From Phycisphaera sp. (GTDB lineage Bacteria > Planctomycetota > Phycisphaerae > Phycisphaerales > UBA1924): a stretch of 64,000 nt of DNA. The stretch covers positions 3,405,205 to 3,469,204 of the forward strand of contig CP098402.1 in assembly GCA_025916675.1 (NCBI GenBank), given 5' to 3'. The position numbers and the translations under genes are program-made. The notes under the pieces were generated by a model. That model saw nothing but the letters and a program-made list of their open reading frames with translations. It was not told the DNA's origin and searched no databases. Shown in pieces: positions 1-64,000 of this stretch. How positions within the stretch are numbered: position 1 is the stretch's first letter; each line of letters begins with the position of its first letter.

Positions 1-741
1 CCGCTCATCAAGCTGGGCCTGATGGCGTTGCCCGCCGTCGCCATACCGCTGCTGACCGATTCGCGCTTGCTCACGCTGCTGGACGCCTATCCGGGTGGCG
101 AGGCATTGAGCGTCGCCATCACCGCGCTATGGCTGCTGGCGATGACCAACGCGATGAACTTCCTGGACAACATGGATGGGCTGAGCGCGGGCGTGGCGGC
201 CGTCGCCGGGGCGTTCCTGACCGCCGCGATGCTGCTGGCCGGCCAGTGGTTCGTCGCGGGCCTGAGCGCGTGCGTGGTGGGGGCGTGCCTGGGCTTCATG
301 CCGCATAATTTCCCGAGGGCCCGCGTCTTCATGGGCGACGGCGGGTCGCTGGTGCTGGGGTTCGTGCTGGGCTTCCTGAGCGTGCGCGGCACGTACATGA
401 CCGAGGGCGGGTCGCAATGGTGGGGCGTACTGCTGCCGGTATTAGTTCTGGCCGTACCGTTGTACGACCTGACCACCGTCGTCGGCCTGCGCCTGAGCCA
501 GGGCAAGAGCCCGCTGGTGGGCGACTTGCAGCATGTGAGCCACAGGCTCGCGGCTCGCGGGCTCGGCCGACGCGGCGCGGTGCTGGTGCTGTGGGCGTTC
601 TCGATGATCGCCGGCGCGTCGGGCTTGCTGTTGCTGACCGTCAACGCCACGGGCGCGATCATCATCGGCGTGCAGGCGGTGGTGCTCATGGGCGTGCTTG
701 GGGTGCTGGAGTTCTGGCCCAGGGGCAAGGCCCATGGCTAG
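1..741 (+). CDS. Partial WecA/MraY-family phosphosugar-1-phosphate transferase (5' end outside window)
   Basis: This is the C-terminal part of an integral-membrane enzyme that moves a sugar-1-phosphate from a UDP-sugar to undecaprenyl phosphate, the first step of building a surface polysaccharide on its lipid carrier. The frame is open from base 1, so the start lies upstream. The superfamily signature NAMNFLDNMDGL (N..N..D..DGL) is present, followed by the FMGDGGS loop and the late HVSHRL (HxxHR) motif; about six hydrophobic segments are visible. Lack of a peptidoglycan-specific context and the adjoining O-antigen ligase-like gene favour a WecA-type enzyme over MraY. The stop overlaps the next start by 8 bases, so the two are probably translationally coupled. 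The sugar cannot be told from sequence. Confidence 0.88.
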   Translation, partial: PLIKLGLMALPAVAIPLLTDSRLLTLLDAYPGGEALSVAITALWLLAMTNAMNFLDNMDGLSAGVAAVAGAFLTAAMLLAGQWFVAGLSACVVGACLGFMPHNFPRARVFMGDGGSLVLGFVLGFLSVRGTYMTEGGSQWWGVLLPVLVLAVPLYDLTTVVGLRLSQGKSPLVGDLQHVSHRLAARGLGRRGAVLVLWAFSMIAGASGLLLLTVNATGAIIIGVQAVVLMGVLGVLEFWPRGKAHG

Positions 742-3016
742 CGCGACGCGCGCCAACGCGCTCACACACGGCCTGACCATCATCGTCGCCCTGCTCGCCT
801 GCGTGCGCGCGATGCTGGCGTTCGATCCGATGCCCGGCTGGGGGCTCGACCCGTACTCGATCGCCGCCCCCGCGGGCGCTTTTGGCCCGCGCGAGGCGGC
901 CATCATGGACGTGCTGACGCTGCTGCTGGGCGGCCTCGTGCTGCTACTCGCGCCGCCATCGAAGTGGAAGGCATGGGCCGGCTGGGCCGTTGCGTTGGTG
1001 CTGATCGCGCTCGTTGGGCTCGTGCATGGGTTGCCCGATGGCCCGCGGACGGCCGACCTCTCGCCCGCGCTGGCCTGGCTCGCGGCCCTCGCGGGCGCGG
1101 GGGCCATCGCCCGCGGCGGCGCACACGCCAGCACACGCCGCGCCGTGCTCGCGTTGCTCGCGGGCTTCACGGCGATGCTCGTCGCCAAGGGCCTGGTGCA
1201 ATTGCTTGTCGAGCACCCGGCGACGGTCGCCCAGTTCGAGGCCAACGAGCAACAGATGCTGGCCGCCCAGGGGCTGGAAGCTGGGTCGTCGGGCGCGCGT
1301 GCGTTCGAGCGGCGGCTGCGCCAGCCCGAGATCACGGGGTGGATCGGGTTCTCGAATGTCGTGGCCTCGTTCCTGGCGGCGGGTGGCGTGGCATTGGCGG
1401 CGGTGGCCCTGGGCAATCGGAAGGTCGTGAGCGCGATCGCCGGCGTGGGCGCATTCGTGGCGATCTGCCTTGTCATCTATGGCGGCAGTAAGGGCGCGAT
1501 GACCGCCGGCGTCCTCGGCCTGGCGTGCGTGGCGCTCGGGCGATTCGCACCAAAAACGTGGCGCGAGGGCCGCGGTCGCGCGCGGCTGGCGGGCGCTCTG
1601 GCGGGTGTCGTGGTGCTCGGGCCGCTGCTCGTGCTGGTCGCGCGCGGCATGGTCGGCGAGCGCGTGGGCGAGCTCAGCCTGCTCTTCCGCTGGTTCTATG
1701 TTGAGGCGTCCACGCGCATCACGATCGCCAACCCGCTGATGGGTGTCGGCCCTGGCGGGTTCAAGGACGCCTACGCGCTGGCCAAGAACCCCATCAGCCC
1801 CGAGAACGCCGCGAGCCCCCACAGCGTGATGTTCGATGCGATAGCGACCATGGGGGTGGTTGTTGGCCTGGCGGTGCTGGCGTTCCTGCTCTTCGCGGCC
1901 TGGCGGGCGGCGCGCGCGGTGTTGGATCAGGACGCACGGCCGGAGGAGCCGACGCCCCTCCCGCGCCTCGCGTTGATCGCCGGCCCCGCGCTGGCCGTGG
2001 CGATCGGGGCCCGCTTCGAGCTGCAAGCCGTTGGCGGCCTGACCCTGGCGCTGGCGATCGCCTGGCTGTGCGGGCTGGTCGGCTGGGTCGCGCTCGCGTG
2101 GGCGGTGTGGCACGGGCCGACGCGCGGGCTCGTGCTTGGCGCGGGCGCGGCGGCCCTAGTGCTCGTCGCCCACGGGCAGATCGAGATGACCCCTGTGCTC
2201 ATCGGGTCGGCCTCGCTCTGGGCGGCGTGGCTGGGCGTGGCGTGCGCGCGCGATGGGGCGGATGGAGACGCGGCGTTCCCGCTTGGTGCTCGGTTTGTCG
2301 GAGTCGTTCCGGCCCTGCTTGCACTGGCCATTGCCTTGCTCATCCTTCCGGGGCTCTGGGCCTGGCAGGGCGCGGTGACGCGGGCGGCCGTCCACGCGCG
2401 CCAGCCGGCGGAGTTCCGCGCGATGCTGGACGCCAGCGGGGGAGACCCCAGGGTGTTCCGGGCCGTGGCCGAGGAACTGTCCGCCGCGCTGAACCGGTCG
2501 GTCAACGCGGGCGGCTTGGCGGAAGGTCTGGGCGAGTTGGCTCGGCAGTCCTCGCTGGCCGCGGCTCAGGAAATGGACCGGGCGGTCGAGGTGGCACCCG
2601 CCGATGGTCCAACGCTCCGGGCGGCCTCGCGGGCCTGGCTCGTGGTCGCGCTCTTTGGAGATTCCCGGGCGGCCGAGTGGTCCCTGGCGCTGGCCAGGCG
2701 GGCGACCGAGAGCGAGCCGGTCTCGGGCCAGAACTCCAGCCACCTGGCAACCGTGCTGGCGGCCCTCGATGGCGATGGCTCGAACGTCGAGGCGATCCTG
2801 GAGGCGTTGGCCCAAGCCGAGGCCTTGAACCCGGCCAGCCCCCAGCTCAAGTTCCGCCAGTTCCAGATCGCCCGTGAGGCGGGCCTGGGTGACTGGGCCG
2901 AGCGGAGCGCCCGAAACGCGCTCGCGGCCGATGAGCGGATGCGGCTCGACCCTCTCGGGGCGGGCCTGAGCGACGACCAGCGGGCCCAGATCGGGGCTTA
3001 TTTAGAGGGCCGCTGA
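734..3016 (+). CDS. O-antigen ligase/polymerase-like membrane protein with C-terminal helical (TPR-like) domain
   Basis: A predicted 760-residue inner-membrane protein likely to polymerise or ligate polysaccharide units on the periplasmic face. About the first 570 residues contain ten or more hydrophobic segments. The central loop ITIANPLMGVGPGGF...SPHSVMFDAIATMG matches the Wzy_C/O-antigen ligase pattern (GxGxGGF, then H in a large periplasmic loop). The last ~190 residues are soluble, alanine-rich and helical, resembling TPR repeats that often follow this domain in planctomycete and Gram-positive homologues. The ATG at 734 was chosen over an upstream in-frame start because it gives a normal membrane leader and overlaps the previous stop by 8 bases. 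The polymer made is unknown; assignment to the family is firm, ligase versus polymerase is not. Confidence 0.82.
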   Translation: MASATRANALTHGLTIIVALLACVRAMLAFDPMPGWGLDPYSIAAPAGAFGPREAAIMDVLTLLLGGLVLLLAPPSKWKAWAGWAVALVLIALVGLVHGLPDGPRTADLSPALAWLAALAGAGAIARGGAHASTRRAVLALLAGFTAMLVAKGLVQLLVEHPATVAQFEANEQQMLAAQGLEAGSSGARAFERRLRQPEITGWIGFSNVVASFLAAGGVALAAVALGNRKVVSAIAGVGAFVAICLVIYGGSKGAMTAGVLGLACVALGRFAPKTWREGRGRARLAGALAGVVVLGPLLVLVARGMVGERVGELSLLFRWFYVEASTRITIANPLMGVGPGGFKDAYALAKNPISPENAASPHSVMFDAIATMGVVVGLAVLAFLLFAAWRAARAVLDQDARPEEPTPLPRLALIAGPALAVAIGARFELQAVGGLTLALAIAWLCGLVGWVALAWAVWHGPTRGLVLGAGAAALVLVAHGQIEMTPVLIGSASLWAAWLGVACARDGADGDAAFPLGARFVGVVPALLALAIALLILPGLWAWQGAVTRAAVHARQPAEFRAMLDASGGDPRVFRAVAEELSAALNRSVNAGGLAEGLGELARQSSLAAAQEMDRAVEVAPADGPTLRAASRAWLVVALFGDSRAAEWSLALARRATESEPVSGQNSSHLATVLAALDGDGSNVEAILEALAQAEALNPASPQLKFRQFQIAREAGLGDWAERSARNALAADERMRLDPLGAGLSDDQRAQIGAYLEGR

Positions 3017-3044
3017 GCCGCCTGTCGCTTGACGGACAGCGGCT
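3016..3044 (+). terminator. Hairpin at the end of the O-antigen ligase-like gene
   Basis: AGCCG-c-CTGTC (3016-3026) pairs with GACAG-CGGCT (3035-3044) around an 8-base loop, one bulged C. It starts in the stop codon. There is no T-run directly after it, so termination is uncertain; a second hairpin with a T-tract lies 80 bases on. Confidence 0.35.
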
Positions 3045-3411
3045 GGGTTCTAGCATTACCCTTCGGCCCACGGGCTTTGATAACCGCCGGTGGTGTTGGT
3101 GCGTGGTCAGGGTGTTGATGGAAGCCAGGGCAGGGCCCTTTTTCGGGTCTGGCGATCGGCGTTCGCGACACGGGAGACCACCACTGCGGAAGGCGGCAAT
3201 CGCGAGCCGGGCCGAGGTTCGATTCGAGAGTATCGGTCTGAAGGGGCAACCCTGATGGGCCGATGAGTACCAGATTACAAACGCTCGCCCCCAACACGCA
3301 GGTCTGGGCGGGCCACCGAGTGCCGACCCCGGGCTTGTACGCGGGCAAGGTGATCGGTGACGGATCCGCTCGACCGAGCGGGCGAGCAGACCGAGACGCG
3401 AGGACGACGCC
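3017..3411 (+). other. 395-base intergenic leader upstream of fusA
   Basis: No convincing gene. It holds the two hairpins noted separately and a third small hairpin CCGCTC-GACC-GAGCGG at 3366-3381, about 30 bases before the fusA start. Overlapping open frames here lack ribosome sites and run into fusA in other frames, so they are not called. A promoter for fusA is expected but I cannot place it. Confidence 0.5.
3127..3143 (+). terminator. Short intrinsic-terminator-like hairpin in the fusA leader
   Basis: AGGGC/GCCCT with loop AGG is followed directly by TTTT. It could end the polysaccharide transcript or attenuate read-through into fusA. The stem is only 5 bp, so the call is tentative. Confidence 0.35.
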
Positions 3412-5532
3412 ATGGCCGAGATGCCACTCAACAGGGTTCGGAACATCGGGATCGCCGCCCACATCGACGCGGGCAAGACCACGGTCACCGAGCGCATCCT
3501 GTTCTACGCGGGCAAGACCCACAAACTGGGCGAGGTGCACGAGGGCACCGCGACCATGGACTTCCTGCAGGAAGAGCAGGAGCGTGGCATCACGATCCAG
3601 TCGGCCGCGACGACCTGCGCCTGGACGCGCAGCGATATCGAGTACCAGATCAACCTGATCGACACCCCGGGCCACGTGGACTTCACCATCGAGGTCGAGC
3701 GTTCGCTCCGCGTGCTCGACGGCGCGGTGGCGGTGTTCGACGGCAAGGAGGGCGTCGAGGCCCAGAGCGAGACCGTGTGGCGCCAGGCCGACCGGTATCG
3801 CGTGCCGCGCATCTGCTACATCAACAAGATGGATAAGACCGGCGCGAACTTCGACTTCAGCTTCAAGAGCATCAAAAAGCGCTTGGGTGCCAACGCCATC
3901 GCCGTGCAGATCCCCATCGGCGCGGGCCACGATCTCGAGGGCATCATCGACCTGCTGGGCATGCGGGCGTTCTACTTCGACGCCAACGAGCAGGGCGCGG
4001 TGGTGACCGAGAAGGACATCCCCGCCGAACTCCAGGAAGAGGCCGAGAAGTGGCGCCATGAGTTGGTCGATGCCGCCAGCGCCCTGGACGACGACCTGAC
4101 CGAGAAGTACCTCGAAGACGAGAACTCGGTAACGGTCGACGACATCCGCAAGGCCTTGCGGAAGGGCACGCTGAGCCTGCAGTGCAACCCGGTCTTCTGC
4201 GGCTCGGCCCTGAAGAACATCGGGGTGCAGCGTTTGCTGGACGGCGTGATCGACTACCTGCCCAACCCCACCGAGGTTCCCGAGGTGCAGGGCGTCGACC
4301 CGAAGGATCCCGAGAAGAAGCTGACTCGGCCGCACGACAAGAGCGCGCCGTTCTCGGCCCTGGTGTTCAAGGTGGTAGCCGACAGCCACGGCGACCTGAC
4401 CTATACGCGCATCTACTCGGGTTCGCTCGAGAAGGGCAGCCGCGTGCTGAACCCCGGCAACGGCAAGAAGGAGATCGTCAGCCGCATCTACCAGATGCAG
4501 GCCAAGACGCGCGAGGCGATGGACGTGGCCCACGCGGGCATGATCGTCGCCGTGATCGGCATCAAGGACTCGATCACGGGCGACACCCTGTGTGATGCCA
4601 GCAACCCGATCCTGCTCGAGCGGATGGACTTCCCCGATCCGGTGATCTCGATGTCCATCGAGCCCAACACCAGCGACGACAAGCGCAAGCTGAGCGAGGC
4701 GCTCGTGACCATCCGTCGCGAGGATCCCAGCTTCCAGAGCCACTACGACGAAGAGACCGGCCAGACCATCATCGCCGGCATGGGCGAGTTGCACCTTGAG
4801 ATCATCAAGAACAAGCTGACCCGTGACATGAAGATCGGCGTGCAGGTCGGCAAGCCCCGCGTGAGCTACCGAGAGGCCATCCAGGGCGAGGCCAAGGACG
4901 TCCGCGGCAAGTTCGTGAAGCAGACCGGTGGTCGCGGCCAGTTCGGCGACGTGACGATCAACCTGCGCCCCTACACCAAGGAAGAGGCCGAGGAAGACGG
5001 CATCAAGTTCGTCAACGGCGTGGCCTTCGAGAACAAGATCGTCGGCGGCTCGATCCCCAAGGAGTTCATCCCCTCGGTGGAGACGGGCATCCGCCAGACG
5101 GCCGCCACGGGCGTGAGCGCCAACTACCCCTTGATCAACATCAAAGCCGAACTGGTCGACGGCTCGTACCACCAAGTGGATAGCTCGCAGGTCGCCTTCG
5201 AGCAGGCCGCACGCCTGGCGCTCCGTGAGGCGGTCACCAAGGCCCGCAGCGTGCTGCTCGAGCCGATCATGAAGGTCGTGATCATCACGCCCGAAGAGTT
5301 CTTCGGCAACGTGACCGGCGATATCTCGGGCCGCCGCGGCATGATCATCGACACCGAGGATCGTGGCTCTGGCATCCGCCAGATCACCTGCGAGTGCCCG
5401 CTCAGCGAGATGTTCGGCTACACGACCACGCTCCGCGGCATGAGCCAGGGCCGGGCGGCGGCCTCGATGGAGTTCCTGGAGTACCGTGCGATGCCCGCGA
5501 ACCTGATGCAGGAAGTGATCGCCGCCGGCTGA
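3412..5532 (+). CDS. fusA: Translation elongation factor G
   Basis: The 706-residue GTPase drives translocation of tRNA and mRNA on the ribosome and helps recycle ribosomes. All G-domain motifs are visible: P-loop AHIDAGKT at residues 16-23, switch [24 protein letters not shown] and GSA. Domains II-V follow in normal order and length, including the [10 protein letters not shown] region of domain IV and the carboxy-terminal [13 protein letters not shown]. The ATG at 3412 has a GAGGA-type ribosome site. Unlike the usual str operon, no rpsL, rpsG or tuf is adjacent: the gene stands alone between a polysaccharide locus and adenylate kinase. This looks like the housekeeping form, with every GTPase motif intact; some genomes carry additional EF-G paralogues, so uniqueness is not claimed. 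Confidence 0.96.
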
Positions 5533-5590
5533 TCGGACCATCGGGACCGATTGGGACTGGGCACGGCCCGAAATATCCGCAAAAAGTGCA

Positions 5591-5642
5591 AACGCCCACG
5601 CTCCGAAGGCCCCGAAACCGGCCTCCGACACGCGTGGGCGTT
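5591..5642 (+). terminator. Long hairpin between fusA and adk
   Basis: AACGCCCACGC (5591-5601) is perfectly complementary to GCGTGGGCGTT (5632-5642). Inside the 30-base loop a GGCC/GGCC pair can form as well. It may be the fusA terminator or a structured adk leader; no clean T-run follows. Confidence 0.45.
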
Positions 5643-5712
5643 ATGCTTGGGGTCGTCAGATTCCGGCGGGGCTTGTGCGGCCCGCCATGGGTCCAGGGAA
5701 GGGGAGGCCACG

Positions 5713-6342
5713 ATGGCCGATCGTGTTCCAACCGCGTTGCTTTTCGGTGCCCCCGGTGCGGGCAAGGGAACCCAGGGCAAGATCCTGGGGCAGATCCCCG
5801 GGTTCTACCACTTGTCCTGCGGCGAGGTGTTCCGAACGCTGGATATCCACACCCCGCTGGGGCGGACGTTCTACGAGTATTCGTCCAAGGGCAACCTCGT
5901 GCCCGACGACGTGACGGTGGACATGTGGAAGGAGAACCTCCACGCCCAGATGACGCTGAGCTACTACAAGCCCCACGCCGAGATCCTGGTGCTCGACGGC
6001 ATCCCCCGGAACGTCAAGCAGGCCAGGCTGCTCGAAGAGCACGTCGAGGTCAAGGCCATCGTCCACCTGGTGTGCCGCGACATGAGCGCGATGCTCATGC
6101 GGCTCCGCAAGCGGGCGCTGCGTGAGAATCGGGCCGACGATGCCCGCGAGGACGTGATCCGCCGCCGCTGGGAGGTCTACGAGAGTGAGACCCGCCCGGT
6201 GCTGGACTTCTACCCCGACAAACTCATCCACGAGGTCGACGCCATCGGCACGCCGGTGCAGGTGCTCCAGCACACGCTCGAAGCACTGGCGCCCATCCAT
6301 GACCGGCTATTCGGCCAGCAGGAAATGGACGGCGAGATCTAG
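5713..6342 (+). CDS. adk: Adenylate kinase, short-LID form
   Basis: A 209-residue nucleoside monophosphate kinase that interconverts ATP, AMP and ADP. The P-loop GAPGAGKGT is at residues 12-20, the NMP-binding CGEVFR follows, and the AMP-site motif is DGIPRN, where most adenylate kinases have DG(F/Y)PR. The LID segment is short (RALRENRADDAREDVIRRR) and lacks the zinc cysteines and long insert of typical bacterial enzymes, so it resembles eukaryotic AK1-type kinases. The ATG at 5713 follows a strong GGGGAGG site; an in-frame start far upstream would add a non-homologous tail. UMP/CMP kinase is the main alternative because of the short LID. Confidence 0.82.
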   Translation: MADRVPTALLFGAPGAGKGTQGKILGQIPGFYHLSCGEVFRTLDIHTPLGRTFYEYSSKGNLVPDDVTVDMWKENLHAQMTLSYYKPHAEILVLDGIPRNVKQARLLEEHVEVKAIVHLVCRDMSAMLMRLRKRALRENRADDAREDVIRRRWEVYESETRPVLDFYPDKLIHEVDAIGTPVQVLQHTLEALAPIHDRLFGQQEMDGEI

Positions 6343-6363
6343 CCGTCCGCATACGCTTGAGGC

Positions 6364-7173
6364 ATGGCCGAAGCGATGACATGGGCGATGCTGCTGGCGC
6401 GGTGGACCGAGTTTGCGCGCTCGGCGGTGGCGCTGCCCACCGAGGGTGCCGGCGGGCGGTGGCGCGAGAGCGTACCGGCGATCATTGGCCTGCAGGCCAT
6501 CGCCATGGCTTTAGGCGACCTCGACGGTCACGAGCTGGACGAGGACCGATCGCTGGCGATCGATACCGCTTCGGTGGGTATCGATCGGCATGCAAGAACC
6601 CTCGCCAAGGTGTGGGACGACGAGCCGTGGCCCGATGAGTTGCACGAGCTCCTCGAGGATGCTCGCCGCGCGTTGGCCGATGCTGGAGCGTCCGGCCTGG
6701 AATGGTGCGTTGACGCTGAACAGGGCAGCCTGGAGCACCCGGCGGAGCTGGCCGGGCTTCTTGAGGCAATGGGGTTCGCCGGAGATCTGTACTTGGCGGC
6801 ACCCGGGCAGGTGCTCTCGGGATCGTGCCCGTGCGCGTTCTTGCACGAGCCGGGCGGTGGGGCGCCCCACGAGGCGGTGATCGAGGCCGTCGGCGGGTTC
6901 CTGGCTGCCAATGGGATCGGGAGTGGTGACATCCGGCGAGGGCCGCCGCGGCAGGCGTACCGGCAGTTCGACTTCGCTCAAGGCGGTCCAGTGCGGGACC
7001 TGGTGGCGTGGATGGGAGGAGATCCCCGTGCGGGCCAGCCCTTGCTGGTGCCTGTCGTGCTTGGGGGGCAAGCCCAGTCCGTGGCGCTGCCGCAGCGTCG
7101 TGGGAAGCCAGCCGACCCACCGCCGTTGGAGTTCGAAGCCGATGCTTCGGAGGAGGCCAACGCGGAAGAATGA
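6364..7173 (+). CDS. Unknown protein, 269 residues
   Basis: I do not recognise this protein. It is soluble, acidic and alanine/leucine-rich, with no signal peptide or membrane segment. The N-terminal half is largely helical; the middle (around GSCPCAFLHEPGGGAPHEAV) and the following PVRDLVAWMGGDPRAGQP look like a compact mixed alpha/beta fold; the C-terminus is an acidic tail. It begins 21 bases after adk and may be co-transcribed with it. Codon use is like its neighbours, which supports a real gene. No motif suggests an activity, and none is proposed. Confidence 0.72.
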   Translation: MAEAMTWAMLLARWTEFARSAVALPTEGAGGRWRESVPAIIGLQAIAMALGDLDGHELDEDRSLAIDTASVGIDRHARTLAKVWDDEPWPDELHELLEDARRALADAGASGLEWCVDAEQGSLEHPAELAGLLEAMGFAGDLYLAAPGQVLSGSCPCAFLHEPGGGAPHEAVIEAVGGFLAANGIGSGDIRRGPPRQAYRQFDFAQGGPVRDLVAWMGGDPRAGQPLLVPVVLGGQAQSVALPQRRGKPADPPPLEFEADASEEANAEE

Positions 7174-7213
7174 TGCCTCAAGCGGCTATTGCGGCTACGA
7201 TCGTGGCCCAAGC

Positions 7214-7295
7214 GGGCGAGTACCCAAGTGGACAACGGGGGCAGACTGTAAATCTGCTGGCATAGCCTTCGGGGGTTCGAATCCCTCCTCGCCCA
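7214..7295 (+). tRNA. tRNA-Tyr (anticodon GTA)
   Basis: Acceptor GGGCGAG pairs with CTCGCCC, discriminator A at 7295. The anticodon stem GCAGA/TCTGC frames the loop CTGTAAA, giving anticodon GTA at 7248-7250. The variable arm (GGC-ATA-GCC) is long, as expected of a bacterial class II tRNA-Tyr, and the T-arm GGTTCGAATCC is standard. CCA is not encoded. Confidence 0.95.
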
Positions 7296-7301
7296 TTTCC
7301 G

Positions 7302-7320
7302 GCCCGTTCCGGGCTCTCTG
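7302..7320 (+). terminator. Weak hairpin after tRNA-Tyr
   Basis: GCCCG-TTC-CGGGC followed by TCTCTGT, seven bases after the tRNA. A plausible weak terminator or processing hairpin. Confidence 0.35.
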
Positions 7321-7425
7321 TGGCCGGTGGTCAACCAACTGAAAACCGAAGAAAATTGTTATTCGGACCGAATGGCCGGTTTGGCGTGATATCGCCGTGG
7401 AATCCCTTGGATTTTCGCTTGTGGT

Positions 7426-7452
7426 TTGGCGTGTTTTCCGTCATTGTATAAG
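7426..7452 (+). promoter_or_regulatory. Possible promoter of the secreted subtilisin-like gene
   Basis: TTGGCG (7426-7431) and TATAAG (7447-7452) are separated by 15 bases in the most AT-rich stretch ahead of the gene at 7595. The spacing is short for a sigma-70 promoter, so this is only a candidate. The rest of the 299-base gap shows nothing else. Confidence 0.22.
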
Positions 7453-7594
7453 GATCCCAAAGGTCAGTTACGCACCAGCCCGGTGCGTCGTATTGGTACG
7501 TGGATGGCGCTGGAGTGCCCGGCGTCGCCTTGCTTGCCCGGCGGGAACAGTTTCGGGCGAGATCCAAGAGCCTATTTAAGGAAGAGGACGACAC

Positions 7595-10500
7595 ATGCAG
7601 CGTGGTACTACTCGATGGACGGTCGTGGCCGCTTCGGCGGCGGTGTTGCTGGCCAGCAGCGGGCTTGCGCTCGCCTCGCAATCGTTGGCCAAGCCGACCC
7701 AGACCCAGACGGTGCGTGTGGGCGACGGCTACGTCCGGACGTGGATTGATGCCGGCCAGCCGATGGTGGCGATCAGCCTCGACGGCTTTGCCGAGCAGCG
7801 TGTGGTCGAGCAGCGTGGCACGGTGATGCTGCGCTACGCCGAGTTTGATCCGGCCGGGGTCATCCCTGCTGTGCCCCAGAACCTCCAGGCGATTGGTGGC
7901 AACCGGGCGTTCATCGTGCAGTACATCAGCCAGCCGCTCGAGGCGTACGGCGACGCGATCGCCCGCCTGGGCGGCACGGTGGAACGCTTCCTGCCCGACC
8001 AGGCACAGATCGTGACGATCGACGCGGACATGGTTGACGACGTGCGGGCCCTGCCGTTCGTGCGGTGGGTTGGCGCGTACCACCCCGCTTACAAGCTGGA
8101 CGATCCTGAGCTGCAACGGCTGACGCTCGGCAGCGCCGGCGATGCTCCGGTGTACCAGCGGTATTCGATCCAGACCCTGCGCCGCGGTGATGGCTCGCTC
8201 GACGGCCTTGCCCAGCAGGTTCGTGAGATGGGTGCCCCGATCGATCTCGAGTCCCATCCTGTTGGCCGCCTCGAAGCGTGGCTCACCGACGATCAGGTCC
8301 TCGCGGTGGCTCAGCGCAGCGACGTGCTGTTTATGGACTTCCGCGGCGAACCCGAGCTCGACGTCGATATCGCTCGCATGATCGGTGGCGCCGATTACAT
8401 CGAGAGCGTCGCTGGCTTCAGCGGAGAGGGCGTTCGGGCCGAGGTCATGGACAGCGGCCTGTTTACGGGCCACCAGGAATTTTCGAGCATGAGTCCGGCC
8501 CCGCTGCTGCACGGCTCGGTGATCAGCGCGTCGCACGGCACGTCGGTGTTCAGCATCGTGTTCGCGCCCGGTGTGAACCCCCAGGCTCGTGGCTTCCTGC
8601 CCGACGCCGAGCAGACGATCGCCGCTGGCTACCCGGCGTTGGGCGATCGGTACGCGCACACGGCGCGTCTGGTTGATCCGACCGGCCCGTACCGCGCGGT
8701 GTTCCAGACCAACAGTTGGGGTGGCCCGCGCACGACCGCGTACGAGACTGTGTCGGCCGAGATGGACGACATCCTGTTCGATCACGACATCATCATCACC
8801 CAGAGCCAGTCGAACTCAGGCAGCACGCCTTCGCGTCCCCAGGCCTGGGCGAAGAACATTGTGGCCGTCGGTGGCATCAACCACTTTGGCACGCTCGACC
8901 GCAGCGACGACCGCCACGGCGGCAGCGCGGGCAGCACGGGTCCGGCGGCTGATGGTCGCATCAAGCCCGACCTGAGCCACTTCTACGACTCGACGATCGC
9001 GGCAACGACCGGCGCACCGACGTCGTACACGCAGTTCGGCGGTACTTCGGGCGCGACGCCCATCACCGCGGGCCACTTCGGCCTGTTCTTCCAGATGTGG
9101 AACGAGGGCGTGTTCGGCCCGGTGGCGGTGCCCGGTGGTACGGTGTTCGAGAACCGTCCCGTGTCGAGCACGGCCAAGGCTTTCATGATCAACACGGGCC
9201 TCATGTACGATTTCACGGGCCCGTCGGGCGACCTGAACCGGATGCGTCAGGGCTGGGGCCTTGCCGACGTTGGCAAGCTGTACGATGAGCGAGAGCGCTT
9301 CTTCATCGTTGATGCCAACGAGCCGGTGTCGCCCCTGGGTGCCAACAGCTACCCGCTGAAGGTTGCCAGCGACGAGCCCGACCTGCGCGTGACGATGGTC
9401 TACCGCGATCCCAGCGGCACGACCTCGGCCACCAAGCACCGCATCAACGACCTCACCCTGAAGGTCACCTCGCCGAGCGGTGATGTCTACTACGGCAACA
9501 ACGGCCTGACGAATGGCAACGAGTCGACGCCCGGTGGCTCGCCCAACGACATTGACAACGTGGAGAACGTGTTCGTCACGTCGCCCGAGGGTGGCGTGTG
9601 GACCGTTGAGGTGAGCGGCGATGAGATCAACCAGGATGGCAACCCGGCCACTCCCGAGCTCGACGCGGTGTACTCGCTGGTTGTCGCGGGCGTCACCCCG
9701 GCCATCGGCATGTCGCTGGTGTCGGACGTGCCCGATATCGTGCTGCCCGGTACGCAGGTCGACGTCCAGATCGAAGTGATCGAGGGCGACGAGATGCTCG
9801 ATGGCACGCCCCAGATCTACTACGACATGACCGGCTCTGGCTTCACCCAGGCCGACATGACCCTGAATGGTGACACCTGGGAGTTCCAGCTTCCCGCGGC
9901 CGCTTGCGGTACGACCCCGGCTTTCTACACCGAGGTCACCGGCGATGGCGGCACGACCGTGACGCTGCCCGCCCTTGGTGCTGATGGCCCGTACGACATC
10001 GACCGGGTTGGTGAGGATCTGGACTTCGGAACCTTCGACTTCGAGACTCCCGCGGGGTGGATGGCGTCGGGCACGCCGGCGACCGGAGATTGGGCAGTCG
10101 CGACGCCCGATGGCGTCCGCGGCGCTCCCGACGCCGACTTCGATGGCTCGGGCCAGGCGTTCGTGACCGGCGCCGATGTCGAGGAAGACGTGGACGGCGG
10201 TCCGACGATTCTGACTTCGCCGATGTTCCAACTCGCGGGTGCTCCCGACGGCACGGAGTTGCGGTACGCCCGCTGGTTCTACAACGATGACCAGCGTGCG
10301 GGCCGGGCTGATGCCGATCGCCTGACGGTGGAGATCACCGACGGTTCTGGCTGGGAGACGCTCGAGATCATCGATCACGACATCGCCGGCGAGGAGTGGG
10401 GCGAGGTGGTTATCACGGTGGCGGACCACGTTTCGCTCACCAACCAGGTGCAACTGCGGTTTAGTGTCACCGACAGCCCCAACGATTCTCGTACCGAGGC

Positions 10501-10714
10501 TGCGGTCGATGCCGCCAGCGTGACGGGCTTCCGCTGCGGTGACAGCTGCCGAGCGGACCTCGACGGCGATGGTGATCTGACCATCTTCGATTTCCTTGAG
10601 TTCCAGAACCTGTTCTCGAGCGGCGATCTCCGTGCCGACTTCGACGGTGATGGTTCGCTGAACATCTTCGACTTCCTGGCGTTCCAGAACGAGTTCGCTG
10701 CTGGCTGCCCGTAA
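7595..10714 (+). CDS. Exported subtilisin-like (S8) serine protease with C-terminal dockerin-like module
   Basis: A 1039-residue secreted protease. A signal peptide (about residues 1-28) is followed by a long pro-region, then the S8 domain with Asp286 (EVMDSG), His314 (SHGTSV) and Ser485 (GGTSGATP) as the catalytic triad. Next come a jelly-roll/P-domain-like region with TSPSGDVYYGNN, a beta-sandwich containing DFDGSGQAF...DVDGGPTILTSP, and a terminal duplicated calcium-loop module (CRADLDGDGDLTIFDFLEFQ and a second copy). The ATG at 7595 has a GGAAGAGG ribosome site. The last two modules recur in the next gene. The S8 domain has unusual spacing after His314, and substrates are unknown. The end module may anchor the protein at the cell surface rather than bind a cohesin; no cohesin gene is seen here. 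Confidence 0.88.
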   Translation: MQRGTTRWTVVAASAAVLLASSGLALASQSLAKPTQTQTVRVGDGYVRTWIDAGQPMVAISLDGFAEQRVVEQRGTVMLRYAEFDPAGVIPAVPQNLQAIGGNRAFIVQYISQPLEAYGDAIARLGGTVERFLPDQAQIVTIDADMVDDVRALPFVRWVGAYHPAYKLDDPELQRLTLGSAGDAPVYQRYSIQTLRRGDGSLDGLAQQVREMGAPIDLESHPVGRLEAWLTDDQVLAVAQRSDVLFMDFRGEPELDVDIARMIGGADYIESVAGFSGEGVRAEVMDSGLFTGHQEFSSMSPAPLLHGSVISASHGTSVFSIVFAPGVNPQARGFLPDAEQTIAAGYPALGDRYAHTARLVDPTGPYRAVFQTNSWGGPRTTAYETVSAEMDDILFDHDIIITQSQSNSGSTPSRPQAWAKNIVAVGGINHFGTLDRSDDRHGGSAGSTGPAADGRIKPDLSHFYDSTIAATTGAPTSYTQFGGTSGATPITAGHFGLFFQMWNEGVFGPVAVPGGTVFENRPVSSTAKAFMINTGLMYDFTGPSGDLNRMRQGWGLADVGKLYDERERFFIVDANEPVSPLGANSYPLKVASDEPDLRVTMVYRDPSGTTSATKHRINDLTLKVTSPSGDVYYGNNGLTNGNESTPGGSPNDIDNVENVFVTSPEGGVWTVEVSGDEINQDGNPATPELDAVYSLVVAGVTPAIGMSLVSDVPDIVLPGTQVDVQIEVIEGDEMLDGTPQIYYDMTGSGFTQADMTLNGDTWEFQLPAAACGTTPAFYTEVTGDGGTTVTLPALGADGPYDIDRVGEDLDFGTFDFETPAGWMASGTPATGDWAVATPDGVRGAPDADFDGSGQAFVTGADVEEDVDGGPTILTSPMFQLAGAPDGTELRYARWFYNDDQRAGRADADRLTVEITDGSGWETLEIIDHDIAGEEWGEVVITVADHVSLTNQVQLRFSVTDSPNDSRTEAAVDAASVTGFRCGDSCRADLDGDGDLTIFDFLEFQNLFSSGDLRADFDGDGSLNIFDFLAFQNEFAAGCP

Positions 10715-10772
10715 GCCGAGACTCGATCCTGTCGGGTGATGGGCCCGTTCCCGGCCTAGCCCGATGACGCGA

Positions 10773-10817
10773 GGAGCCGCCTGAGGAGGGCGGCTCCTTT
10801 CTTTTGTTTTGGTTTTT
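10773..10817 (+). terminator. Strong intrinsic terminator of the S8 protease gene
   Basis: GGAGCCGCC (10773-10781) pairs with GGCGGCTCC (10789-10797) around a 7-base loop, followed by a T-rich tract TTTCTTTTGTTTT. This is one of the clearest intrinsic terminators in the window. Confidence 0.92.
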
Positions 10818-11136
10818 AGTTCAGGGTTTCCCTCTGGGGCAATCGGCCTGATTATCGGGGTAAGTTGCACGTTCTGGGTGGCTTGTTCGACCAAACGGGT
10901 GCGATCGTGCCTTACGAATGGCCAAAGGCGGACCCGAGCTTGCATGAAGGGCGTATCGGGGGCAGATTTTGCCCGTAACGCGCTCCCGGGCCGTTGGGTA
11001 TATCGGAGTGTCCCGTCTACGCCCGCTGCCTCGGCGTTTGGCGGTCGGGTCTACTGCATGAGGCGTTTTCTGGCTGCTGATCCGGCCGGCGTCCTGTGGT
11101 GTTTCACTATCACGCGAGAACAGGGGAGAATCCCAT
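10818..11136 (+). other. Intergenic region before the metalloprotease gene
   Basis: About 320 bases between the terminator and the next start. No gene is supported; short frames here lack ribosome sites. It must carry the promoter of the 11137 gene, but I cannot place clear -35/-10 boxes. A GGGGAG ribosome site lies just before the start. Confidence 0.5.
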
Positions 11137-13848
11137 ATGCGAGGAAGCAAGAACAATGCCGTGCTGTTGCGTGCGGCCGCGGGCCTGACGATCGGAATGA
11201 TGGGCCTGGCGGTTGCGCCAGCAATGGCGGACGATGTGATCATCATCGGCGACAGCCTCGCCGACACCTATCCGGGCGTTCGCACGCTTGAGCAAGAGTC
11301 TGGCCGCGTCGAGGCGTTCTATGGCGTGCCCATGACCACCGGCGTGACGGCCGAGCAGGCCGCGATGGACTTCCTCGCCCTGCACGGCGACGAGTTCGGC
11401 GTGGGCGAGCTCACGCTCGATGTGGCTCACCAGACCAGCGTTCGTGACGGCAAGTTCACGGCGTTCTTATTCAACCAGACGATCGACGGCCTGCCCGTCC
11501 ACCTGGGCATCGGTCGTGTTTTGGTGCTCGATCGCGGCGTCGATCACGCCGTGGTATACGCTGCTGGCAACCTCGCGCAGAACGCCGAGGGTGATCTGCA
11601 AGACCTCGTGTTCCTGACCCCGGCTCAGGCAACGGCGATCGTTCGTAACGACATGCGTTTCACGAACTTCGTGAACTTCAGCCAGCCCGAGTTGGTTGCG
11701 TACTACGGCGGCGGCCAGGGCGAAGAAGCTGGCCAGACACGCCCGGCATATCGCGTGACGGCCGAGCACGTGAGTTTCCCGGTTGTCGATCAGGCGTTCG
11801 AGGTGTTCGTTGATGCCGAAACGGGCGAGCAGTTGCTCGTTCAGTCGGTGATCGCGCACGTCGATGTGGATGGCACCGTGTCCGGCCGTGCAACGCCGGG
11901 CCTGCTTCCCGACGAGGCCAGCAACCCGCCGACCGATCAACGATTACCTTTGCTCGAAGTCGTGTTACGCGGAGGGGCCGATGCGCTGAGCGACCTAAAC
12001 GGTGAGTTCACCATCCCCCACTCGGGCACGTCGAGCGTGACGGTCGACGGCGAGTTGGTCGGTCCATGGGTGCGTGTAAACGACGTCTCCGGTCCCGAAC
12101 TCTCGGCCAGCGTGGTCACGACGCCTCCCGGCCCGGCCGACTTGCTCTTCAATCCGAGCCCGAGCCAGTTCACGACGGCCCAGGTCAACGCCTTCCTGCA
12201 CACGAACCTGTCGTACGATTTCATGAAGTCGCGTGCTCCGGGCTTTACCGGGCTCGATCGCCAGACGCCCGCCAACGTCAACATCAGTGACAACTGCAAC
12301 GCATTCTTCAGCGGTGGCGACCTATCGATCAACTTCTTCACGGCCGGTGGAGGCTGCGTGAACACGGCGTACTCGACGGTTGTTGCCCACGAGTATGGCC
12401 ACTTCATCGTGAACCGCCTTGGCCTTTCGCAGGGCGCGTTTGGTGAGGGCTATGGCGATTCGGTAGCCATCAACCTGTACGACACCGGCATCGTCGGAGA
12501 GCGGTTCATCGGTGGCGGCGCGGTGCGCAACCCCGAGGCCGCCCGCCAGCAGTTCCCCTGCGGTTCGGCCATCCACACCTGCGGCCAGGTGCTGGGCGGT
12601 TCGTGGCGCTGGATGCGTCTGAATATGACCAGCACTCTCGGTTCGGGCCCCGCGCTCGAACGCGTCCAAGACAATTTTGTGGCGTGGTCGATGATTACCC
12701 TGGGCGGCGATGGCAGCGACTCGGCGACGCCGCGCACGGCCATCGAGGTGCTGACGGTCGATGACGACGACGGCATCATCGGCAACGGCACGCCGAACTA
12801 CACTGAGATTTGCGAGGCCTTCGATCGCCACGGCATCGACTGCCCCGAGCTCGACCTGCTGAGCATCAGCGTGGTCGACGCGCCCGATACGCTTGAGTCG
12901 GGTCAGAGCGGCCAGGTCCGCGTGAGCATCACCGAGTCAACCGCCGGACTTGTCGACGGCTCGCAGATGCTCGGCCTGATCATCGACGGCGACACGCAAC
13001 TCGTGTCGCTGACGGCCGATGGCGGCGACGAGTATGTCGGCACGATCCCGGGCCAGCCAGGCCTGACCGATGTGGCGTACTTCATCACCGCCGACGCTGA
13101 TACGGGTGACACCATCCGCGTGCCGAGCGAGGGCGGCTTCCCGGTGCTGGTGGGCGAGTTGCTCGTCAGCCTTGACTTTGAGGCGGCACCGGGCTGGACG
13201 GTGGAGAACACTGCCGTTGAAGACGGCGCCTGGGATCGTGGCGTTCCGCTGGGTGCGGGCGATGACCGCGTCGAGGATCCGCCCACCGACTTTGATGGCT
13301 CGGGCAGCGCATTCCTGACCGATCGCGCGGCTGACAACTCTGACGTCGATGGCGGGCCGACCACCCTGATTAGTCCAGAGTTCGACCTGTCGGCCTACGA
13401 CGATGCAATCGTGTCGTACGCTCGCTGGTTCCGCAACGATGATGGCGACGAGGATCGCCTGCGTATCGAATTCTCTGACAACGGCGGCTTGACTTGGTCG
13501 CTGGCCGAGAATGTCGCCGACACGCCCGCTGGCTGGGTGGTTGCGGCTATTCGGGTTTCGGATGTGGTCGATGTGACCGATGGTTTCCGCGTTCGGTTCC
13601 TCGCCACCGACAACCCGAACAACTCGGTGACCGAGGCAGGCGTCGACGCGTTCAGCATCATCGTTGATGGCGGGTCGTCCTGCCGGGCCGACTTCGATGG
13701 CGACGGCGACCTGACCATCTTTGATTTCCTGGCGTTCCAGAACGCCTTCGATGCTGGTGACCTGGCCGCCGACTTCGACGGTGACGGCGCGTTGAACATC
13801 TTCGACTTCCTGGCGTTCCAGAACGAGTTCGCGGCCGGCTGCCCGTAA
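11137..13848 (+). CDS. Exported gluzincin metalloprotease (fungalysin/M36-like) with dockerin-like module
   Basis: A 903-residue secreted zinc protease. Signal peptide at about 1-31 (ends PAMADD), then an FTP/PepSY-like propeptide to roughly residue 240. The catalytic domain holds HEYGH at 418-422 (zinc ligands His418 and His422, catalytic Glu419) and GEGYGD, whose Glu437 is the likely third ligand, as in M36/M4 gluzincins; the gap between them is shorter than in fungalysin. Then come a beta-sandwich with DFDGSGSAFLT and DVDGGPTTLISP, nearly the same as in the preceding S8 protein, and a duplicated dockerin-like end (CRADFDGDGDLTIFDFLAFQ). It probably works with its neighbour in extracellular protein degradation. 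The gene has its own leader and terminator. Confidence 0.87.
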   Translation: MRGSKNNAVLLRAAAGLTIGMMGLAVAPAMADDVIIIGDSLADTYPGVRTLEQESGRVEAFYGVPMTTGVTAEQAAMDFLALHGDEFGVGELTLDVAHQTSVRDGKFTAFLFNQTIDGLPVHLGIGRVLVLDRGVDHAVVYAAGNLAQNAEGDLQDLVFLTPAQATAIVRNDMRFTNFVNFSQPELVAYYGGGQGEEAGQTRPAYRVTAEHVSFPVVDQAFEVFVDAETGEQLLVQSVIAHVDVDGTVSGRATPGLLPDEASNPPTDQRLPLLEVVLRGGADALSDLNGEFTIPHSGTSSVTVDGELVGPWVRVNDVSGPELSASVVTTPPGPADLLFNPSPSQFTTAQVNAFLHTNLSYDFMKSRAPGFTGLDRQTPANVNISDNCNAFFSGGDLSINFFTAGGGCVNTAYSTVVAHEYGHFIVNRLGLSQGAFGEGYGDSVAINLYDTGIVGERFIGGGAVRNPEAARQQFPCGSAIHTCGQVLGGSWRWMRLNMTSTLGSGPALERVQDNFVAWSMITLGGDGSDSATPRTAIEVLTVDDDDGIIGNGTPNYTEICEAFDRHGIDCPELDLLSISVVDAPDTLESGQSGQVRVSITESTAGLVDGSQMLGLIIDGDTQLVSLTADGGDEYVGTIPGQPGLTDVAYFITADADTGDTIRVPSEGGFPVLVGELLVSLDFEAAPGWTVENTAVEDGAWDRGVPLGAGDDRVEDPPTDFDGSGSAFLTDRAADNSDVDGGPTTLISPEFDLSAYDDAIVSYARWFRNDDGDEDRLRIEFSDNGGLTWSLAENVADTPAGWVVAAIRVSDVVDVTDGFRVRFLATDNPNNSVTEAGVDAFSIIVDGGSSCRADFDGDGDLTIFDFLAFQNAFDAGDLAADFDGDGALNIFDFLAFQNEFAAGCP

Positions 13849-13922
13849 GCCACGCCTCGAGCCGTTTGGGGCTGAGAAGCAGTCCCCGACGACCCTGAAT
13901 CGCCACGGCGAGCGAATCCAAG

Positions 13923-13957
13923 GGCCCTCCCGAGTATCGGGAGGGCCTATTTCGTTG
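13923..13957 (+). terminator. Intrinsic terminator of the metalloprotease gene
   Basis: GGCCCTCCCGA (13923-13933) and TCGGGAGGGCC (13937-13947) form an 11-bp perfect stem with loop GTA, then TATTTCGTT. Confidence 0.88.
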
Positions 13958-14076
13958 GTTTCCGGGGGGACGGGTGGCCAGTCGCGGCGTGGGCTGCGGG
14001 CATACCATGGGGGCCCAGCGTGGGCCGGCCCCCAGCCGGCCCGAAGTGGAAGCGATGGGTTCGGATGCGGATGTTT

Positions 14077-14151
14077 CGGGGTGTGGCGCAGCTTGGTTAG
14101 CGCGTTTGACTGGGGGTCAAAAGGTCGGAGGTTCGAATCCTCTCACCCCGA
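14077..14151 (+). tRNA. tRNA-Pro (anticodon GGG)
   Basis: Acceptor CGGGGTG pairs with CACCCCG, discriminator A at 14151. Anticodon stem TTTGA/TCAAA encloses CTGGGGG, giving anticodon GGG. D-arm GCGCAGCTTGGTTAGCGC and T-arm GGTTCGAATCC are normal. CCA is not encoded. Confidence 0.95.
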
Positions 14152-14159
14152 TTTCGATA

Positions 14160-14198
14160 AAGACCCCGCTGGGCTGTGCCCTGAGGGGTCTTGTCGTT
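14160..14198 (+). terminator. Terminator after tRNA-Pro
   Basis: AAGACCCC (14160-14167) pairs with GGGGTCTT (14185-14192); an inner GGGC/GCCC pair extends the stem. A modest T-containing tail GTCGTTCT follows. It also separates the tRNA from the convergent gene ending at 14216. Confidence 0.75.
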
Positions 14199-14215
14199 CT
14201 GTCACGTAGAGATGC

Positions 14216-15337
14216 TCAATCCAGCTGCCCGACGAGAATCACGTAGCCATCGGGATCGATGATGCGCATCTCACCACTTTTCATGTGGTGGGGATGGGCG
14301 ATCTCGTGGACCATGCGTGTCGTGTCGTCCGGGCTGCGTGCTCCGCTATAGGCGCCCGCATCTCGTAACCCTCGTTCGATCAGGTTCGCTCGCAGGGCGC
14401 TCAGGTCGGGGCTGTACATGTAGAACAGCACCGCCTGTTGCTCGGCGTCGATTGGGCCGGACGACTGAGCGAGCATGATCTCGGCGGCTGCGCTGCGTGC
14501 GAGCACCCAGAACATCTTTCCATCGTCGTCTGCCATCGCTTTGACGGGCGTGAAGCCGAGCATTGTGTAAAACGCCAACGACGCTTCGACATCCGCAACA
14601 TGCACGTATGGGACCAGCCGGTTGATCGACGCGGCGCATCCGCAGCCGGAGGGGGCAGCGGGCGTTTCCTCGGGGCTGTGGAGATCAGAAACGGTCTGGG
14701 CACCTGTGTCTTTGAGGGTTTTCGGCGATGTGCCCGGTTGCCGGATGAGCACCTCGTACGCATGGCCGCGGCCCGCCTCGGTGTCGAACTCTCGAGGGCG
14801 CGGCTCGCCGGTCATATCGAGGCAGATCTCGAGTTTGTCGCCGTCGAGTTTGAAGATGCCGTGGTTCCAATTCCCCGCTTCCGGGCCCTCGGTGAACTCG
14901 ATATCGATGTGCTGCGGCGAGGCTTCGGCGTCGATGTTGAAGACGCCCTCGTAGATCGCCTCGGGGGACTCTGTTCGGAACCGATCGCCGTCGATCAGGA
15001 TGCGTGAATGCTGGGTGTGTGCGGCGGGGACTTGGTTGCCACCGACTTCGAGGGACTCGAAGGTCCAGGTCCCCTCCAGGCTGCGCAGCAACTCGACGTG
15101 CTGGGACAGCTTTGGCCAGCTGCCGAAGCCTGTGCTGCGTGCGATCGCAAACTGAGCATCGGCGAGGCGGATGCCCGCGGCGGCAGCGGCTTTCCCGGTC
15201 ATGCCCTTTGCGGAAGGCAGGTGCTTGGTAAGGAGTTGAACCGCGTCTGGGTCTCCGGCCCGGATCCCTGCGAGGAGGGTCTTGGCCTGGCGACGGAGGT
15301 GGTCGAGATTCGGACGGTGGGGGAGCGGCTTGCTCAT
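14216..15337 (-). CDS. Three-part fusion: DNA-binding-like helical segment, TIGR03067-type Planctomycetes domain, VOC/glyoxalase domain
   Basis: A 373-residue cytoplasmic protein. Residues 1-85 form the helical PNLDHLRRQAKTLLAGIRAG...ADAQFAIARSTGFGSWPKL segment that often precedes ankyrin or VOC domains. Residues ~88-215 (LEGTW, VGG, IDGDRF, GNWNHGIFKLDGDKLEICL) match the TIGR03067 Planctomycetes domain, usually found alone with a signal peptide. A linker PSGCGCA leads to a VOC fold at ~240-373 (VPYVHVADVEASLAFYTMLGF ... IIDPDGYVILVGQ), a family of metal-dependent lyases, dioxygenases and resistance proteins. Metal ligands expected of active VOC enzymes are only partly evident. No signal peptide is present, so the middle domain is probably cytosolic here. 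The ATG at 15337 has a GGAGAA site. Function is unknown. Confidence 0.82.
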   Translation of the reverse strand: MSKPLPHRPNLDHLRRQAKTLLAGIRAGDPDAVQLLTKHLPSAKGMTGKAAAAAGIRLADAQFAIARSTGFGSWPKLSQHVELLRSLEGTWTFESLEVGGNQVPAAHTQHSRILIDGDRFRTESPEAIYEGVFNIDAEASPQHIDIEFTEGPEAGNWNHGIFKLDGDKLEICLDMTGEPRPREFDTEAGRGHAYEVLIRQPGTSPKTLKDTGAQTVSDLHSPEETPAAPSGCGCAASINRLVPYVHVADVEASLAFYTMLGFTPVKAMADDDGKMFWVLARSAAAEIMLAQSSGPIDAEQQAVLFYMYSPDLSALRANLIERGLRDAGAYSGARSPDDTTRMVHEIAHPHHMKSGEMRIIDPDGYVILVGQLD

Positions 15338-15516
15338 GACGTTTCTCCATGCAATTCACCTGGACCCGCATTCAGGTGGCACGAAGAAGCGTGCAGAATC
15401 TGGGTGTGATTTGGAAGTGGGTTAAACCCTTCCCGCGGGTCCGGAGGCGTCTTCAAGCCTATGAGAAGAATACCAGTCGGCACACGCTCGCTCAACTCTG
15501 AGGGCCGACGGCTTCC

Positions 15517-15539
15517 GGCGGGTGCACGAAATGCCCGCC
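15517..15539 (+). other. Small hairpin upstream of an orphan terminator
   Basis: GGCGGG (15517-15522) pairs with CCCGCC (15534-15539) with an 11-base loop. It lies 110 bases before the orphan terminator at 15648 and might be part of a small RNA. Confidence 0.3.
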
Positions 15540-15647
15540 TGTCGCTTGGCTCACTCCATTCAATGCGAACGCCGCGTTTGGATTCCAGAGGCCCATCAGG
15601 GTTACAAAAAGTTCAACTGGTGTCCTGTCACCCTGATTTGGGAGTAA

Positions 15648-15683
15648 AGCCCCGCAAGCCTCGTGCTTGCGGGGCTATTTTTT
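15648..15683 (+). terminator. Orphan intrinsic terminator on the plus strand
   Basis: AGCCCCGCAAGC (15648-15659) and GCTTGCGGGGCT (15665-15676) make a 12-bp perfect stem with a 5-base loop, followed by ATTTTTTG. It is a textbook plus-strand terminator, but both flanking genes are on the minus strand and no plus-strand gene precedes it. It suggests an untranslated transcript from within 15.34-15.65 kb. Confidence 0.88.
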
Positions 15684-15899
15684 GTGTTCGAGTTCGTGGT
15701 GCACCGTTGAAAGCTGGCGTGCGTGCCGCACGAGAGCGGATGCGGTCGCGATCGTGTCGAACATGATGAGATCATGGCGGAAGTCTACTCGGCGTTCGAG
15801 GGTATCGGGCGAGGTCCGATCGTCCGAGGCGTCGTCGGCGACGACGATCTCGTAGGCAAGGCTGCACGCGGTGGTGATGAAGGAAACCAAAGAAACCAC
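15675..15899 (-). pseudogene. Possible remnant of a GT2-like glycosyltransferase
   Basis: A 74-residue frame contains AYEIVVADDASDDRT, which looks like the nucleotide-sugar site of a family-2 glycosyltransferase (YEIVVVDDxSxDxT), preceded by SLVSFIT as in the first beta strand. The segment between them and everything after is missing or unlike the family, and the frame starts with GTG without a good ribosome site. The fit may be chance. If real it is a decayed fragment, not a working gene. Confidence 0.25.
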
Positions 15900-15955
15900 A
15901 CCGGTTACACCGCCTTGAGGCCACTCTGGCTTCGCCTGGGCGGGTGGAGGTATGC

Positions 15956-18772
15956 CTAGATGGGGTCGGCCTCGGCCTCTTCATCCACCAGCAGCACCAC
16001 ACGGGGGTTGACGAACTCGTAGTCGTCCTTGTCGGAGCCAGGGCGTGCGACCGATTCGAACTCGAGCACGTTGCGGCCGAGGCGCAGGAGGCCCGACGGG
16101 ATGGTGAGCACCTGCTCGCGGAAGCTGCCGTCCCTTGGCGACTGTGCGAGTGTCGCGATCTGGCGGCCGTTGATGCGCACCGGGTTCGGGGCCTGGGTGC
16201 CCTTGACCAGTACGCGCAGCTCGGCACCCCGCAGGCGGAGCTGGGCGTGGTCGCGGGTCATCTCGAAGGGCAGCTTGAGCACGAGCCCCTCGCTACGGCG
16301 TTGGAACTGGCTGTTGATGCTGCCGCTGAACTCGTCGTTGCCCAGGTGGTGGACCTCCGGCTCGGCTTCCATGACGATCACGAACGGGTCGATCTTGCGG
16401 AGGCGGACGACCACGCGACGGCCGGCGCGCAGGTCGCGCTGGGCGATGTTGACGGCGCCTGGCGTGTAGCCCTCGTGGACCGCCGTCAGCGCGGCATTGT
16501 CGGGAATCTCGTCGAAGCCCAGGGCGAACGTGCCGTCGTCGTTGGTGGTTTCGGTGAGGTCGGCGGTGCCCTCAAGGTCGAGACGGACCTGCGCGTTGGC
16601 GAGGGGTTGTTCGGTCTCCTCATCGATGACAATGCCGAGCAGCTCGAAGCGGTGGGCGATGGTCTCGGGTAGATTCAGTTGCGGCGCGGCGAGTGTCGGC
16701 GGTGCGAGGTCGAGGGCGAGCGTCGGTTCGGGCGGGCTGCTCGCCGGCGTGAAGTCTTCGGCATCGACCGCGAGGCTCGCTTCGGGGATGTCCAGCGTGG
16801 TGGATGTTGCGTCGAAGTCTGTGAGGGGCACGGCGACATCGCCGGCGACCGGTGCCGGGACGGCTCGCGTGTCCGCCTCGGCCAGTTCGAGCGTTCTCGA
16901 GCCTTGCTCGGCGGGGGCCGCTTCGGCTTCGCCGGTAGATGGCATGGCGAGCGTCGGGCCGAGGGCGTCGAGTTCGGGCAACTCAATCGACTCGCCGGTG
17001 AGCGCGTCGAGCTGGGTCGGTTCGGTGCCCGAAGGGCTCGCCTCGCCGACTGTCGCGCTCGGCGAGAAGAGCGAGCCGTCGGTGATGGAAGCCTCGGCGG
17101 CGTCGAGTGTTACGGTGTTCGGCGTCGAACCCGAAGCGATCTCGATGTCAGTGGCTTGCGAGGTCCGCGAGCTGCTGGCCAGTGCTGGCGCGTCGATGCC
17201 GGTCTCGGCTTGCGCCAGTGGTTCGGCGGCGGGGGCCTCGGGCATGCCCAGCGCGGGTGTTTGTGCCTGGATGGCGGGCAGGTCGGGCGTGCCGGCGTCG
17301 GCGATCTGGATTGCTGGTGTCGCGACGGAACTCTCCCGCACGGTCGTGCTTGGCTGCAAGGGCGAGCCGGTTGGTGCGGGCGTGCTCTGGGGCTGGAAGG
17401 TGATGGAACTCGACGAGGTTGCGGTCGAGACAGCCGGCGCGACGGGCGCTGGGGTTGACGCCTGCGCGAGTGCGGCCGGCGCTGACGAGCCACGCATCTG
17501 GTCGCTGACCGACGATCGCAGGGCTGATGAGGAGAGCGCGACCTGCAACCCCTCGGGCTTTCCATTGGGCTGGCCGGCGGTGGGGGGCACCTGGAGCGCC
17601 GCGAGCAAGGCCATGATGCCGGCGTGGATGACCAGGCTGACCAGGGCGTACTTGGCCATCAAGCCCAGCGTGGCGATGCGTGCCTGCCACTGCGCGTCTC
17701 GGACCGTGCGGCGGAGCAACGCGAGCAGCAGCACGATCGCCAGCGCCAACAGGATCCACGGGATGAGCCCGAGCAGGCTGCCGCGTGTGGTGCTGCGGGC
17801 GAGGTAGACTTCCTTTGACACCGCACGCATCAGGCGTGGCTGGTCGTCGACCATCGTGGCGAACTGGATCGCGAAGCCTTCGAGGCTCAGGGATGGGTCG
17901 AGTTCGTCGCTCGTCGTGTTGATAGAGGTACCAAGCGAGCGGGCAGTATCGAAAATGACCTCTGAGGTTGAGTCAGTGCGGATGCGTGCGCGGTAGAGGT
18001 CGTATCCGCCGGTGCCGGTCTCACGATCGGATGTGAAGTATACAAAATCGCCTGCTGTTGTGATCGCCGGGCCAGCGTCGCGCGCGGGACTGGAGAACTC
18101 GTGCAGATGGCGAGGGCTTGTAGAATCGATGTCGGCAAGGTACAGATCAAAATCAGTCAGTGGCGGCTCGCCGACCTCGCCATCACGCGGACGATCGGAC
18201 GAGAACAGCACCGCCTCGGCACCGCTGGAACGGATGAATGGGTGCGGGTCTGTTTCGTCATCGCGCGTGTTGAAGCCCAGGGGCGATGGTGCCAGCCAGA
18301 GGTCGCCTTCGCGAAGGGATATCCAGATATCGAGACCACCCGCACCACCGGGGCGATCGCTCGCGAAGTAGAGGCGTTGTCCATCAGCCGAGAGCGACGG
18401 TGACAGTTCGTTGTCGATCGTGTTGAGCTGGGCGAGGGAGCGCGGCTCGGTCCAGGCATTACCCACGCGGCCGGCGATGAACAGATCGGCGTCGCCCGTG
18501 TCGCTGATGCGCGTGAGCAGCAGCGTGTCGCCGTCGGCTGAGATGACCGGGTCGCGACCGACAATCGGATCGCCCGCGACCGAGCGAAGTGGTTCTGGTG
18601 GACGCCACAGGATGTCTCGCACGGGCGCATCGACGACCGAGGTTCGTATGGCCGAGTCATCGGTGTAGAACGCTTGCCGATCGGCGTCGAACCACCACCA
18701 GGCCGCAACCACGCCGCACGCGAGTGCGCCCAGGGCGAGCATCGTCAGGATGAAACGTGATCGCGTGGGCAT
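15956..18772 (-). CDS. Membrane-anchored PD40 (TolB-like) propeller protein with long linker and C-terminal regulatory-like domain
   Basis: A 938-residue protein, last gene of a Tol/Exb-like operon. An N-terminal membrane segment (about 7-28) is followed by PD40 repeats: DPVISADGDTLLLTRI, NELSPSLSADGQRLYFASDR, an FDLYLADI repeat, and DFVYFTSDRETGTGGYDLYR. Two more membrane helices sit near 333-355 and 368-394. A Ser/Ala/Pro/Thr-rich linker of about 300 residues, able to span the periplasm, leads to a carboxypeptidase-regulatory-like beta-sandwich (IVIDEETEQPLANAQVRLDL, near 710) and a final beta-rich domain. It starts 4 bases after the ExbD stop; the ATG at 18772 was preferred to an upstream frame because of this spacing. 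I infer that it combines roles split between TolB and TolA elsewhere. No Pal homologue is seen. Confidence 0.8.
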   Translation of the reverse strand: MPTRSRFILTMLALGALACGVVAAWWWFDADRQAFYTDDSAIRTSVVDAPVRDILWRPPEPLRSVAGDPIVGRDPVISADGDTLLLTRISDTGDADLFIAGRVGNAWTEPRSLAQLNTIDNELSPSLSADGQRLYFASDRPGGAGGLDIWISLREGDLWLAPSPLGFNTRDDETDPHPFIRSSGAEAVLFSSDRPRDGEVGEPPLTDFDLYLADIDSTSPRHLHEFSSPARDAGPAITTAGDFVYFTSDRETGTGGYDLYRARIRTDSTSEVIFDTARSLGTSINTTSDELDPSLSLEGFAIQFATMVDDQPRLMRAVSKEVYLARSTTRGSLLGLIPWILLALAIVLLLALLRRTVRDAQWQARIATLGLMAKYALVSLVIHAGIMALLAALQVPPTAGQPNGKPEGLQVALSSSALRSSVSDQMRGSSAPAALAQASTPAPVAPAVSTATSSSSITFQPQSTPAPTGSPLQPSTTVRESSVATPAIQIADAGTPDLPAIQAQTPALGMPEAPAAEPLAQAETGIDAPALASSSRTSQATDIEIASGSTPNTVTLDAAEASITDGSLFSPSATVGEASPSGTEPTQLDALTGESIELPELDALGPTLAMPSTGEAEAAPAEQGSRTLELAEADTRAVPAPVAGDVAVPLTDFDATSTTLDIPEASLAVDAEDFTPASSPPEPTLALDLAPPTLAAPQLNLPETIAHRFELLGIVIDEETEQPLANAQVRLDLEGTADLTETTNDDGTFALGFDEIPDNAALTAVHEGYTPGAVNIAQRDLRAGRRVVVRLRKIDPFVIVMEAEPEVHHLGNDEFSGSINSQFQRRSEGLVLKLPFEMTRDHAQLRLRGAELRVLVKGTQAPNPVRINGRQIATLAQSPRDGSFREQVLTIPSGLLRLGRNVLEFESVARPGSDKDDYEFVNPRVVLLVDEEAEADPI

Positions 18773-18776
18773 GGCG

Positions 18777-19190
18777 TTATCCGAGCGGCACGGTGTCGAG
18801 GAATGGCTGCTGCACGCCCGCGGCCTTGCAGACGTCCAGCACACGAGCGATGGTGCCGTAGGCGATGTCCTTATCGCCTCGCACCGAAACCTTCTGATCG
18901 GGGTTCACGCGGACGGCGTCGGCGACGAGCGAGCGCAGCTCTTCGAGCGTGTGCGTCTGCCCACCGATGATGATGGTGCCCTCGCTGTCGATATTAATGA
19001 TGATCTCGCGCAGCATCGTTGAGATCGGGCCGGCGGCCTCGGCCTCGGGCAGCGCGATCGCCAGTTCCCGCTCGCTCTGCTGGTAGGTCGTCGCCACCAG
19101 GAAGAAGATGAGCAGCAGGAACACCATGTCGATGATCGGCGTCATCTCGATGCTCGGGCCCGCCTCGTCTTGTTTCTTGCCGATGAGCAC
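18777..19190 (-). CDS. exbD: ExbD/TolR-type biopolymer transport protein
   Basis: A 137-residue inner-membrane protein that works with the ExbB/TolQ partner to turn proton flow into force on a periplasm-spanning protein. The single N-terminal helix shows the family pattern IEMTPIIDMVFLLLIFFL; Asp21 is the expected proton-carrying residue. The remaining ~100 residues form the periplasmic domain, ending in KVSVRGDKDIAYGTIARVLD. It begins with GTG, three bases after the exbB stop, and ends four bases before the PD40 gene, so the four genes are almost certainly one transcript. Whether it is better called TolR or ExbD cannot be decided from sequence alone. Confidence 0.92.
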   Translation of the reverse strand: MLIGKKQDEAGPSIEMTPIIDMVFLLLIFFLVATTYQQSERELAIALPEAEAAGPISTMLREIIINIDSEGTIIIGGQTHTLEELRSLVADAVRVNPDQKVSVRGDKDIAYGTIARVLDVCKAAGVQQPFLDTVPLG

Positions 19191-19193
19191 GGA

Positions 19194-19928
19194 TTATGCC
19201 TCCGCGCCCGCGGCGACGGCCGGTGCCCGAGTCGTTGCGCCGTTGCTATGCGAGGGCAGATTCCTCGGGTGTTGGCCCGGTTCGAGCACGTACCGCTCGA
19301 CGAAGTCGACGGCCACGCGGTCGAGCTCGCGGGCGATGATGTCGACGCGTGATACAAGCCAGTGGTAGAAGATGATCGTCGGGATCGCCACCAGCAGGCC
19401 AGCGGCTGTCGTGATCATGGCCTCGTAGATACCGCCGGCCAGCAGTTCGGCCTTGCCCAGGCTCTCGCCCGACATCGCGACCGTCTGGAAGGCGCGGATC
19501 ATGCCGAAGATGGTGCCCGTCAGGCCCAGCAGCGGCGCGATGGCGGCGATGACCGTGAGCATGCGCAGGCGTTTGCGGAGCAGGAACAGCTCGTGCTCGC
19601 CCTGGGCGGTCAGATGCTTCTCGACGATCTCGTGCGCGTGGCCCAGCTTGTCGAGACCTGCTGCGATGATGCGGGCGGCGGGGCTCTGGTTCTTCTTGCA
19701 GGCTTCCGTTGCTTCGGCCGGCCCACCGGATTGCATCGCGGCGTGCAGCTTCTTCTCGAAGCCCGGAGGCACAACGCGCGGCTTGCGCAGCACCGCCAGG
19801 CGTTCGAGTACGACAGCAACGACCACCAGCGAGCACAGCACGATGGGGATCATCATGATGCCGCCCTTGGTGGCCAGCTCGAATACCGAGGGTGTTCCGC
19901 TCTGCGCGAGCAAGTAAGAAATCGTCAT
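19194..19928 (-). CDS. exbB: ExbB/TolQ/MotA-family proton channel
   Basis: A 244-residue inner-membrane protein with three helices: about 22-42 (MMIPIVLCSLVVVAVVLERL), about 125-145 (IAAIAPLLGLTGTIFGMIRAF) and about 165-190. The second holds the family motif APLLGLTGTIFGMI, and the third AMITTAAGLLVAIPTIIFYH. It assembles around an ExbD/TolR dimer to form the proton channel that energises envelope processes. It starts three bases after the TPR gene stop and three bases before exbD. The C-terminal tail is an Ala/Pro-rich extension without clear function. Confidence 0.93.
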   Translation of the reverse strand: MTISYLLAQSGTPSVFELATKGGIMMIPIVLCSLVVVAVVLERLAVLRKPRVVPPGFEKKLHAAMQSGGPAEATEACKKNQSPAARIIAAGLDKLGHAHEIVEKHLTAQGEHELFLLRKRLRMLTVIAAIAPLLGLTGTIFGMIRAFQTVAMSGESLGKAELLAGGIYEAMITTAAGLLVAIPTIIFYHWLVSRVDIIARELDRVAVDFVERYVLEPGQHPRNLPSHSNGATTRAPAVAAGAEA

Positions 19929-19931
19929 GGC

Positions 19932-22900
19932 TCAGCCTCCTCGCCCGCTGGTTCTGGTCCCGCCCGGCCCCGCGATGGCGGCGAGCCGCTCGCCCGCCGC
20001 CGTGGCCCAGTCGCTCTCGGCAAATCGTTCCCGGACGGCGCGGTACTGGGCCCGCGCCTCGCCCACCTTGCCCATCGCCTCGAAGCAGCGACCAGCCTCG
20101 TATAACGCCGCGGCGCTCCAGGTGGGTGACGCGTGCAGGATGTCGACCCGTAGCAACTCACGGACGGCTTCTTCGTGTTCTTTGAGGGCGAACAGGCACT
20201 CGCCCAGTTGGAACTGCGCGCGGGCCGCGGTGTCGCCCTTGTGCTTGTCGGTGACGGCCTTGTAGTGCGGCATCGCCTCGCGGGGTTTGCCAGAATTCTC
20301 CAGCGCCCAGCCAACACCGAACTCGGCCATGTACCAGCGCGGCGACCTCGCATGCTCGCGGCGGTGACGCTCGTAAGCGGCTTGGCTCTTGCGCCAATCC
20401 TGTGCGGCGGCATGGGCCTCGCCAAGCCGCAAGAGTGCGGCCTCGGGTTCGACGCCATCGCCAGCGTGTTGAAGGGCGACCTCGAACTGCTCGGCGGCCT
20501 CGCGGCCCCGCTTGAGCTCGAGCAGGGATTCACCCAGCAGCATCGCGCCGGGGCCGGTGAGTTCGCCGAGGTTCTTGTCGTCGAGCAATGCGACGACCCT
20601 GCGGTGGTCGTTCAACTGATAGCGTGCCCACGCGGCCTTGTACATCGCCGTCGTGCCGAGCGAATCGTGGGATGCGAACGGTTCGAGCAGGTCGGCGGCC
20701 TGGGCATAGTCCTTGCTCGCGATCAGCAGGTCGGCCAGGTCGACCGCGGCGTTGGCCGAAGTCGGGCTGTCCGAGGAGGACAGTGTGGCGAGAACGCGCG
20801 AGGCACGTTCGGATTCGCCGGTGTTCCGAAGGCTGGTGGCCAAAGCGTATTGGTACAGACTCGCGCTCTCGGCATCGAGCCCGGACGTGCCCAGCCTGTT
20901 GGCGAGCGTGACGGCTTCCCCGTGCTCGCCCGCCCGGCTGAGCGCGATCACGCGCCACGCCCGGGCGGGGCCATCCATGCCCCGCAGTAGATTCGCGGCG
21001 TCCTGTGGTCGACCCGCGTTGATGAGCGCTCGGGCGCGTTCGAGGGCGATATCGATGGCGAGCGCGCTCCCGCCACGCTCGGCGGCTTGGGCGTAGAGGT
21101 CTGCGGCGCGCTGGGCCTCCCCCGCTCGGCTGGCGATGGCGGCCATGTGCCGCAGCGCGTGGGGCGCGAAGCGCGTGTCGCCGTGTTGTTCAAGCAGTCG
21201 CTCGAAGCCGCGTTGCGCGCGAGCGTCGTTGCCTTGCGAGACATGAGCCTGGGCCAGCTCGAACAACGCGTGCGGCACGTGCCCGCTGCGCGGCCATGTC
21301 GAGAGCAGGGTGTCGAGCGTCTCGATGGCCTCATTGGTATTGTTCTGGCGGAGCTGCGCCAGCGCGACCTTCATCGTGGCGGCGTCGCTGCCCTCGCCGT
21401 CTTCCCCCGCCGCCTGAACGTATTGTCCGAAGCCCCGCTCGGCCTCCTGCCACTCGCCCGCTTCGAACGCGATGTCGGCCAGTGTGAACAATGCGGGCAG
21501 GAATTCGGCCCGCGTGCGCCGCCCTTCGGTGATGACGCGAAGGTGCTTGGTCGCCTCGTCGCTCTGACCCTGGGCGTGCAGGCTCATGCCCAGGCGATAC
21601 CGGGCCTGCTGCGCGAGCGAGCCATCGGGTGCCTCAATCAGGGGAGCAAACGCCCGCGACGCGGCGCGATACTCGCCCTTGCGATACGCGGCCTCGCCCT
21701 GGATGAATCGGGCGTTCGTCGCCAACGGGTGCCGTGAGAAGGTTGACGTAAACTGGCTCGCGAGCTCCGAGGCCTGCTCGGTGTCACCGGCGTCGAGCGC
21801 GAGCGAGGCCATGGCGTACAACGCGTCGGGCGCCATCGCGTGGTCGGGATGGGCCGAAAAGAATTGCGCGAACGCACGCGATGCGGCGGTGCCTTCCCCG
21901 TCGCGCTGCAGCGCGACGGCCAGGTCGTACCGCATCTCGGCGGCCAATGGGCTACGCGAGTGCCGCTCGAGGGCGGTCTTCAGACGCTCGGCGGCGTTGC
22001 TGGCGCGGTCGCGCCGCAGATCGGTCTTCGCCCGCCAGTACGCGATGTCGTCGGCCAGTTCCGTGTCGCCCGCCCGTTCGGCACGATCCAGTGCGCGGGC
22101 CGCGTCGGCGAGTTCGTCGATGTCGAGCAGGGCAAGGCCGAGCTCGAACTGCACGCGTGCCGGCTGGTGCCGCGGGCTGTCGTCGGCGAGCATCCGCAGC
22201 ACATTGGCGGCCTCGCCGGAGCGTCCCTCGGCTCGCAAGATGGCGGCCAGTTGCAGCATCGCGTCCGGTTTGGTGCGTTCGCCACCCCGCGCCACGGCGC
22301 GCTGGTAGGTGCTGATCGCGTCGGCGGTGCGGCCAGCGCGACGGAGTGCCTGTGCCTGATGGAGCATGGCCAGGTCGCCCAGCTCGTCGCGCCCTCGGGG
22401 AGGTAGGGCGCGCTCGAACCATTCGGCGGCCTGCGCGTGATCTCTCTCGCGTTTGGCTCGGATGGTCTGGGATAGGCCGGCGAAGAAAGACGCGCGGCGG
22501 TAGGCGTCGCGGTCGCGGCTCATGCGATCGGCCAGGCTGGAGTAGCTCTCGATCGCCTGCTCGTGGCGGCCCGCGCGGTGCGAACTCTCGATCAGCAGCG
22601 AAGCGGTGCCAGCCCATGCGGCGTGGTCTCGATGGGCGACCGCAGCTCGGGCAGCGTCGGCGGCGCGTGGGTAGTCCTTTTGGCGGAAGTACAGGTGCGT
22701 GCGAAGGACGTCCGCGTCGGCTCGGAATGCGAAGCGCGAGCCGGTTTCCAAGCCGGAGAGCGTCCGGAGGGCGTCGGCGTCCCGGCCCAGGTTGTACTCG
22801 GCCATCGCCAGGCCATAGCGGGCTTCGTCGCGTGAGGCGGCGTTGTCGAGGGAACGCAGCGCGGTGGAGTACTCGGCAGCGGCCTCGGCGTGCAGGCCAC

Positions 22901-23003
22901 GCTGGAGGAGTCCGTTCGCGGTACGCAGCGACCGATCGCCGTCTTGGGCGAGGGTCGCGTGCGTCAGGAAGGCCACCACAGCGATCGCGAGCACGGCGCG
23001 CAT
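19932..23003 (-). CDS. Large exported tetratricopeptide-repeat protein, first gene of the Tol/Exb-like operon
   Basis: A 1023-residue protein with a signal peptide (residues ~1-20, MRAVLAIAVVAFLTHATLAQ) and then repeated 34-residue helix pairs along nearly the whole chain; typical units are YGLAMAEYNLGRDADALRTL and LFELAQAHVSQGNDARAQRG. It resembles a giant relative of YbgF/CpoB or BamD-type TPR proteins and should be periplasmic. Its place ahead of exbB, exbD and a TolB-like gene parallels the presence of ybgF in tol-pal operons, though there the gene is last. The ATG at 23003 has a strong GGGAGGT site; a longer upstream frame lacks homology and would bury the signal peptide. Confidence 0.87.
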   Translation of the reverse strand: MRAVLAIAVVAFLTHATLAQDGDRSLRTANGLLQRGLHAEAAAEYSTALRSLDNAASRDEARYGLAMAEYNLGRDADALRTLSGLETGSRFAFRADADVLRTHLYFRQKDYPRAADAARAAVAHRDHAAWAGTASLLIESSHRAGRHEQAIESYSSLADRMSRDRDAYRRASFFAGLSQTIRAKRERDHAQAAEWFERALPPRGRDELGDLAMLHQAQALRRAGRTADAISTYQRAVARGGERTKPDAMLQLAAILRAEGRSGEAANVLRMLADDSPRHQPARVQFELGLALLDIDELADAARALDRAERAGDTELADDIAYWRAKTDLRRDRASNAAERLKTALERHSRSPLAAEMRYDLAVALQRDGEGTAASRAFAQFFSAHPDHAMAPDALYAMASLALDAGDTEQASELASQFTSTFSRHPLATNARFIQGEAAYRKGEYRAASRAFAPLIEAPDGSLAQQARYRLGMSLHAQGQSDEATKHLRVITEGRRTRAEFLPALFTLADIAFEAGEWQEAERGFGQYVQAAGEDGEGSDAATMKVALAQLRQNNTNEAIETLDTLLSTWPRSGHVPHALFELAQAHVSQGNDARAQRGFERLLEQHGDTRFAPHALRHMAAIASRAGEAQRAADLYAQAAERGGSALAIDIALERARALINAGRPQDAANLLRGMDGPARAWRVIALSRAGEHGEAVTLANRLGTSGLDAESASLYQYALATSLRNTGESERASRVLATLSSSDSPTSANAAVDLADLLIASKDYAQAADLLEPFASHDSLGTTAMYKAAWARYQLNDHRRVVALLDDKNLGELTGPGAMLLGESLLELKRGREAAEQFEVALQHAGDGVEPEAALLRLGEAHAAAQDWRKSQAAYERHRREHARSPRWYMAEFGVGWALENSGKPREAMPHYKAVTDKHKGDTAARAQFQLGECLFALKEHEEAVRELLRVDILHASPTWSAAALYEAGRCFEAMGKVGEARAQYRAVRERFAESDWATAAGERLAAIAGPGGTRTSGRGG

Positions 23004-23109
23004 GGGCACCTCCCGACAAGACGAGCCACCAGATCTCCGCCGACCGCTTCCATGCGATCGGCCCTCTCCACCGAGAGTCATTGGGGAGTTGGGCCCGTCG
23101 CGCTTCAGG

Positions 23110-23135
23110 TGTCGAACAAATTGTTTTTGTCGACA
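23110..23135. promoter_or_regulatory. Imperfect palindrome upstream of the Tol/Exb-like operon
   Basis: TGTCGA (23110-23115) and TCGACA (23130-23135) bracket CAAA/TTTG with one extra base, in an AT-rich patch about 105 bases before the start at 23003. It could be a regulator site or part of the promoter; nothing identifies the regulator. Confidence 0.3.
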
Positions 23136-23260
23136 GGCTGCCAGAATGCGAACGTAAGTTTGTGATCGCTTCGCAAGCAATTGGAGTGCGGGGCTTTGCG
23201 CTCGTTCGGGTCTTGGTGATAAGGGAATGCGATTGAGATTCTTTGATCGGCGGGTGTTCG

Positions 23261-23620
23261 TTAGATCCAGGCCTGATCGTGGACGGTGCGCTCGTGCTCG
23301 ACCTGCCCGGTGTGCCTGGTCTTTTCCGGCTCGAAGAGCAAGACCGATGCGCCCTTCGGTGCGTACGGACAATGTTCGACACCACGCGGCACCACGAACA
23401 CATCCCCCGCTTTCAGGGGCACCTCACGATCGCGCAGCTTCATGATGAGTTCACCCTCGACGATGTAGAACAGCTCGTCCTCGTCGGCGTGGGCGTGCCA
23501 CACGAACTCGCCCTCGAGCTTGGCGAGCTTGACCAACTGGCCATTCAGCGCCGCGATGATTCGTGGCGACCAGGTGTCGGAGAACTGGCCAAGTTTGTCA
23601 ACGAGATTGATGGCTTCCAT
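23261..23620 (-). CDS. Small cupin-domain protein
   Basis: A 119-residue single cupin barrel. The metal-binding motif 1 is HAHADEDELFYIVEGE and motif 2 is PRGVEHCPYAP; His42, His44, Glu48 and His82 are the likely ligands. Proteins of this size are often sugar-phosphate or mannose-6-phosphate-isomerase-like cupins, or simple dioxygenase-fold proteins of unknown activity. The start lies 6 bases after the stop of the hydrolase gene upstream, so the two are co-transcribed. Catalytic role is unknown. Confidence 0.85.
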   Translation of the reverse strand: MEAINLVDKLGQFSDTWSPRIIAALNGQLVKLAKLEGEFVWHAHADEDELFYIVEGELIMKLRDREVPLKAGDVFVVPRGVEHCPYAPKGASVLLFEPEKTRHTGQVEHERTVHDQAWI

Positions 23621-23626
23621 GGGGTG

Positions 23627-25009
23627 CTACTCCTCGCCAAACCGGGTGTTAATCCACGTCGCGATCAGCTCGATGGTGGCGGGATCGAAGGTCGTTTCGA
23701 TCTGGGCATACTCGCTCAGCGCGCCGGTTGTCGCGGGCTGGAAGAGGTGGTTCAGCCCGGGCAACTCAGTTGTCGTTGCGTCAGGGTTGTCACGCAAGGC
23801 GCTGGCGATGGCTTCGAGGTTCTCTTTGGGCGGCACCTGCAGATCCAGCCCTCCATTGAGAGCCAGCACCGGAACGCGAACCTTCGAGAGCGGGCCCGCC
23901 GGATCGTGCGACAGCAGGGCGCGCATCCATGTTGCCGAGAGTGCCCCGATCAGCATCGGTCGCTGCTCGGGCGTGGCCCCCAGTGCGGAAACGATCTCAT
24001 CGGTCAACAGTTCTTCGAGGCGTTCGGCGGCTTCTTCCTCGTCGCCGGCGCTCGCGGTGGCCTCGAACAACTCGCGCAGGATCGGCTCTCGCTCTTCCAG
24101 GACCTCCGCATCCTCACCCTCGGCAAGGCCCATAAGGCGGGATTGGCTGACCAGGAGCTGGATCATGTCGGTGCCCGGGCCGGCCAGCAGCACGAGAAAG
24201 TTCGGGTCACCTCCGGCCTCGACGACCAGCGGCGCGACGATGCCGCCCTCGCTGTGACCAACCAGTCCTACCGCATCGGTGCGCACCTTGGGGTGCCGGC
24301 GGAGGTACTCCATCGCGGCGCGGGCGTCGAGTGCGAAATCGGTCGACGTCGCACCAGCAAACTGGCCGGTCGAGTGGGCAAACCCACGATCGTCATACCG
24401 CAACACGGCGATGCCGCGGCGGGTGAGCTGGTCGGCCAGCACGAGGAAGGGCTTGTGGCCCATGAGCGACTGGTCGCGATCTTGCGCGCCCGAGCCGGTG
24501 ATGAGCACGACGCCCGGGAAGGGGCCTTCGCCGCGCGGCGTGGTGAGCGTGCCGGCGAGGGTCACACCCTCGGCGCGCGGGTTCTCGATCGTTGCGCCGA
24601 ACGAGTCGTAGGGGAGCGGGCCCTCGGGCTCCTGCGCGCGCTTCGCGCGGGGCGCGGGCAGGCCCGGCTCGAGCGTGAGTGGCAGTTGCCCGCCCTGGTG
24701 GAACGTGCCGACCCAGACGCCATCTTCCCACGTCGCCTCGTAGCGGATGTTGGCCGCCTGGAGCGTGAACTCCAGGTTCTGGTCCTGTGCACGAATGCTG
24801 GTCAGCGGCATCAGCGCACCGGGGGCCTGGTCCGGGCTCTCGAGCGTGCCGGCCAGTGTGCCGGTGTTGTCGGCGGTAATGCGGATGATCAGGGTGAGCG
24901 AACCCATTGGTGTTTCGAGTATGCCGTGCCAGTCGCCCTCGGTCTCTTGTGCGTGTGCGGGGATCGCAAGGGCAAGGAGCACGAGCAGGATGGTGAAGAA
25001 CCTGGGCAT
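23627..25009 (-). CDS. Exported alpha/beta hydrolase
   Basis: A 460-residue exported enzyme. A signal peptide (1-21, cut near AHAQ) precedes a beta-rich N-terminal domain of about 120 residues (GDWHGILETPMGSLTLIIRI ...) of a type often joined to such hydrolases. The hydrolase fold begins with LAGTLTTPRGEGPFPGVVL; the nucleophile elbow is GHSEGG (Ser253), and LDLQVPP and GLNHLF provide the likely acid and catalytic His. An insertion (AEGEDAEVLEEREPIL ...) forms the lid. Homologues include YbbA/BAAT-like and S9-like esterases; the substrate is unknown. It ends 6 bases before the cupin gene and begins 14 bases after the SdpI-like gene. Confidence 0.86.
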   Translation of the reverse strand: MPRFFTILLVLLALAIPAHAQETEGDWHGILETPMGSLTLIIRITADNTGTLAGTLESPDQAPGALMPLTSIRAQDQNLEFTLQAANIRYEATWEDGVWVGTFHQGGQLPLTLEPGLPAPRAKRAQEPEGPLPYDSFGATIENPRAEGVTLAGTLTTPRGEGPFPGVVLITGSGAQDRDQSLMGHKPFLVLADQLTRRGIAVLRYDDRGFAHSTGQFAGATSTDFALDARAAMEYLRRHPKVRTDAVGLVGHSEGGIVAPLVVEAGGDPNFLVLLAGPGTDMIQLLVSQSRLMGLAEGEDAEVLEEREPILRELFEATASAGDEEEAAERLEELLTDEIVSALGATPEQRPMLIGALSATWMRALLSHDPAGPLSKVRVPVLALNGGLDLQVPPKENLEAIASALRDNPDATTTELPGLNHLFQPATTGALSEYAQIETTFDPATIELIATWINTRFGEE

Positions 25010-25023
25010 TGGTGGTCTCCGCT

Positions 25024-25719
25024 TCAGTTGCCGGGGTGGGTGGTCGCCATGGCGGCCGTGTTGTTCTTGGGTTGGGTTGCGATGCGTTCGGGTAGCGTCA
25101 GCTTACGTACGACCACGGCGATCATGGCCGACACCATCGTGGCCAGCGTGAGGGCCTTCTGGATCTCGTCGGGGGCGAGCATCGCGATGCCAATGAGCGC
25201 GAGCCCGGCCAGCACGAAGGCCCAGCCCACGAAGCGTTGCACGCGCTGCGTACGCACCGGATCGCACTTCGAGGCCGAGAGTGGCGTCAGGATCTTGGGT
25301 AGCCGGTTCCCGCTGATGATGAAGAACACACCAAGCATCGCGGCGCCCAGGTCGTCGGCCAATGGATCGCCGATGAATTCCCATTTCTCAATGAGCTTCA
25401 GGCCGAGGGTGCTGGCCAAGTACCAGCCAGCCAGCGCGAGCGAGTACGCCAGGTCGCCCGAGCGGCAGGAGCACGCTCGCGGTGCCAGACGACGCAAGAG
25501 CAGGATTGCGCCGCCGGCGACGGGCACGAAGCCCATCACGATCAGCAGGAACCACGCGCCCCTGGTCGTCTCGCTCATAAGGACGAAGCCCAGCACGATG
25601 TTGGTAATGGCCGCCGCAAGAGCGGCGACAATGGCTCCATTGGCTCGGTGGGCCTTGGGTGTGGCGTCTTCGGGCGGATGGCCGAACGGATTCCGATGTT
25701 GGTCGTGGTGCTCATTCAT
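25024..25719 (-). CDS. sdpI: SdpI-like membrane protein
   Basis: A 231-residue protein with about six membrane helices. The segment GVFFIISGNRLPKI and the following VQRFVGWAFVLAGL fit the SdpI/YhfL family, in which a GNxxPK-like loop precedes a Arg-rich helix start. In Bacillus, SdpI is an immunity and signal-sensing membrane protein that pulls the repressor SdpR to the membrane when toxin is present. Here the gene overlaps the sdpR-like stop by four bases (ATGA), the same partner and order. No SdpC toxin gene is seen, so it may sense something else, such as envelope stress. Confidence 0.72.
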   Translation of the reverse strand: MNEHHDQHRNPFGHPPEDATPKAHRANGAIVAALAAAITNIVLGFVLMSETTRGAWFLLIVMGFVPVAGGAILLLRRLAPRACSCRSGDLAYSLALAGWYLASTLGLKLIEKWEFIGDPLADDLGAAMLGVFFIISGNRLPKILTPLSASKCDPVRTQRVQRFVGWAFVLAGLALIGIAMLAPDEIQKALTLATMVSAMIAVVVRKLTLPERIATQPKNNTAAMATTHPGN

Positions 25720-26021
25720 TGCGGATTTACCCCTTCTTGGGACTTGGGCTCCTCGCGTTCGATCCCGAGCCCGACCGCGCCGGCGAAGCCCATGAGGGCG
25801 TCCTCGAGCACGGACATCTTCAGGCGGTACGTGATGGTGCGGCCGGTCTTGTCGGCCTCGATCAGGTCGGCCTCGCGCAGCACCGTGAAGTGGGCCGACA
25901 TCGTGGGCTTGGAGACCTCGAAGTGTTGAGCGAGGTCGCCGGCGGTCATCGGGCCGGCACGCAACAGCTGGAGCACGCGGCGGCGGGTGGGATCGGAGAG
26001 TGCCTTGAACACGGCGTTCAT
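25716..26021 (-). CDS. sdpR: SdpR-like ArsR-family autorepressor
   Basis: A 101-residue winged-helix repressor. The sequence MNAVFKALSDPTRRRVLQLL, MTAGDLAQHFEVSKPTMSAH and LIEADKTGRTITYRL follows Bacillus SdpR closely. It lacks the cysteines of metal-sensing ArsR proteins. A perfect palindrome immediately upstream of the start (26023-26046) is a natural autoregulatory operator. The gene is the first of an apparent minus-strand unit: sdpR, sdpI, hydrolase, cupin. Regulation by sequestration at the SdpI membrane protein is inferred from the Bacillus pair. Confidence 0.88.
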   Translation of the reverse strand: MNAVFKALSDPTRRRVLQLLRAGPMTAGDLAQHFEVSKPTMSAHFTVLREADLIEADKTGRTITYRLKMSVLEDALMGFAGAVGLGIEREEPKSQEGVNPQ

Positions 26022-26022
26022 G

Positions 26023-26046
26023 TTTGATATTTAGCCAATTATCAAA
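26023..26046 (-). promoter_or_regulatory. Probable SdpR operator
   Basis: TTTGATA (26023-26029) and TATCAAA (26040-26046) are perfect inverted repeats separated by 10 bases, ending one base from the sdpR start codon. The core ATATTTAGCCAAT (26027-26039) recurs in inverse orientation at 26092-26105. Confidence 0.65.
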
Positions 26047-26091
26047 GTGTTGTCAAGGCCATTTGTGCTGGAGGGGCAAAAATAATTCGTT

Positions 26092-26105
26092 ATTGGGCTA
26101 AATAT
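26092..26105 (-). promoter_or_regulatory. Second copy of the operator core
   Basis: ATTGGGCTAAATAT is, on the other strand, ATATTTAGCCCAAT: the same core as in the operator above with one extra C. It overlaps the stop codon of the PGPGW gene. Two oppositely oriented copies 53 bases apart could allow cooperative binding. Confidence 0.4.
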
Positions 26106-26529
26106 TCGGGATTCGGGACGGCTCAATCAGGAGCGGCTCGCGATGACGCCGGCGGCGAAGCCAGTTCACCGGGCGGTGGACCCATCGCCTGCGGATGAGC
26201 CACCGCTCGAAGGCGTACTTGCGAGGGAAGTCGAGCAGCACGACGCCGGCGAAGATGGTCAGCAGCCCCTGGCCGGGCAGGACCAGCATGGCGATGCCGC
26301 CAAGGACGAGGGCGACACCGAGCACGTTCTTGGCGATGAGGATGGCCAGCCGCACCGCGGGGTTCCGCTTGGCCCATCGGCTCGGCGGCCGGGTCTCGTG
26401 GGCGAAGTAGTCCATCGGGATGCGGACGATCAACGCCGGCATCAAGAGCAGGCTGGCCACGAAGACGACGACCGAGGCGACGCCCAGGATCCAGAAGACC
26501 TGCTGATTCTCGGCAATCCAATCGGGCAC
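26098..26529 (-). CDS. PGPGW-family membrane protein
   Basis: A 143-residue protein with one N-terminal helix (VFWILGVASVVVFVASLLLM) and a hairpin pair containing GGIAMLVLPGQGLLTIFAGV, which matches the PGPGW family core (PGPGW reads PGQGL here). Basic residues cluster after the last helix (RWLIRRRWVHRPVNWLRRRR), fixing it to the cytoplasmic face. The family is widespread but has no established function. It lies 76 bases upstream of sdpR on the same strand. Confidence 0.83.
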   Translation of the reverse strand: MPDWIAENQQVFWILGVASVVVFVASLLLMPALIVRIPMDYFAHETRPPSRWAKRNPAVRLAILIAKNVLGVALVLGGIAMLVLPGQGLLTIFAGVVLLDFPRKYAFERWLIRRRWVHRPVNWLRRRRHREPLLIEPSRIPNI

Positions 26530-26598
26530 CCAAAAGAGTAGCGGCGGCGCGAGGTTGCCCCCGGCCGCCGCTCGCTATGGACCTGCATCGAGTGACGA

Positions 26599-28776
26599 TC
26601 AGCGATCGACCGTGAACTCGACCTCGTCGAGACCCAGGCGGCCGATGGACGAACCGTCGCCCTGGGCGAACTCGAAGCGGATGGCGGTGACGTCGGCCAG
26701 GTCCAGCCCGCTGTTCTGGGCGAGGAAGTCGCTCAGGCGGATGCGGATGGTGCCGTACTCGTTTTGCCAGCCGGTGCCCGACCCGGCGCCGGTGCGCTGG
26801 TAGGGCTCGGACGCGCCGGCCTCGTACGCGCCGGTGTGAATGGTGCTGCGGTCGCCATCGCCGTCGACGAGCGTGACGTTGAACGTCAGCGCTCCGAGTT
26901 CGGCGATGGTGTTGGGGTGGCGTGTGCCCTGGCACGTGCGGAAGCTGAGGTGGTCGTACCCCGAGACATCCCCGAGCGGCGGCAACACCTCGAACTCGAT
27001 GGACGCCGGGCTGTTGAAGTCGAACACCAGACCGGACGACCGGTCGCTGGAAAGGAACGCGTAGTTCATGCCATTGGAGGGCTCGGTGCCCGTCCACGTC
27101 AGGGTGCCGTTGGCGTCGTTCTGGCGCACCTCTGCGGCGTTGCTGACACCGAGGGTGACGCTGCCGCCCGAACTGCTCTGGCTCACGCTGGGGTTGCTCT
27201 GGAAGTCGTCAATCACGCGGCTGTCCGCGTCGATGGTGCTGGGGCGGTACATGTGCACGAGCGTGGTGGTGTCGATCACGCCCAGGGGCTTGAAGCTGTC
27301 CCACGCGCGGGTGACGTAATCGATGGCGTCGCCGTTGCCCTCGCCGTAGTGCTTGATGAGCGCGGTCCAGGTTGCCTTGGCGATCTGCTGGGCCTCGGTG
27401 CGACCGATCTCCGTGGAGACCGGGCCCCGGAAATTGCGGAAGCCACAGCAATTGAAAACGTTGTGATCGGCGCCATGCACGTAGGTCGAGTGCTTGTTGC
27501 CGTCGGCGCGGTCGTAGTTGCGGAAGGGGATGGTCTGCCCGCCGAAGCTGCTCGGGCTGCCGCTGATATCACCGTCGGCCGAGCCCCAGATCATGTGGAA
27601 GTTGATGTCGCCTGGGTCGGCCTCGAAGCCGCTGCCGCCGCTGCTGTTGGCTGCGATGGAGCTGACCAGCACCATGTCATCGGCGCTGTAATTGGCTGGG
27701 GTGAACGAGCCTTCGGACAAACGCTCCGAGCCGATGTTGCACTCGCGGCCGCCCAGGCTGTGGCCGATCCACACGATGCGTGAGCTGTCGATGAGCCCGT
27801 TCAGCACGCCGCCCGCGATGGTGGCCTGCTCGCCGATGAGCGCGTCGGTGTGGCGCAGCGGGCGGTTGCCCGTGCCGCTGAAATCATTCTGCACGCTGAT
27901 GCTCACCCAGCCCCAGCTGCTGAGCTGGTCTTGCAGGTAGTCGTACCAGCGATAATCGTGGCCGCCGCCGTGGACGATGACCACGATCGGCAGCGGCCCT
28001 TCGGTCGCCAACTCGGCCGGGTAGTTCAGCCGGAGCACGCCCTGCGAGCTACTGCTGTCGACCATGACCGGCGTGAGCGGGCCCATCTCCGAGATGTTGG
28101 TGAACACGCTGAAGCCGTTAGCGTCGGCGGGTCGCAACGCGAGCCCGTCGATGAAGTCGCCATCGCCGAGTTGGCCGTCCTGGTCGAGGTCGACCACCAG
28201 GTCGTACCCGGTCGACACGTTCAGCCCGTCGGCCGACGCGAGCGTCTCGCTGTCGGTGAGCGCCACCTCGGCGCCTTCGATCGAGAGGGCGCTGAACGTG
28301 TGGGCCTGGGGCATGCCGCGCACGTCGGTCAGCGAGGGGTCGCCGGTCCACTCGGTATTCGTCTTGCTGGCGACGATGTAGATGTCGCCGGTCGCACCCC
28401 GGATCGATGGGAAGCGGTCCGGGTCGATCGCCAGGTACGCGGTGTCGCCCGAATTGAACGCGCGGGTGGCCTCGAAGAACGGGTACTCGCCCAGCGGCAC
28501 GCCGGCCATCTGGAGCGAGATTGGGTCGTCCGGGCACCCGCGGACGAAGTCGTTCTGGAACTCAAGGAAATCGAACACGGTCAGAGCGCCGTCGCCGTCG
28601 AAATCGGCGGCCAGGTCGCCCGCACTGAACAGGTTCTGGAACTCAAGGAAGTCAAAAACGGTCAGCTCGCCGTCCCCGTCGAGGTCGGCGCGGCAGGTGG
28701 CCTGGGCCATCGCCGTGCCCGCCAGGGCGAGCAAGCCGGCGGCGGCCAATGCGAATCCGGTCGTTTTCATGGGCAT
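26599..28776 (-). CDS. Exported alpha/beta hydrolase with N-terminal dockerin-like module (copy A)
   Basis: A 725-residue secreted protein. Directly after the signal peptide (1-24) is a duplicated dockerin-like module (CRADLDGDGELTVFDFLEFQ, then DFDGDGALTVFDFLEFQNDF), then a linker and an alpha/beta hydrolase domain with HGGGHDYRWYDYL and nucleophile GHSLGG (Ser340). HGADHNVFNCCGF may hold the catalytic His. A C-terminal beta-sandwich (about 560-725, LDEVEFTVD at the end) resembles a CBM/jelly-roll. The next gene upstream is a close paralogue of the same layout. The first ATG (28776) fits the GGAGG site best. Most proteins with this module carry it at the C-terminus. Esterase or lipase-like action on an extracellular polymer is likely, but the substrate is unknown. 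Confidence 0.82.
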   Translation of the reverse strand: MPMKTTGFALAAAGLLALAGTAMAQATCRADLDGDGELTVFDFLEFQNLFSAGDLAADFDGDGALTVFDFLEFQNDFVRGCPDDPISLQMAGVPLGEYPFFEATRAFNSGDTAYLAIDPDRFPSIRGATGDIYIVASKTNTEWTGDPSLTDVRGMPQAHTFSALSIEGAEVALTDSETLASADGLNVSTGYDLVVDLDQDGQLGDGDFIDGLALRPADANGFSVFTNISEMGPLTPVMVDSSSSQGVLRLNYPAELATEGPLPIVVIVHGGGHDYRWYDYLQDQLSSWGWVSISVQNDFSGTGNRPLRHTDALIGEQATIAGGVLNGLIDSSRIVWIGHSLGGRECNIGSERLSEGSFTPANYSADDMVLVSSIAANSSGGSGFEADPGDINFHMIWGSADGDISGSPSSFGGQTIPFRNYDRADGNKHSTYVHGADHNVFNCCGFRNFRGPVSTEIGRTEAQQIAKATWTALIKHYGEGNGDAIDYVTRAWDSFKPLGVIDTTTLVHMYRPSTIDADSRVIDDFQSNPSVSQSSSGGSVTLGVSNAAEVRQNDANGTLTWTGTEPSNGMNYAFLSSDRSSGLVFDFNSPASIEFEVLPPLGDVSGYDHLSFRTCQGTRHPNTIAELGALTFNVTLVDGDGDRSTIHTGAYEAGASEPYQRTGAGSGTGWQNEYGTIRIRLSDFLAQNSGLDLADVTAIRFEFAQGDGSSIGRLGLDEVEFTVDR

Positions 28777-28818
28777 TTCGGTATCCTCCGATTGTGCATC
28801 TCTCGATTCGTGTCTGGC

Positions 28819-30993
28819 TTACGGGTCGACGGTGAACTCGATCTCGTCCAGGCCCAGGCGGCCGATGGTCGAGCCATTGCCCTGGGCGAAATCGAACCGG
28901 ATGGCGGCCACGTCGGTCAGGTCGACACCGGTGTTCTGGGCCAGGAAGTCGCTCAGGCGGACGCGGATGGTGTTGTACTCGTTCTGCCAGCCCGCGCCAG
29001 AGCCGACGCCGGTGCGCTGGTAGGGCTCGGTCGCGCCGGCCGAATACTCACCGATGTGGATGGTGCTGGTCGTGCCGGCGCCGTCGACGAGCGACACGTT
29101 GAAGGTCACCGGCGCGAGCTCGGCGATCGTGTTGGGGTGGCGCGTGCCCTGGCACACGCGGAAGCTCAGGTGGTCGTAGCCCAGCAGGTTGCCCAGGCTG
29201 GGGAGCACCTCGAATTCGATGAACGCCGAGCTGTCGTAGTCGAACACCAGACCGCGAGACGTGTCGCTCGGGTGCCAGGCGTAGGTCATGCCATTGGCCG
29301 GGTCGGTGGGGGTCCAGCTGAAGCTGCTGTCGGCGTCGCGCTGGCGCACCTCGACGGTGTTGGACGTGTTGAGCGTCACCGAGCCGCCCGAGCTGCTCTG
29401 GCTCACGCTGGGGTTGGTCTGGAAGTCCTCGATCACGCGGCTGTCCTGCGCGACCGGGTCGGGGCGGTACATGTGGGCGAGGGTTGTGGCCTGCGACACG
29501 CCGGAGGGCTTGAAGCCGTCCCACGCACGGGTGAGATAATCGATGGCGTCGCCGTTGCCCTCGCCGTAGTGCTTGATGAGCGAGAGCCAGATCGTCTTGG
29601 CGATGCGCTGCGCCTCGGGGCGACCGATCTCGGTGCCGGGGGGGCCCGTGAAGTTGCGGAAGCCGCAGCAGTTGAACACGTTGTGGTCGGCACCCTGGAT
29701 GTAGGTCGAATGCTTGTAGCCAAAGGCACGGTCGTAGTGGCGGAAGGCCGTTGTCTGCGAGCCGGGCGCGCCGCTGCGATCGCCATCGGCCGAGCCCCAG
29801 ATCATGTGGAAGGTCAGCGGTCCGGGATCGGCTACGAGCGAGCCGAAGTCGCCCACGCTGTTGGCACCGATCGAACTCACCAGCGTGATGTCGTCGATCG
29901 TGTAGTTGCTGGGCGTGAACAGCCCGCGGTACAGCCGCTCGGCACCGATCACAACCTCACGCCCGCCCAGGCTGTGGCCGATCCACACGATGCGTGAGGT
30001 GTCGATGAGGCCGTCGAGCACGCCGCCGGCGATGCTGCCCTGCTCGGCGATCAGTGCTTGTGTTTGCAGCAGCGGGCTGTTGCCCGTGCCGCCGAAGTCG
30101 TTGCGGATGCTGATGCTCACCCAGCCCCAGCTCGAGAGGTGATCCTGGAGGTAGTCGTACCAGCGATAGTCGTGGCCTCCGCCATGCACGATCACGACCA
30201 CCGGCAGCGGGCCCTCGCTGGCCAATTCTGACGGATAATTCAGGCGGATCGAGCCGCGCGAGGTGCTGGTGTCGATCATCGTGGGCGTCAGCGGGCCCAT
30301 CTGCGTCATGTCGGTAAAGACGCTGAAGCCATTGGCGTCTGCCGGCAGCAGGCCCAGCCCGTCGATGAAGTCACCCTCGCCCAATTCGCCATCGCCGTCG
30401 AGGTCGACAACGAGGTCGTAGCCGCTCGAGATATCAAGGCCGCTGGCCGACGCGAGCGTCTCGCTGCCCGTGAGTGCGACCTCGGCGCCATCGATCGACA
30501 GAGCGCTGAACGTGTGCGCCTGCGGCGTGCCGCGCACGTCGGTGAGCGACGGGTCGCTGGTCCACTGCGCTTCGGTCTTGCTGGCGACGATGTAGATGTC
30601 GCCCGATTCGCCGACGATGCCCGGGAAGCGGTCGGGATCGATGGCCAGGTACACCGTGTCGCCCGCGTTGAAGGCGCGCGTGGCCTCGAAGTGGGGATAC
30701 CCATCCAGCGGCACGCCGGCCATGTGCAGGCCGATGGGCTCGACCGGGCAGCCCCGGACGAAGTCGTTCTGGAACTCCAGGAAGTCGAAGACCGTCAGGG
30801 CCCCGTCGCCATCAAAGTCGGCGGCCAGGTCGCCCGCGCTGAACAGGTTCTGGAATTCGAGGAAGTCAAAGACGGTGAGCTCCCCGTCGCCGTCGAGGTC
30901 GGCGCGGCAGGTGGCGTCGGGTCCGGCCATGGCGGTGCCGGCAAGGGCCAGCGTCATGGCGACAGCGGTACCGATCGAAAACGCGTTGCGCAT
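28819..30993 (-). CDS. Exported alpha/beta hydrolase with N-terminal dockerin-like module (copy B)
   Basis: A 724-residue paralogue of the adjacent downstream gene, sharing its signal peptide style, N-terminal dockerin-like pair (CRADLDGDGELTVFDFLEFQ), hydrolase core with GHSLGG (Ser341) and the C-terminal beta-sandwich ending LDEIEFTVD. Blocks such as HGGGHDYRWYDYLQD and HNVFNCCGFRNF are identical between copies, while linkers have drifted, so the duplication is old enough for divergence. The ATG at 30993 gives a clean signal peptide; a longer open frame runs into the tRNA-Ser region and is rejected. The pair is separated by 42 bases and probably co-transcribed from upstream of copy B. Confidence 0.83.
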   Translation of the reverse strand: MRNAFSIGTAVAMTLALAGTAMAGPDATCRADLDGDGELTVFDFLEFQNLFSAGDLAADFDGDGALTVFDFLEFQNDFVRGCPVEPIGLHMAGVPLDGYPHFEATRAFNAGDTVYLAIDPDRFPGIVGESGDIYIVASKTEAQWTSDPSLTDVRGTPQAHTFSALSIDGAEVALTGSETLASASGLDISSGYDLVVDLDGDGELGEGDFIDGLGLLPADANGFSVFTDMTQMGPLTPTMIDTSTSRGSIRLNYPSELASEGPLPVVVIVHGGGHDYRWYDYLQDHLSSWGWVSISIRNDFGGTGNSPLLQTQALIAEQGSIAGGVLDGLIDTSRIVWIGHSLGGREVVIGAERLYRGLFTPSNYTIDDITLVSSIGANSVGDFGSLVADPGPLTFHMIWGSADGDRSGAPGSQTTAFRHYDRAFGYKHSTYIQGADHNVFNCCGFRNFTGPPGTEIGRPEAQRIAKTIWLSLIKHYGEGNGDAIDYLTRAWDGFKPSGVSQATTLAHMYRPDPVAQDSRVIEDFQTNPSVSQSSSGGSVTLNTSNTVEVRQRDADSSFSWTPTDPANGMTYAWHPSDTSRGLVFDYDSSAFIEFEVLPSLGNLLGYDHLSFRVCQGTRHPNTIAELAPVTFNVSLVDGAGTTSTIHIGEYSAGATEPYQRTGVGSGAGWQNEYNTIRVRLSDFLAQNTGVDLTDVAAIRFDFAQGNGSTIGRLGLDEIEFTVDP

Positions 30994-31183
30994 CTCGGTT
31001 CTCTCCTCTTGGGTTATCGGGGCTAGAACGAGCCCACGAGTGCGGACGGGATCTCCAAAGCCAGGGTCAACCCAGACCCTCGCCTGGGTGCCGATCCGCA
31101 CAAGATGGGGCCGGGGATGCCCGAAAGCGCACTCTTCTCGGAACTTCCCCCAGATTGGGGGGTCGATGAGCACGCTTTTGAAA

Positions 31184-31270
31184 CGGTGCGGGTGGGATTC
31201 GAACCCACGGAACCCTAACGGGCTCATTGGTTTTCAAGACCAACGCCTTCAACCGCTCGGCCACCGCACC
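31184..31270 (-). tRNA. tRNA-Ser (anticodon TGA)
   Basis: On the minus strand, acceptor GGTGCGG pairs with CCGCACC, discriminator G. The anticodon stem TTGGT/ACCAA encloses CTTGAAA, giving anticodon TGA. The long variable arm is built on GAGCCCGTTAGGGTTC and the T-arm GGTTCGAATCC is standard. CCA is not encoded. Confidence 0.94.
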
Positions 31271-31412
31271 CGAGATCTCTGTTGCGACAAGCGTAGGTGC
31301 CCCGGATGGGCCCGAGAACCGCCAGGCCACGCGGCAAGCGCGGAACGAACCGTAAAGACGGGCTCCACCGCCGGTCTTCTTTGGTCGATAGCTACTGTGG
31401 AAGGGGCTGTCC

Positions 31413-31829
31413 GTGGACGACGCTGGTGCGACAAATCTACCGACCGTGCTGATCGCCGACGATGAGCACCACATCCGGTTCATGCTGGAGTGGAAGCTCA
31501 AGTCCGACGACGTGCACATCCTGACCGCCGCCGACGGGCGCACGGCCCTGTCACTCGCGCAGAAGCACAAACCAGCCCTGATCATCAGCGACTACCAGAT
31601 GCCTTATATGGATGGCATCGGCCTGGTCAAGAGCCTGGCCCAGGATCCCGAGACCGCCGACATCCCAGTGATCCTCCTGACCGCCCTCGAGCACCGCATC
31701 AGCCGGGAAGACCTCGTCGAGACGAGCGTTGAGCACATCCTGCGCAAGCCGTTCCGGCCTTCGGAGTTGCTGGAACTCGCAGCCGACTATCTGAAGGCCT
31801 ATCGCGAACGCCGGAGCGAAGCGGCATGA
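31413..31829 (+). CDS. Single-domain response regulator
   Basis: A 138-residue receiver domain without an output domain. Acidic pocket Asp16/Asp17, phosphorylation site Asp60 in IISDYQMPYMDG, Thr in LLTALEH and Lys in ILRKPF are all present. It starts with GTG after an AAGGGG site and overlaps the next gene by four bases (ATGA), so it should be made together with the HD-GYP protein that follows, either as its phospho-input or as a shared target of the same kinase. No kinase is adjacent on this strand; the sensor kinase at 43267-44703 is the nearest in the window. Confidence 0.92.
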   Translation: MDDAGATNLPTVLIADDEHHIRFMLEWKLKSDDVHILTAADGRTALSLAQKHKPALIISDYQMPYMDGIGLVKSLAQDPETADIPVILLTALEHRISREDLVETSVEHILRKPFRPSELLELAADYLKAYRERRSEAA

Positions 31830-33394
31830 GCGAGCGTGCGGGTGAGGTCGATGGCCTGGTGAACGTGAGTTGGTCATCGTTGCACGGGTTTTCCGTCAAC
31901 GAGAAGTGCCCGGCGTGGCTCGCGAAGTTGCTGGTCAGCTCCGAAGCCCAGGATCACATGGAACGCATCGCCAATGCGGGCCCGGGTGAGACCCAGAACG
32001 GCCAACTCGTTCCCGGGGTGCGGGTGGTGGCCTTCAGCCAGGGGAGCGACCCGACCTCTCGCCGCGAGTGCGACGTCGTGCTCGCGATAAGCCCCGAGGC
32101 ATTCGTTCGCGCGGGCGTGCCGATCTGCACGAGCACGGAGCGCGCCGAAGCGACCTCCCCGGTATCAGCCGTCGAGGTCTTGCGTCTGGCCACGCTCGGG
32201 CAGTGGGCGTGGACGCGCGAGCAAGAGGTCATCCAAGGTCGGGACGAACTGATCGGCACGTTCAGCGAGCAGCTCTCCGAGTCGTACGAGCACATCAGCC
32301 TGCTGCTATTCGTGGGCCGATTCATGAACCACGTGACCAACCCGCTGACCGTGGTGCGCACGGTCGTGCAGGAAGTCCGCCGGACCATGAAGTACGGCTG
32401 GCTGGCGATGGTGATGCTCGAGGATCGTGGTGCCGCGCAGAGCATCGCCGGCTCGACCACGGTGATCGGCGAGCTGCCGTTCGCACAGTCTGCGCTCGAG
32501 CGGGCCTGCGATGAGTACTCCAAGGCGCATCCATCGGACGCCTGGACGCGCGTCGTCGATTCCAGCGACCAGATCATGGGCCCGCTGATCGACGTGGAGA
32601 TGCTCATCGAGCCCATCACGCACCGTGGGCGCACCGTGGGCATGGTGCTGTGCGGCAATAAGGCTGGTCGCAAGAGCGCCATCGACAGTGTTGACATCCA
32701 GATCCTCGACGCCGTGGCCGACCTGCTGGGCGTGTTCCACGACAACCTCCGCCGCCACGAGGACCAGGTGGCCATGTTCCTGGGTACCGTCGGCTCGCTC
32801 ACGGCGGCCATCGATGCCAAGGACGCGTACACGCGTGGTCATTCGGAGCGCGTCGCCTGGGGCGCGCGCGAGCTGGCGCGGGCGATCGGTCTCGACGAGG
32901 AAGCCGCCGAGCGAGCCCACCTGGCTGGCCTGCTGCACGACATCGGCAAGATCGGCGTGCCCGAGAGCGTGCTGACGAAGAAGGGCCGCCTGACCGAAGA
33001 CGAGTTCGACATGATCAAGCGCCACCCGCGCATCGGTTTCGACATCCTGCGCGGCATCCCGAGCCTCGAAGACGTGTTGCCCGGCGTGCTGCACCACCAC
33101 GAGCGGTGGGACGGCAAGGGCTACCCCACCGGGGCTACGGGCGAAGAGATCAGCCTGTTCGGGCGCATCCTGGCCGTCGCCGACGTGTTCGACGCGCTCA
33201 GCAGTGACCGTGCGTATCGCAAGGCCCTGCCGCGTGAAGAGGTGCTGGCCGAGATCCGGCGCAGCACGGGCACGCACTTCGACCCGCGCATGGCCCGGGC
33301 CTTCCTGGAGTTGGACTTCAGCGAGTTCGACCGCCTGCTCCGGCTCGGCGGCGGCGATGGCGATGGCACCGCAGCCCAGCGCCCCGCGGCCTGA
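31826..33394 (+). CDS. HD-GYP-domain protein with N-terminal sensory (GAF-like) region
   Basis: A 522-residue protein likely to degrade cyclic di-GMP. The last ~200 residues are an HD-GYP domain: HSERV, LLHDIGKIG (His371, Asp372), RHPRIGFDIL, HHHERWDGKGYPTG (Gly432-Tyr433-Pro434) and ADVFDALSSDRAYR. These are the residues expected of an active phosphodiesterase. Residues ~160-320 look like a GAF domain (EVRRTMKYGWLAMVMLED ... GMVLCGNK). The N-terminal ~150 residues are unlike a known sensor. It is coupled to the preceding receiver. Its targets may include the pilus/secretion cluster on the opposite strand next door, but nothing in the sequence proves it. Confidence 0.9.
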   Translation: MSERAGEVDGLVNVSWSSLHGFSVNEKCPAWLAKLLVSSEAQDHMERIANAGPGETQNGQLVPGVRVVAFSQGSDPTSRRECDVVLAISPEAFVRAGVPICTSTERAEATSPVSAVEVLRLATLGQWAWTREQEVIQGRDELIGTFSEQLSESYEHISLLLFVGRFMNHVTNPLTVVRTVVQEVRRTMKYGWLAMVMLEDRGAAQSIAGSTTVIGELPFAQSALERACDEYSKAHPSDAWTRVVDSSDQIMGPLIDVEMLIEPITHRGRTVGMVLCGNKAGRKSAIDSVDIQILDAVADLLGVFHDNLRRHEDQVAMFLGTVGSLTAAIDAKDAYTRGHSERVAWGARELARAIGLDEEAAERAHLAGLLHDIGKIGVPESVLTKKGRLTEDEFDMIKRHPRIGFDILRGIPSLEDVLPGVLHHHERWDGKGYPTGATGEEISLFGRILAVADVFDALSSDRAYRKALPREEVLAEIRRSTGTHFDPRMARAFLELDFSEFDRLLRLGGGDGDGTAAQRPAA

Positions 33395-33406
33395 GCCAGA
33401 GCGAAT

Positions 33407-34687
33407 CTAGAACGGAACGCCCCAGGTGACAGTCGAGGGATCGATCGCCAGGCCGCCGTTGTCCTCGAAGAAGCCGTATGGCGGGAGCGTGGCGACGTTC
33501 GCGTCGTACTCGATGTTCACCGTGACGCCACCATACACGCGGGCATCGCCACCGATGATCATTGTGCCGCGGATGTTTTGTCTCGGCAGCGCAAAGTACG
33601 CGTTACCAGTCACGTACGACACGCCCTTTATAGCGCCCTCATAGGTGTCGTCGGCCGCCGCGTCCCACTCCATGCCCGATGGCGTGTGGGCGGGGTTCAG
33701 GTTGATGCCCAGCGTGACTTCGCTCGGGCCGGCGTTGGTGCCCATATAGCTCGTGTTGCCCTGGACAAGCAGGGATGGCATCCACGAGTACGCCGGCTCG
33801 ATGAGCGTGTTGCGGCCGATGATCGTCGTGCCAGTGGAATTCAAGAGGACGAGGGTGCCAACGATCCGGATTTCCTCGACGATCAGGTTCCCGCCCGCGC
33901 AGTCGATGATGTAGATGCCAAACTCGTTGGTGCTGCCATATGGGTTGCTCGTCGGGCTGAGGAGGGCCTGCTTGAGTGCCGGCGTGCCCAGGGTTGTTGG
34001 GAGGCTGCCAACATTGATCCGTTCTCCGAGAGCAACATAGTAGTTAATGAGCGTGGGATCGGGCATCTGCCGGGCGTCCACCCCGGGGCTGGTGGTTCCC
34101 GCGTAGAGCGATCCGTTGATCTCTCCGACGCTCTCCACAGGCGCATTGATCGCGGCGCTGGTGGCGAACGCCTCGGTGATGGTGCCAACAACCTTGTCGG
34201 ATGTAAAATTTGAGGCGGTGCTGAATCGCAGCTCACCCGCCACATACATTCCCGTGTCGAGCACGTCGTACGGCACCCCCGATGGCGGGAAGATGGCTTG
34301 CATGCCGTACCGGGCCGGCCCGTGCTCGGCCTTTGCCCGCACCACGATCGGCTCGTCGGTGTTCATGATCGCCGAGCCGTCCATCCGGCGGAGCGACCAG
34401 CCGAAGGTGCCGCCATCGAACGAGATCGAGGGCTCGGCCGCACCAAAAACGTCGCTCCTGGTTCCCCCGCCGTCCATGTGCGCGGCAAGGGCGCACATGG
34501 CGTGCTCCAATCCCGTGCTGGCCAGGTTTCGTGCGCGGGCGGCGTGGTCGGCCATCGAGGTCGTTCGTGCTCGGCTGGTGGTCATCGAGAGGGCCGCGAG
34601 GCCGGTCACCGTCACGATCGAGCCGGCGAGCAGTGCGACGAGGTATGCCGCCCCGCGGCGGGACCTTCCGATTCGCCCGGGCATCAT
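33407..34687 (-). CDS. GspK/PilX-like minor pseudopilin
   Basis: A 426-residue protein, last in the pseudopilin series. A short leader ends RSRRG, followed by a hydrophobic helix AAYLVALLAGSIVTVTGLAAL. The Glu at position 5 of the mature chain is absent, as in GspK, the pilus-tip component. The remainder is a large soluble domain rich in Gly, Thr and Ile with beta-helical spacing (GTLVLLNSTGTTIIGRNTLI, GTMIIGGDARVYGGVTVNI). The start at 34687 makes a four-base ATGA overlap with the gene upstream. GspK function is inferred from the missing Glu, length and position; the soluble part is not a typical GspK fold. It converges on the HD-GYP gene with 12 bases between stops. Confidence 0.72.
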   Translation of the reverse strand: MMPGRIGRSRRGAAYLVALLAGSIVTVTGLAALSMTTSRARTTSMADHAARARNLASTGLEHAMCALAAHMDGGGTRSDVFGAAEPSISFDGGTFGWSLRRMDGSAIMNTDEPIVVRAKAEHGPARYGMQAIFPPSGVPYDVLDTGMYVAGELRFSTASNFTSDKVVGTITEAFATSAAINAPVESVGEINGSLYAGTTSPGVDARQMPDPTLINYYVALGERINVGSLPTTLGTPALKQALLSPTSNPYGSTNEFGIYIIDCAGGNLIVEEIRIVGTLVLLNSTGTTIIGRNTLIEPAYSWMPSLLVQGNTSYMGTNAGPSEVTLGINLNPAHTPSGMEWDAAADDTYEGAIKGVSYVTGNAYFALPRQNIRGTMIIGGDARVYGGVTVNIEYDANVATLPPYGFFEDNGGLAIDPSTVTWGVPF

Positions 34688-35313
34688 TGGATCACCCCCG
34701 TGCGCTGCACGGAATTTGGAGGCCGCACGGTTCCCGTTTCTGGGGCTGCGTAGAGCGAGGCCCCGTCGGACAGTTGGATCGAGATAAGCGTCTGTATGAT
34801 GTCCTGTCCATCGACTACTGGCACGCGCTCGACCGCCGTCGAATCGCCCCGCAACCCTTGTACAGAGACGGTTGTGCCGTCTGGGAGTTCGACGGTCGCC
34901 GTGACCCGGGTCATACGCAGGTCGAGCGATTGCGCATCGATTGTGTCGGTGCCACGTGCGGCCAGGACAATCTCCCACGCCCAGCCCGTTGGGGCGCACG
35001 CGCGGCCGTCGATAGTCATTGGCGGGGATTCACGGAAGCCGTCGAAGTCTTGTAGGTGATCGAAGTTGTTCAGCCGGGCCCCGCCCGTCGCGTTCGTGCT
35101 GTCGGTGCCGGCTGCGGGCAACGCCAGAGCCTCAGCCAGCAGCGTGTGTGCGAGCTTCTCGGCCTTGCGTCGCTGCGTTGCGGCACCGTTCGCACGGCTG
35201 GCAGTCATTGCGACGTTCATGGCGGCCACCATGGCCCCGCCGATGAGTAGCACGGCGAGGGTTGCTTCGACGATGGAGAATCCACGATGTGACAGAAGCC
35301 GATGATGACGCAT
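34684..35313 (-). CDS. Type II secretion-like minor pseudopilin (GspI/PilV-like)
   Basis: A 209-residue protein with a class III leader MRHHRLLSHRG cut before FSIVEATLAVLLIGGAM; the mature Phe1 and Glu5 are present. The rest is a small beta-rich domain. Position between the GspJ-like and GspK-like genes and overlap with the latter fit a minor pseudopilin of the I/V kind. It starts two bases after the preceding stop with a GGGAG site. Confidence 0.8.
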   Translation of the reverse strand: MRHHRLLSHRGFSIVEATLAVLLIGGAMVAAMNVAMTASRANGAATQRRKAEKLAHTLLAEALALPAAGTDSTNATGGARLNNFDHLQDFDGFRESPPMTIDGRACAPTGWAWEIVLAARGTDTIDAQSLDLRMTRVTATVELPDGTTVSVQGLRGDSTAVERVPVVDGQDIIQTLISIQLSDGASLYAAPETGTVRPPNSVQRTGVIQ

Positions 35314-35315
35314 GA

Positions 35316-36263
35316 TCAGCTCCCCGGGTTGATCTCGGCGTAAACCACTATGGGTATGTCTTTTGTTGCGTTGATGCTCCACACGCCCACCGCATCGGTC
35401 GTAGCGATCCAGCCATCGGTGAGGTATTGCGGCGAAGGCTCCAACGCGATGTCGGCGGCGGAGGAGCCGCCTGCCCCTTGTGACACCACGATCGCGATGT
35501 AGTCTCCAGCCGAAAAAGTAGTGGTGTTGGTGAGATCGAATTCTGCTGCGGCCATCGTTGCGGGCAGGTGACTCGCCGGGCACGTGTCGCTTGCGAGTGC
35601 CGTGGCCTCGGGTCTCGCCGTGAGCATGTCAACACGGTGCAGCGATACGGTCACGTTGCCGCCGCCACCCTTGGCCATCGGGATCTGCACACGCGTTACT
35701 TGGAAAGTGCTTCCACCGGCAGGGAGAGCGGGTTGGATGATCGCCGCAACCCAAGAGGTCGTGGTCAGGGCGTGTGTTGTTCCGGTGCCGGTGTAGGCGC
35801 GATCGAAGATGCTCTCGTCAATTGGTGCGGGTGGTGCGGGAGTCGCGAACGTTGCCTGTCCCTGCACGCTGGCGACGAGATACTCAAGCGATAATGCATC
35901 GACGCCTTCGATGATCTCGACGGGCGTCGAGCCGTTCATGGAGTAGGTGATCGGATCGCCTGGTGTGCCCGACCACGCGTACCGGATTTGTTCGGGCGCG
36001 CCGTCGCCTGTGCGATCGGGTACCCAGAACGTGGTTGCGGTGGCCGTGCGCTCGGTGACCAACAGGGACAGTTGGATATCGGATGACATGTGCGCGAGCG
36101 CGTCGATGGCGCCGGACGACTGGATGCCATTGGCCGCCGATTGGAACGTGCGCCCGCTCAGGCCGATCGCGGCCACGGCCCCGCCCAGCACCGTGGCCGA
36201 CATGGCCATCGCGACGAGTAACTCGACCAGCGATAAGCCGCGCCGTTGGTGTGGCATGCTCAT
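35316..36263 (-). CDS. Type II secretion-like minor pseudopilin (GspJ/PilW-like)
   Basis: A 315-residue pseudopilin. Leader MSMPHQRRG is followed by LSLVELLVAMAMSATVLGG with Glu at mature position 5. The soluble part contains a beta-rich domain and a Thr/Ala-rich insert. Length and place after gspH match GspJ or PilW. The start at 36263 overlaps gspH by four bases (ATGA). Confidence 0.8.
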   Translation of the reverse strand: MSMPHQRRGLSLVELLVAMAMSATVLGGAVAAIGLSGRTFQSAANGIQSSGAIDALAHMSSDIQLSLLVTERTATATTFWVPDRTGDGAPEQIRYAWSGTPGDPITYSMNGSTPVEIIEGVDALSLEYLVASVQGQATFATPAPPAPIDESIFDRAYTGTGTTHALTTTSWVAAIIQPALPAGGSTFQVTRVQIPMAKGGGGNVTVSLHRVDMLTARPEATALASDTCPASHLPATMAAAEFDLTNTTTFSAGDYIAIVVSQGAGGSSAADIALEPSPQYLTDGWIATTDAVGVWSINATKDIPIVVYAEINPGS

Positions 36264-36757
36264 GGCAACAAGCTCGCGGCTCCGGTGGAGCCATTGATGT
36301 CCAGCGTGCGCGTCGTACCCGCCCCGCCCAGCACGACGGTGCCGCCCCGGCTCGGCAGCCCGTACGCCGAGATGGTGTAGTCCTCGAAGCCCGAGAAGTT
36401 GGCCGAAACGATGGTGGCCCCGAGGGGATGCTCTTGCAGATCGAGCACGTGATCGACAGCCGCGTCTTTGCGCGACGGGAGATTCGTGAACGTCACATTG
36501 TGGGTTACAGGATCGAAGGTCACCGTGACCGCCGTCATGGTGGCACGGGCATGCACGGCGGCACGGTCCAAGTCGATGGTGAGCTGGTGGACAGCCGACT
36601 GCAAGCGATACCGGGCCACCGCGCTGCCGTATGCCGGCAGCGCGAGGCCCGCGATCGTTCCGATGATGACCAGGACGACGACCAGCTCGATGAGCGTGAA
36701 GCCGATTCGTCCCGAACCGCACCGATCAATAGCTGGTGTACAGCGTGCCCGTGTCAT
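36260..36757 (-). CDS. gspH: GspH-like pseudopilin
   Basis: A 165-residue pseudopilin: leader ending GSGRIG, then FTLIELVVVLVIIGTIAGLALP with Glu24 as the conserved mature Glu5. The domain after the helix (LTIDLDRAAVHARATMTAVTV) follows GspH/FimT proteins, which contain a helix-then-two-sheet arrangement. The only good start (36757) lies inside the gspG coding region, overlapping it by 32 bases, an unusually long overlap in an operon of four-base joins. Confidence 0.82.
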   Translation of the reverse strand: MTRARCTPAIDRCGSGRIGFTLIELVVVLVIIGTIAGLALPAYGSAVARYRLQSAVHQLTIDLDRAAVHARATMTAVTVTFDPVTHNVTFTNLPSRKDAAVDHVLDLQEHPLGATIVSANFSGFEDYTISAYGLPSRGGTVVLGGAGTTRTLDINGSTGAASLLP

Positions 36758-37202
36758 CGGTGACCGTGCCGGTGTTCGGAGTAATGGCTCCGGTAGTGTC
36801 GTTGTACAGCCAGGCGATACCCGCGGCATCGGCGGCGGCGACGCCGTTGTTGCCCTTCTGGGCGCCCACCTGAATGGTGGGTACCTCCTTCAGGTACGGG
36901 CCGTAGATGAAGACGCCGGTCTTGGTCGCGTTCAGGTTGCCGTCCACGTCCGAGTACTGGTTCACCAGGGCGTTGGCGAAGTCGCCGACCGCCGGGTAGT
37001 TGTTGTTGTGCTCGGCGTAATACAGCTCCAAGGCGCTACGCATGGTCGCCAGGTCGGATCGCATCTTCGACGACGTCGCGCCGGCCGCACCTCGGCTCAT
37101 ACGAGGTACCGCTACCGCAGCCAGAATGCCCAGGATCGCAATCACGATCACCAGTTCGATCAGGCTGAACCCAGCCCGGCGTGTACCCATCATCGCAAAC
37201 AT
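36726..37202 (-). CDS. gspG: Major pseudopilin GspG
   Basis: A 158-residue protein that forms the shaft of the pseudopilus. Leader MFAMMGTRRAG is cut before FSLIELVIVIAILGILAAVAVP; Glu16 is the mature Glu5 needed for assembly. The C-terminal domain (SALELYYAEHNNNYPAVGDF ... YLKEVPTIQVG) has the short beta region typical of GspG. A GGAGGT site at 37209-37214 fixes the start at 37202. A 135-base gap upstream, unlike the tight joins elsewhere, may hold an extra promoter that raises pseudopilin levels. Confidence 0.92.
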   Translation of the reverse strand: MFAMMGTRRAGFSLIELVIVIAILGILAAVAVPRMSRGAAGATSSKMRSDLATMRSALELYYAEHNNNYPAVGDFANALVNQYSDVDGNLNATKTGVFIYGPYLKEVPTIQVGAQKGNNGVAAADAAGIAWLYNDTTGAITPNTGTVTDDTGTLYTSY

Positions 37203-37337
37203 CGTGCTACCTCCGATCGCTGGCCTACCAGGCCGGATCACTTGCTTGCCAACCTCATCGACCGTTGCGATCCGCGAATCCACTCGATTGGGATCGGTTT
37301 GCCAACGCTCGCCCGCATAACCGTTCCAGAACGCACA

Positions 37338-37883
37338 TTACGACCCACTCGCCTTCTGCTTGGGCAGAACCAGGCGCACGCTCTGGCCACCGGCTCGAAG
37401 CTCGGCCGATCGATCATCCACACTGATGAGCCGATAACCCGCGATCATCTGGCCGATACGCACGGGCTTGTTGTTGATCAGTGCGACGCCGATTTCTCCG
37501 CCGATCATGACAGCAGTGAGGTTGTGCTGCTGCAGGAATGCCTGCGGTGAAATCACGTCGGCGGGGCCGGTCTCGCGTCGCTCTGTTATCGAGAAAGGAT
37601 CGGCTATCGTCGCTCTATCCCCATCACCTGCCGTGGCTTCGCCCAACTGCGCGTTCCACGTGTCGAGCACTTCACCCGATGCCAGGGATACTTCCATCGC
37701 GCCCGGCTGAGCGCTCGGGGCCTGGGTTGTCGTGGTGGTCGGTGCTATCGGCTGTTCGATGGGCGCAATCTGGCTCGCGTTCGCGCCCCGGGGTGGCCCC
37801 AGCAGCACCTGGTCGGCGGCCAGGATCAACCCTGCCGAACCCAGCGCACCCAGCAACAGCTTTCTTTCCTTGGTCAGTGCCAT
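37338..37883 (-). CDS. PilP/GspC-like inner-membrane protein
   Basis: A 181-residue protein with one N-terminal membrane helix (LLLGALGSAGLILAADQVLL), a Thr/Pro/Ala-rich linker and a small C-terminal beta domain (LTAVMIGGEIGVALINNKPV ... YRLISVDDRSAEL) like the homology region of PilP or GspC, which connects the inner-membrane platform to a secretin. It begins 8 bases after the PilO-like gene. The assignment rests mainly on layout and position. Confidence 0.6.
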   Translation of the reverse strand: MALTKERKLLLGALGSAGLILAADQVLLGPPRGANASQIAPIEQPIAPTTTTTQAPSAQPGAMEVSLASGEVLDTWNAQLGEATAGDGDRATIADPFSITERRETGPADVISPQAFLQQHNLTAVMIGGEIGVALINNKPVRIGQMIAGYRLISVDDRSAELRAGGQSVRLVLPKQKASGS

Positions 37884-37891
37884 CGATTGGA

Positions 37892-38497
37892 CTATCGAAC
37901 CGACGGCGTGGCCGCTGGAGTACGTCCCGACGATTCTGATGCCGCGCTATCGGCTCGCGCGGCTTGCGGCGCATATACCGACAGCGACGCCTGGAACACC
38001 AACGCCTCGCGGGCCGAGGAATCTGGCATGATCGAAAAGCCATCAATGGCTGCACCGGGAAGCTCGTTCCGCAAATCGGCCATGAAACCGACAATGTCCG
38101 AGAACGAACCAGAGGTGTGGGTGACGATGCTGGTGCGCCCGAGCCCGTTGCGCGTGCCCTCGTCGCTCGAAAAGATGTTGTGGACCGCCAGCGAGTGATC
38201 GGTCGCCGCGTCGGTGAGCACATCCACGAGATCCGCGTCTGCGTCGGGGAGCCCTCCGATCGAAGCCCGGAGTGTCTCGCGTTCCACGCGGGCGGCTTCG
38301 ATGTGTTGGGCGGTCGCGTTGGCCTCGTCGTTGGCCTTGTCGATGGCCTGGCGTTGGAGTTCGGCCTGGTGCTGCGCCCGCGCGGATGGTGCGTATCCGA
38401 GCGCGTAACCAACGCCCGCGAGGGCGAGAACGCCGACCGCACCGAGGATGTGCACGTGCAGCTGGGTCAACTGCGGGCGGCTTGGTTTCGTCGTCAT
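37892..38497 (-). CDS. pilO: PilO-like assembly protein
   Basis: A 201-residue bitopic protein: helix near 16-35 (LGAVGVLALAGVGYALGYAP), coiled-coil segment (HQAELQRQAIDKANDEANAT), then a ferredoxin-like periplasmic domain (SDIVGFMADLRNELPGAAID, GFSIMPD). This is the PilO layout. Its start overlaps the PilN-like stop by four bases. It should pair with PilN to form the collar between the PilM ring and the periplasm. Confidence 0.72.
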   Translation of the reverse strand: MTTKPSRPQLTQLHVHILGAVGVLALAGVGYALGYAPSARAQHQAELQRQAIDKANDEANATAQHIEAARVERETLRASIGGLPDADADLVDVLTDAATDHSLAVHNIFSSDEGTRNGLGRTSIVTHTSGSFSDIVGFMADLRNELPGAAIDGFSIMPDSSAREALVFQASLSVYAPQAARADSAASESSGRTPAATPSVR

Positions 38498-39045
38498 GGC
38501 TGGCCTCCCGGAGCGATCACGCACTCGATGCTGAACGCGGTTCCCTCGCGCTCGGATTGCTGGGGTGAGATCACGTGGCGCACGCTCGAGAACAGGCCGG
38601 TGCCTTCGAGCCTGCCCGCCATAGCCGCCGGGCCTTGCTTCGAGTTGGCGACGCCTCCGATCGACAGCGACCATGAGGGTGGTTCGGTCGTGCCCGCTTG
38701 CACCACGATGGTCCGAAGTTGTGCGCGGCCACCGGCCTCGCGCGAAAGGACGGCGAGCAGGCCGTCCCACTGCGGCGAGGCCATCGCGAGCTCGTGCGCT
38801 CGCTTGGTCTGCTTGAGTGTTCGGACTTGTTCGCGCACGAGCGCGAGTTCCGATTTGTCAAGGTCGAGTTGCTCGCTGAGGCCAACGGGCATGGTCTGGG
38901 GTTGGGCTTGGGTCATGAAGGCGCCCAGCACGAGCCCTCCCACCAGCATCGCCAGCACGCAGAGCCCCATGGCCCACGCCGTGATCGCACGCCGGAGCTT
39001 CCAGGCCTCGAGCCGACCCTTTGGCAGCAGGTTCTGTCCGCTCAT
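38494..39045 (-). CDS. pilN: PilN-like assembly protein
   Basis: A 183-residue bitopic protein beginning MSGQNLLPKGRL, close to the NLLP motif by which PilN inserts into PilM. One helix follows (AITAWAMGLCVLAMLVGGLV), then a coiled coil and a small periplasmic domain. It overlaps pilM by four bases and PilO-like by four. Confidence 0.78.
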   Translation of the reverse strand: MSGQNLLPKGRLEAWKLRRAITAWAMGLCVLAMLVGGLVLGAFMTQAQPQTMPVGLSEQLDLDKSELALVREQVRTLKQTKRAHELAMASPQWDGLLAVLSREAGGRAQLRTIVVQAGTTEPPSWSLSIGGVANSKQGPAAMAGRLEGTGLFSSVRHVISPQQSEREGTAFSIECVIAPGGQP

Positions 39046-39920
39046 GCCAGGTCCTCCAAGAGCGCCAGCCCGATGGCGCCGGCAAGGGTCGGTTCGAGTG
39101 GTGCGCCACCGGCCATCAATGGCTGCGCCAACGCTTCGCCGTACCGCTGGCCCAGCATGTCCATGAGTACCGTGCTCTGGGCTGCATGGCCCAGCACGCT
39201 GATGGCCGCCGGCGCGTGCGATCGGCTGCGGTGCCGCGCGAACGCGATGCACGCGTCGATCTCGCTGCCAAGCCGCTGGGCCGCTTCGGCGTGATTGTCC
39301 CCGTTGATGCTGAGGCCCGATGGCTTACGCGAGTAGAGCAGCGTGCTGTGGTGCAGCACGACGATCGAGGCCCCCCACGAGTCGAGCCGCGCCCCAACAC
39401 GCACCGTGGCGATCGTTGGCACGCCCGCCAGCACACGCCCCAGGGCCCGAGACGGATCATCCACGCCGGCGACGCGCAGGCCCGCGGCCTCAATCGCTTC
39501 GATCGCGTCGTCGGTAGCCTCGACGTCGCAGCCGACGGCCATGACCTGCATCCCCGGCCCGGGCGTGGGCAGGTCCCAGTACGACAACACGAATTGTCCC
39601 TCGTCGATCTTGTTGCGACGCGCGAACTCGGCCCGGGCGAGCTGGTCGATGGGAGCACCCGAGGATGCCGGCGGGAGCTCCATCGTGGCCGTCCGCAACG
39701 CCGTGTCGGGGGCGCCGATCACGCACGGCGCGGGCGCGAACCCCCGACGGAACAGCAGCGATTCGAGCGCGATCGCCTCTTCCAATTCGAGCGTGTCGCC
39801 CTCGGCCGTGCGCGCCATTGTGGCGTGGGCCAGCAGCGACCATCCCGACGCCACCAGGCGCACCTGGGCGGCGGTGATGGACTTGGGAGAGATGTCGATG
39901 CCGGTGCGGATAGCGCCCAT
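39042..39920 (-). CDS. pilM: PilM-like actin-fold protein
   Basis: A 292-residue cytoplasmic protein with the actin-like pattern of PilM: GIDISPKSITAAQVRL near the start, MQVMAVGCDVEATDDAIEAI in the middle, ASIVVLHHSTLLYSR and AAISVLGHAAQS, and LEPTLAGAIGLALLEDL at the end. PilM binds the N-terminal tail of PilN and links the platform to the ATPase. It is somewhat shorter than the usual ~350 residues. It starts 12 bases after gspF. Confidence 0.8.
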   Translation of the reverse strand: MGAIRTGIDISPKSITAAQVRLVASGWSLLAHATMARTAEGDTLELEEAIALESLLFRRGFAPAPCVIGAPDTALRTATMELPPASSGAPIDQLARAEFARRNKIDEGQFVLSYWDLPTPGPGMQVMAVGCDVEATDDAIEAIEAAGLRVAGVDDPSRALGRVLAGVPTIATVRVGARLDSWGASIVVLHHSTLLYSRKPSGLSINGDNHAEAAQRLGSEIDACIAFARHRSRSHAPAAISVLGHAAQSTVLMDMLGQRYGEALAQPLMAGGAPLEPTLAGAIGLALLEDLA

Positions 39921-39932
39921 GCCTGGTTCTCC

Positions 39933-41141
39933 TTATTGCCCGCCAGCCGAAGCCGTGAGGTCGAAGAGCGGCAAGAACATGCTTGTGGCGATGCCGCCCA
40001 CGACGATGCCGAGCGTTACGAGTAGCAGCGGCTCGATGATGGCGCTCAGGGCCTTGAGGGTTGCCTCGTTCTCTTCCTCCAGGAAGTCGGCCACGTTGCC
40101 CAGCATCATGCCGATGCGCCCGGTCCGCTCACCCGTGCGCACACCCTCGCGGACGAGCCCGTGGAGCAGGTCGGCGTCCTCGAACACCGTGCTCATGGGC
40201 TGGCCGATCTCGACAGCGTCGTGGGCCTGTGTCAGCAGCGTCGCGTACTCGGGGCTGCGCATCGAACCTGCGCAGAGCGAGAGCACATCGAGCAGCGGCA
40301 GGTGGCTCTCGAGCAGCAGCGACACCATGCGGGCGAGCCTTGCGCTGGTGATCGACTGTGCAATCTCGCCCACCTTCGGCGCGCGGAGCAGGCCGCGTTC
40401 CATCGCCCTCACCGCCGCCGGCTGATGCAGTGCGAACCGCACGATGAACGCCGCGGGCACGACCCCCGCCAGCAACGCCCACCACCACTGCCGCAACATC
40501 GTGCTGAGCCACAAGAACATCTGCGTGCTGGGCGGGATGGGCGTGTCGAGAGTCTCGAACATCTCCTCGAAACGGGGGAAGACCATGACGAGCATCACAA
40601 GCACCACGATGAAGCCAATGCTGATGAGGATGGCGGGGTAGATCATCGCGCCAACGATCGCCCGGCGCATCGCCAGCTTCTGGCGCATGAGCGAGGCGAT
40701 GCGTTCGAGCATGTCCCCCAATTTGCCGCTGCTCTCGCCCGCGGCCACCATCGCCCGGCAGACATCATCGAAGTAGCCCGGATGGGCGGCCATGGCCTCG
40801 GAGAGCGGGATGCCCGATTCGATCTCACCTCGCAAACGGTTGAGCACCTTCTGGAACTTCTCGTCGCGTGTCTGGGCCTCCATGGCTTCGACGCCCTCGG
40901 ATAGCGGCGTGCCCGACGCGATGAGCACCGACATGTGCCGCATGAACTGCGAGATGTCGCCCAGCTTGCCCTTGGGTCCCTTGATGCGCTTTGGTCGTGT
41001 GCTTCCGGTGTCCTCGGCAATGTCGAGCACGATCACGCCGCCCTGGCGCAGCGTGTCGCGGGCCGCCTCCTCGGTGGCCGCTTCGAGCACGCCGTTCTTG
41101 GCTCCGCCCGCGGTGTCATAGCCCTTGAATCGCCACTTCAT
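39933..41141 (-). CDS. gspF: GspF/PilC inner-membrane platform protein
   Basis: A 402-residue platform protein of the type II secretion/type IV pilus machine. The duplicated GspF domain is clear (FMRHMSVLIASGTPLSEGVE and ARMVSLLLESHLPLLDVLSL), with GESSGKLGDML and GERTGRIGMML as repeat marks and three helices (near 168-190, 220-240, 375-395). Its start overlaps the gspE stop by four bases. Confidence 0.94.
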   Translation of the reverse strand: MKWRFKGYDTAGGAKNGVLEAATEEAARDTLRQGGVIVLDIAEDTGSTRPKRIKGPKGKLGDISQFMRHMSVLIASGTPLSEGVEAMEAQTRDEKFQKVLNRLRGEIESGIPLSEAMAAHPGYFDDVCRAMVAAGESSGKLGDMLERIASLMRQKLAMRRAIVGAMIYPAILISIGFIVVLVMLVMVFPRFEEMFETLDTPIPPSTQMFLWLSTMLRQWWWALLAGVVPAAFIVRFALHQPAAVRAMERGLLRAPKVGEIAQSITSARLARMVSLLLESHLPLLDVLSLCAGSMRSPEYATLLTQAHDAVEIGQPMSTVFEDADLLHGLVREGVRTGERTGRIGMMLGNVADFLEEENEATLKALSAIIEPLLLVTLGIVVGGIATSMFLPLFDLTASAGGQ

Positions 41142-42919
41142 GCCGCGGCCTCCTTGGGCTCGGCCTGATCGAGGTCGTCATCGCTGCGCGTCACGCGCAG
41201 GGCTTCTTCCAGGCTGGTCGAGCCCCGCTTGGCCACCAGCACCGCTTCCTCGCGCAGCGAGAGTCCACCGCCCTTGTGGAACGTCTCGCGTAGTTCCATC
41301 GACGACGCGCCCGCGTGGACCAGCCGCCTGATAGCGGGGGTGACCTCCATTACCTCGTAGATGCCCAGGCGCCCCTGGAATCCGGTGTCGTGGCAGTGCT
41401 GGCAGCCAAGGCCGCGCCGGAACGGTGCGCGTTGCTCGTCGAGGATGCCCGCCTCGGCCAGCAGGTTGTCATCGGGGTAGTACCGCGTGGCGCAGTGCTG
41501 GCAGATGGTGCGCGCCAGGCGCTGGGCGATCACGCCGTTGATGGCACCACTGAGCAGGTAGGGCTCGATGCCCATGTCGAGCAAGCGCTCCACGGCACCC
41601 GGCGCGTCGTTGGTGTGCAGGGTGGCCAAAACCACATGCCCGGTGATGGCCGCCTGGGTCGCGACGCGCGCGGTGTCCTGGTCGCGGATCTCGCCGACCA
41701 TGATCACGTCGGGGTCTTGCCGCAAGATGCTGCGCAGCGCTCGGGCGAAGCTCAAGCCTAGAGAGTCTTGCACCTGGATCTGGTTGATCAGATCGATCTG
41801 GTACTCGACGGGGTCTTCGACGGTCACGATGTTGCGCTCGGGGCTGCTGAGCAGTTCGAGTGCCGAGTACAGCGTGGTCGACTTGCCGCTGCCCGTGGGG
41901 CCGGTGACCAGCGACAGGCCGTACGGCTTGCGCAGCATGTTGGTGATGGTCAGCATCAGCTCCGGGCGGATGCCCAAATCGGCCAGGCTCGAGTTCAGGT
42001 TGTCGCGATCGAGGATGCGGACCACCAGCTTCTCGCCCAACAGCGTGGGGATGCTGGACACGCGAAGCGACACCTCGCGCCCCTCGGCCATGATGCGGAT
42101 GCGGCCCTCCTGGGGCATGCGCTTCTCGGCGATGTCCAGCTTAGCCAGGATCTTCACGCGAGACGCGATGGCTGAGTGCATGCCCTGGGGCGGGCGCATG
42201 AGGTCTCGGAGGGTGCCGTCGATGCGATAGCGGATGCGCGTGCCCTTGTGGCTCGGCTCGATGTGGATGTCGCTGGCCCGATCTCGGATGGCGGTGAGCA
42301 CCGCCATGTTGACCAGGTTCACGATCGGGCTGCCCGCGATGATCTTGGCGAGATCGCTCTCGCCTTCCTCCTCGTCCACCTTCTCGCTGTCGAAGACCTC
42401 GACGTCCGACTCGCGGAGCTGCGAGAGGAAGGCCGTCAGGTCGGCCTGGTTCTGGGCGTACTTGTCGATGAATTCGTCGATGTTCCCACGCAACGCCAGC
42501 ACGGGCCGGATGCGGCAGTCGGTCATCGCGGTCAGCCGGTCGATCGTGGGCAACGACTGGGGCTCGGCCATCGCGACGGTCATCTCGTCGCGGATCTTGA
42601 ACATGGGCATCACGCCCAGCTCGTGCGCGACGTCGGCGGAGATCAGCTTGAGGAGCTCGGGGTCGACAAGCCCGTGCCGCAGCACGCACGAGCGGAGGCC
42701 CAGGTGCTGGCCCAGCGTGTGGACCAGCGTGGCCGGCGAGATGATGCCCTCTTCGACGAGGATCTCGCCCAGCAGCGTGCCCTCGGCCTGCTGGCGGTCG
42801 AGCGCGACACCGAGCTGCTCCTCGGTGATCGCACCGCTCTGCAGCAGCACGTCACCGATTCGTGTCACGGGTGGTGGCACCGGCGGGGTCTCGGGGTTGT
42901 CGGCCTTGCCATCGCTCAC
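41138..42919 (-). CDS. gspE: GspE/PilB secretion ATPase
   Basis: A 593-residue hexameric ATPase that powers pseudopilus extension. An N-terminal MshEN-like domain (IGDVLLQSGAITEEQLGVAL) may bind cyclic di-GMP. The catalytic part has Walker A GPTGSGKST (340-348, Lys346), Asp box VTVEDPVEY, Walker B IMVGEIRDQDTA, His box THTND-like ATLHTNDA and the tetracysteine zinc motif CQHCAT ... CQHC. It starts with GTG and overlaps the STAS gene by four bases (GTGA). Together with HD-GYP nearby, the MshEN domain hints at control by c-di-GMP. Confidence 0.95.
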   Translation of the reverse strand: MSDGKADNPETPPVPPPVTRIGDVLLQSGAITEEQLGVALDRQQAEGTLLGEILVEEGIISPATLVHTLGQHLGLRSCVLRHGLVDPELLKLISADVAHELGVMPMFKIRDEMTVAMAEPQSLPTIDRLTAMTDCRIRPVLALRGNIDEFIDKYAQNQADLTAFLSQLRESDVEVFDSEKVDEEEGESDLAKIIAGSPIVNLVNMAVLTAIRDRASDIHIEPSHKGTRIRYRIDGTLRDLMRPPQGMHSAIASRVKILAKLDIAEKRMPQEGRIRIMAEGREVSLRVSSIPTLLGEKLVVRILDRDNLNSSLADLGIRPELMLTITNMLRKPYGLSLVTGPTGSGKSTTLYSALELLSSPERNIVTVEDPVEYQIDLINQIQVQDSLGLSFARALRSILRQDPDVIMVGEIRDQDTARVATQAAITGHVVLATLHTNDAPGAVERLLDMGIEPYLLSGAINGVIAQRLARTICQHCATRYYPDDNLLAEAGILDEQRAPFRRGLGCQHCHDTGFQGRLGIYEVMEVTPAIRRLVHAGASSMELRETFHKGGGLSLREEAVLVAKRGSTSLEEALRVTRSDDDLDQAEPKEAAA

Positions 42920-43251
42920 AAGAAGCTCCTGGCGGCCGACACGCCGTCGGCATAGATGTCAAAGCGTCCGGCCAGGCCCGTCAGCTCCAGGCACTCACGC
43001 ACCGTCTCGCTCAGGCCGCAGAGCTTGAGCACGCGACCGGCCGAGCTGAGTTCTTCGGTGGCGTCCAGCAACGCTTCGAGCGCCTTGCTATCCATAAAGG
43101 GAACGGCCGTCGCGTCGACAACACAGCGGCCCATCGACCGACGCGCGGCCTCGACGACCTTCGTGCGAAACACGGCCGAGTCCTGCTGTGCGATCGCGCC
43201 GTCGGGCCGGAGGAACGTCACGGCGCCACGCACTTGCTCGTCGATGCGCAT
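42916..43251 (-). CDS. STAS-domain (anti-sigma-antagonist-like) protein
   Basis: A 111-residue STAS domain: VTFLRPDGAI, then CVVDATAVPFMDSKALEAL, with Ser in the DSKAL loop where SpoIIAA-type proteins are phosphorylated, and LCGLSETVRECLELTGLAGRF. It sits between a sensor kinase and the secretion ATPase and is joined to gspE by a GTGA overlap. Its partner kinase is not in the window. A phosphorylation-controlled switch for the secretion machine is possible but inferred only. Confidence 0.87.
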   Translation of the reverse strand: MRIDEQVRGAVTFLRPDGAIAQQDSAVFRTKVVEAARRSMGRCVVDATAVPFMDSKALEALLDATEELSSAGRVLKLCGLSETVRECLELTGLAGRFDIYADGVSAARSFL

Positions 43252-43266
43252 CGTGCCGCTCCCTTC

Positions 43267-44703
43267 TCAGGCCACCAGGCGTCCGCTGGGCAGCGACAGC
43301 GTGAAAACGCTGCCCTTGCCCGGCTGGGAGTCGACGTCGATGACGCCCTCGTGGCACAACATGATCTCTTTGGCCAGCGTGAGGCCCAGCCCGGTCCCTT
43401 GCGTGCCCGACGCCCGCACATCGTCGGTGCGGTAGAAGCGCTCGAAGATACGCTGGCGGTCGGCCTCGGAGATGCCCACGCCCGTGTCGCGCACGCTCAC
43501 GGTCAGGCCCTCGTCGCTCTGGTCGGCGCTGAGGGTGACCTGGCCACCCTCGGGTGTGTACTTGATGGCGTTGCCCAGCACGTTGTGGTAGGCCTGGAGC
43601 AGCTTGTCGCGGTCGCCCTTGATCACCGGCAGCTTGCCAGGCAGCGTGAACTTAAGCGTGACGCCCTTGGCCTTGGCCTGGGATTCGAACTCCTGCTTCA
43701 ACTCCTCGAAGAGCTGGTCGAGCCGGGCCTCACCCTCCTGGATCGACAGCGCGCCAGCTTCCATCTCGCTCACGCTGAGCATGTCCGAGACCACGCGCTC
43801 GAGGCGGCGGACTTCCTGGTTGATGACATTCAGGCAGGTGCCGAGCATGGCCTCGTCGCAATCGTCACCCAGTGCGGTCTCGGCGTACAGACGCATGTTC
43901 GTCAACGGCGTGCGTAGCTCATGCGTGGCGTGGGCGATGAAGTTCGCACGCGCATCTTCGGCCGCGCGCAGTTGGGTGACGTCCTCGATGACCACGACGC
44001 TGCCGTCTCCCTCGCGCCCGCTTCGAACGGACAGGCGGAGGTGCGCTGTGGCCTCGCCGATCTCGCGGTCGACCTCGAGCGTGCCGCGGCGCAGGCTGGG
44101 AGTCTGGCCGGTCGTGTCGTCGAGCAGGGGGGCCATGTCAAGCAATTCGGTGACGGTCTTGCCGACCAGGGCGGCCCCGTCCAGACCAAGCAGCATGGCC
44201 GCTGCCGGGTTGGCGTAGCGGATGTCGAGCTTGGGCCCGACCACCAAGAGGCCCTGCCACAGCGCGGAGCACACTGAGAGGGCCAGCCGGGCATCGGCCG
44301 CGGATGCCCCGGTGCCCACGCTCGCGGGGTCGGTCGCGTCCTTGGATCCGCTCGTCAACCGGTCGAGCAAGGCATTCCAGGCCTTGGCCTCTCGCCCGAA
44401 CTGGTCGGCCAGCACGAGTTCTTGGACCATGGCATTGGTGTTCTCGGACGCGATGACGGCCTCACGGAGTGCGGCCATCGAGAGCATGCGTTTGCGCACC
44501 CAGCGGAGAGCGAGTACCAAGCAAAGGCCGGCACCTGCCGGGACGGCACCCAGCGCGATCCACGTTTCGGGGGGAAGCGGCAGACCCAACGCATCGAGGA
44601 AGAGCCAGATAAAAGCTCCGATAACACCCGAGACGATGCCCACGGTGGCCAGGCCGAAGCCCAGGATCGTGCGTTCTCGGGGCTGTAGTAGCTTCCAGCC
44701 CAT
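43267..44703 (-). CDS. Membrane sensor histidine kinase with PAS domain
   Basis: A 478-residue kinase. Two N-terminal helices (about 13-36, 47-68) flank a very short periplasmic loop, so it probably senses the membrane or cytoplasm. A PAS domain (about 145-245, GLLVVGPKLDIRYANPAAAM) precedes HisKA with HATHELRTPLTNMRL (His261), and a HATPase_c domain with NVLGNAIKYTPEGG, DTGVGISEADRQRIFERFYR and GTGLGLTLAKEI. It is PhoR-like in layout. It starts the pilus-secretion operon, 15 bases ahead of the STAS gene, without a response regulator beside it. Confidence 0.93.
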   Translation of the reverse strand: MGWKLLQPRERTILGFGLATVGIVSGVIGAFIWLFLDALGLPLPPETWIALGAVPAGAGLCLVLALRWVRKRMLSMAALREAVIASENTNAMVQELVLADQFGREAKAWNALLDRLTSGSKDATDPASVGTGASAADARLALSVCSALWQGLLVVGPKLDIRYANPAAAMLLGLDGAALVGKTVTELLDMAPLLDDTTGQTPSLRRGTLEVDREIGEATAHLRLSVRSGREGDGSVVVIEDVTQLRAAEDARANFIAHATHELRTPLTNMRLYAETALGDDCDEAMLGTCLNVINQEVRRLERVVSDMLSVSEMEAGALSIQEGEARLDQLFEELKQEFESQAKAKGVTLKFTLPGKLPVIKGDRDKLLQAYHNVLGNAIKYTPEGGQVTLSADQSDEGLTVSVRDTGVGISEADRQRIFERFYRTDDVRASGTQGTGLGLTLAKEIMLCHEGVIDVDSQPGKGSVFTLSLPSGRLVA

Positions 44704-44847
44704 GGTCTAAACCCCTGCCAGGCCCCAACTTGGGACGTACATTCTTCCAAGGCGAAACGCCATAGCAGGTGTATCGGCAGGGGGGATTGGTCACTCAAGG
44801 CAACCTAGGCCGCCAGTTTCGATAGGTTTTTAGAAGGGGGTGCCGAA

Positions 44848-45240
44848 TCAGTCGAACCGGAAGACACCCTTGCGCAGCCCATAGAGGAAGGCCACGACCG
44901 TGGTGAAGAGGAAGAAGAAGATGCGACCGAGCCAGAGAAGGCGGTCGGTCGAGTCCATTTCGAGGTTGGCGAAGGTGGTGGCCCAGGGGTAGAGGAAGAC
45001 CACCTCGACGTCGAACACCAGGAACACCATGGCGATCAGGTAGAAGCGGATGTTGAAGCGTTTGCGGGCCGTGCCCATCGGCTCCATGCCGCTCTCGTAG
45101 GTGAGGGCCTTGGTCTCGCCGGCTCGGTTGGGTCCGAGAATACGAGTGAGCACCAGGTTCATCACCGAGAAGCCAACGACGGCCATGAGGATGACCGCCA
45201 AAGGCAGGTAAGCGATGGGATCAGTGATGCCGAGGAGCAT
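44848..45240 (-). CDS. nuoA: NADH-quinone oxidoreductase subunit A
   Basis: A 130-residue membrane subunit of respiratory complex I. The three helices and the conserved loop YESGMEPMGTARKRFNIRFY, then VFDVEVVFLYPWA, are diagnostic. The start at 45240 was chosen because the upstream extension is non-homologous. The downstream gene is the sensor kinase operon, not nuoB, and no other nuo gene is in the window. It starts about 30 bases from a perfect palindrome. Confidence 0.95.
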   Translation of the reverse strand: MLLGITDPIAYLPLAVILMAVVGFSVMNLVLTRILGPNRAGETKALTYESGMEPMGTARKRFNIRFYLIAMVFLVFDVEVVFLYPWATTFANLEMDSTDRLLWLGRIFFFLFTTVVAFLYGLRKGVFRFD

Positions 45241-47317
<2,077 letters not shown>

Positions 47318-47392
47318 ACGAACACCCGCTGCACGCGTTTGCCAATCAACACGACTTGATCACGAGCCATTGAGCTCAGGAGCACACAAGCA

Positions 47393-47683
47393 ATGAACGT
47401 CAAACCCCTCGATGACAGAATCGTCGTTCGCCCCTCGGCGCAAGAGACCAAGACCGAGTCTGGCATCTTCTTGCCCGAGACGAGCAAGGAGCGCCCCATG
47501 ACCGGCAAGGTCATCGCTATTGGCCCGGGCAAGCGCCTGGACAACGGCGAGCATGCCAAGCCGACCGTGAAGAAGGGCGACACCGTGGTGTTCGGCAAGT
47601 ACGCCGGCACCGAGGTGGAGGTGAAGGGCGACGAGCACCTGATCCTGCGCGAGAGCGAGCTGCTGGGCATTTTGGATGGCTGA
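47393..47683 (+). CDS. groS: Co-chaperonin GroES
   Basis: A 96-residue lid of the GroEL chamber. MNVKPLDDRIVVRPSAQETK, GIFLPETSKERPMTGKVIAI (mobile loop), GDTVVFGKYAGTEVE and HLILRESELLGIL are all canonical. It lies 75 bases after groEL1, and its stop is two bases before the left arm of the first cassette. Confidence 0.97.
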   Translation: MNVKPLDDRIVVRPSAQETKTESGIFLPETSKERPMTGKVIAIGPGKRLDNGEHAKPTVKKGDTVVFGKYAGTEVEVKGDEHLILRESELLGILDG

Positions 47684-47685
47684 AG

Positions 47686-47713
47686 AGGCATCGGGCACCG
47701 GGCATCAGGCATT
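47686..47713 (+). repeat. Left arm of cassette 1: four tandem heptamers RGGCAYY
   Basis: AGGCATC, GGGCACC, GGGCATC and AGGCATT lie head to tail. In RNA they pair with the right arm at 48101-48128 at 24 of 28 positions plus two G-U pairs. The arm begins two bases after the groES stop. Confidence 0.88.
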
Positions 47714-47724
47714 GGGAGGATCGG

Positions 47725-48102
47725 ATGGCAGGAGAGATCCGGTCGTATCGAGACTTGCGTGTCTGGCAGGCGTCCGTTGAGATCTCGCTCGCGGTGTATG
47801 GGCTGACCAAGATTTTTCCGGCCGACGAGCGTTTTGGATTGACCCGTCAGCTTCGCAGGGCTGCGGTTTCGATTCCCTCCAACATCGCCGAGGGCTATGG
47901 ACGAGGGACACGAAGCGATTATCTGAGGTTCTTGCGAGTGGCTCGTGGATCGTTGTACGAAGTTGAAACCCAGCTCTTGATCGCCGCCCGGCTGGGATTT
48001 CTGAACGAGGATGGGCGCGCCGAAGTCGAACAACAACTCAAGGAGTGCGGGCGCATGCTCGCCGCCTTGATCAAGAGCGTCGATACCAAGAGTCCGGCCT
48101 GA
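47725..48102 (+). CDS. S23/four-helix-bundle protein (23S rRNA intervening-sequence family)
   Basis: A 125-residue helical-bundle protein of the S23P/IVS family. Family blocks RSYRDLRVWQASVEISLAVY, FPADERFGLTRQLRRAAVSI, PSNIAEGYGRGTRSDYLRFL and GSLYEVETQLLIAARLGFL are intact. Relatives are encoded inside intervening sequences of 23S rRNA genes in Leptospira and others; the Avd accessory protein of diversity-generating retroelements has the same fold. Their role is not settled; RNA or nucleic-acid binding is suspected. Here no rRNA or reverse transcriptase is near: the gene is inserted between groES and groEL2 inside inverted repeat arms, and its stop codon overlaps the right arm. Ribosome site GGGAGGATCGG. 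Confidence 0.92.
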   Translation: MAGEIRSYRDLRVWQASVEISLAVYGLTKIFPADERFGLTRQLRRAAVSIPSNIAEGYGRGTRSDYLRFLRVARGSLYEVETQLLIAARLGFLNEDGRAEVEQQLKECGRMLAALIKSVDTKSPA

Positions 48103-48128
48103 TGCCCGATGCCTGGTGCCCGATGCCC
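48101..48128 (+). repeat. Right arm of cassette 1: four tandem heptamers RRTGCCY
   Basis: GATGCCC, GATGCCT, GGTGCCC and GATGCCC, the reverse complement type of the left arm. It starts within the TGA stop of the S23 gene and ends 7 bases before the groEL2 ribosome site (AAGGAG). Confidence 0.88.
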
Positions 48129-48147
48129 TTCTCCGAAGGAGTCCCAG

Positions 48148-49761
<1,614 letters not shown>

Positions 49762-49788
49762 GGCGGATTCGGAGAGGAGAATTCTCAC

Positions 49789-49812
49789 CACAGAGGCGCA
49801 GAGGCACAGAGG
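49789..49812 (+). repeat. Left arm of cassette 2: three tandem octamers CRCAGAGG
   Basis: CACAGAGG, CGCAGAGG and CACAGAGG in tandem, 27 bases after the groEL2 stop. The last copy runs into GGAGGG, which serves as the ribosome site of the gene at 49822. Confidence 0.88.
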
Positions 49813-49821
49813 AGGGAAGAT

Positions 49822-50220
49822 GTGGGGGAGAGCTGGAGGGCCGAGGGCGAGAAGGACGAACTGACGCGGGAGATCATTGGGGCGGCGATCGAGGTCCACA
49901 GGGCTCTCGGTCCCGGCTTGCTGGAGTCGGCGTACGAAGCATGCCTTGCCGCCGAGTTGGAAGATCGAGGGATCCGGTTCCAAGCCCAAGTGCCACTGCC
50001 TGTGTTGTTCAAGGGACGGAGCATCGAAGCCGGGTACCGGATGGACTTGGTGGTGAAGGACCGGGTGATCGTGGAACTTAAGGCTATCGAGAAGCTCTTG
50101 CTGATCCATGAGGCCCAACTCTTGACGTATCTCAAGCTCTCTGGGCTCTCAACAGGTCTCATCTTGAACTTCAATACGCCGTACCTTCGCGACGGCATCA
50201 TCCGGAAGGTCTTGTCATGA
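49822..50220 (+). CDS. GxxExxY protein (PDDEXK_3-type)
   Basis: A 132-residue protein named for its GLLESAY (GxxExxY) motif, preceded by [17 protein letters not shown]. The core [19 protein letters not shown] has the D-x(n)-ExK layout of PD-(D/E)XK nucleases, and [20 protein letters not shown] follows as in the family. Nuclease activity has been proposed for the family from fold similarity; I know of no settled function. It starts with GTG after a GGAGGG site that overlaps the left repeat arm. The gene is inserted between groEL2 and dnaJ and bounded by octamer repeats in inverse orientation. The CACAGAGGC-type arm is familiar around GxxExxY genes in other genomes, from memory rather than search. 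Confidence 0.9.
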
Positions 50221-50257
50221 GCCTCACCTCTTCTTGCTTTTCCCAAGTCAACTCTCT

Positions 50258-50282
50258 TCTCTGCGCCTCTGTGCCTCTGTGG
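50258..50282 (+). repeat. Right arm of cassette 2: octamers YCTCTGYG
   Basis: TCTCTGCG, CCTCTGTG and CCTCTGTG plus a final G: the complement of the left arm, with the one CG-containing octamer in another slot. It ends 26 bases before the dnaJ start. Confidence 0.87.
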
Positions 50283-50308
50283 TTATTCCCCCTCTGACAA
50301 AGGACTCC

Positions 50309-51460
50309 ATGCCCACCACCCGCGACTACTACGAGATTCTCGGTATCGAGCGTGATGCGTCGGAGGACGACATCAAGCGCGCGTATCGGCGGCTGGCGCT
50401 AAAGTTCCATCCGGACCGCAACCCGGACGATGCCGAGGCGGAGACGAAGTTCAAGGAGGCGGCCGAGGCGTACGAGGTCTTGGGCGACGCGAACAAGAAG
50501 GCCCGCTACGACCAGTACGGGCATGAGGGCCTGCGCGGCCAGGGCGGGGCGTCTCACGACTTCAGCCACATGAACGTCGAGGACATCTTCTCGATGTTCA
50601 GCGACATCTTCGGCGGCGGCGGCTTCGGCGGCATGGGCGGCGGCCGTGGCGGACGCCAGCGCGTGGCGCGCGGGTACGACCTGGAGACCGAGGTCGAGAT
50701 CGAGCTCAAGGACGTGCTGACCGGCACGGAGCGCGACGTTGAGTTTACGCGGCTGGACGTGTGCGACACGTGTACGGGCAGCGGCGCGAAGCCCGGCAGC
50801 GAGCCGCAGACGTGCCCGACCTGCGATGGGCAGGGCAAGGTGCAGCAGGCCGGCATGGGCGGCATGTTCCGTATGGTGACGGCGTGCCCGAGCTGTCGCG
50901 GTCGGGGGAAGATCATCAAGGAGCATTGCCCCGGTTGCAAGGGCAAGGGGCGTGTGCCGCGCAAGCGTGTGCTGAGCGTGAAGATTCCGGCTGGCATTCA
51001 TGAGGGCCAGGCCGTGCGAGTGCAGGGCGAGGGCGAGCCGCCGCCGCCCGAGGCCTCGCCCGGTGGCACGGGCGTGCGAGGCGACCTGCATGTGGTGGTG
51101 CGCGTCGAAGAGCACGACATGTTCACGCGCGACGGCGACCACATGCTGATGGAGCTGCCCATCGGCTTCACGCAGGCGGCCCTAGGCACCGAGATGGACG
51201 TCCCCACGCTGACCGGCAAGGTGAAGCAGTCGATCCCGAAGGCCACGCAGCACGGCACGTTGTTCCGCCTGCACGGTGAGGGCCTGCCCAACCTGCGCAG
51301 CGGGCGGCGGGGCGACCTGGTGCTGGTCACGCGGGTGGAGATTCCCAAGAAGCTCAGCGAGAAGCAAGAGAAGCTGCTGCGCGAGTTTGCCGAGACCGAG
51401 GACGTGAGCGTGATGCCCGAGAGCCACGGCTTCCTCAAGAAGATCCGGGACTTGTTCTGA
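50309..51460 (+). CDS. dnaJ: Chaperone DnaJ
   Basis: A 383-residue type I Hsp40. The J-domain has HPD at 34-36; a Gly/Phe-rich stretch ([15 protein letters not shown]) follows; the zinc region has four CxxCxGxG repeats ([32 protein letters not shown]); the substrate-binding domains are complete. It works with DnaK and GrpE; dnaK is not in the window. The ATG at 50309 was preferred to an upstream in-frame start that would read through the repeat arm. Confidence 0.96.
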
Positions 51461-51476
51461 ACGCGGGGAGCGAGCT

Positions 51477-52046
51477 ATGGCAGAACACGAGACAGTTGAT
51501 CGCGATCAGGATAACGATGGGCCGCCGGCGAGTTTCGGCGACATCATCCGCGATGAGTCGGGCAATCTCGACGCCGACGATGCGGAGCAGTTCTTCGAGA
51601 AGCTGTCGGCCGAGCTGACCGAGATGGAAGGCCGCTGGAAGCACTCGCTGGCGGACTTTAAGAACTTCCAGCGCCGTGCGTCGGGCAACGAGATCGAGGC
51701 TCGGGCCCGCGGCGTGCGCGACGTGTGCGAGTCGATGCTGGGCGCACTGGACAGCTTCGACCTGGCGTTGTCGCAAGACCCGGCGAGTCTCACGGTCGAG
51801 CAGTTGTTCCAGGCGATCGAGACCATCCGGGCCGAGGCGCTCAAGGCCATGGCGCGCAACGGCGTGATGCCGATCCAGCCCGAGGTGGGCGACGAGTTCA
51901 ACCCCGGGCATCACGAGGCCGTGATGCAGCAGCCCGCCGAGGGTGTCGAGCCGGGGTGCGTGTCGCAGGTGTTCCAGAGCGGCTACGCGCTGGGTGATCG
52001 TGTGCTGCGGCCGGCCAAGGTGGCCGTCACGCCAAGCGAGGATTGA
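51477..52046 (+). CDS. grpE: Nucleotide exchange factor GrpE
   Basis: A 189-residue partner of DnaK: acidic N-terminus, long helix (ELTEMEGRWKHSLADFKNFQRRASG) and C-terminal beta domain with PEVGDEFNPGHHEAVMQ and VFQSGYALGDRVLRPAKVAV. It starts 16 bases after dnaJ, so both are co-expressed. Order dnaJ-grpE without dnaK between them is less usual. Confidence 0.95.
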   Translation: MAEHETVDRDQDNDGPPASFGDIIRDESGNLDADDAEQFFEKLSAELTEMEGRWKHSLADFKNFQRRASGNEIEARARGVRDVCESMLGALDSFDLALSQDPASLTVEQLFQAIETIRAEALKAMARNGVMPIQPEVGDEFNPGHHEAVMQQPAEGVEPGCVSQVFQSGYALGDRVLRPAKVAVTPSED

Positions 52047-52058
52047 GGGAGCGCGAGC

Positions 52059-52403
52059 ATGCCGACCTACGACTACCGCTGCAACGCGTGCGACCACGAG
52101 TTCGAGCTCTTCCAGAGCATGAGCGACAGCGTGAAGCGCACGTGCCCCAAGTGCGGCAAGCGCAAGCTCGAGCGGCTGATTGGCACCGGCGCGGCGCTGC
52201 TGTTCAAAGGGTCGGGCTTCTACGAGACCGACTACCGCAGCGAGAGCTACAAGAAGGATCAGAAGGCCGACAAGCCCGAGACCAAGTCGGAGTCGAAAGC
52301 CGACAGCAAGCCTGATTCCAAGAGCGACAGCAAGCCAGATAAGAAGACCGAGAAGAAGCCAGACGCGAAGCCCGACAAGAAGCCCAAGGCCGCATCGAAA
52401 TGA
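52059..52403 (+). CDS. FmdB-family zinc-ribbon protein with charged tail
   Basis: A 114-residue protein. The zinc ribbon is YDYRCNACDHEF (Cys8, Cys11) and CPKCGKRK, followed by GSGFYETDYR, as in FmdB/YdaF-like regulators of unknown role. From about residue 68 the chain becomes a Lys/Asp/Ser/Pro repeat tail (PDSKSDSKPDKKTEKKPD), probably disordered. It lies 12 bases after grpE and overlaps acpS by four. Confidence 0.88.
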   Translation: MPTYDYRCNACDHEFELFQSMSDSVKRTCPKCGKRKLERLIGTGAALLFKGSGFYETDYRSESYKKDQKADKPETKSESKADSKPDSKSDSKPDKKTEKKPDAKPDKKPKAASK

Positions 52404-52777
52404 TTCTGGGCCACGGCGTCGACCTGGCGGAGGTCGAACGTGTGCGCCGATCGGTTGGGCGGTTTGGTGATCGTTTCCTGGATCGCGTGTTCACCGAGGG
52501 TGAGCGGGCGTATGCCGGCGACGGACCCCGTCGCGACGAGCACCTTGCGGCGCGGTTTGCGGCCAAGGAAGCGGTGTTCAAGGCGCTCGGCACGGGCTGG
52601 GCCCAGGGCGTAGGCTGGACCGACATTGAAGTGGTGCGCGAGGCGAGCGGGAAGCCGGTGCTCGTGTTGCACGGTAAGGCCTTTGAGATGGCCGAAGCAC
52701 TGGGCGTGCGGAAGTGGCACCTGTCGCTGACGCACACGGGCACGATGGCGATGGCGTCGGTCATCGCCGAGGATTGA
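52400..52777 (+). CDS. acpS: Holo-[acyl-carrier-protein] synthase
   Basis: A 125-residue enzyme that moves phosphopantetheine from CoA to acyl carrier protein. GHGVDLAEVERV (Asp8) and ARFAAKEAVFKALGTG (Glu57) carry the metal-binding residues, and LSLTHTGTMAMA closes the domain. Length is standard. It begins within the fmdB-like stop (ATGA). Confidence 0.95.
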   Translation: MILGHGVDLAEVERVRRSVGRFGDRFLDRVFTEGERAYAGDGPRRDEHLAARFAAKEAVFKALGTGWAQGVGWTDIEVVREASGKPVLVLHGKAFEMAEALGVRKWHLSLTHTGTMAMASVIAED

Positions 52778-52816
52778 CGCCGGCGCGCCGAATTTGTGGA
52801 AAAGAAGGAGGTCACC

Positions 52817-53677
52817 ATGAGTGGCAGTGAGCAGAGTGGTGGCCCCGGGTCGGCCGGTGAAGGGCGGGGCGAGGTCAACGATGCCCGCTTGCAGGAGCTG
52901 ATCGATGCCCTGGTCGAGGATCCCAAGAACGAGGCGGCCGAGCGGGAGTTCTGGCACCTGTTCTGCAACCTGCCCGCGTGGATCCTGCTGACGACGGCCG
53001 AGGATGCGAGGAAGGCTGTCGAGGAGGGGCGGCCCGAGATCCAGGTGCAGATGTTCCAGCAAGGCGATCGGTCGTTCCTGCCGCTGTTCTCTTCGAACGC
53101 TCGGGCGCAGGGCGTGCTCGAAGGACAGGCGTTTGCCACGATCAGCATGCCGCCCGAGAAGGCTCTGGGGTATGTCTGCGGGTTCCGCGGACGCATCGAG
53201 GGTTTCATCGTCAACCCGATGCCGGGCAAGGCCGGTGGCTTCGGCCACCGGTTGCCGGACCTGTGCGCGTTCTTCCAGCACGAGCGGGGCTTCCTGCCGG
53301 CGGGGGCCATCCATTGCGCTGTGGACCATGTCCGCAATACGAACCACCCGGCCGCATTCGAGATGGTGCATGGCTTGGTCGCGGGGCTCGACAAGGTCTA
53401 CGTGGCGATCAAGGACGAGAGCTTCGCGTTCGTGCGTGATGGCGACAACCTCTGGCTCTGGGCGTTCACCGACGCGGCGATGGCCGTCCGGCAGTGCAAC
53501 GAGCACGAGGGCTTGAAGATGATCGAGGCCACGCCAGCACAACTCGCCGAGCGGATGGGCGAGGCGATGAGCCAGAGCGAGGGGCGCATCAAGGGGGCCG
53601 TGGTCAACCACCCCGAGAATTCGATCGCTCTCGATCAAGCACTGCTGCTGCGGGCGATCGAGGGCAAGGGCGAGTAG
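52817..53677 (+). CDS. SseB-family protein
   Basis: A 286-residue soluble protein. The block EREFWHLFCNLPAWILLT, IQVQMFQQGDRSFLPLFSS and ARAQ matches SseB N-terminal domains; a second similar block may follow at ~160-270. SseB proteins are linked to serine sensitivity in E. coli and otherwise poorly known. The ATG at 52817 has a near-perfect AAGGAGGT site; an upstream GTG is rejected. It may be co-transcribed with acpS. Confidence 0.78.
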   Translation: MSGSEQSGGPGSAGEGRGEVNDARLQELIDALVEDPKNEAAEREFWHLFCNLPAWILLTTAEDARKAVEEGRPEIQVQMFQQGDRSFLPLFSSNARAQGVLEGQAFATISMPPEKALGYVCGFRGRIEGFIVNPMPGKAGGFGHRLPDLCAFFQHERGFLPAGAIHCAVDHVRNTNHPAAFEMVHGLVAGLDKVYVAIKDESFAFVRDGDNLWLWAFTDAAMAVRQCNEHEGLKMIEATPAQLAERMGEAMSQSEGRIKGAVVNHPENSIALDQALLLRAIEGKGE

Positions 53678-53697
53678 CCCCCGCGGGGAGGTGCGTC

Positions 53698-54354
53698 GTG
53701 GCGGTCAGGGGCGGCAAGTGGACACCGGCCGAGCCGGAAGCGCCCGATGATGGTGATCGTCCGCCGATTGACGCCATTGTCGAAGCCGATGGTCTGAGCG
53801 ACGCCCATGTTGGCCGGATGGTGCCGCGTCCGCTGCCCGATCTCGAAATCGTGAGAGTTCGGGTCCAGCGCCTCGACGCCGCTGGCGCTGCTCTGCCCGG
53901 TGCGAGCGTTCGTGATGCGAAGATCGCAGCGGGCGATCTGTCGAACGCGGTGCTGGCCGATGGCAGCCTGCGGCGGATCCGGGGCCGGGGCCTCGGGGCG
54001 GTGGGGCTGGACGTCTCCGGGTCGAGGCTCGAGGACGTTCGCCTGGTGGGGTGCAAGCTCCGGCTGGCGCGTGGCTTTGGGGCCGCGCTGACGCGGTGCG
54101 TGTTCGAGGACTGCGACCTCCGCGAAGCCGAATTCGAGGGGGCCATCCTGGATCGCGTCGTCTTTCGCGGGTGCGACCTGAGCGCAGCGCGGCTGGCCGG
54201 CGTGGATCTCGGCCGGTGCGACCTGCGGGGGTCGGTAGTCGCTGGGCTCGTGGTTTCGCCCGATCGGCTGCGGGGGGCGATGGTCGACCCGGCCCAGCTC
54301 CCGACGTTTGCGACGGCGCTGGGCTTGCGGGTTGAAGAGGCACCGACGCCGTGA
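53698..54354 (+). CDS. Pentapeptide-repeat protein
   Basis: A 218-residue protein. From about residue 85 to 185 it follows the A(D/N)LXX-type repeat (LSNAVLADGSL, LDVSGSRLEDVRLVGCKLRL, FEDCDLREAEFEGAILDRVV, FRGCDLSAARLAGVDLGRCD), giving roughly five turns of a right-handed beta-helix. The N-terminal ~70 residues are unique. Such folds range from DNA mimics to scaffolds; no function can be assigned. It starts with GTG after GGGGAGG and lies 20 bases after the SseB-like gene. Confidence 0.82.
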   Translation: MAVRGGKWTPAEPEAPDDGDRPPIDAIVEADGLSDAHVGRMVPRPLPDLEIVRVRVQRLDAAGAALPGASVRDAKIAAGDLSNAVLADGSLRRIRGRGLGAVGLDVSGSRLEDVRLVGCKLRLARGFGAALTRCVFEDCDLREAEFEGAILDRVVFRGCDLSAARLAGVDLGRCDLRGSVVAGLVVSPDRLRGAMVDPAQLPTFATALGLRVEEAPTP

Positions 54355-54393
54355 GCGGCCGAGCGTGGGCCGGCTCGTGCCATACCCTTGCGG

Positions 54394-56232
54394 ATGAGTT
54401 CCGACGCCACCAACGCGCCAGCCGAGCCGCCAACCCGCCCGAAGCACTTCATCGAGGAAGCCATCGAGGCCGACGTGAAGGCCGGACGGTTCGGCCAGCC
54501 GGGCGATTCGAGCGTGGTGCGGACGCGCTTCCCGCCCGAGCCCAACGGCTATCTGCACATCGGGCACGCCAAGAGCATCTGCCTGAACTTCTCGTTGGCT
54601 TCGAAGTACGGCGGGGCGTGCAACCTGCGATTCGACGACACCAACCCGGCCAAGGAGGAGCAGGAGTACGTCGACGCCATCGTCAACGATGTGCGGTGGC
54701 TGGGGTTCCGCTGGCCCGGGGCGAGCGGGGTTGACGGGGTTGACGGCGTGGTGTTCGCCAGCGATTACTTCGACCGGATGTACGAGCTCGCCAGGCACCT
54801 CATCGGCAAGGGGTTGGCGTATGTCGATGAGCAGACGGCCGAGCAGATCCGCGAGAGCCGGGGGTCGCTGACCGAGCCGGGCACGCCCAGCCCGTTCCGG
54901 GATCGGGCGGCCGACGAGAACCTCGACCTGTTCGAGCAGATGAAGCGTGGCGAGTTTGCCGACGGCACGCGGGTGCTGCGCGCGAAGATCGACATGGCCT
55001 CGCCCAACATCAACCTGCGCGATCCGGTGATGTACCGCGTGGTGAACAAGGCGCACCACCGCACGGGCAGCACGTGGCACATCTATCCGATGTACGACTG
55101 GGCCCACGGGCTCGAGGACGCGTTCGAGGGCATCACGCACTCGATCTGCACGCTGGAATTCGAGGACCATCGGCCGCTGTATGACTGGTTCATCGACGCG
55201 ATCAACAAGGACAACCCCGACCCCATCGCGCACCCGCGGCAGATCGAATTCGCCCGCTGGAGCCCGAGCTACATGGTCACCAGCAAGCGGCGGCTGCGCG
55301 AGCTGGTCGAGCTGGGGCATGTTACCGGCTGGGACGACCCGCGCATGCCGACGATCAGCGGATTGCGGCGGCGGGGTGTGACGCCGCGAGCGATCCGGAC
55401 ATTCTGCGACGAGGGCGGGGTGACCAAGTTCAACGCGCTCATCGATATCGGTCGGCTGGAGAACGCCGTCCGCGACGACCTGAACGAGCGTGCACCGCGG
55501 CGCATGTGCGTCCTGAACCCGCTCAGGGTGACCATCAAGAACTGGGGCGAGCACGGCGACGCCGGCCGGACCGAGTGGATGGACGCGACGAACAACCCGG
55601 AGAACCCCGACGCCGGCGTTCGCCGGGTGCCGTTCACGGGCACGCTGTTCATCGAGCGCGACGACTTCATGGAGGACGCGCCCAAGAAGTTCTTCCGCCT
55701 GGCGCCGGGGCGTGAGGTCCGCCTGCGGTATGGGTATTGGATCACCTGCGTCGATGTCCTGAAAGAGGGCGATGAGGTCGTCGAGCTGGTCTGCACGTAC
55801 GACCCGCAGACCCGAGGCGGAGACTCGCCCCCGCCCGACGCCGACGGGAACCAGCGCAAGGTCAAGGGCACGCTGCACTGGGTGAGCGCCGAGCACGCCG
55901 TGGCGGCTCGGGTGAACCTGTTCGACCGGCTCTTCACCGTCGAGCAGCCCGACCGCAAGCCCAAGAAGGCCGCAGACGACTGGAGCTTCATCGAAAACGT
56001 GAACCCCGATTCGTTGCGCGTGATCGAGGACGCGAAGCTCGAGCCGCACTGGCCCACCACCGACCAGGAGCGGGGCGCGGGCACGGGCTCGTACGAGGAC
56101 GACATCCAGCGGTTCCAGTTCGAGCGGCTGGGGTACTTCTGTCTCGACCAAGCATCGACCGCTGAGGAGCCCGTCTTCAACCGTTCGGTGACACTCAAGG
56201 ACGCGTGGGCCAAGGTCGCAGCGCGGCGCTGA
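54394..56232 (+). CDS. glnS: Glutaminyl-tRNA synthetase
   Basis: A 612-residue class I synthetase. FPPEPNGYLHIGHAKSI carries HIGH at 55-58, and NLRFDDTNPAKEEQEYVDAI follows. The KMSKS-like loop reads MVTSKRRL; GlnRS normally has a VxSKRKL form. The C-terminal anticodon-binding beta-barrels are present. The ATG at 54394 was preferred to a TTG two codons upstream. Presence of GlnRS implies direct Gln-tRNA charging rather than only the GatCAB route. Confidence 0.94.
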   Translation: MSSDATNAPAEPPTRPKHFIEEAIEADVKAGRFGQPGDSSVVRTRFPPEPNGYLHIGHAKSICLNFSLASKYGGACNLRFDDTNPAKEEQEYVDAIVNDVRWLGFRWPGASGVDGVDGVVFASDYFDRMYELARHLIGKGLAYVDEQTAEQIRESRGSLTEPGTPSPFRDRAADENLDLFEQMKRGEFADGTRVLRAKIDMASPNINLRDPVMYRVVNKAHHRTGSTWHIYPMYDWAHGLEDAFEGITHSICTLEFEDHRPLYDWFIDAINKDNPDPIAHPRQIEFARWSPSYMVTSKRRLRELVELGHVTGWDDPRMPTISGLRRRGVTPRAIRTFCDEGGVTKFNALIDIGRLENAVRDDLNERAPRRMCVLNPLRVTIKNWGEHGDAGRTEWMDATNNPENPDAGVRRVPFTGTLFIERDDFMEDAPKKFFRLAPGREVRLRYGYWITCVDVLKEGDEVVELVCTYDPQTRGGDSPPPDADGNQRKVKGTLHWVSAEHAVAARVNLFDRLFTVEQPDRKPKKAADDWSFIENVNPDSLRVIEDAKLEPHWPTTDQERGAGTGSYEDDIQRFQFERLGYFCLDQASTAEEPVFNRSVTLKDAWAKVAARR

Positions 56233-56304
56233 GCGTGATTGTGGCGTTGGCTGACGGCGACCGCCGATGGCTGGCACAAGGACGCGCTCCGGGAGACGAC
56301 AGCC

Positions 56305-57855
56305 ATGGATCGAAGCACCGTTGACCTACCCGAGCCCAGGTTCCGCAAGCTCAGCGTGCTCATGCCGGTCTTCAACGAGGCGCGAACGCTCCGCACGATC
56401 GTGGCGCGGGTGCTGGCCAGCCCCGTGGCCGACCTGGGCCTGGAGATCGAGCTGGTCGTGGTCGACGACGGCAGCAGCGACGCTTCGCGAAAGATCCTGG
56501 CCGAACTGGCAGTAAGCGAGAGCCGCATCCGGGTGTTCCACCAGGATCGCAACCGCGGCAAGGGCGCGGCCATCCGTCGCGCGATCGGCGAGTGCACCGG
56601 CGATGTCGCCATCGTGCAGGACAGCGACCTGGAGTACGACCCCAACGATTACCCGCGGGTGCTGGCCCCGATCCTGGAGGGCAACGCCGACGCGGTGTTC
56701 GGCTCGCGCTTCGCCGCCAGCGAGCAGCGCCGGGTGCTCCTGTTCTGGCACAGCGTGGCCAACCGGTGCCTCACGCTGCTGGCCAACGCCCTCAACGACA
56801 TCAACCTCACCGACATGGAGACGTGCTACAAGGCCGTCCGCACCGACATCCTCAAGCAGATTCCCCTCAAGAGCAACCGCTTCGGCATCGAGCCCGAGCT
56901 CACGACGCGGCTGGCGCAGTGGAACGCGCGCCTCTACGAGGTCTCGGTGAGCTACCACGGCCGCAGCTATGCCGAGGGCAAGCATATCGGCTGGAAGGAC
57001 GGCCTGCAGGCCTTCTGGCTGCTGTTCAAGTACCGCTTCTTCGACCGGCGGTTCACCACGCACGATGGGTACTACCTGTCCGAGAGCGTCCGCCGCGCCC
57101 GCGGGTTCAATCGCTGGACGTTCGAGCAGTTCCGGCCGTTCGTTGGCGATCGGGTGGTCGAGGCGGGGTGCGGCATCGGCAACTTCACCGAGCAGTTGCT
57201 CGATCGCCAGCGATTGGTGTGCGCCGATCTCGATCCTTATTACGTCGAGGTGGTCGGCCGGCGGTACGCGTACCTGGCAAACGTGCGCACGGCGCGGGTG
57301 AATCTGAACGAGGCCCACGGGTTCGGGTCCATCGCCAAAGAGAAGCCCGACACGGTCCTCTCGCTCAACGTCGTCGAGCACGTCGACGACGATTTGCCCA
57401 CCCTGAAGAACTACTACGACGTGCTCGACGCCGGCGGCCACGCGATCATCCTGGCCCCCGCCCACCAGTGGCTGTTTACCGAGTGCGATCGAACGCTTGG
57501 CCACCACCGCCGCTACACCCGCGCCATGCTCTCGGATCGCATGAAGGAGGCGGGCTTCGAGGTCGTGCAGACCAGCGAGTTCAACCGCCTGGGCGTGCTG
57601 GGCTGGTTCGTGAGCGGCAAGATGGGCCGCAGGGCGCTCTCGCCGGGGCAGATTAAGCTGTTCAATCGGCTGCTACCGATTGCCAAGATCGTCGAGCGGT
57701 TCGACGGCCTGCCAGGCCTGAGCGTCATCGCCATCGGCCGCAAGCCCGCCCGCACGAGGCAGTCGGCGTCGGCCTCGGGCGAGGACCAGGCCGACGCGTC
57801 TTCTCAGATCGAGCCGAAGCCCGAACCGCAAAGCGTGGCGGCCCACTCAGGCTGA
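56305..57855 (+). CDS. Fused family-2 glycosyltransferase and class I methyltransferase
   Basis: A 516-residue two-domain protein. Residues ~10-240 are a dolichyl-phosphate-mannose-synthase-like GT2: LSVLMPVFNEARTL, VVVDDGSSDASR, RNRGKGAAIR, VQDSDLEYDPND (DxD), METCYKAVRTDIL, GIEPELTTRLAQ. Residues ~280-470 are an S-adenosylmethionine methyltransferase: VVEAGCGIGNFTEQLL, VCADLDPYY, LSLNVVEHVDDDLPTL, AIILAPAHQWLFT. There are no clear membrane helices, so it should be a soluble or peripheral enzyme that makes a modified glycolipid or polysaccharide precursor. A GGGAGA site precedes the ATG at 56305. Confidence 0.9.
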   Translation: MDRSTVDLPEPRFRKLSVLMPVFNEARTLRTIVARVLASPVADLGLEIELVVVDDGSSDASRKILAELAVSESRIRVFHQDRNRGKGAAIRRAIGECTGDVAIVQDSDLEYDPNDYPRVLAPILEGNADAVFGSRFAASEQRRVLLFWHSVANRCLTLLANALNDINLTDMETCYKAVRTDILKQIPLKSNRFGIEPELTTRLAQWNARLYEVSVSYHGRSYAEGKHIGWKDGLQAFWLLFKYRFFDRRFTTHDGYYLSESVRRARGFNRWTFEQFRPFVGDRVVEAGCGIGNFTEQLLDRQRLVCADLDPYYVEVVGRRYAYLANVRTARVNLNEAHGFGSIAKEKPDTVLSLNVVEHVDDDLPTLKNYYDVLDAGGHAIILAPAHQWLFTECDRTLGHHRRYTRAMLSDRMKEAGFEVVQTSEFNRLGVLGWFVSGKMGRRALSPGQIKLFNRLLPIAKIVERFDGLPGLSVIAIGRKPARTRQSASASGEDQADASSQIEPKPEPQSVAAHSG

Positions 57856-57882
57856 TCTGTCGGCTCTTGGAGCCCCTGTTTG

Positions 57883-57920
57883 CCTGCGCAACGGTGCCTT
57901 GCTGGGCACGCAGGTTTTTG
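57883..57920 (+). terminator. Terminator of the GT2-methyltransferase gene
   Basis: CCTGC ... GTGCC / GGCAC-GCAGG (57883-57914) forms a two-part stem with a 6-base bulge, followed by TTTTTG. Confidence 0.75.
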
Positions 57921-58081
57921 TCTGGTTGTTATATTGGGTAAGCCGGTGGGTAGATTCTTCCGTATTTCGCGTGAGTAACCGTGCCAGATCTCGTTATATT
58001 TGAAGCGGTGCTGCCGCGCCGGGGTATGGCTGTCGAACAGCCGTGGGTGCCGGTCGGCCTTGCCGTCGGGGGTCTAACGCC

Positions 58082-59914
58082 ATGCCAAATCCGAGTTCGT
58101 ACGTTTGTTCGTCGCTGGCCGCCGTTCTCGCCGTGGCCGGGCTCGCCGGCTCGGCCGCTGGCCAATGCACGGTCTACCGCATCGGTATGCCCGACTTCGA
58201 TCAGCGGCGCGATACGCTGCCCAACGACGGCCGGATGTACTGCGTGCCAACGGCGACGGCCAATGCGCTGGCGTACATCTCCAATCATGGGCACCCTGAG
58301 GTATTCGGCGGTCCGAAAGACTGGTCGAGCAGCACGCAGTACACGCCGGTCTCCACGCAGCTCATCATCATGGGCACCCTGCTCATGGGCACCAGCCCCA
58401 CCACGGGCACGAACATGGGTGGCTGGACGGCCGGCACCAAGGCGATGCTCAGCGACTCACCCGGCCTCATCGCGGGCAGCTACCTGGCCATCGGGTTCCA
58501 GGGCCTCTCACCCCACCAATTGGCCGACCAGATGCGCATCGGCTCGGTGGTCATGCCGCTCATCGGCTGGTACGACGACGTGGGCTTCGACCGCTGGAGT
58601 CGCGATGGCGGGCACATGGTGACCATGCACGCGGCGTTCAACACCTGCGCTGCGCCCGAAGACATGCTGCTCGCGTACCACGACCCCGACGACAGCAGCG
58701 ACCTGGGCTCGCAGAGCCCGTTCCGCACCATCGTGACCCAATTCACAACCGATCCCACCTGGAGGTTCCGGCGCAGGGACGAGTCGGGCTACTTCCCCCG
58801 CCAGGTCATGCGCGTGAACTCCAACGGCGGCTTCCTCGACGGCTTCGGGGCCATCTGGCCCATGTACGGCCTGTCGACCGGCCCGGGGCTCACCGACATC
58901 AGCTTCGACATCCCCCAGCCGGGCAGCGACGACCCCGGTGCCAAGCGATTCACCATCGACATGTCCCCGGGCTACGAGATCATGGACCTGTCCTCTACCG
59001 CCCTGCCCACCGAGGGCTTCGTGCTGGGCTCGACCGGCGGCGGCCGGCAGGGGTTGCTCTTGCACGCGAACTTCGTGAACGACCAACTGGATACCGTCGA
59101 CACCATGATCAACCCGCTGGCCCTGGTCGTGGGCCGCGACGGTTCGGCGTACGTTGCCTCGAACGCCAAGATCGACCGCTACGCCGTGCAAGCGGGCGGC
59201 GAGCACGCGATCATCGATACCACGGCCCTTCCCGCGCCGGCCAACGCGATGTTCTACGACGACGCGACCGACCAGGTGGTCGCGCTCAACGTTTCCAGTC
59301 GGCGGCTGATGATCGCCGGCCAGGACCTGACCCTGCTGCGCAACGACGCCCTGCCCAGCGGTGTGCCTCTGGGTGGCGACGTATCGCTGGCGATCAACCC
59401 CGTCGATGGCAAGGAATGGATCGCGGCCTCGGGCTCGCCCATGCTGACCGAGCTGGAGCGTGACGCCGCCGGCCGGCTGCGGATCGATTCCCAGATCTCG
59501 TTGCCGGGCGTGACGAGCCCGCAAGGACTGCAATTCGGCGACGACGGCGCACTGTTCGTGGTCGACGGCGGCATCATCAAGGCCTTCCAGTTCAGCACCC
59601 GCGGCGGCTGGCAGCGCACCGATAGCCCGCTCGACGGCATGCCAAGCGGCCCGGTATTCATGGCCGGTCGAGGCCGCACCAACTACGACCCCGCCACGAT
59701 GGACGACATCAACATCCTGCCGCCCTCGGGCGATCCGGGCGAGCTCGACTGCCGCGCCGACCTGAACCTCGACGGCAACCTGGACATCTTCGACTTCCTC
59801 GAGTTCCAGAACCTGTTCGTGCGCGGTAGCACCTGGGCCGATTTCGACTACGACAGCGAGTTGACCATCTTTGATTTCCTGGCGTTCCAGAACGCGTTCG
59901 ACGCGGGGTGCTGA
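58082..59914 (+). CDS. Exported protein with C39-like cysteine-peptidase domain, propeller-like region and dockerin-like end
   Basis: A 610-residue secreted protein. After the signal peptide (1-27) comes a papain-like domain: FDQRR, MYCVPTATANALAY (Cys54), then DGGHMVTMHAAFN (His178), the order of catalytic Cys and His in C39-like domains. The middle (~250-540) contains short repeats such as NPLALVVGRDGSAYVASNAK and GLQFGDDGALFVVDGGI that suggest a beta-propeller. The end holds the two-copy dockerin-like module (CRADLNLDGNLDIFDFLEFQ; DFDYDSELTIFDFLAFQ), the first calcium loop being degenerate. The ATG at 58082 gives the signal peptide. It may be a protease or a binding protein with an inactive peptidase fold; an acidic third residue is not certain. 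Confidence 0.72.
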   Translation: MPNPSSYVCSSLAAVLAVAGLAGSAAGQCTVYRIGMPDFDQRRDTLPNDGRMYCVPTATANALAYISNHGHPEVFGGPKDWSSSTQYTPVSTQLIIMGTLLMGTSPTTGTNMGGWTAGTKAMLSDSPGLIAGSYLAIGFQGLSPHQLADQMRIGSVVMPLIGWYDDVGFDRWSRDGGHMVTMHAAFNTCAAPEDMLLAYHDPDDSSDLGSQSPFRTIVTQFTTDPTWRFRRRDESGYFPRQVMRVNSNGGFLDGFGAIWPMYGLSTGPGLTDISFDIPQPGSDDPGAKRFTIDMSPGYEIMDLSSTALPTEGFVLGSTGGGRQGLLLHANFVNDQLDTVDTMINPLALVVGRDGSAYVASNAKIDRYAVQAGGEHAIIDTTALPAPANAMFYDDATDQVVALNVSSRRLMIAGQDLTLLRNDALPSGVPLGGDVSLAINPVDGKEWIAASGSPMLTELERDAAGRLRIDSQISLPGVTSPQGLQFGDDGALFVVDGGIIKAFQFSTRGGWQRTDSPLDGMPSGPVFMAGRGRTNYDPATMDDINILPPSGDPGELDCRADLNLDGNLDIFDFLEFQNLFVRGSTWADFDYDSELTIFDFLAFQNAFDAGC

Positions 59915-59956
59915 TCGAATCGCGTCGTTCGGTTCGCCGGGGTCGTATCGTCGGTG

Positions 59957-61192
59957 ATGCCCCGCGCGTCACGAAACCTCCTCCTGCTGGTCGGCCCGGG
60001 CGTCCTGGTCGCCGCCACGGGCGTGGGCGCGGGCGATCTGGCGACGGCCGCGTTCGCCGGCAGCCAGCTCGGTCTTACGGTGCTGTGGGCGGTCGTCGTC
60101 GGCGCGTTGGCCAAGTTCGTGCTCAACGAGCAGCTCGCGCGCTGGCAGCTGGCGACGGGGACGACCATCCTCGAGGGCGCGATCTCCAGGCTGGGGCCGA
60201 TCGTCTGGGCCGTCTTCGGGGCGTATCTGTTGCTGTGGAGCCCAGTCGTGGCGCTCGCGCTCATGAAGGCCTGCGGCGCGGTGCTGCACGCGATGATTCC
60301 CGCCGTGCCCACCTACGCCGGCGCTATCGGCTGCTCGCTCGCGGGGCTGGCCATGGTCTGGCTGGGCGGCTTCGCGCTCTTCCAGCGCGTCATGGCGGCG
60401 TGCATCGCGCTCATGTTCGTCGTCGTGCTCGTGAGCGCGATCGTGGCGACGCCCGACCCCGCCGGCGTGGTCGGCGGCCTGGTGCCCCGGCTGCCCGAGG
60501 ATCCCGAAGCGTTCGGCTGGGTCATCGCGCTCGTGGGCGGCGTGGGCGGCACGCTGACCATCATTTGTTACAACTACTGGATGCGCGAGGCCGGTCGCGG
60601 CGGAGTTGAGGATCTGAAGACCTGCCGGATCGACCTGGGCGTTGGCTACGCCATGACCGCCCTCTTTGGCATCGGCATGGTCGTGCTGGCCGCCGACATC
60701 ACCAGCGCGGGGGAGTTCGAGAAGGCTAACGCGTCGGTCGTCGTGCGGATCGCCGACCGCATCGGCGATCGCACACATCCGGTGATGCGCTGGGCTTTTC
60801 TCATCGGTGCGTTCGGGGCGGTCTTCTCCAGCGTGCTGGGCGTGTGGCAGGCGGTGCCGTACGTGTTCGCCGACTGGTGGGCCATGCGTCGCAAGCGCGA
60901 GCGCGTCGAGATCTCGACGACGTCGCGGGCGTACCGGGGGTACCTCGTCGCGCTCGCCGTCGTCCCCTGCGGGTTGCTGTTCGTGGACTTCCGGACCGCC
61001 CAGAAGCTCTACGGCGTCGTCGGGGCGGGCTTCATCCCGCTGCTGGCGATCGCGCTGGTGCCGCTGATGAACCGCCGGGCGTGGATCGGCCGCGAGCTGG
61101 CGAATCGCTGGTGGTCGAACCTCGCGCTGGGCGTGGCGCTGCTGGTGTGCGTGGCCGCGGCGTGGTGGTCGATCGCCGCCCGGCTCGGCTAG
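59957..61192 (+). CDS. Nramp-related membrane transporter with altered metal-site motifs
   Basis: A 411-residue protein with about 11 membrane helices and the Nramp order. Helix 1 reads ATGVGAGDLATA, with GAGD (24-27) in place of the DPGN of metal-transporting Nramp proteins. Helix 6 has ICYNYWMREAGR where the MPH motif is expected. Both changes remove the usual divalent-metal ligands, as seen in Nramp-related groups that move other ions or remain uncharacterised. The substrate is therefore open. The gene shares its last four bases with the K+ channel gene on the other strand (tail to tail). Confidence 0.85.
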   Translation: MPRASRNLLLLVGPGVLVAATGVGAGDLATAAFAGSQLGLTVLWAVVVGALAKFVLNEQLARWQLATGTTILEGAISRLGPIVWAVFGAYLLLWSPVVALALMKACGAVLHAMIPAVPTYAGAIGCSLAGLAMVWLGGFALFQRVMAACIALMFVVVLVSAIVATPDPAGVVGGLVPRLPEDPEAFGWVIALVGGVGGTLTIICYNYWMREAGRGGVEDLKTCRIDLGVGYAMTALFGIGMVVLAADITSAGEFEKANASVVVRIADRIGDRTHPVMRWAFLIGAFGAVFSSVLGVWQAVPYVFADWWAMRRKRERVEISTTSRAYRGYLVALAVVPCGLLFVDFRTAQKLYGVVGAGFIPLLAIALVPLMNRRAWIGRELANRWWSNLALGVALLVCVAAAWWSIAARLG

Positions 61193-62880
61193 CCATCGGA
61201 GTACTTGCGGCGGTAGGCCTCGTGGGCCTCGACATCACCGATGAGCACCAGCCCGCGGTCGGCCTCGAGCACGGTGGTCGCCGGCGGGTTGGCGACCAGG
61301 CCCGAGTCGTCGCGGTAGCCCACGATGGTACAGCCGGTAGCCTCGCGGATGCCCGAGTCGATGATGCGCTTGCCCGCGACGGACTTGGGCACCTTCACAT
61401 CGAAGATCTCCAGCCCCTGGGCGATGGTCACCATGCGGCCGTGCTGGAGCAGGTTGTAGATCGCGCTCGCGCCGGTGCTCGCGTAGCTCTGCACAAAGTC
61501 GGCACCCGCGCGGTGCAGGGCCGAGACGTGCTTGTCCAAGGTACAGCGGGCGATGACCTCGATGTCTGGCCGCAGCTTGCGACAGAGCAGCGTCAGGTAG
61601 AGGTTCACGTCGTCGTTGTTGCTGGTGATGACCACGGTGGGGGCCTTGCCCAGCCCCGCCGCCTCGAGCACGCGCGGCTCGGCCGCGTCGCCCACGATGG
61701 TCTTCTCGGTATTGGTCACGCGCCGCTCGGATCGCTCGATCATGCGGTAGTCGATGTCGCGCAGCTCGAGCGCCGAGGCCGTCGCCTGGCCGATGCGACC
61801 GTTGCCGATGACGATCACCGGGTCGGCGCTCACGTTGTAGATCGCAAAGTGCTCGTCGTAGTTCTCGAGCTGTTCGGGCGAGCCGGCCAGCAGCAGCACC
61901 GTGCGCTCGTTCACAACCGTGTCGGGCCTGGCCGGCCGGAACACACCGCGGTCCCACAGGCCCACGACGTTCACGCCCAGGTCGCGCAGCCCGTTCTCGC
62001 GCAGGCTCTTGCCGATGAGCGGCGTACGAGCCGCGCTGGCCTCGGCGATGATCAGGTCGTCGAAGCGGGCCACCTCGTGCGTCACGGCGTCGCCGCCCGA
62101 GATGCACCGCGCCAGCGCCTGGCCCATCACGCGGTCGAGCCGAACGACGCCCGTCGCGCCGGCCATCTCCATGATGGGCACCGACGCGCCAAGATCGGCC
62201 GTGGCGAACACGGGCACCGTCTCGCTCACCGCGCGCACGGCGAACGCCACGGCGGTGTCCTGCGCATCGGTACGCGTCGTGGCGACCATCGCGGCGTTGT
62301 CCACGCGTGCGGCTTTGTAGGTCTCGGGGTCGTCGAGGTCGCCGACCATCACGCGAATGTCCTGGTCGTGCAGCTTGCGGGCGTGTTCGACGTCGGGCAC
62401 CAGCACGACGTACTGCTGGCCGATCTGTCCGAGCTTGGCGATGAGCGCCTCGGTCACGGTGTCCAGGTGCGTCAGGATGACATGGTCCTTGGTCTCCGCG
62501 GGAAGCTCACGCGGGGTGCGGGCGGCGGTCTGGGCCTCGATCCATGGCGCATAGAAGAACTGGATGAACATGAACGGCAGCAGCGCGAGGAGGAAGATCG
62601 TGCCGCTGATGACCACGACGATCGAGAACAGCCGTCCGAGGTCGCTCTCGAAGGTGATGTCGCCGAAGCCCAGGGTGCTCATGGTGACCAGCACCCAGTA
62701 CAGCCCGCTGAGCCACGTGTGGTCCTGCCCCTCGTGGTACTCCATGATGAGGTGGAAGAGCACCGTGTGGACGGCCATCAGGCCGACCAGGATCAGCATG
62801 AACCGCGCCAGCACCTTCAGGTTGCGCTGGGTCCGCCGCTGGCTGGTCAGGATCATGATCTGGGCGGCGATGGACTTCAT
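61189..62880 (-). CDS. Potassium channel with tandem RCK (TrkA) domains
   Basis: A 563-residue protein. Two helices (about 27-48 and 84-108) flank the pore helix and filter STLGFGDI (Thr69-Asp74). The cytoplasmic part holds two RCK_N domains (DHVILTHLDTVTEALIAKLG and PVIVIGNGRIGQATASALEL, a GxGxxG nucleotide site) and RCK_C domains after each. Layout matches MthK- or GsuK-like channels gated by ligand binding. The ATG at 62880 is preferred to a TTG two codons upstream. The filter TLGFGD differs from the common TVGYGD, still K+-selective in related channels. Confidence 0.92.
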   Translation of the reverse strand: MKSIAAQIMILTSQRRTQRNLKVLARFMLILVGLMAVHTVLFHLIMEYHEGQDHTWLSGLYWVLVTMSTLGFGDITFESDLGRLFSIVVVISGTIFLLALLPFMFIQFFYAPWIEAQTAARTPRELPAETKDHVILTHLDTVTEALIAKLGQIGQQYVVLVPDVEHARKLHDQDIRVMVGDLDDPETYKAARVDNAAMVATTRTDAQDTAVAFAVRAVSETVPVFATADLGASVPIMEMAGATGVVRLDRVMGQALARCISGGDAVTHEVARFDDLIIAEASAARTPLIGKSLRENGLRDLGVNVVGLWDRGVFRPARPDTVVNERTVLLLAGSPEQLENYDEHFAIYNVSADPVIVIGNGRIGQATASALELRDIDYRMIERSERRVTNTEKTIVGDAAEPRVLEAAGLGKAPTVVITSNNDDVNLYLTLLCRKLRPDIEVIARCTLDKHVSALHRAGADFVQSYASTGASAIYNLLQHGRMVTIAQGLEIFDVKVPKSVAGKRIIDSGIREATGCTIVGYRDDSGLVANPPATTVLEADRGLVLIGDVEAHEAYRRKYSDG

Positions 62881-62919
62881 GGCCAACGGTAGCGGGCGAA
62901 TAAAAGGCGACCACCGCTA

Positions 62920-62949
62920 GATCGAGCAAGCCGATTTGATTGCTCGGTC
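62920..62949. promoter_or_regulatory. Inverted repeat between divergent genes
   Basis: GATCGAGCAA (62920-62929) and TTGCTCGGTC (62940-62949) match at 9 of 10 positions with a 10-base spacer. It lies 40 bases upstream of the K+ channel start and 140 from the tricorn-like gene; it may be a regulator site. Confidence 0.35.
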
Positions 62950-63030
62950 GGGACACAGGGTGGAATCTCGGGCCATGCCCCCCAAATGAACCTGCCGGAC
63001 GGCCCGCCGTGGCGCGTCCCCGCGAGCCCG

Positions 63031-63052
63031 GCCCACCCCCCGAACGGTGGGC
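63031..63052 (+). other. Hairpin in the leader of the tricorn-like gene
   Basis: GCCCACC (63031-63037) and GGTGGGC (63046-63052) form a 7-bp stem, 8-base loop, 36 bases before the start. Role unknown. Confidence 0.4.
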
Positions 63053-63088
63053 TGGTGCCGTACACTGCCCGTTCTGGAGGTGTCTTTT

Positions 63089-64000
63089 ATGGATAAGCGT
63101 CTGACCGTCGTTCCCGTTCTGGCCGCCCAGGCCCTGCTCGTCTCGTGTGCCGGGTCGGCCGAGGTGGGCACCAGCGAGCCGGCCCGCATCGTCGCGGTAT
63201 CGGGGCAACCCCTATCGGCCCGCCAGGGCGGCAACCAGGATGGCGGCGACTACGCCGGCATGCTCCGTTACCCCGCCGTCAGCGACGAGCACATCGTGTT
63301 CTCGTACGGCAACGACCTCTGGCTGGTCTCGCGCGATGGCGGCCAGGCCTCGCCGCTGGCGAGCCCCGACGGCCAGGAACTCTTCCCCCGCTTCAGCCCC
63401 GACGGGTCGAGTGTGGTCTTCCAGGGCAACTACGACGGCGACCGCGACCTGTACACGCTGCCCATCGCCGGCGGCGTGCCCAGCCGCGTGACCCACCACC
63501 CCGCCAACGAGGCGCCCACCCAGTGGCACGACTCGGGCATCATGTTCTTCATGAGCGGCACTGCCGGCCTGGGCCGCCAGCAAGAGATCTTCCGCGTCTC
63601 GCCCGAGGGCGGCCTGCCCGAGCGCATGCCGGTGCCCTACGGCGCCAACGGCGTCTTGAATGACGACGGCACCTGGCTGGCCTACACGCCCATCCAGCGC
63701 GACGCGCGCACCTGGAAGCGGTACCGCGGCGGCATGGCCAGCGATATCTGGCTGTTCAACGTCGACACCAACGAGAGCCGCCAGATCACCGACTGGGAGG
63801 GCACCGACAGCCTGCCCATGTGGCACGGCGATTCGCTGTACTACGTCTCGGACGCCGGCGACGACCACCGCCTGAACATCTGGCGTTACGACGTGGGTAG
63901 CGGCGACCGCACACAGGTGACCACCTTCACCGACAACGACGTGAAGTTCCCATCCATCAGCGCGGGCGACGATGGCACCATCGTCTTCAGCCTTGGCAGC
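63089..64000 (+). CDS. Tricorn-like S41 protease, N-terminal part (3' end outside window)
   Basis: The first 304 residues of an exported protein. A lipoprotein-like signal (MDKRLTVVPVLAAQALLVSCAG, lipobox LVSC) is followed by the start of a six-bladed propeller: LRYPAVSDEHIVFSYGNDLW, LFPRFSPDGSSVVFQGNYDG, PTQWHDSGIMFFMSGT, DIWLFNVDTNESRQITDWEG. This matches tricorn protease homologues, in which propellers gate an S41 protease core; the core itself is beyond the window. A GGAGGT site precedes the ATG at 63089. Confidence 0.87.
   Translation, partial: MDKRLTVVPVLAAQALLVSCAGSAEVGTSEPARIVAVSGQPLSARQGGNQDGGDYAGMLRYPAVSDEHIVFSYGNDLWLVSRDGGQASPLASPDGQELFPRFSPDGSSVVFQGNYDGDRDLYTLPIAGGVPSRVTHHPANEAPTQWHDSGIMFFMSGTAGLGRQQEIFRVSPEGGLPERMPVPYGANGVLNDDGTWLAYTPIQRDARTWKRYRGGMASDIWLFNVDTNESRQITDWEGTDSLPMWHGDSLYYVSDAGDDHRLNIWRYDVGSGDRTQVTTFTDNDVKFPSISAGDDGTIVFSLGS

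Follow-up and report, generated by a model that had tools for sequence, protein, structure and literature searches.

An S23-family gene between inverted tandem-heptamer arms in the groES-groEL2 junction of Phycisphaera sp., probably one copy of a widespread small mobile element

Tandem heptamer repeats are known from cyanobacteria, where they are called STRR heptamers. Heptamers in inverted pairs have been described in Xanthomonas, two species of which have 70 and 75 such pairs, and Nostoc has similar repeats (PMC4692102). According to that source, the heptamers of both groups are G-rich and located near stop codons, and groES is one of the repeat-associated genes. The repeats are described there as generally occurring without mobile elements, and the text contains neither 'S23' nor 'four helix'.

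S23 genes are known from another setting, namely the intervening sequences in the 23S rRNA of Coxiella and Leptospira (PMC4990558). In that paper, the Coxiella intervening sequence is about 430 nt long, has complementary ends of about 28 bp and carries its S23 gene in the sense orientation with respect to the host transcript. The same paper calls the function and origin of rRNA intervening sequences, including those bearing S23, unclear after more than 25 years, and it presents mobility only as a hypothesis. Both the S23 genes of rRNA intervening sequences and the inverted heptamers of Xanthomonas and Nostoc are thus known, but apart from one another. In a literature search conducted mostly outside the subscription journals, no title or abstract opening was found that connects tandem heptamer arms to S23 or GxxExxY genes. 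As far as this search reached, it is new that S23 genes of many phyla lie in such arms, that the unit is gained and lost as a whole and that GxxExxY genes display a parallel design.

The locus described here is in a stretch of 64,000 nucleotides from Phycisphaera sp. (contig CP098402.1), which we refer to as the window. The original prediction was that an S23-family gene, bracketed by inverted arms of tandem heptamers, is inserted between groES and groEL2 and that the unit is an intervening-sequence-like cassette able to live in operon junctions; it was also suggested that the unit may be processed out of the chaperone message. The features of the unit and its host genes are as follows:

47393..47683, + strand: groES, the upstream host gene (PF00166, E 8e-33)
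47686..47713, + strand: left arm, four tandem RGGCAYY heptamers, 2 nt past the groES stop (sequence and inverted-repeat finder)
47715..47719, + strand: GGAGG, a Shine-Dalgarno-like sequence that presumably serves the S23 gene (sequence)
47725..48102, + strand: S23 / four helix bundle protein gene, 125 aa (PF05635, TIGR02436)
48101..48128, + strand: right arm, four heptamers complementing the left arm and overlapping the S23 stop codon
48148..49761, + strand: groEL2, the downstream host gene (TIGR02348, 743 bits)

The predicted geometry proved to be exact. A script check places the groES stop codon TGA at 47681-47683, followed by AG and then by the left arm; there are 19 nt from the right arm to the groEL2 ATG (48148), and the groES-groEL2 gap without the unit is 21 nt. 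The left arm consists of the units AGGCATC, GGGCACC, GGGCATC and AGGCATT and the right arm of GATGCCC, GATGCCT, GGTGCCC and GATGCCC. Across 28 positions they form 24 Watson-Crick pairs, two G-U pairs and two mismatches by script, and a repeat finder picks up the inverted arm pair over 26 nt at 92%. Two tandem RGGCAYY units with at most one mismatch occur seven times in the 64-kb window, six of them within the arms of the S23 gene, and the chance expectation is a mean of 1.57 with a maximum of 5 in 100 shuffles. Folding of the RNA from 47670 to 48150 gives z = -4.0 relative to shuffles, and in the predicted minimum-energy fold 26 left-arm bases are paired, all 26 of them to the right arm. The unit therefore has complementary ends able to form a long stem, like the 23S rRNA intervening sequences; its location between groES and groEL2 is not theirs.

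The S23-family gene predicted between groES and groEL2 stands up well against the curated cut-offs, with the protein scoring 128.6 bits against 33.8 for PF05635 (E 1.4e-37) and 124.6 against 24 bits for TIGR02436. The protein is predicted to have a four-helix fold (pLDDT 94). The closest solved structure to the model is 2gsc (XCC0516), 2rld (BT_0352) being another match, and both entries have five chains. After these two, the model matches Avd, alone and in the ribonucleoprotein of diversity-generating retroelements, at TM 0.71-0.76, and the Avd profile gives 27 bits on the S23 protein, far below its cut-off of 80. Phage carriage of the S23 gene was considered and ruled out, as tblastn of the protein against 50,697 phage records produced no match at E <= 1e-5.

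We think it likely, on the comparisons below, that the unit at 47686-48128 is a copy of the S23 cassette, a small and widespread mobile element in which a single S23 gene lies between inverted arms of tandem heptamers. Such a cassette would be about 400-600 bp long, with arms of about 3-5 tandem heptamers each, and would have its own ribosome site and follow immediately on the stop codon of a gene in a row, in the same orientation as the genes around it.

The arms of S23 genes were surveyed with a score that compares the left flank with the complement of the right flank. In the source genome and its relatives (the locus itself plus the best S23 match from each of 29 genomes, out of 66 others that have one), 26 of 30 S23 loci score at least 14; the controls are 200 mismatched left/right pairs, with a 99th percentile of 14 and a largest score of 21, and displaced windows, 0 of 28 of which pass. 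A cross-phylum set comprises the best 80 of at least 587 confirmed S23 loci from GTDB genomes, found by a search that required a motif like VSVPSNIAE. Of this set of 80, 79 could be scored (L192 is too short) and 52 of the 79 reach at least 14; here, 400 mismatched pairs have a 99th percentile of 13 and a largest score of 20, and one of 69 displaced windows passes. With equal window sizes, 49 of the 79 S23 genes pass the threshold, compared to 9 of 295 ordinary genes away from S23 and 1 of 109 adjoining S23 at the same loci (together 10 of 404); the 30 of 79 S23 genes below the threshold count against the proposal. The mismatched-pair, displaced-window and ordinary-gene controls rule out chance or low complexity as the source of the arms. 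The titles of these best 80 of at least 587 loci name Planctomycetota, Bacteroidetes, Acidobacteria, Clostridia, candidate phyla, Gemmatimonadetes, Proteobacteria and others. Judged from these loci, the arrangement is not special to groES-groEL2 but is common around S23 genes of many phyla.

When the relatives are pooled with the best 80 of at least 587, 109 of the 110 loci can be scored and 77 of these 109 are strong-armed, with a period of 7 in 54, of 8 in 15 and of neither in eight. The strong-armed loci span 402-691 nt, and in their 5' arm G exceeds C in 70 cases and C exceeds G in five. Left arms behind a sense gene start from -25 to +24 nt of its stop codon in 41 of 48 strong-armed cases. 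The arm units mostly differ from one locus to another but match within each locus. G-quadruplex formation was dropped as a general function of the arms because many of them lack GGG runs (e.g., AGCTTCT and AGTTTCAA). Both neighbors are sense to the S23 gene at 54 of the 110 loci and both antisense at four (36 and 4 among the 77 strong-armed loci); a sense bias is also usual for ordinary genes, which counts against using it as evidence of mobility. None of eight rRNA motif strings occurs at any of the 110 loci, and by this crude test an S23 element inside a 23S rRNA gene was rejected for them.

The source genome (G000), a single 3.62-Mb contig with one PF05635 match, has many arrays of the same heptamer. 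Three tandem RGGCAYY units with at most two mismatches give 57 matches and the reversed pattern gives one; the arrays cluster at about 25 places, including the S23 cassette. Five of these places (L039, L041, L050, L051 and L053) are gene-less hairpins, that is, two facing arrays with a short loop. The arms therefore recur in this genome with and without an S23 gene. With the cassette and three weak arrays (L040, L048 and L054) set aside, 22 of 26 arrays are within -12 to +60 nt of the stop codon of a long frame (1104 of 4600 random positions are), and 16 of the 26 lie 1-12 nt 3' of it. Tandem heptamers that are dispersed, near stop codons and partly in convergent pairs, as described for Xanthomonas and Nostoc, are thus present in G000. 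Several gene-less arrays (L038, L043, L050, L052 and others) follow genes with similar ends, which by eye read ..GACGCGGGGTGTGAG or similar and then a stop codon, the encoded C-terminus being DAGCE or similar; positions of such arrays in the genome are 758093, 1639322, 2393128 and 2943628. These look-alike ends possibly reflect a preferred target or a spread gene family.

RGGCAYY arrays are more numerous in genomes whose S23 arms are of the RGGCAYY type (n=12) than in those with other arms (n=16; p = 1.2e-4), with kinship ignored and the cassette arms counted in; these 28 genomes are those of the 30 loci of the relatives set minus G081 (score 9) and G029 (score 7). The difference between genomes with any S23 match (n=67) and without (n=34) is weak (p = 0.009), kinship again being ignored and cassette arms included. 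Four genomes (G048, G063, G067 and G079) have arrays but no S23 match, which counts against the mobile-element reading and implies that S23 is unnecessary for keeping the arrays. The arms of the G002 cassette have no clear genome-wide family of their units; TGGCSRY was tried as such a family and found no support: G002 gives 16 matches, five of them in the cassette's own arms, and the reversed pattern gives 11.

All 41 genomes searched have groES. Thirty of these 41 groES loci were compared, and 29 are readable (L109 has no readable groES); the other 11 genomes are outside the comparison. S23 with inverted arms is behind groES in eight of the 29 (G000, G002, G006, G007, G014, G015, G018 and G019), and the arm sequences differ among these genomes yet pair internally; for example, G002 has GGCCACT-like units. 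As seen by eye, G023 has a heptamer hairpin without a gene in this junction, G013 has other short-repeat arms, also gene-less, and G004, G005 and others have a plain groES-groEL2 gap. For the copy at 47686-48128 itself, these plain junctions come from other species of the genus or family and not from near-identical strains. The junctions of G012 (L099) and G024 (L115) hold inverted short-repeat arms without a gene, with CAGCAGA-like and AAATGGCC-like units, and those of G001 (L091), G003 (L093) and G020 (L114) a different gene, sulfotransferase-like by eye. From these sequences, the junction seems to be open to many inserts. Four genomes of the same genus (G001, G003, G004 and G005) have no S23 at this junction, S23 is away from groES in G003, G005 and G017, and the G014 copy looks frame-disrupted. 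Of the situations that would speak against the original prediction, neither of the two that can be computed from sequence was encountered, i.e., that all close relatives have the gene at the same place without arms or that the genome has no further copies of the arms.

A tree of 31 S23 proteins (L073, with an in-frame stop, was dropped, and G002 and G014 were added from their groES loci) requires four changes for the eight groES-located proteins, and only 2 of 500 shuffles are as low, i.e., these proteins are clustered. The tree is compatible with one old insertion with losses and also with several origins.

Evidence for gain and loss comes from plasmids. S23 relatives are present in 41 plasmid records, mostly cyanobacterial, and all seven S23 plasmid records run through the arm script have heptamer arms. 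At what we call site 1, a Trichormus plasmid (plasmid C) and a Scytonema plasmid are occupied, with gaps of 441 and 427 nt, whereas the Aulosira, Tolypothrix and N. linckia plasmids, whose flanks are about 97% identical, are empty with a gap of 13 nt; the Nostoc C052 plasmid has a shortened remnant. The insert at site 1 is directly behind a stop codon, and a shared GTAA permits a target-site duplication of 3-4 bp. A junction next to TraM is occupied in C052 and N. edaphicum, empty on two C057 plasmids and filled by a gene-less hairpin in ATCC 53789; the empty plasmids carry about 41 nt that are absent from the occupied ones. The nrdB-nrdA junction is occupied in N. edaphicum, where S23 is antisense to the genes, and empty in Calothrix NIES-4105. 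One element of 416-427 nt, 78-82% identical, is present at three unrelated sites, and its alignments extend to the outer ends of the arms or stop no more than about 10 nt from them. An S23 duplicate on two Calothrix plasmids was rejected as a fresh jump, the annotated genes on both sides sharing their layout.

On a plasmid of a Peltigera cyanobiont (Nostoc; L246:1448-2046) a gene-less hairpin whose arms are similar interrupts the S23 gene itself, and a further copy of this hairpin is on an Aulosira plasmid (L234); no target-site duplication is visible by eye at this insertion. Taken together, none of the sites gives a clear target-site duplication, a point against the proposal. The plasmid sites and the interruption in L246 imply that both the arms with a gene and the arms without one behave as insertions. 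Presence and absence at near-identical sites, together with discrete ends, are what one expects of a mobile element, and both are found for the family on Nostoc-type plasmids. Taken with the arms in the source genome and the junctions of its relatives, which show a plain gap, a hairpin without a gene or S23 between arms of another sequence, these empty sites support well the prediction of a cassette that can live in operon junctions.

A second cassette of similar design is located 1.7 kb downstream of the S23 cassette in the same row of genes, between groEL2 and dnaJ (ATG at 50309; recognized by eye from the J domain in its sequence):

49787..49812, + strand: left arm of tandem octamers (CACAGAGG/CGCAGAGG), arm score 19 (L032)
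49822..50220, + strand: GxxExxY / PDDEXK_3 gene of a nuclease family (PF13366, E 1.1e-43; TIGR04256)
50259..50283, + strand: right octamer arm, the complement, just ahead of dnaJ

A genome-wide count gives 22 occurrences of two octamers in tandem and none of the reversed control. G000 has three GxxExxY genes, of which that at 49822..50220 alone has arms. In the source genome and its relatives, 30 of 32 GxxExxY loci were scored (L122 and L142 are too short) and 20 of the 30 have inverted arms with a score of at least 14, but only 10 exceed the maximum of the mismatched pairs (24); this control is inflated because the arms share a consensus, their period being mostly 8-9 and their common core CAGAG. 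Octamers are commoner in genomes with a cassette-type GxxExxY (n=29) than in others (n=32; p = 2.9e-5), with kinship ignored, the own cassette arms counted and the two types split at 118 bits, which was our own choice. The groEL2-dnaJ junction has the cassette in G005, lacks it in G002, G003 and G004 and has other sequence in G001 and G006. By their coordinates, GxxExxY matches are about 2 kb behind groES in G005, G016, G018, G024 and G069. One Bacteroidetes contig (L216), which surfaced in the ordinary-gene control, has a GxxExxY gene (by eye) in arms beside its S23 locus. The arms of L128, a GxxExxY locus of G069, are 10-mers (CGCAGATGAA), and unit lengths beyond 7-9 therefore occur.

How such a cassette might work can be outlined. 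The arms of a groES-groEL2 transcript, which is presumably shared by the two genes, would fold into the predicted 28-position stem and loop out the S23 frame. RNase III, which cuts rRNA intervening sequences, may also cut this mRNA stem, and by analogy with Coxiella such cutting of the chaperone message is plausible. The S23 protein, as a structural relative of Avd, may bind the repeat units of its own arms as single-stranded DNA or RNA and may be needed in cis or in trans for movement. We prefer the idea that an S23 pentamer would grip these repeat units as ring proteins grip spaced repeats. The best reading of the hairpins that have the same arms but no gene, elsewhere in G000 and also in a relative at this junction, is that they are non-autonomous relatives. 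Movement would presumably be via DNA because no PF00078 reverse transcriptase was found in the genome.

Four other explanations were considered. The arms could serve mainly for RNase III cutting, which would excise the S23 message and separate those of groES and groEL2. This is possible, if somewhat doubtful as the main role of the arms, and it is compatible with mobility. The 28-position stem and the predominantly sense orientation (54 against 4 of 110 loci) fit it, and so does Coxiella, where RNase III cleaves in vitro the 28-bp terminal stem of the S23-bearing intervening sequence and tandem GACAGAT heptamers lie close to the 5' end of that sequence (PMC4990558); the antisense nrd copy and the many gene-less copies are difficult to explain in this way. 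Retro-mobility, in which S23 acts like Avd with a reverse transcriptase in trans and copies the hairpin RNA, would make use of the fold match to Avd, alone and in the ribonucleoprotein, and of the sense bias. A PF00078 match is present in three genomes (G017, G018 and G057), all of which hold arrays, but none was found in G000 or in 20 of 23 other genomes, including the array-rich G006, G007, G019, G055 and G056, and because of this the reverse-transcriptase route looks very improbable. A diversity-generating retroelement, for which the Avd model is also below its cut-off, or a group II intron with its intron-encoded reverse transcriptase likewise finds no PF00078 match in G000.

The hairpins might instead be an independent dispersed repeat, a terminator or mRNA 3'-end hairpin that spreads by slippage and recombination, with S23 as a passenger in some loops. 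The G000 arrays without S23, far more numerous than the one with it, and their location behind stop codons agree with this, as do the inverted pairs near stops in Xanthomonas and Nostoc, generally without mobile elements and, in the text of that paper, without S23 (PMC4692102). We consider it unlikely, however, since the empty plasmids at site 1 lack both arms and gene, the arm type of S23 tracks the arrays of its genome and homologous elements end at the arms. Alternatively, S23 could have a function in the groE operon of this family and be inherited vertically with it, its arms being kept for the control of expression. Its presence at the junction in eight of 29 readable genomes and its clustering on the tree would suit this idea, which is nevertheless quite improbable in view of the same-genus junctions without S23, the S23 genes away from groES, the apparently disrupted G014 copy and the other inserts that occupy the junction elsewhere. 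A mobile S23 cassette is still the reading that we prefer. As far as sequence alone goes, it can be said that S23 genes are bracketed by matched arms and recur so across phyla, that the unit is present or absent on plasmids with discrete ends, that gene-less copies exist and that one of these has inserted into a cassette.

More tentatively, and with somewhat less than an even chance of being right, S23 cassettes and the parallel GxxExxY cassettes may form a pan-bacterial class of mobile elements whose ends are set not by fixed termini but by a periodic design of inverted tandem 7-, 8- or 9-mers, free in sequence and recognized by a repeat-binding protein (e.g., an S23 pentamer with one heptamer per subunit). 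The rRNA intervening sequences and the Xanthomonas and cyanobacterial hairpins would then be its rRNA-adapted and gene-less branches. In any case, the mobility hypothesis for S23 becomes a testable system, in which the protein, the arms and plasmid sites with and without the cassette are named, and the finding brings together two unexplained sets of data, one on genes annotated 'four helix bundle protein' and one on heptamer hairpins in Xanthomonas and cyanobacteria.

The comparison with known systems is as follows. Like the Coxiella intervening sequence, the unit has an S23 gene in sense orientation, complementary ends and heptamers before the gene; it differs from rRNA intervening sequences in being located between groES and groEL2, in having arms made wholly of tandem heptamers and in having gene-less copies in its genome. 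With the Avd protein of diversity-generating retroelements, S23 shares its fold, but the source genome has no PF00078 match. The repeats of Xanthomonas and Nostoc, as described (PMC4692102), are similar in being tandem heptamers, mostly of four units, in inverted pairs close behind stop codons; they differ in that no link to S23 or mobility is made there and in that the G-quadruplex idea does not fit many S23 arms. MITEs and REPINs are also short inverted-repeat elements with dispersed gene-less copies, whereas the S23 cassette carries its S23 gene and no transposase gene, and the sequence of its arms varies by host while their periodic design recurs.
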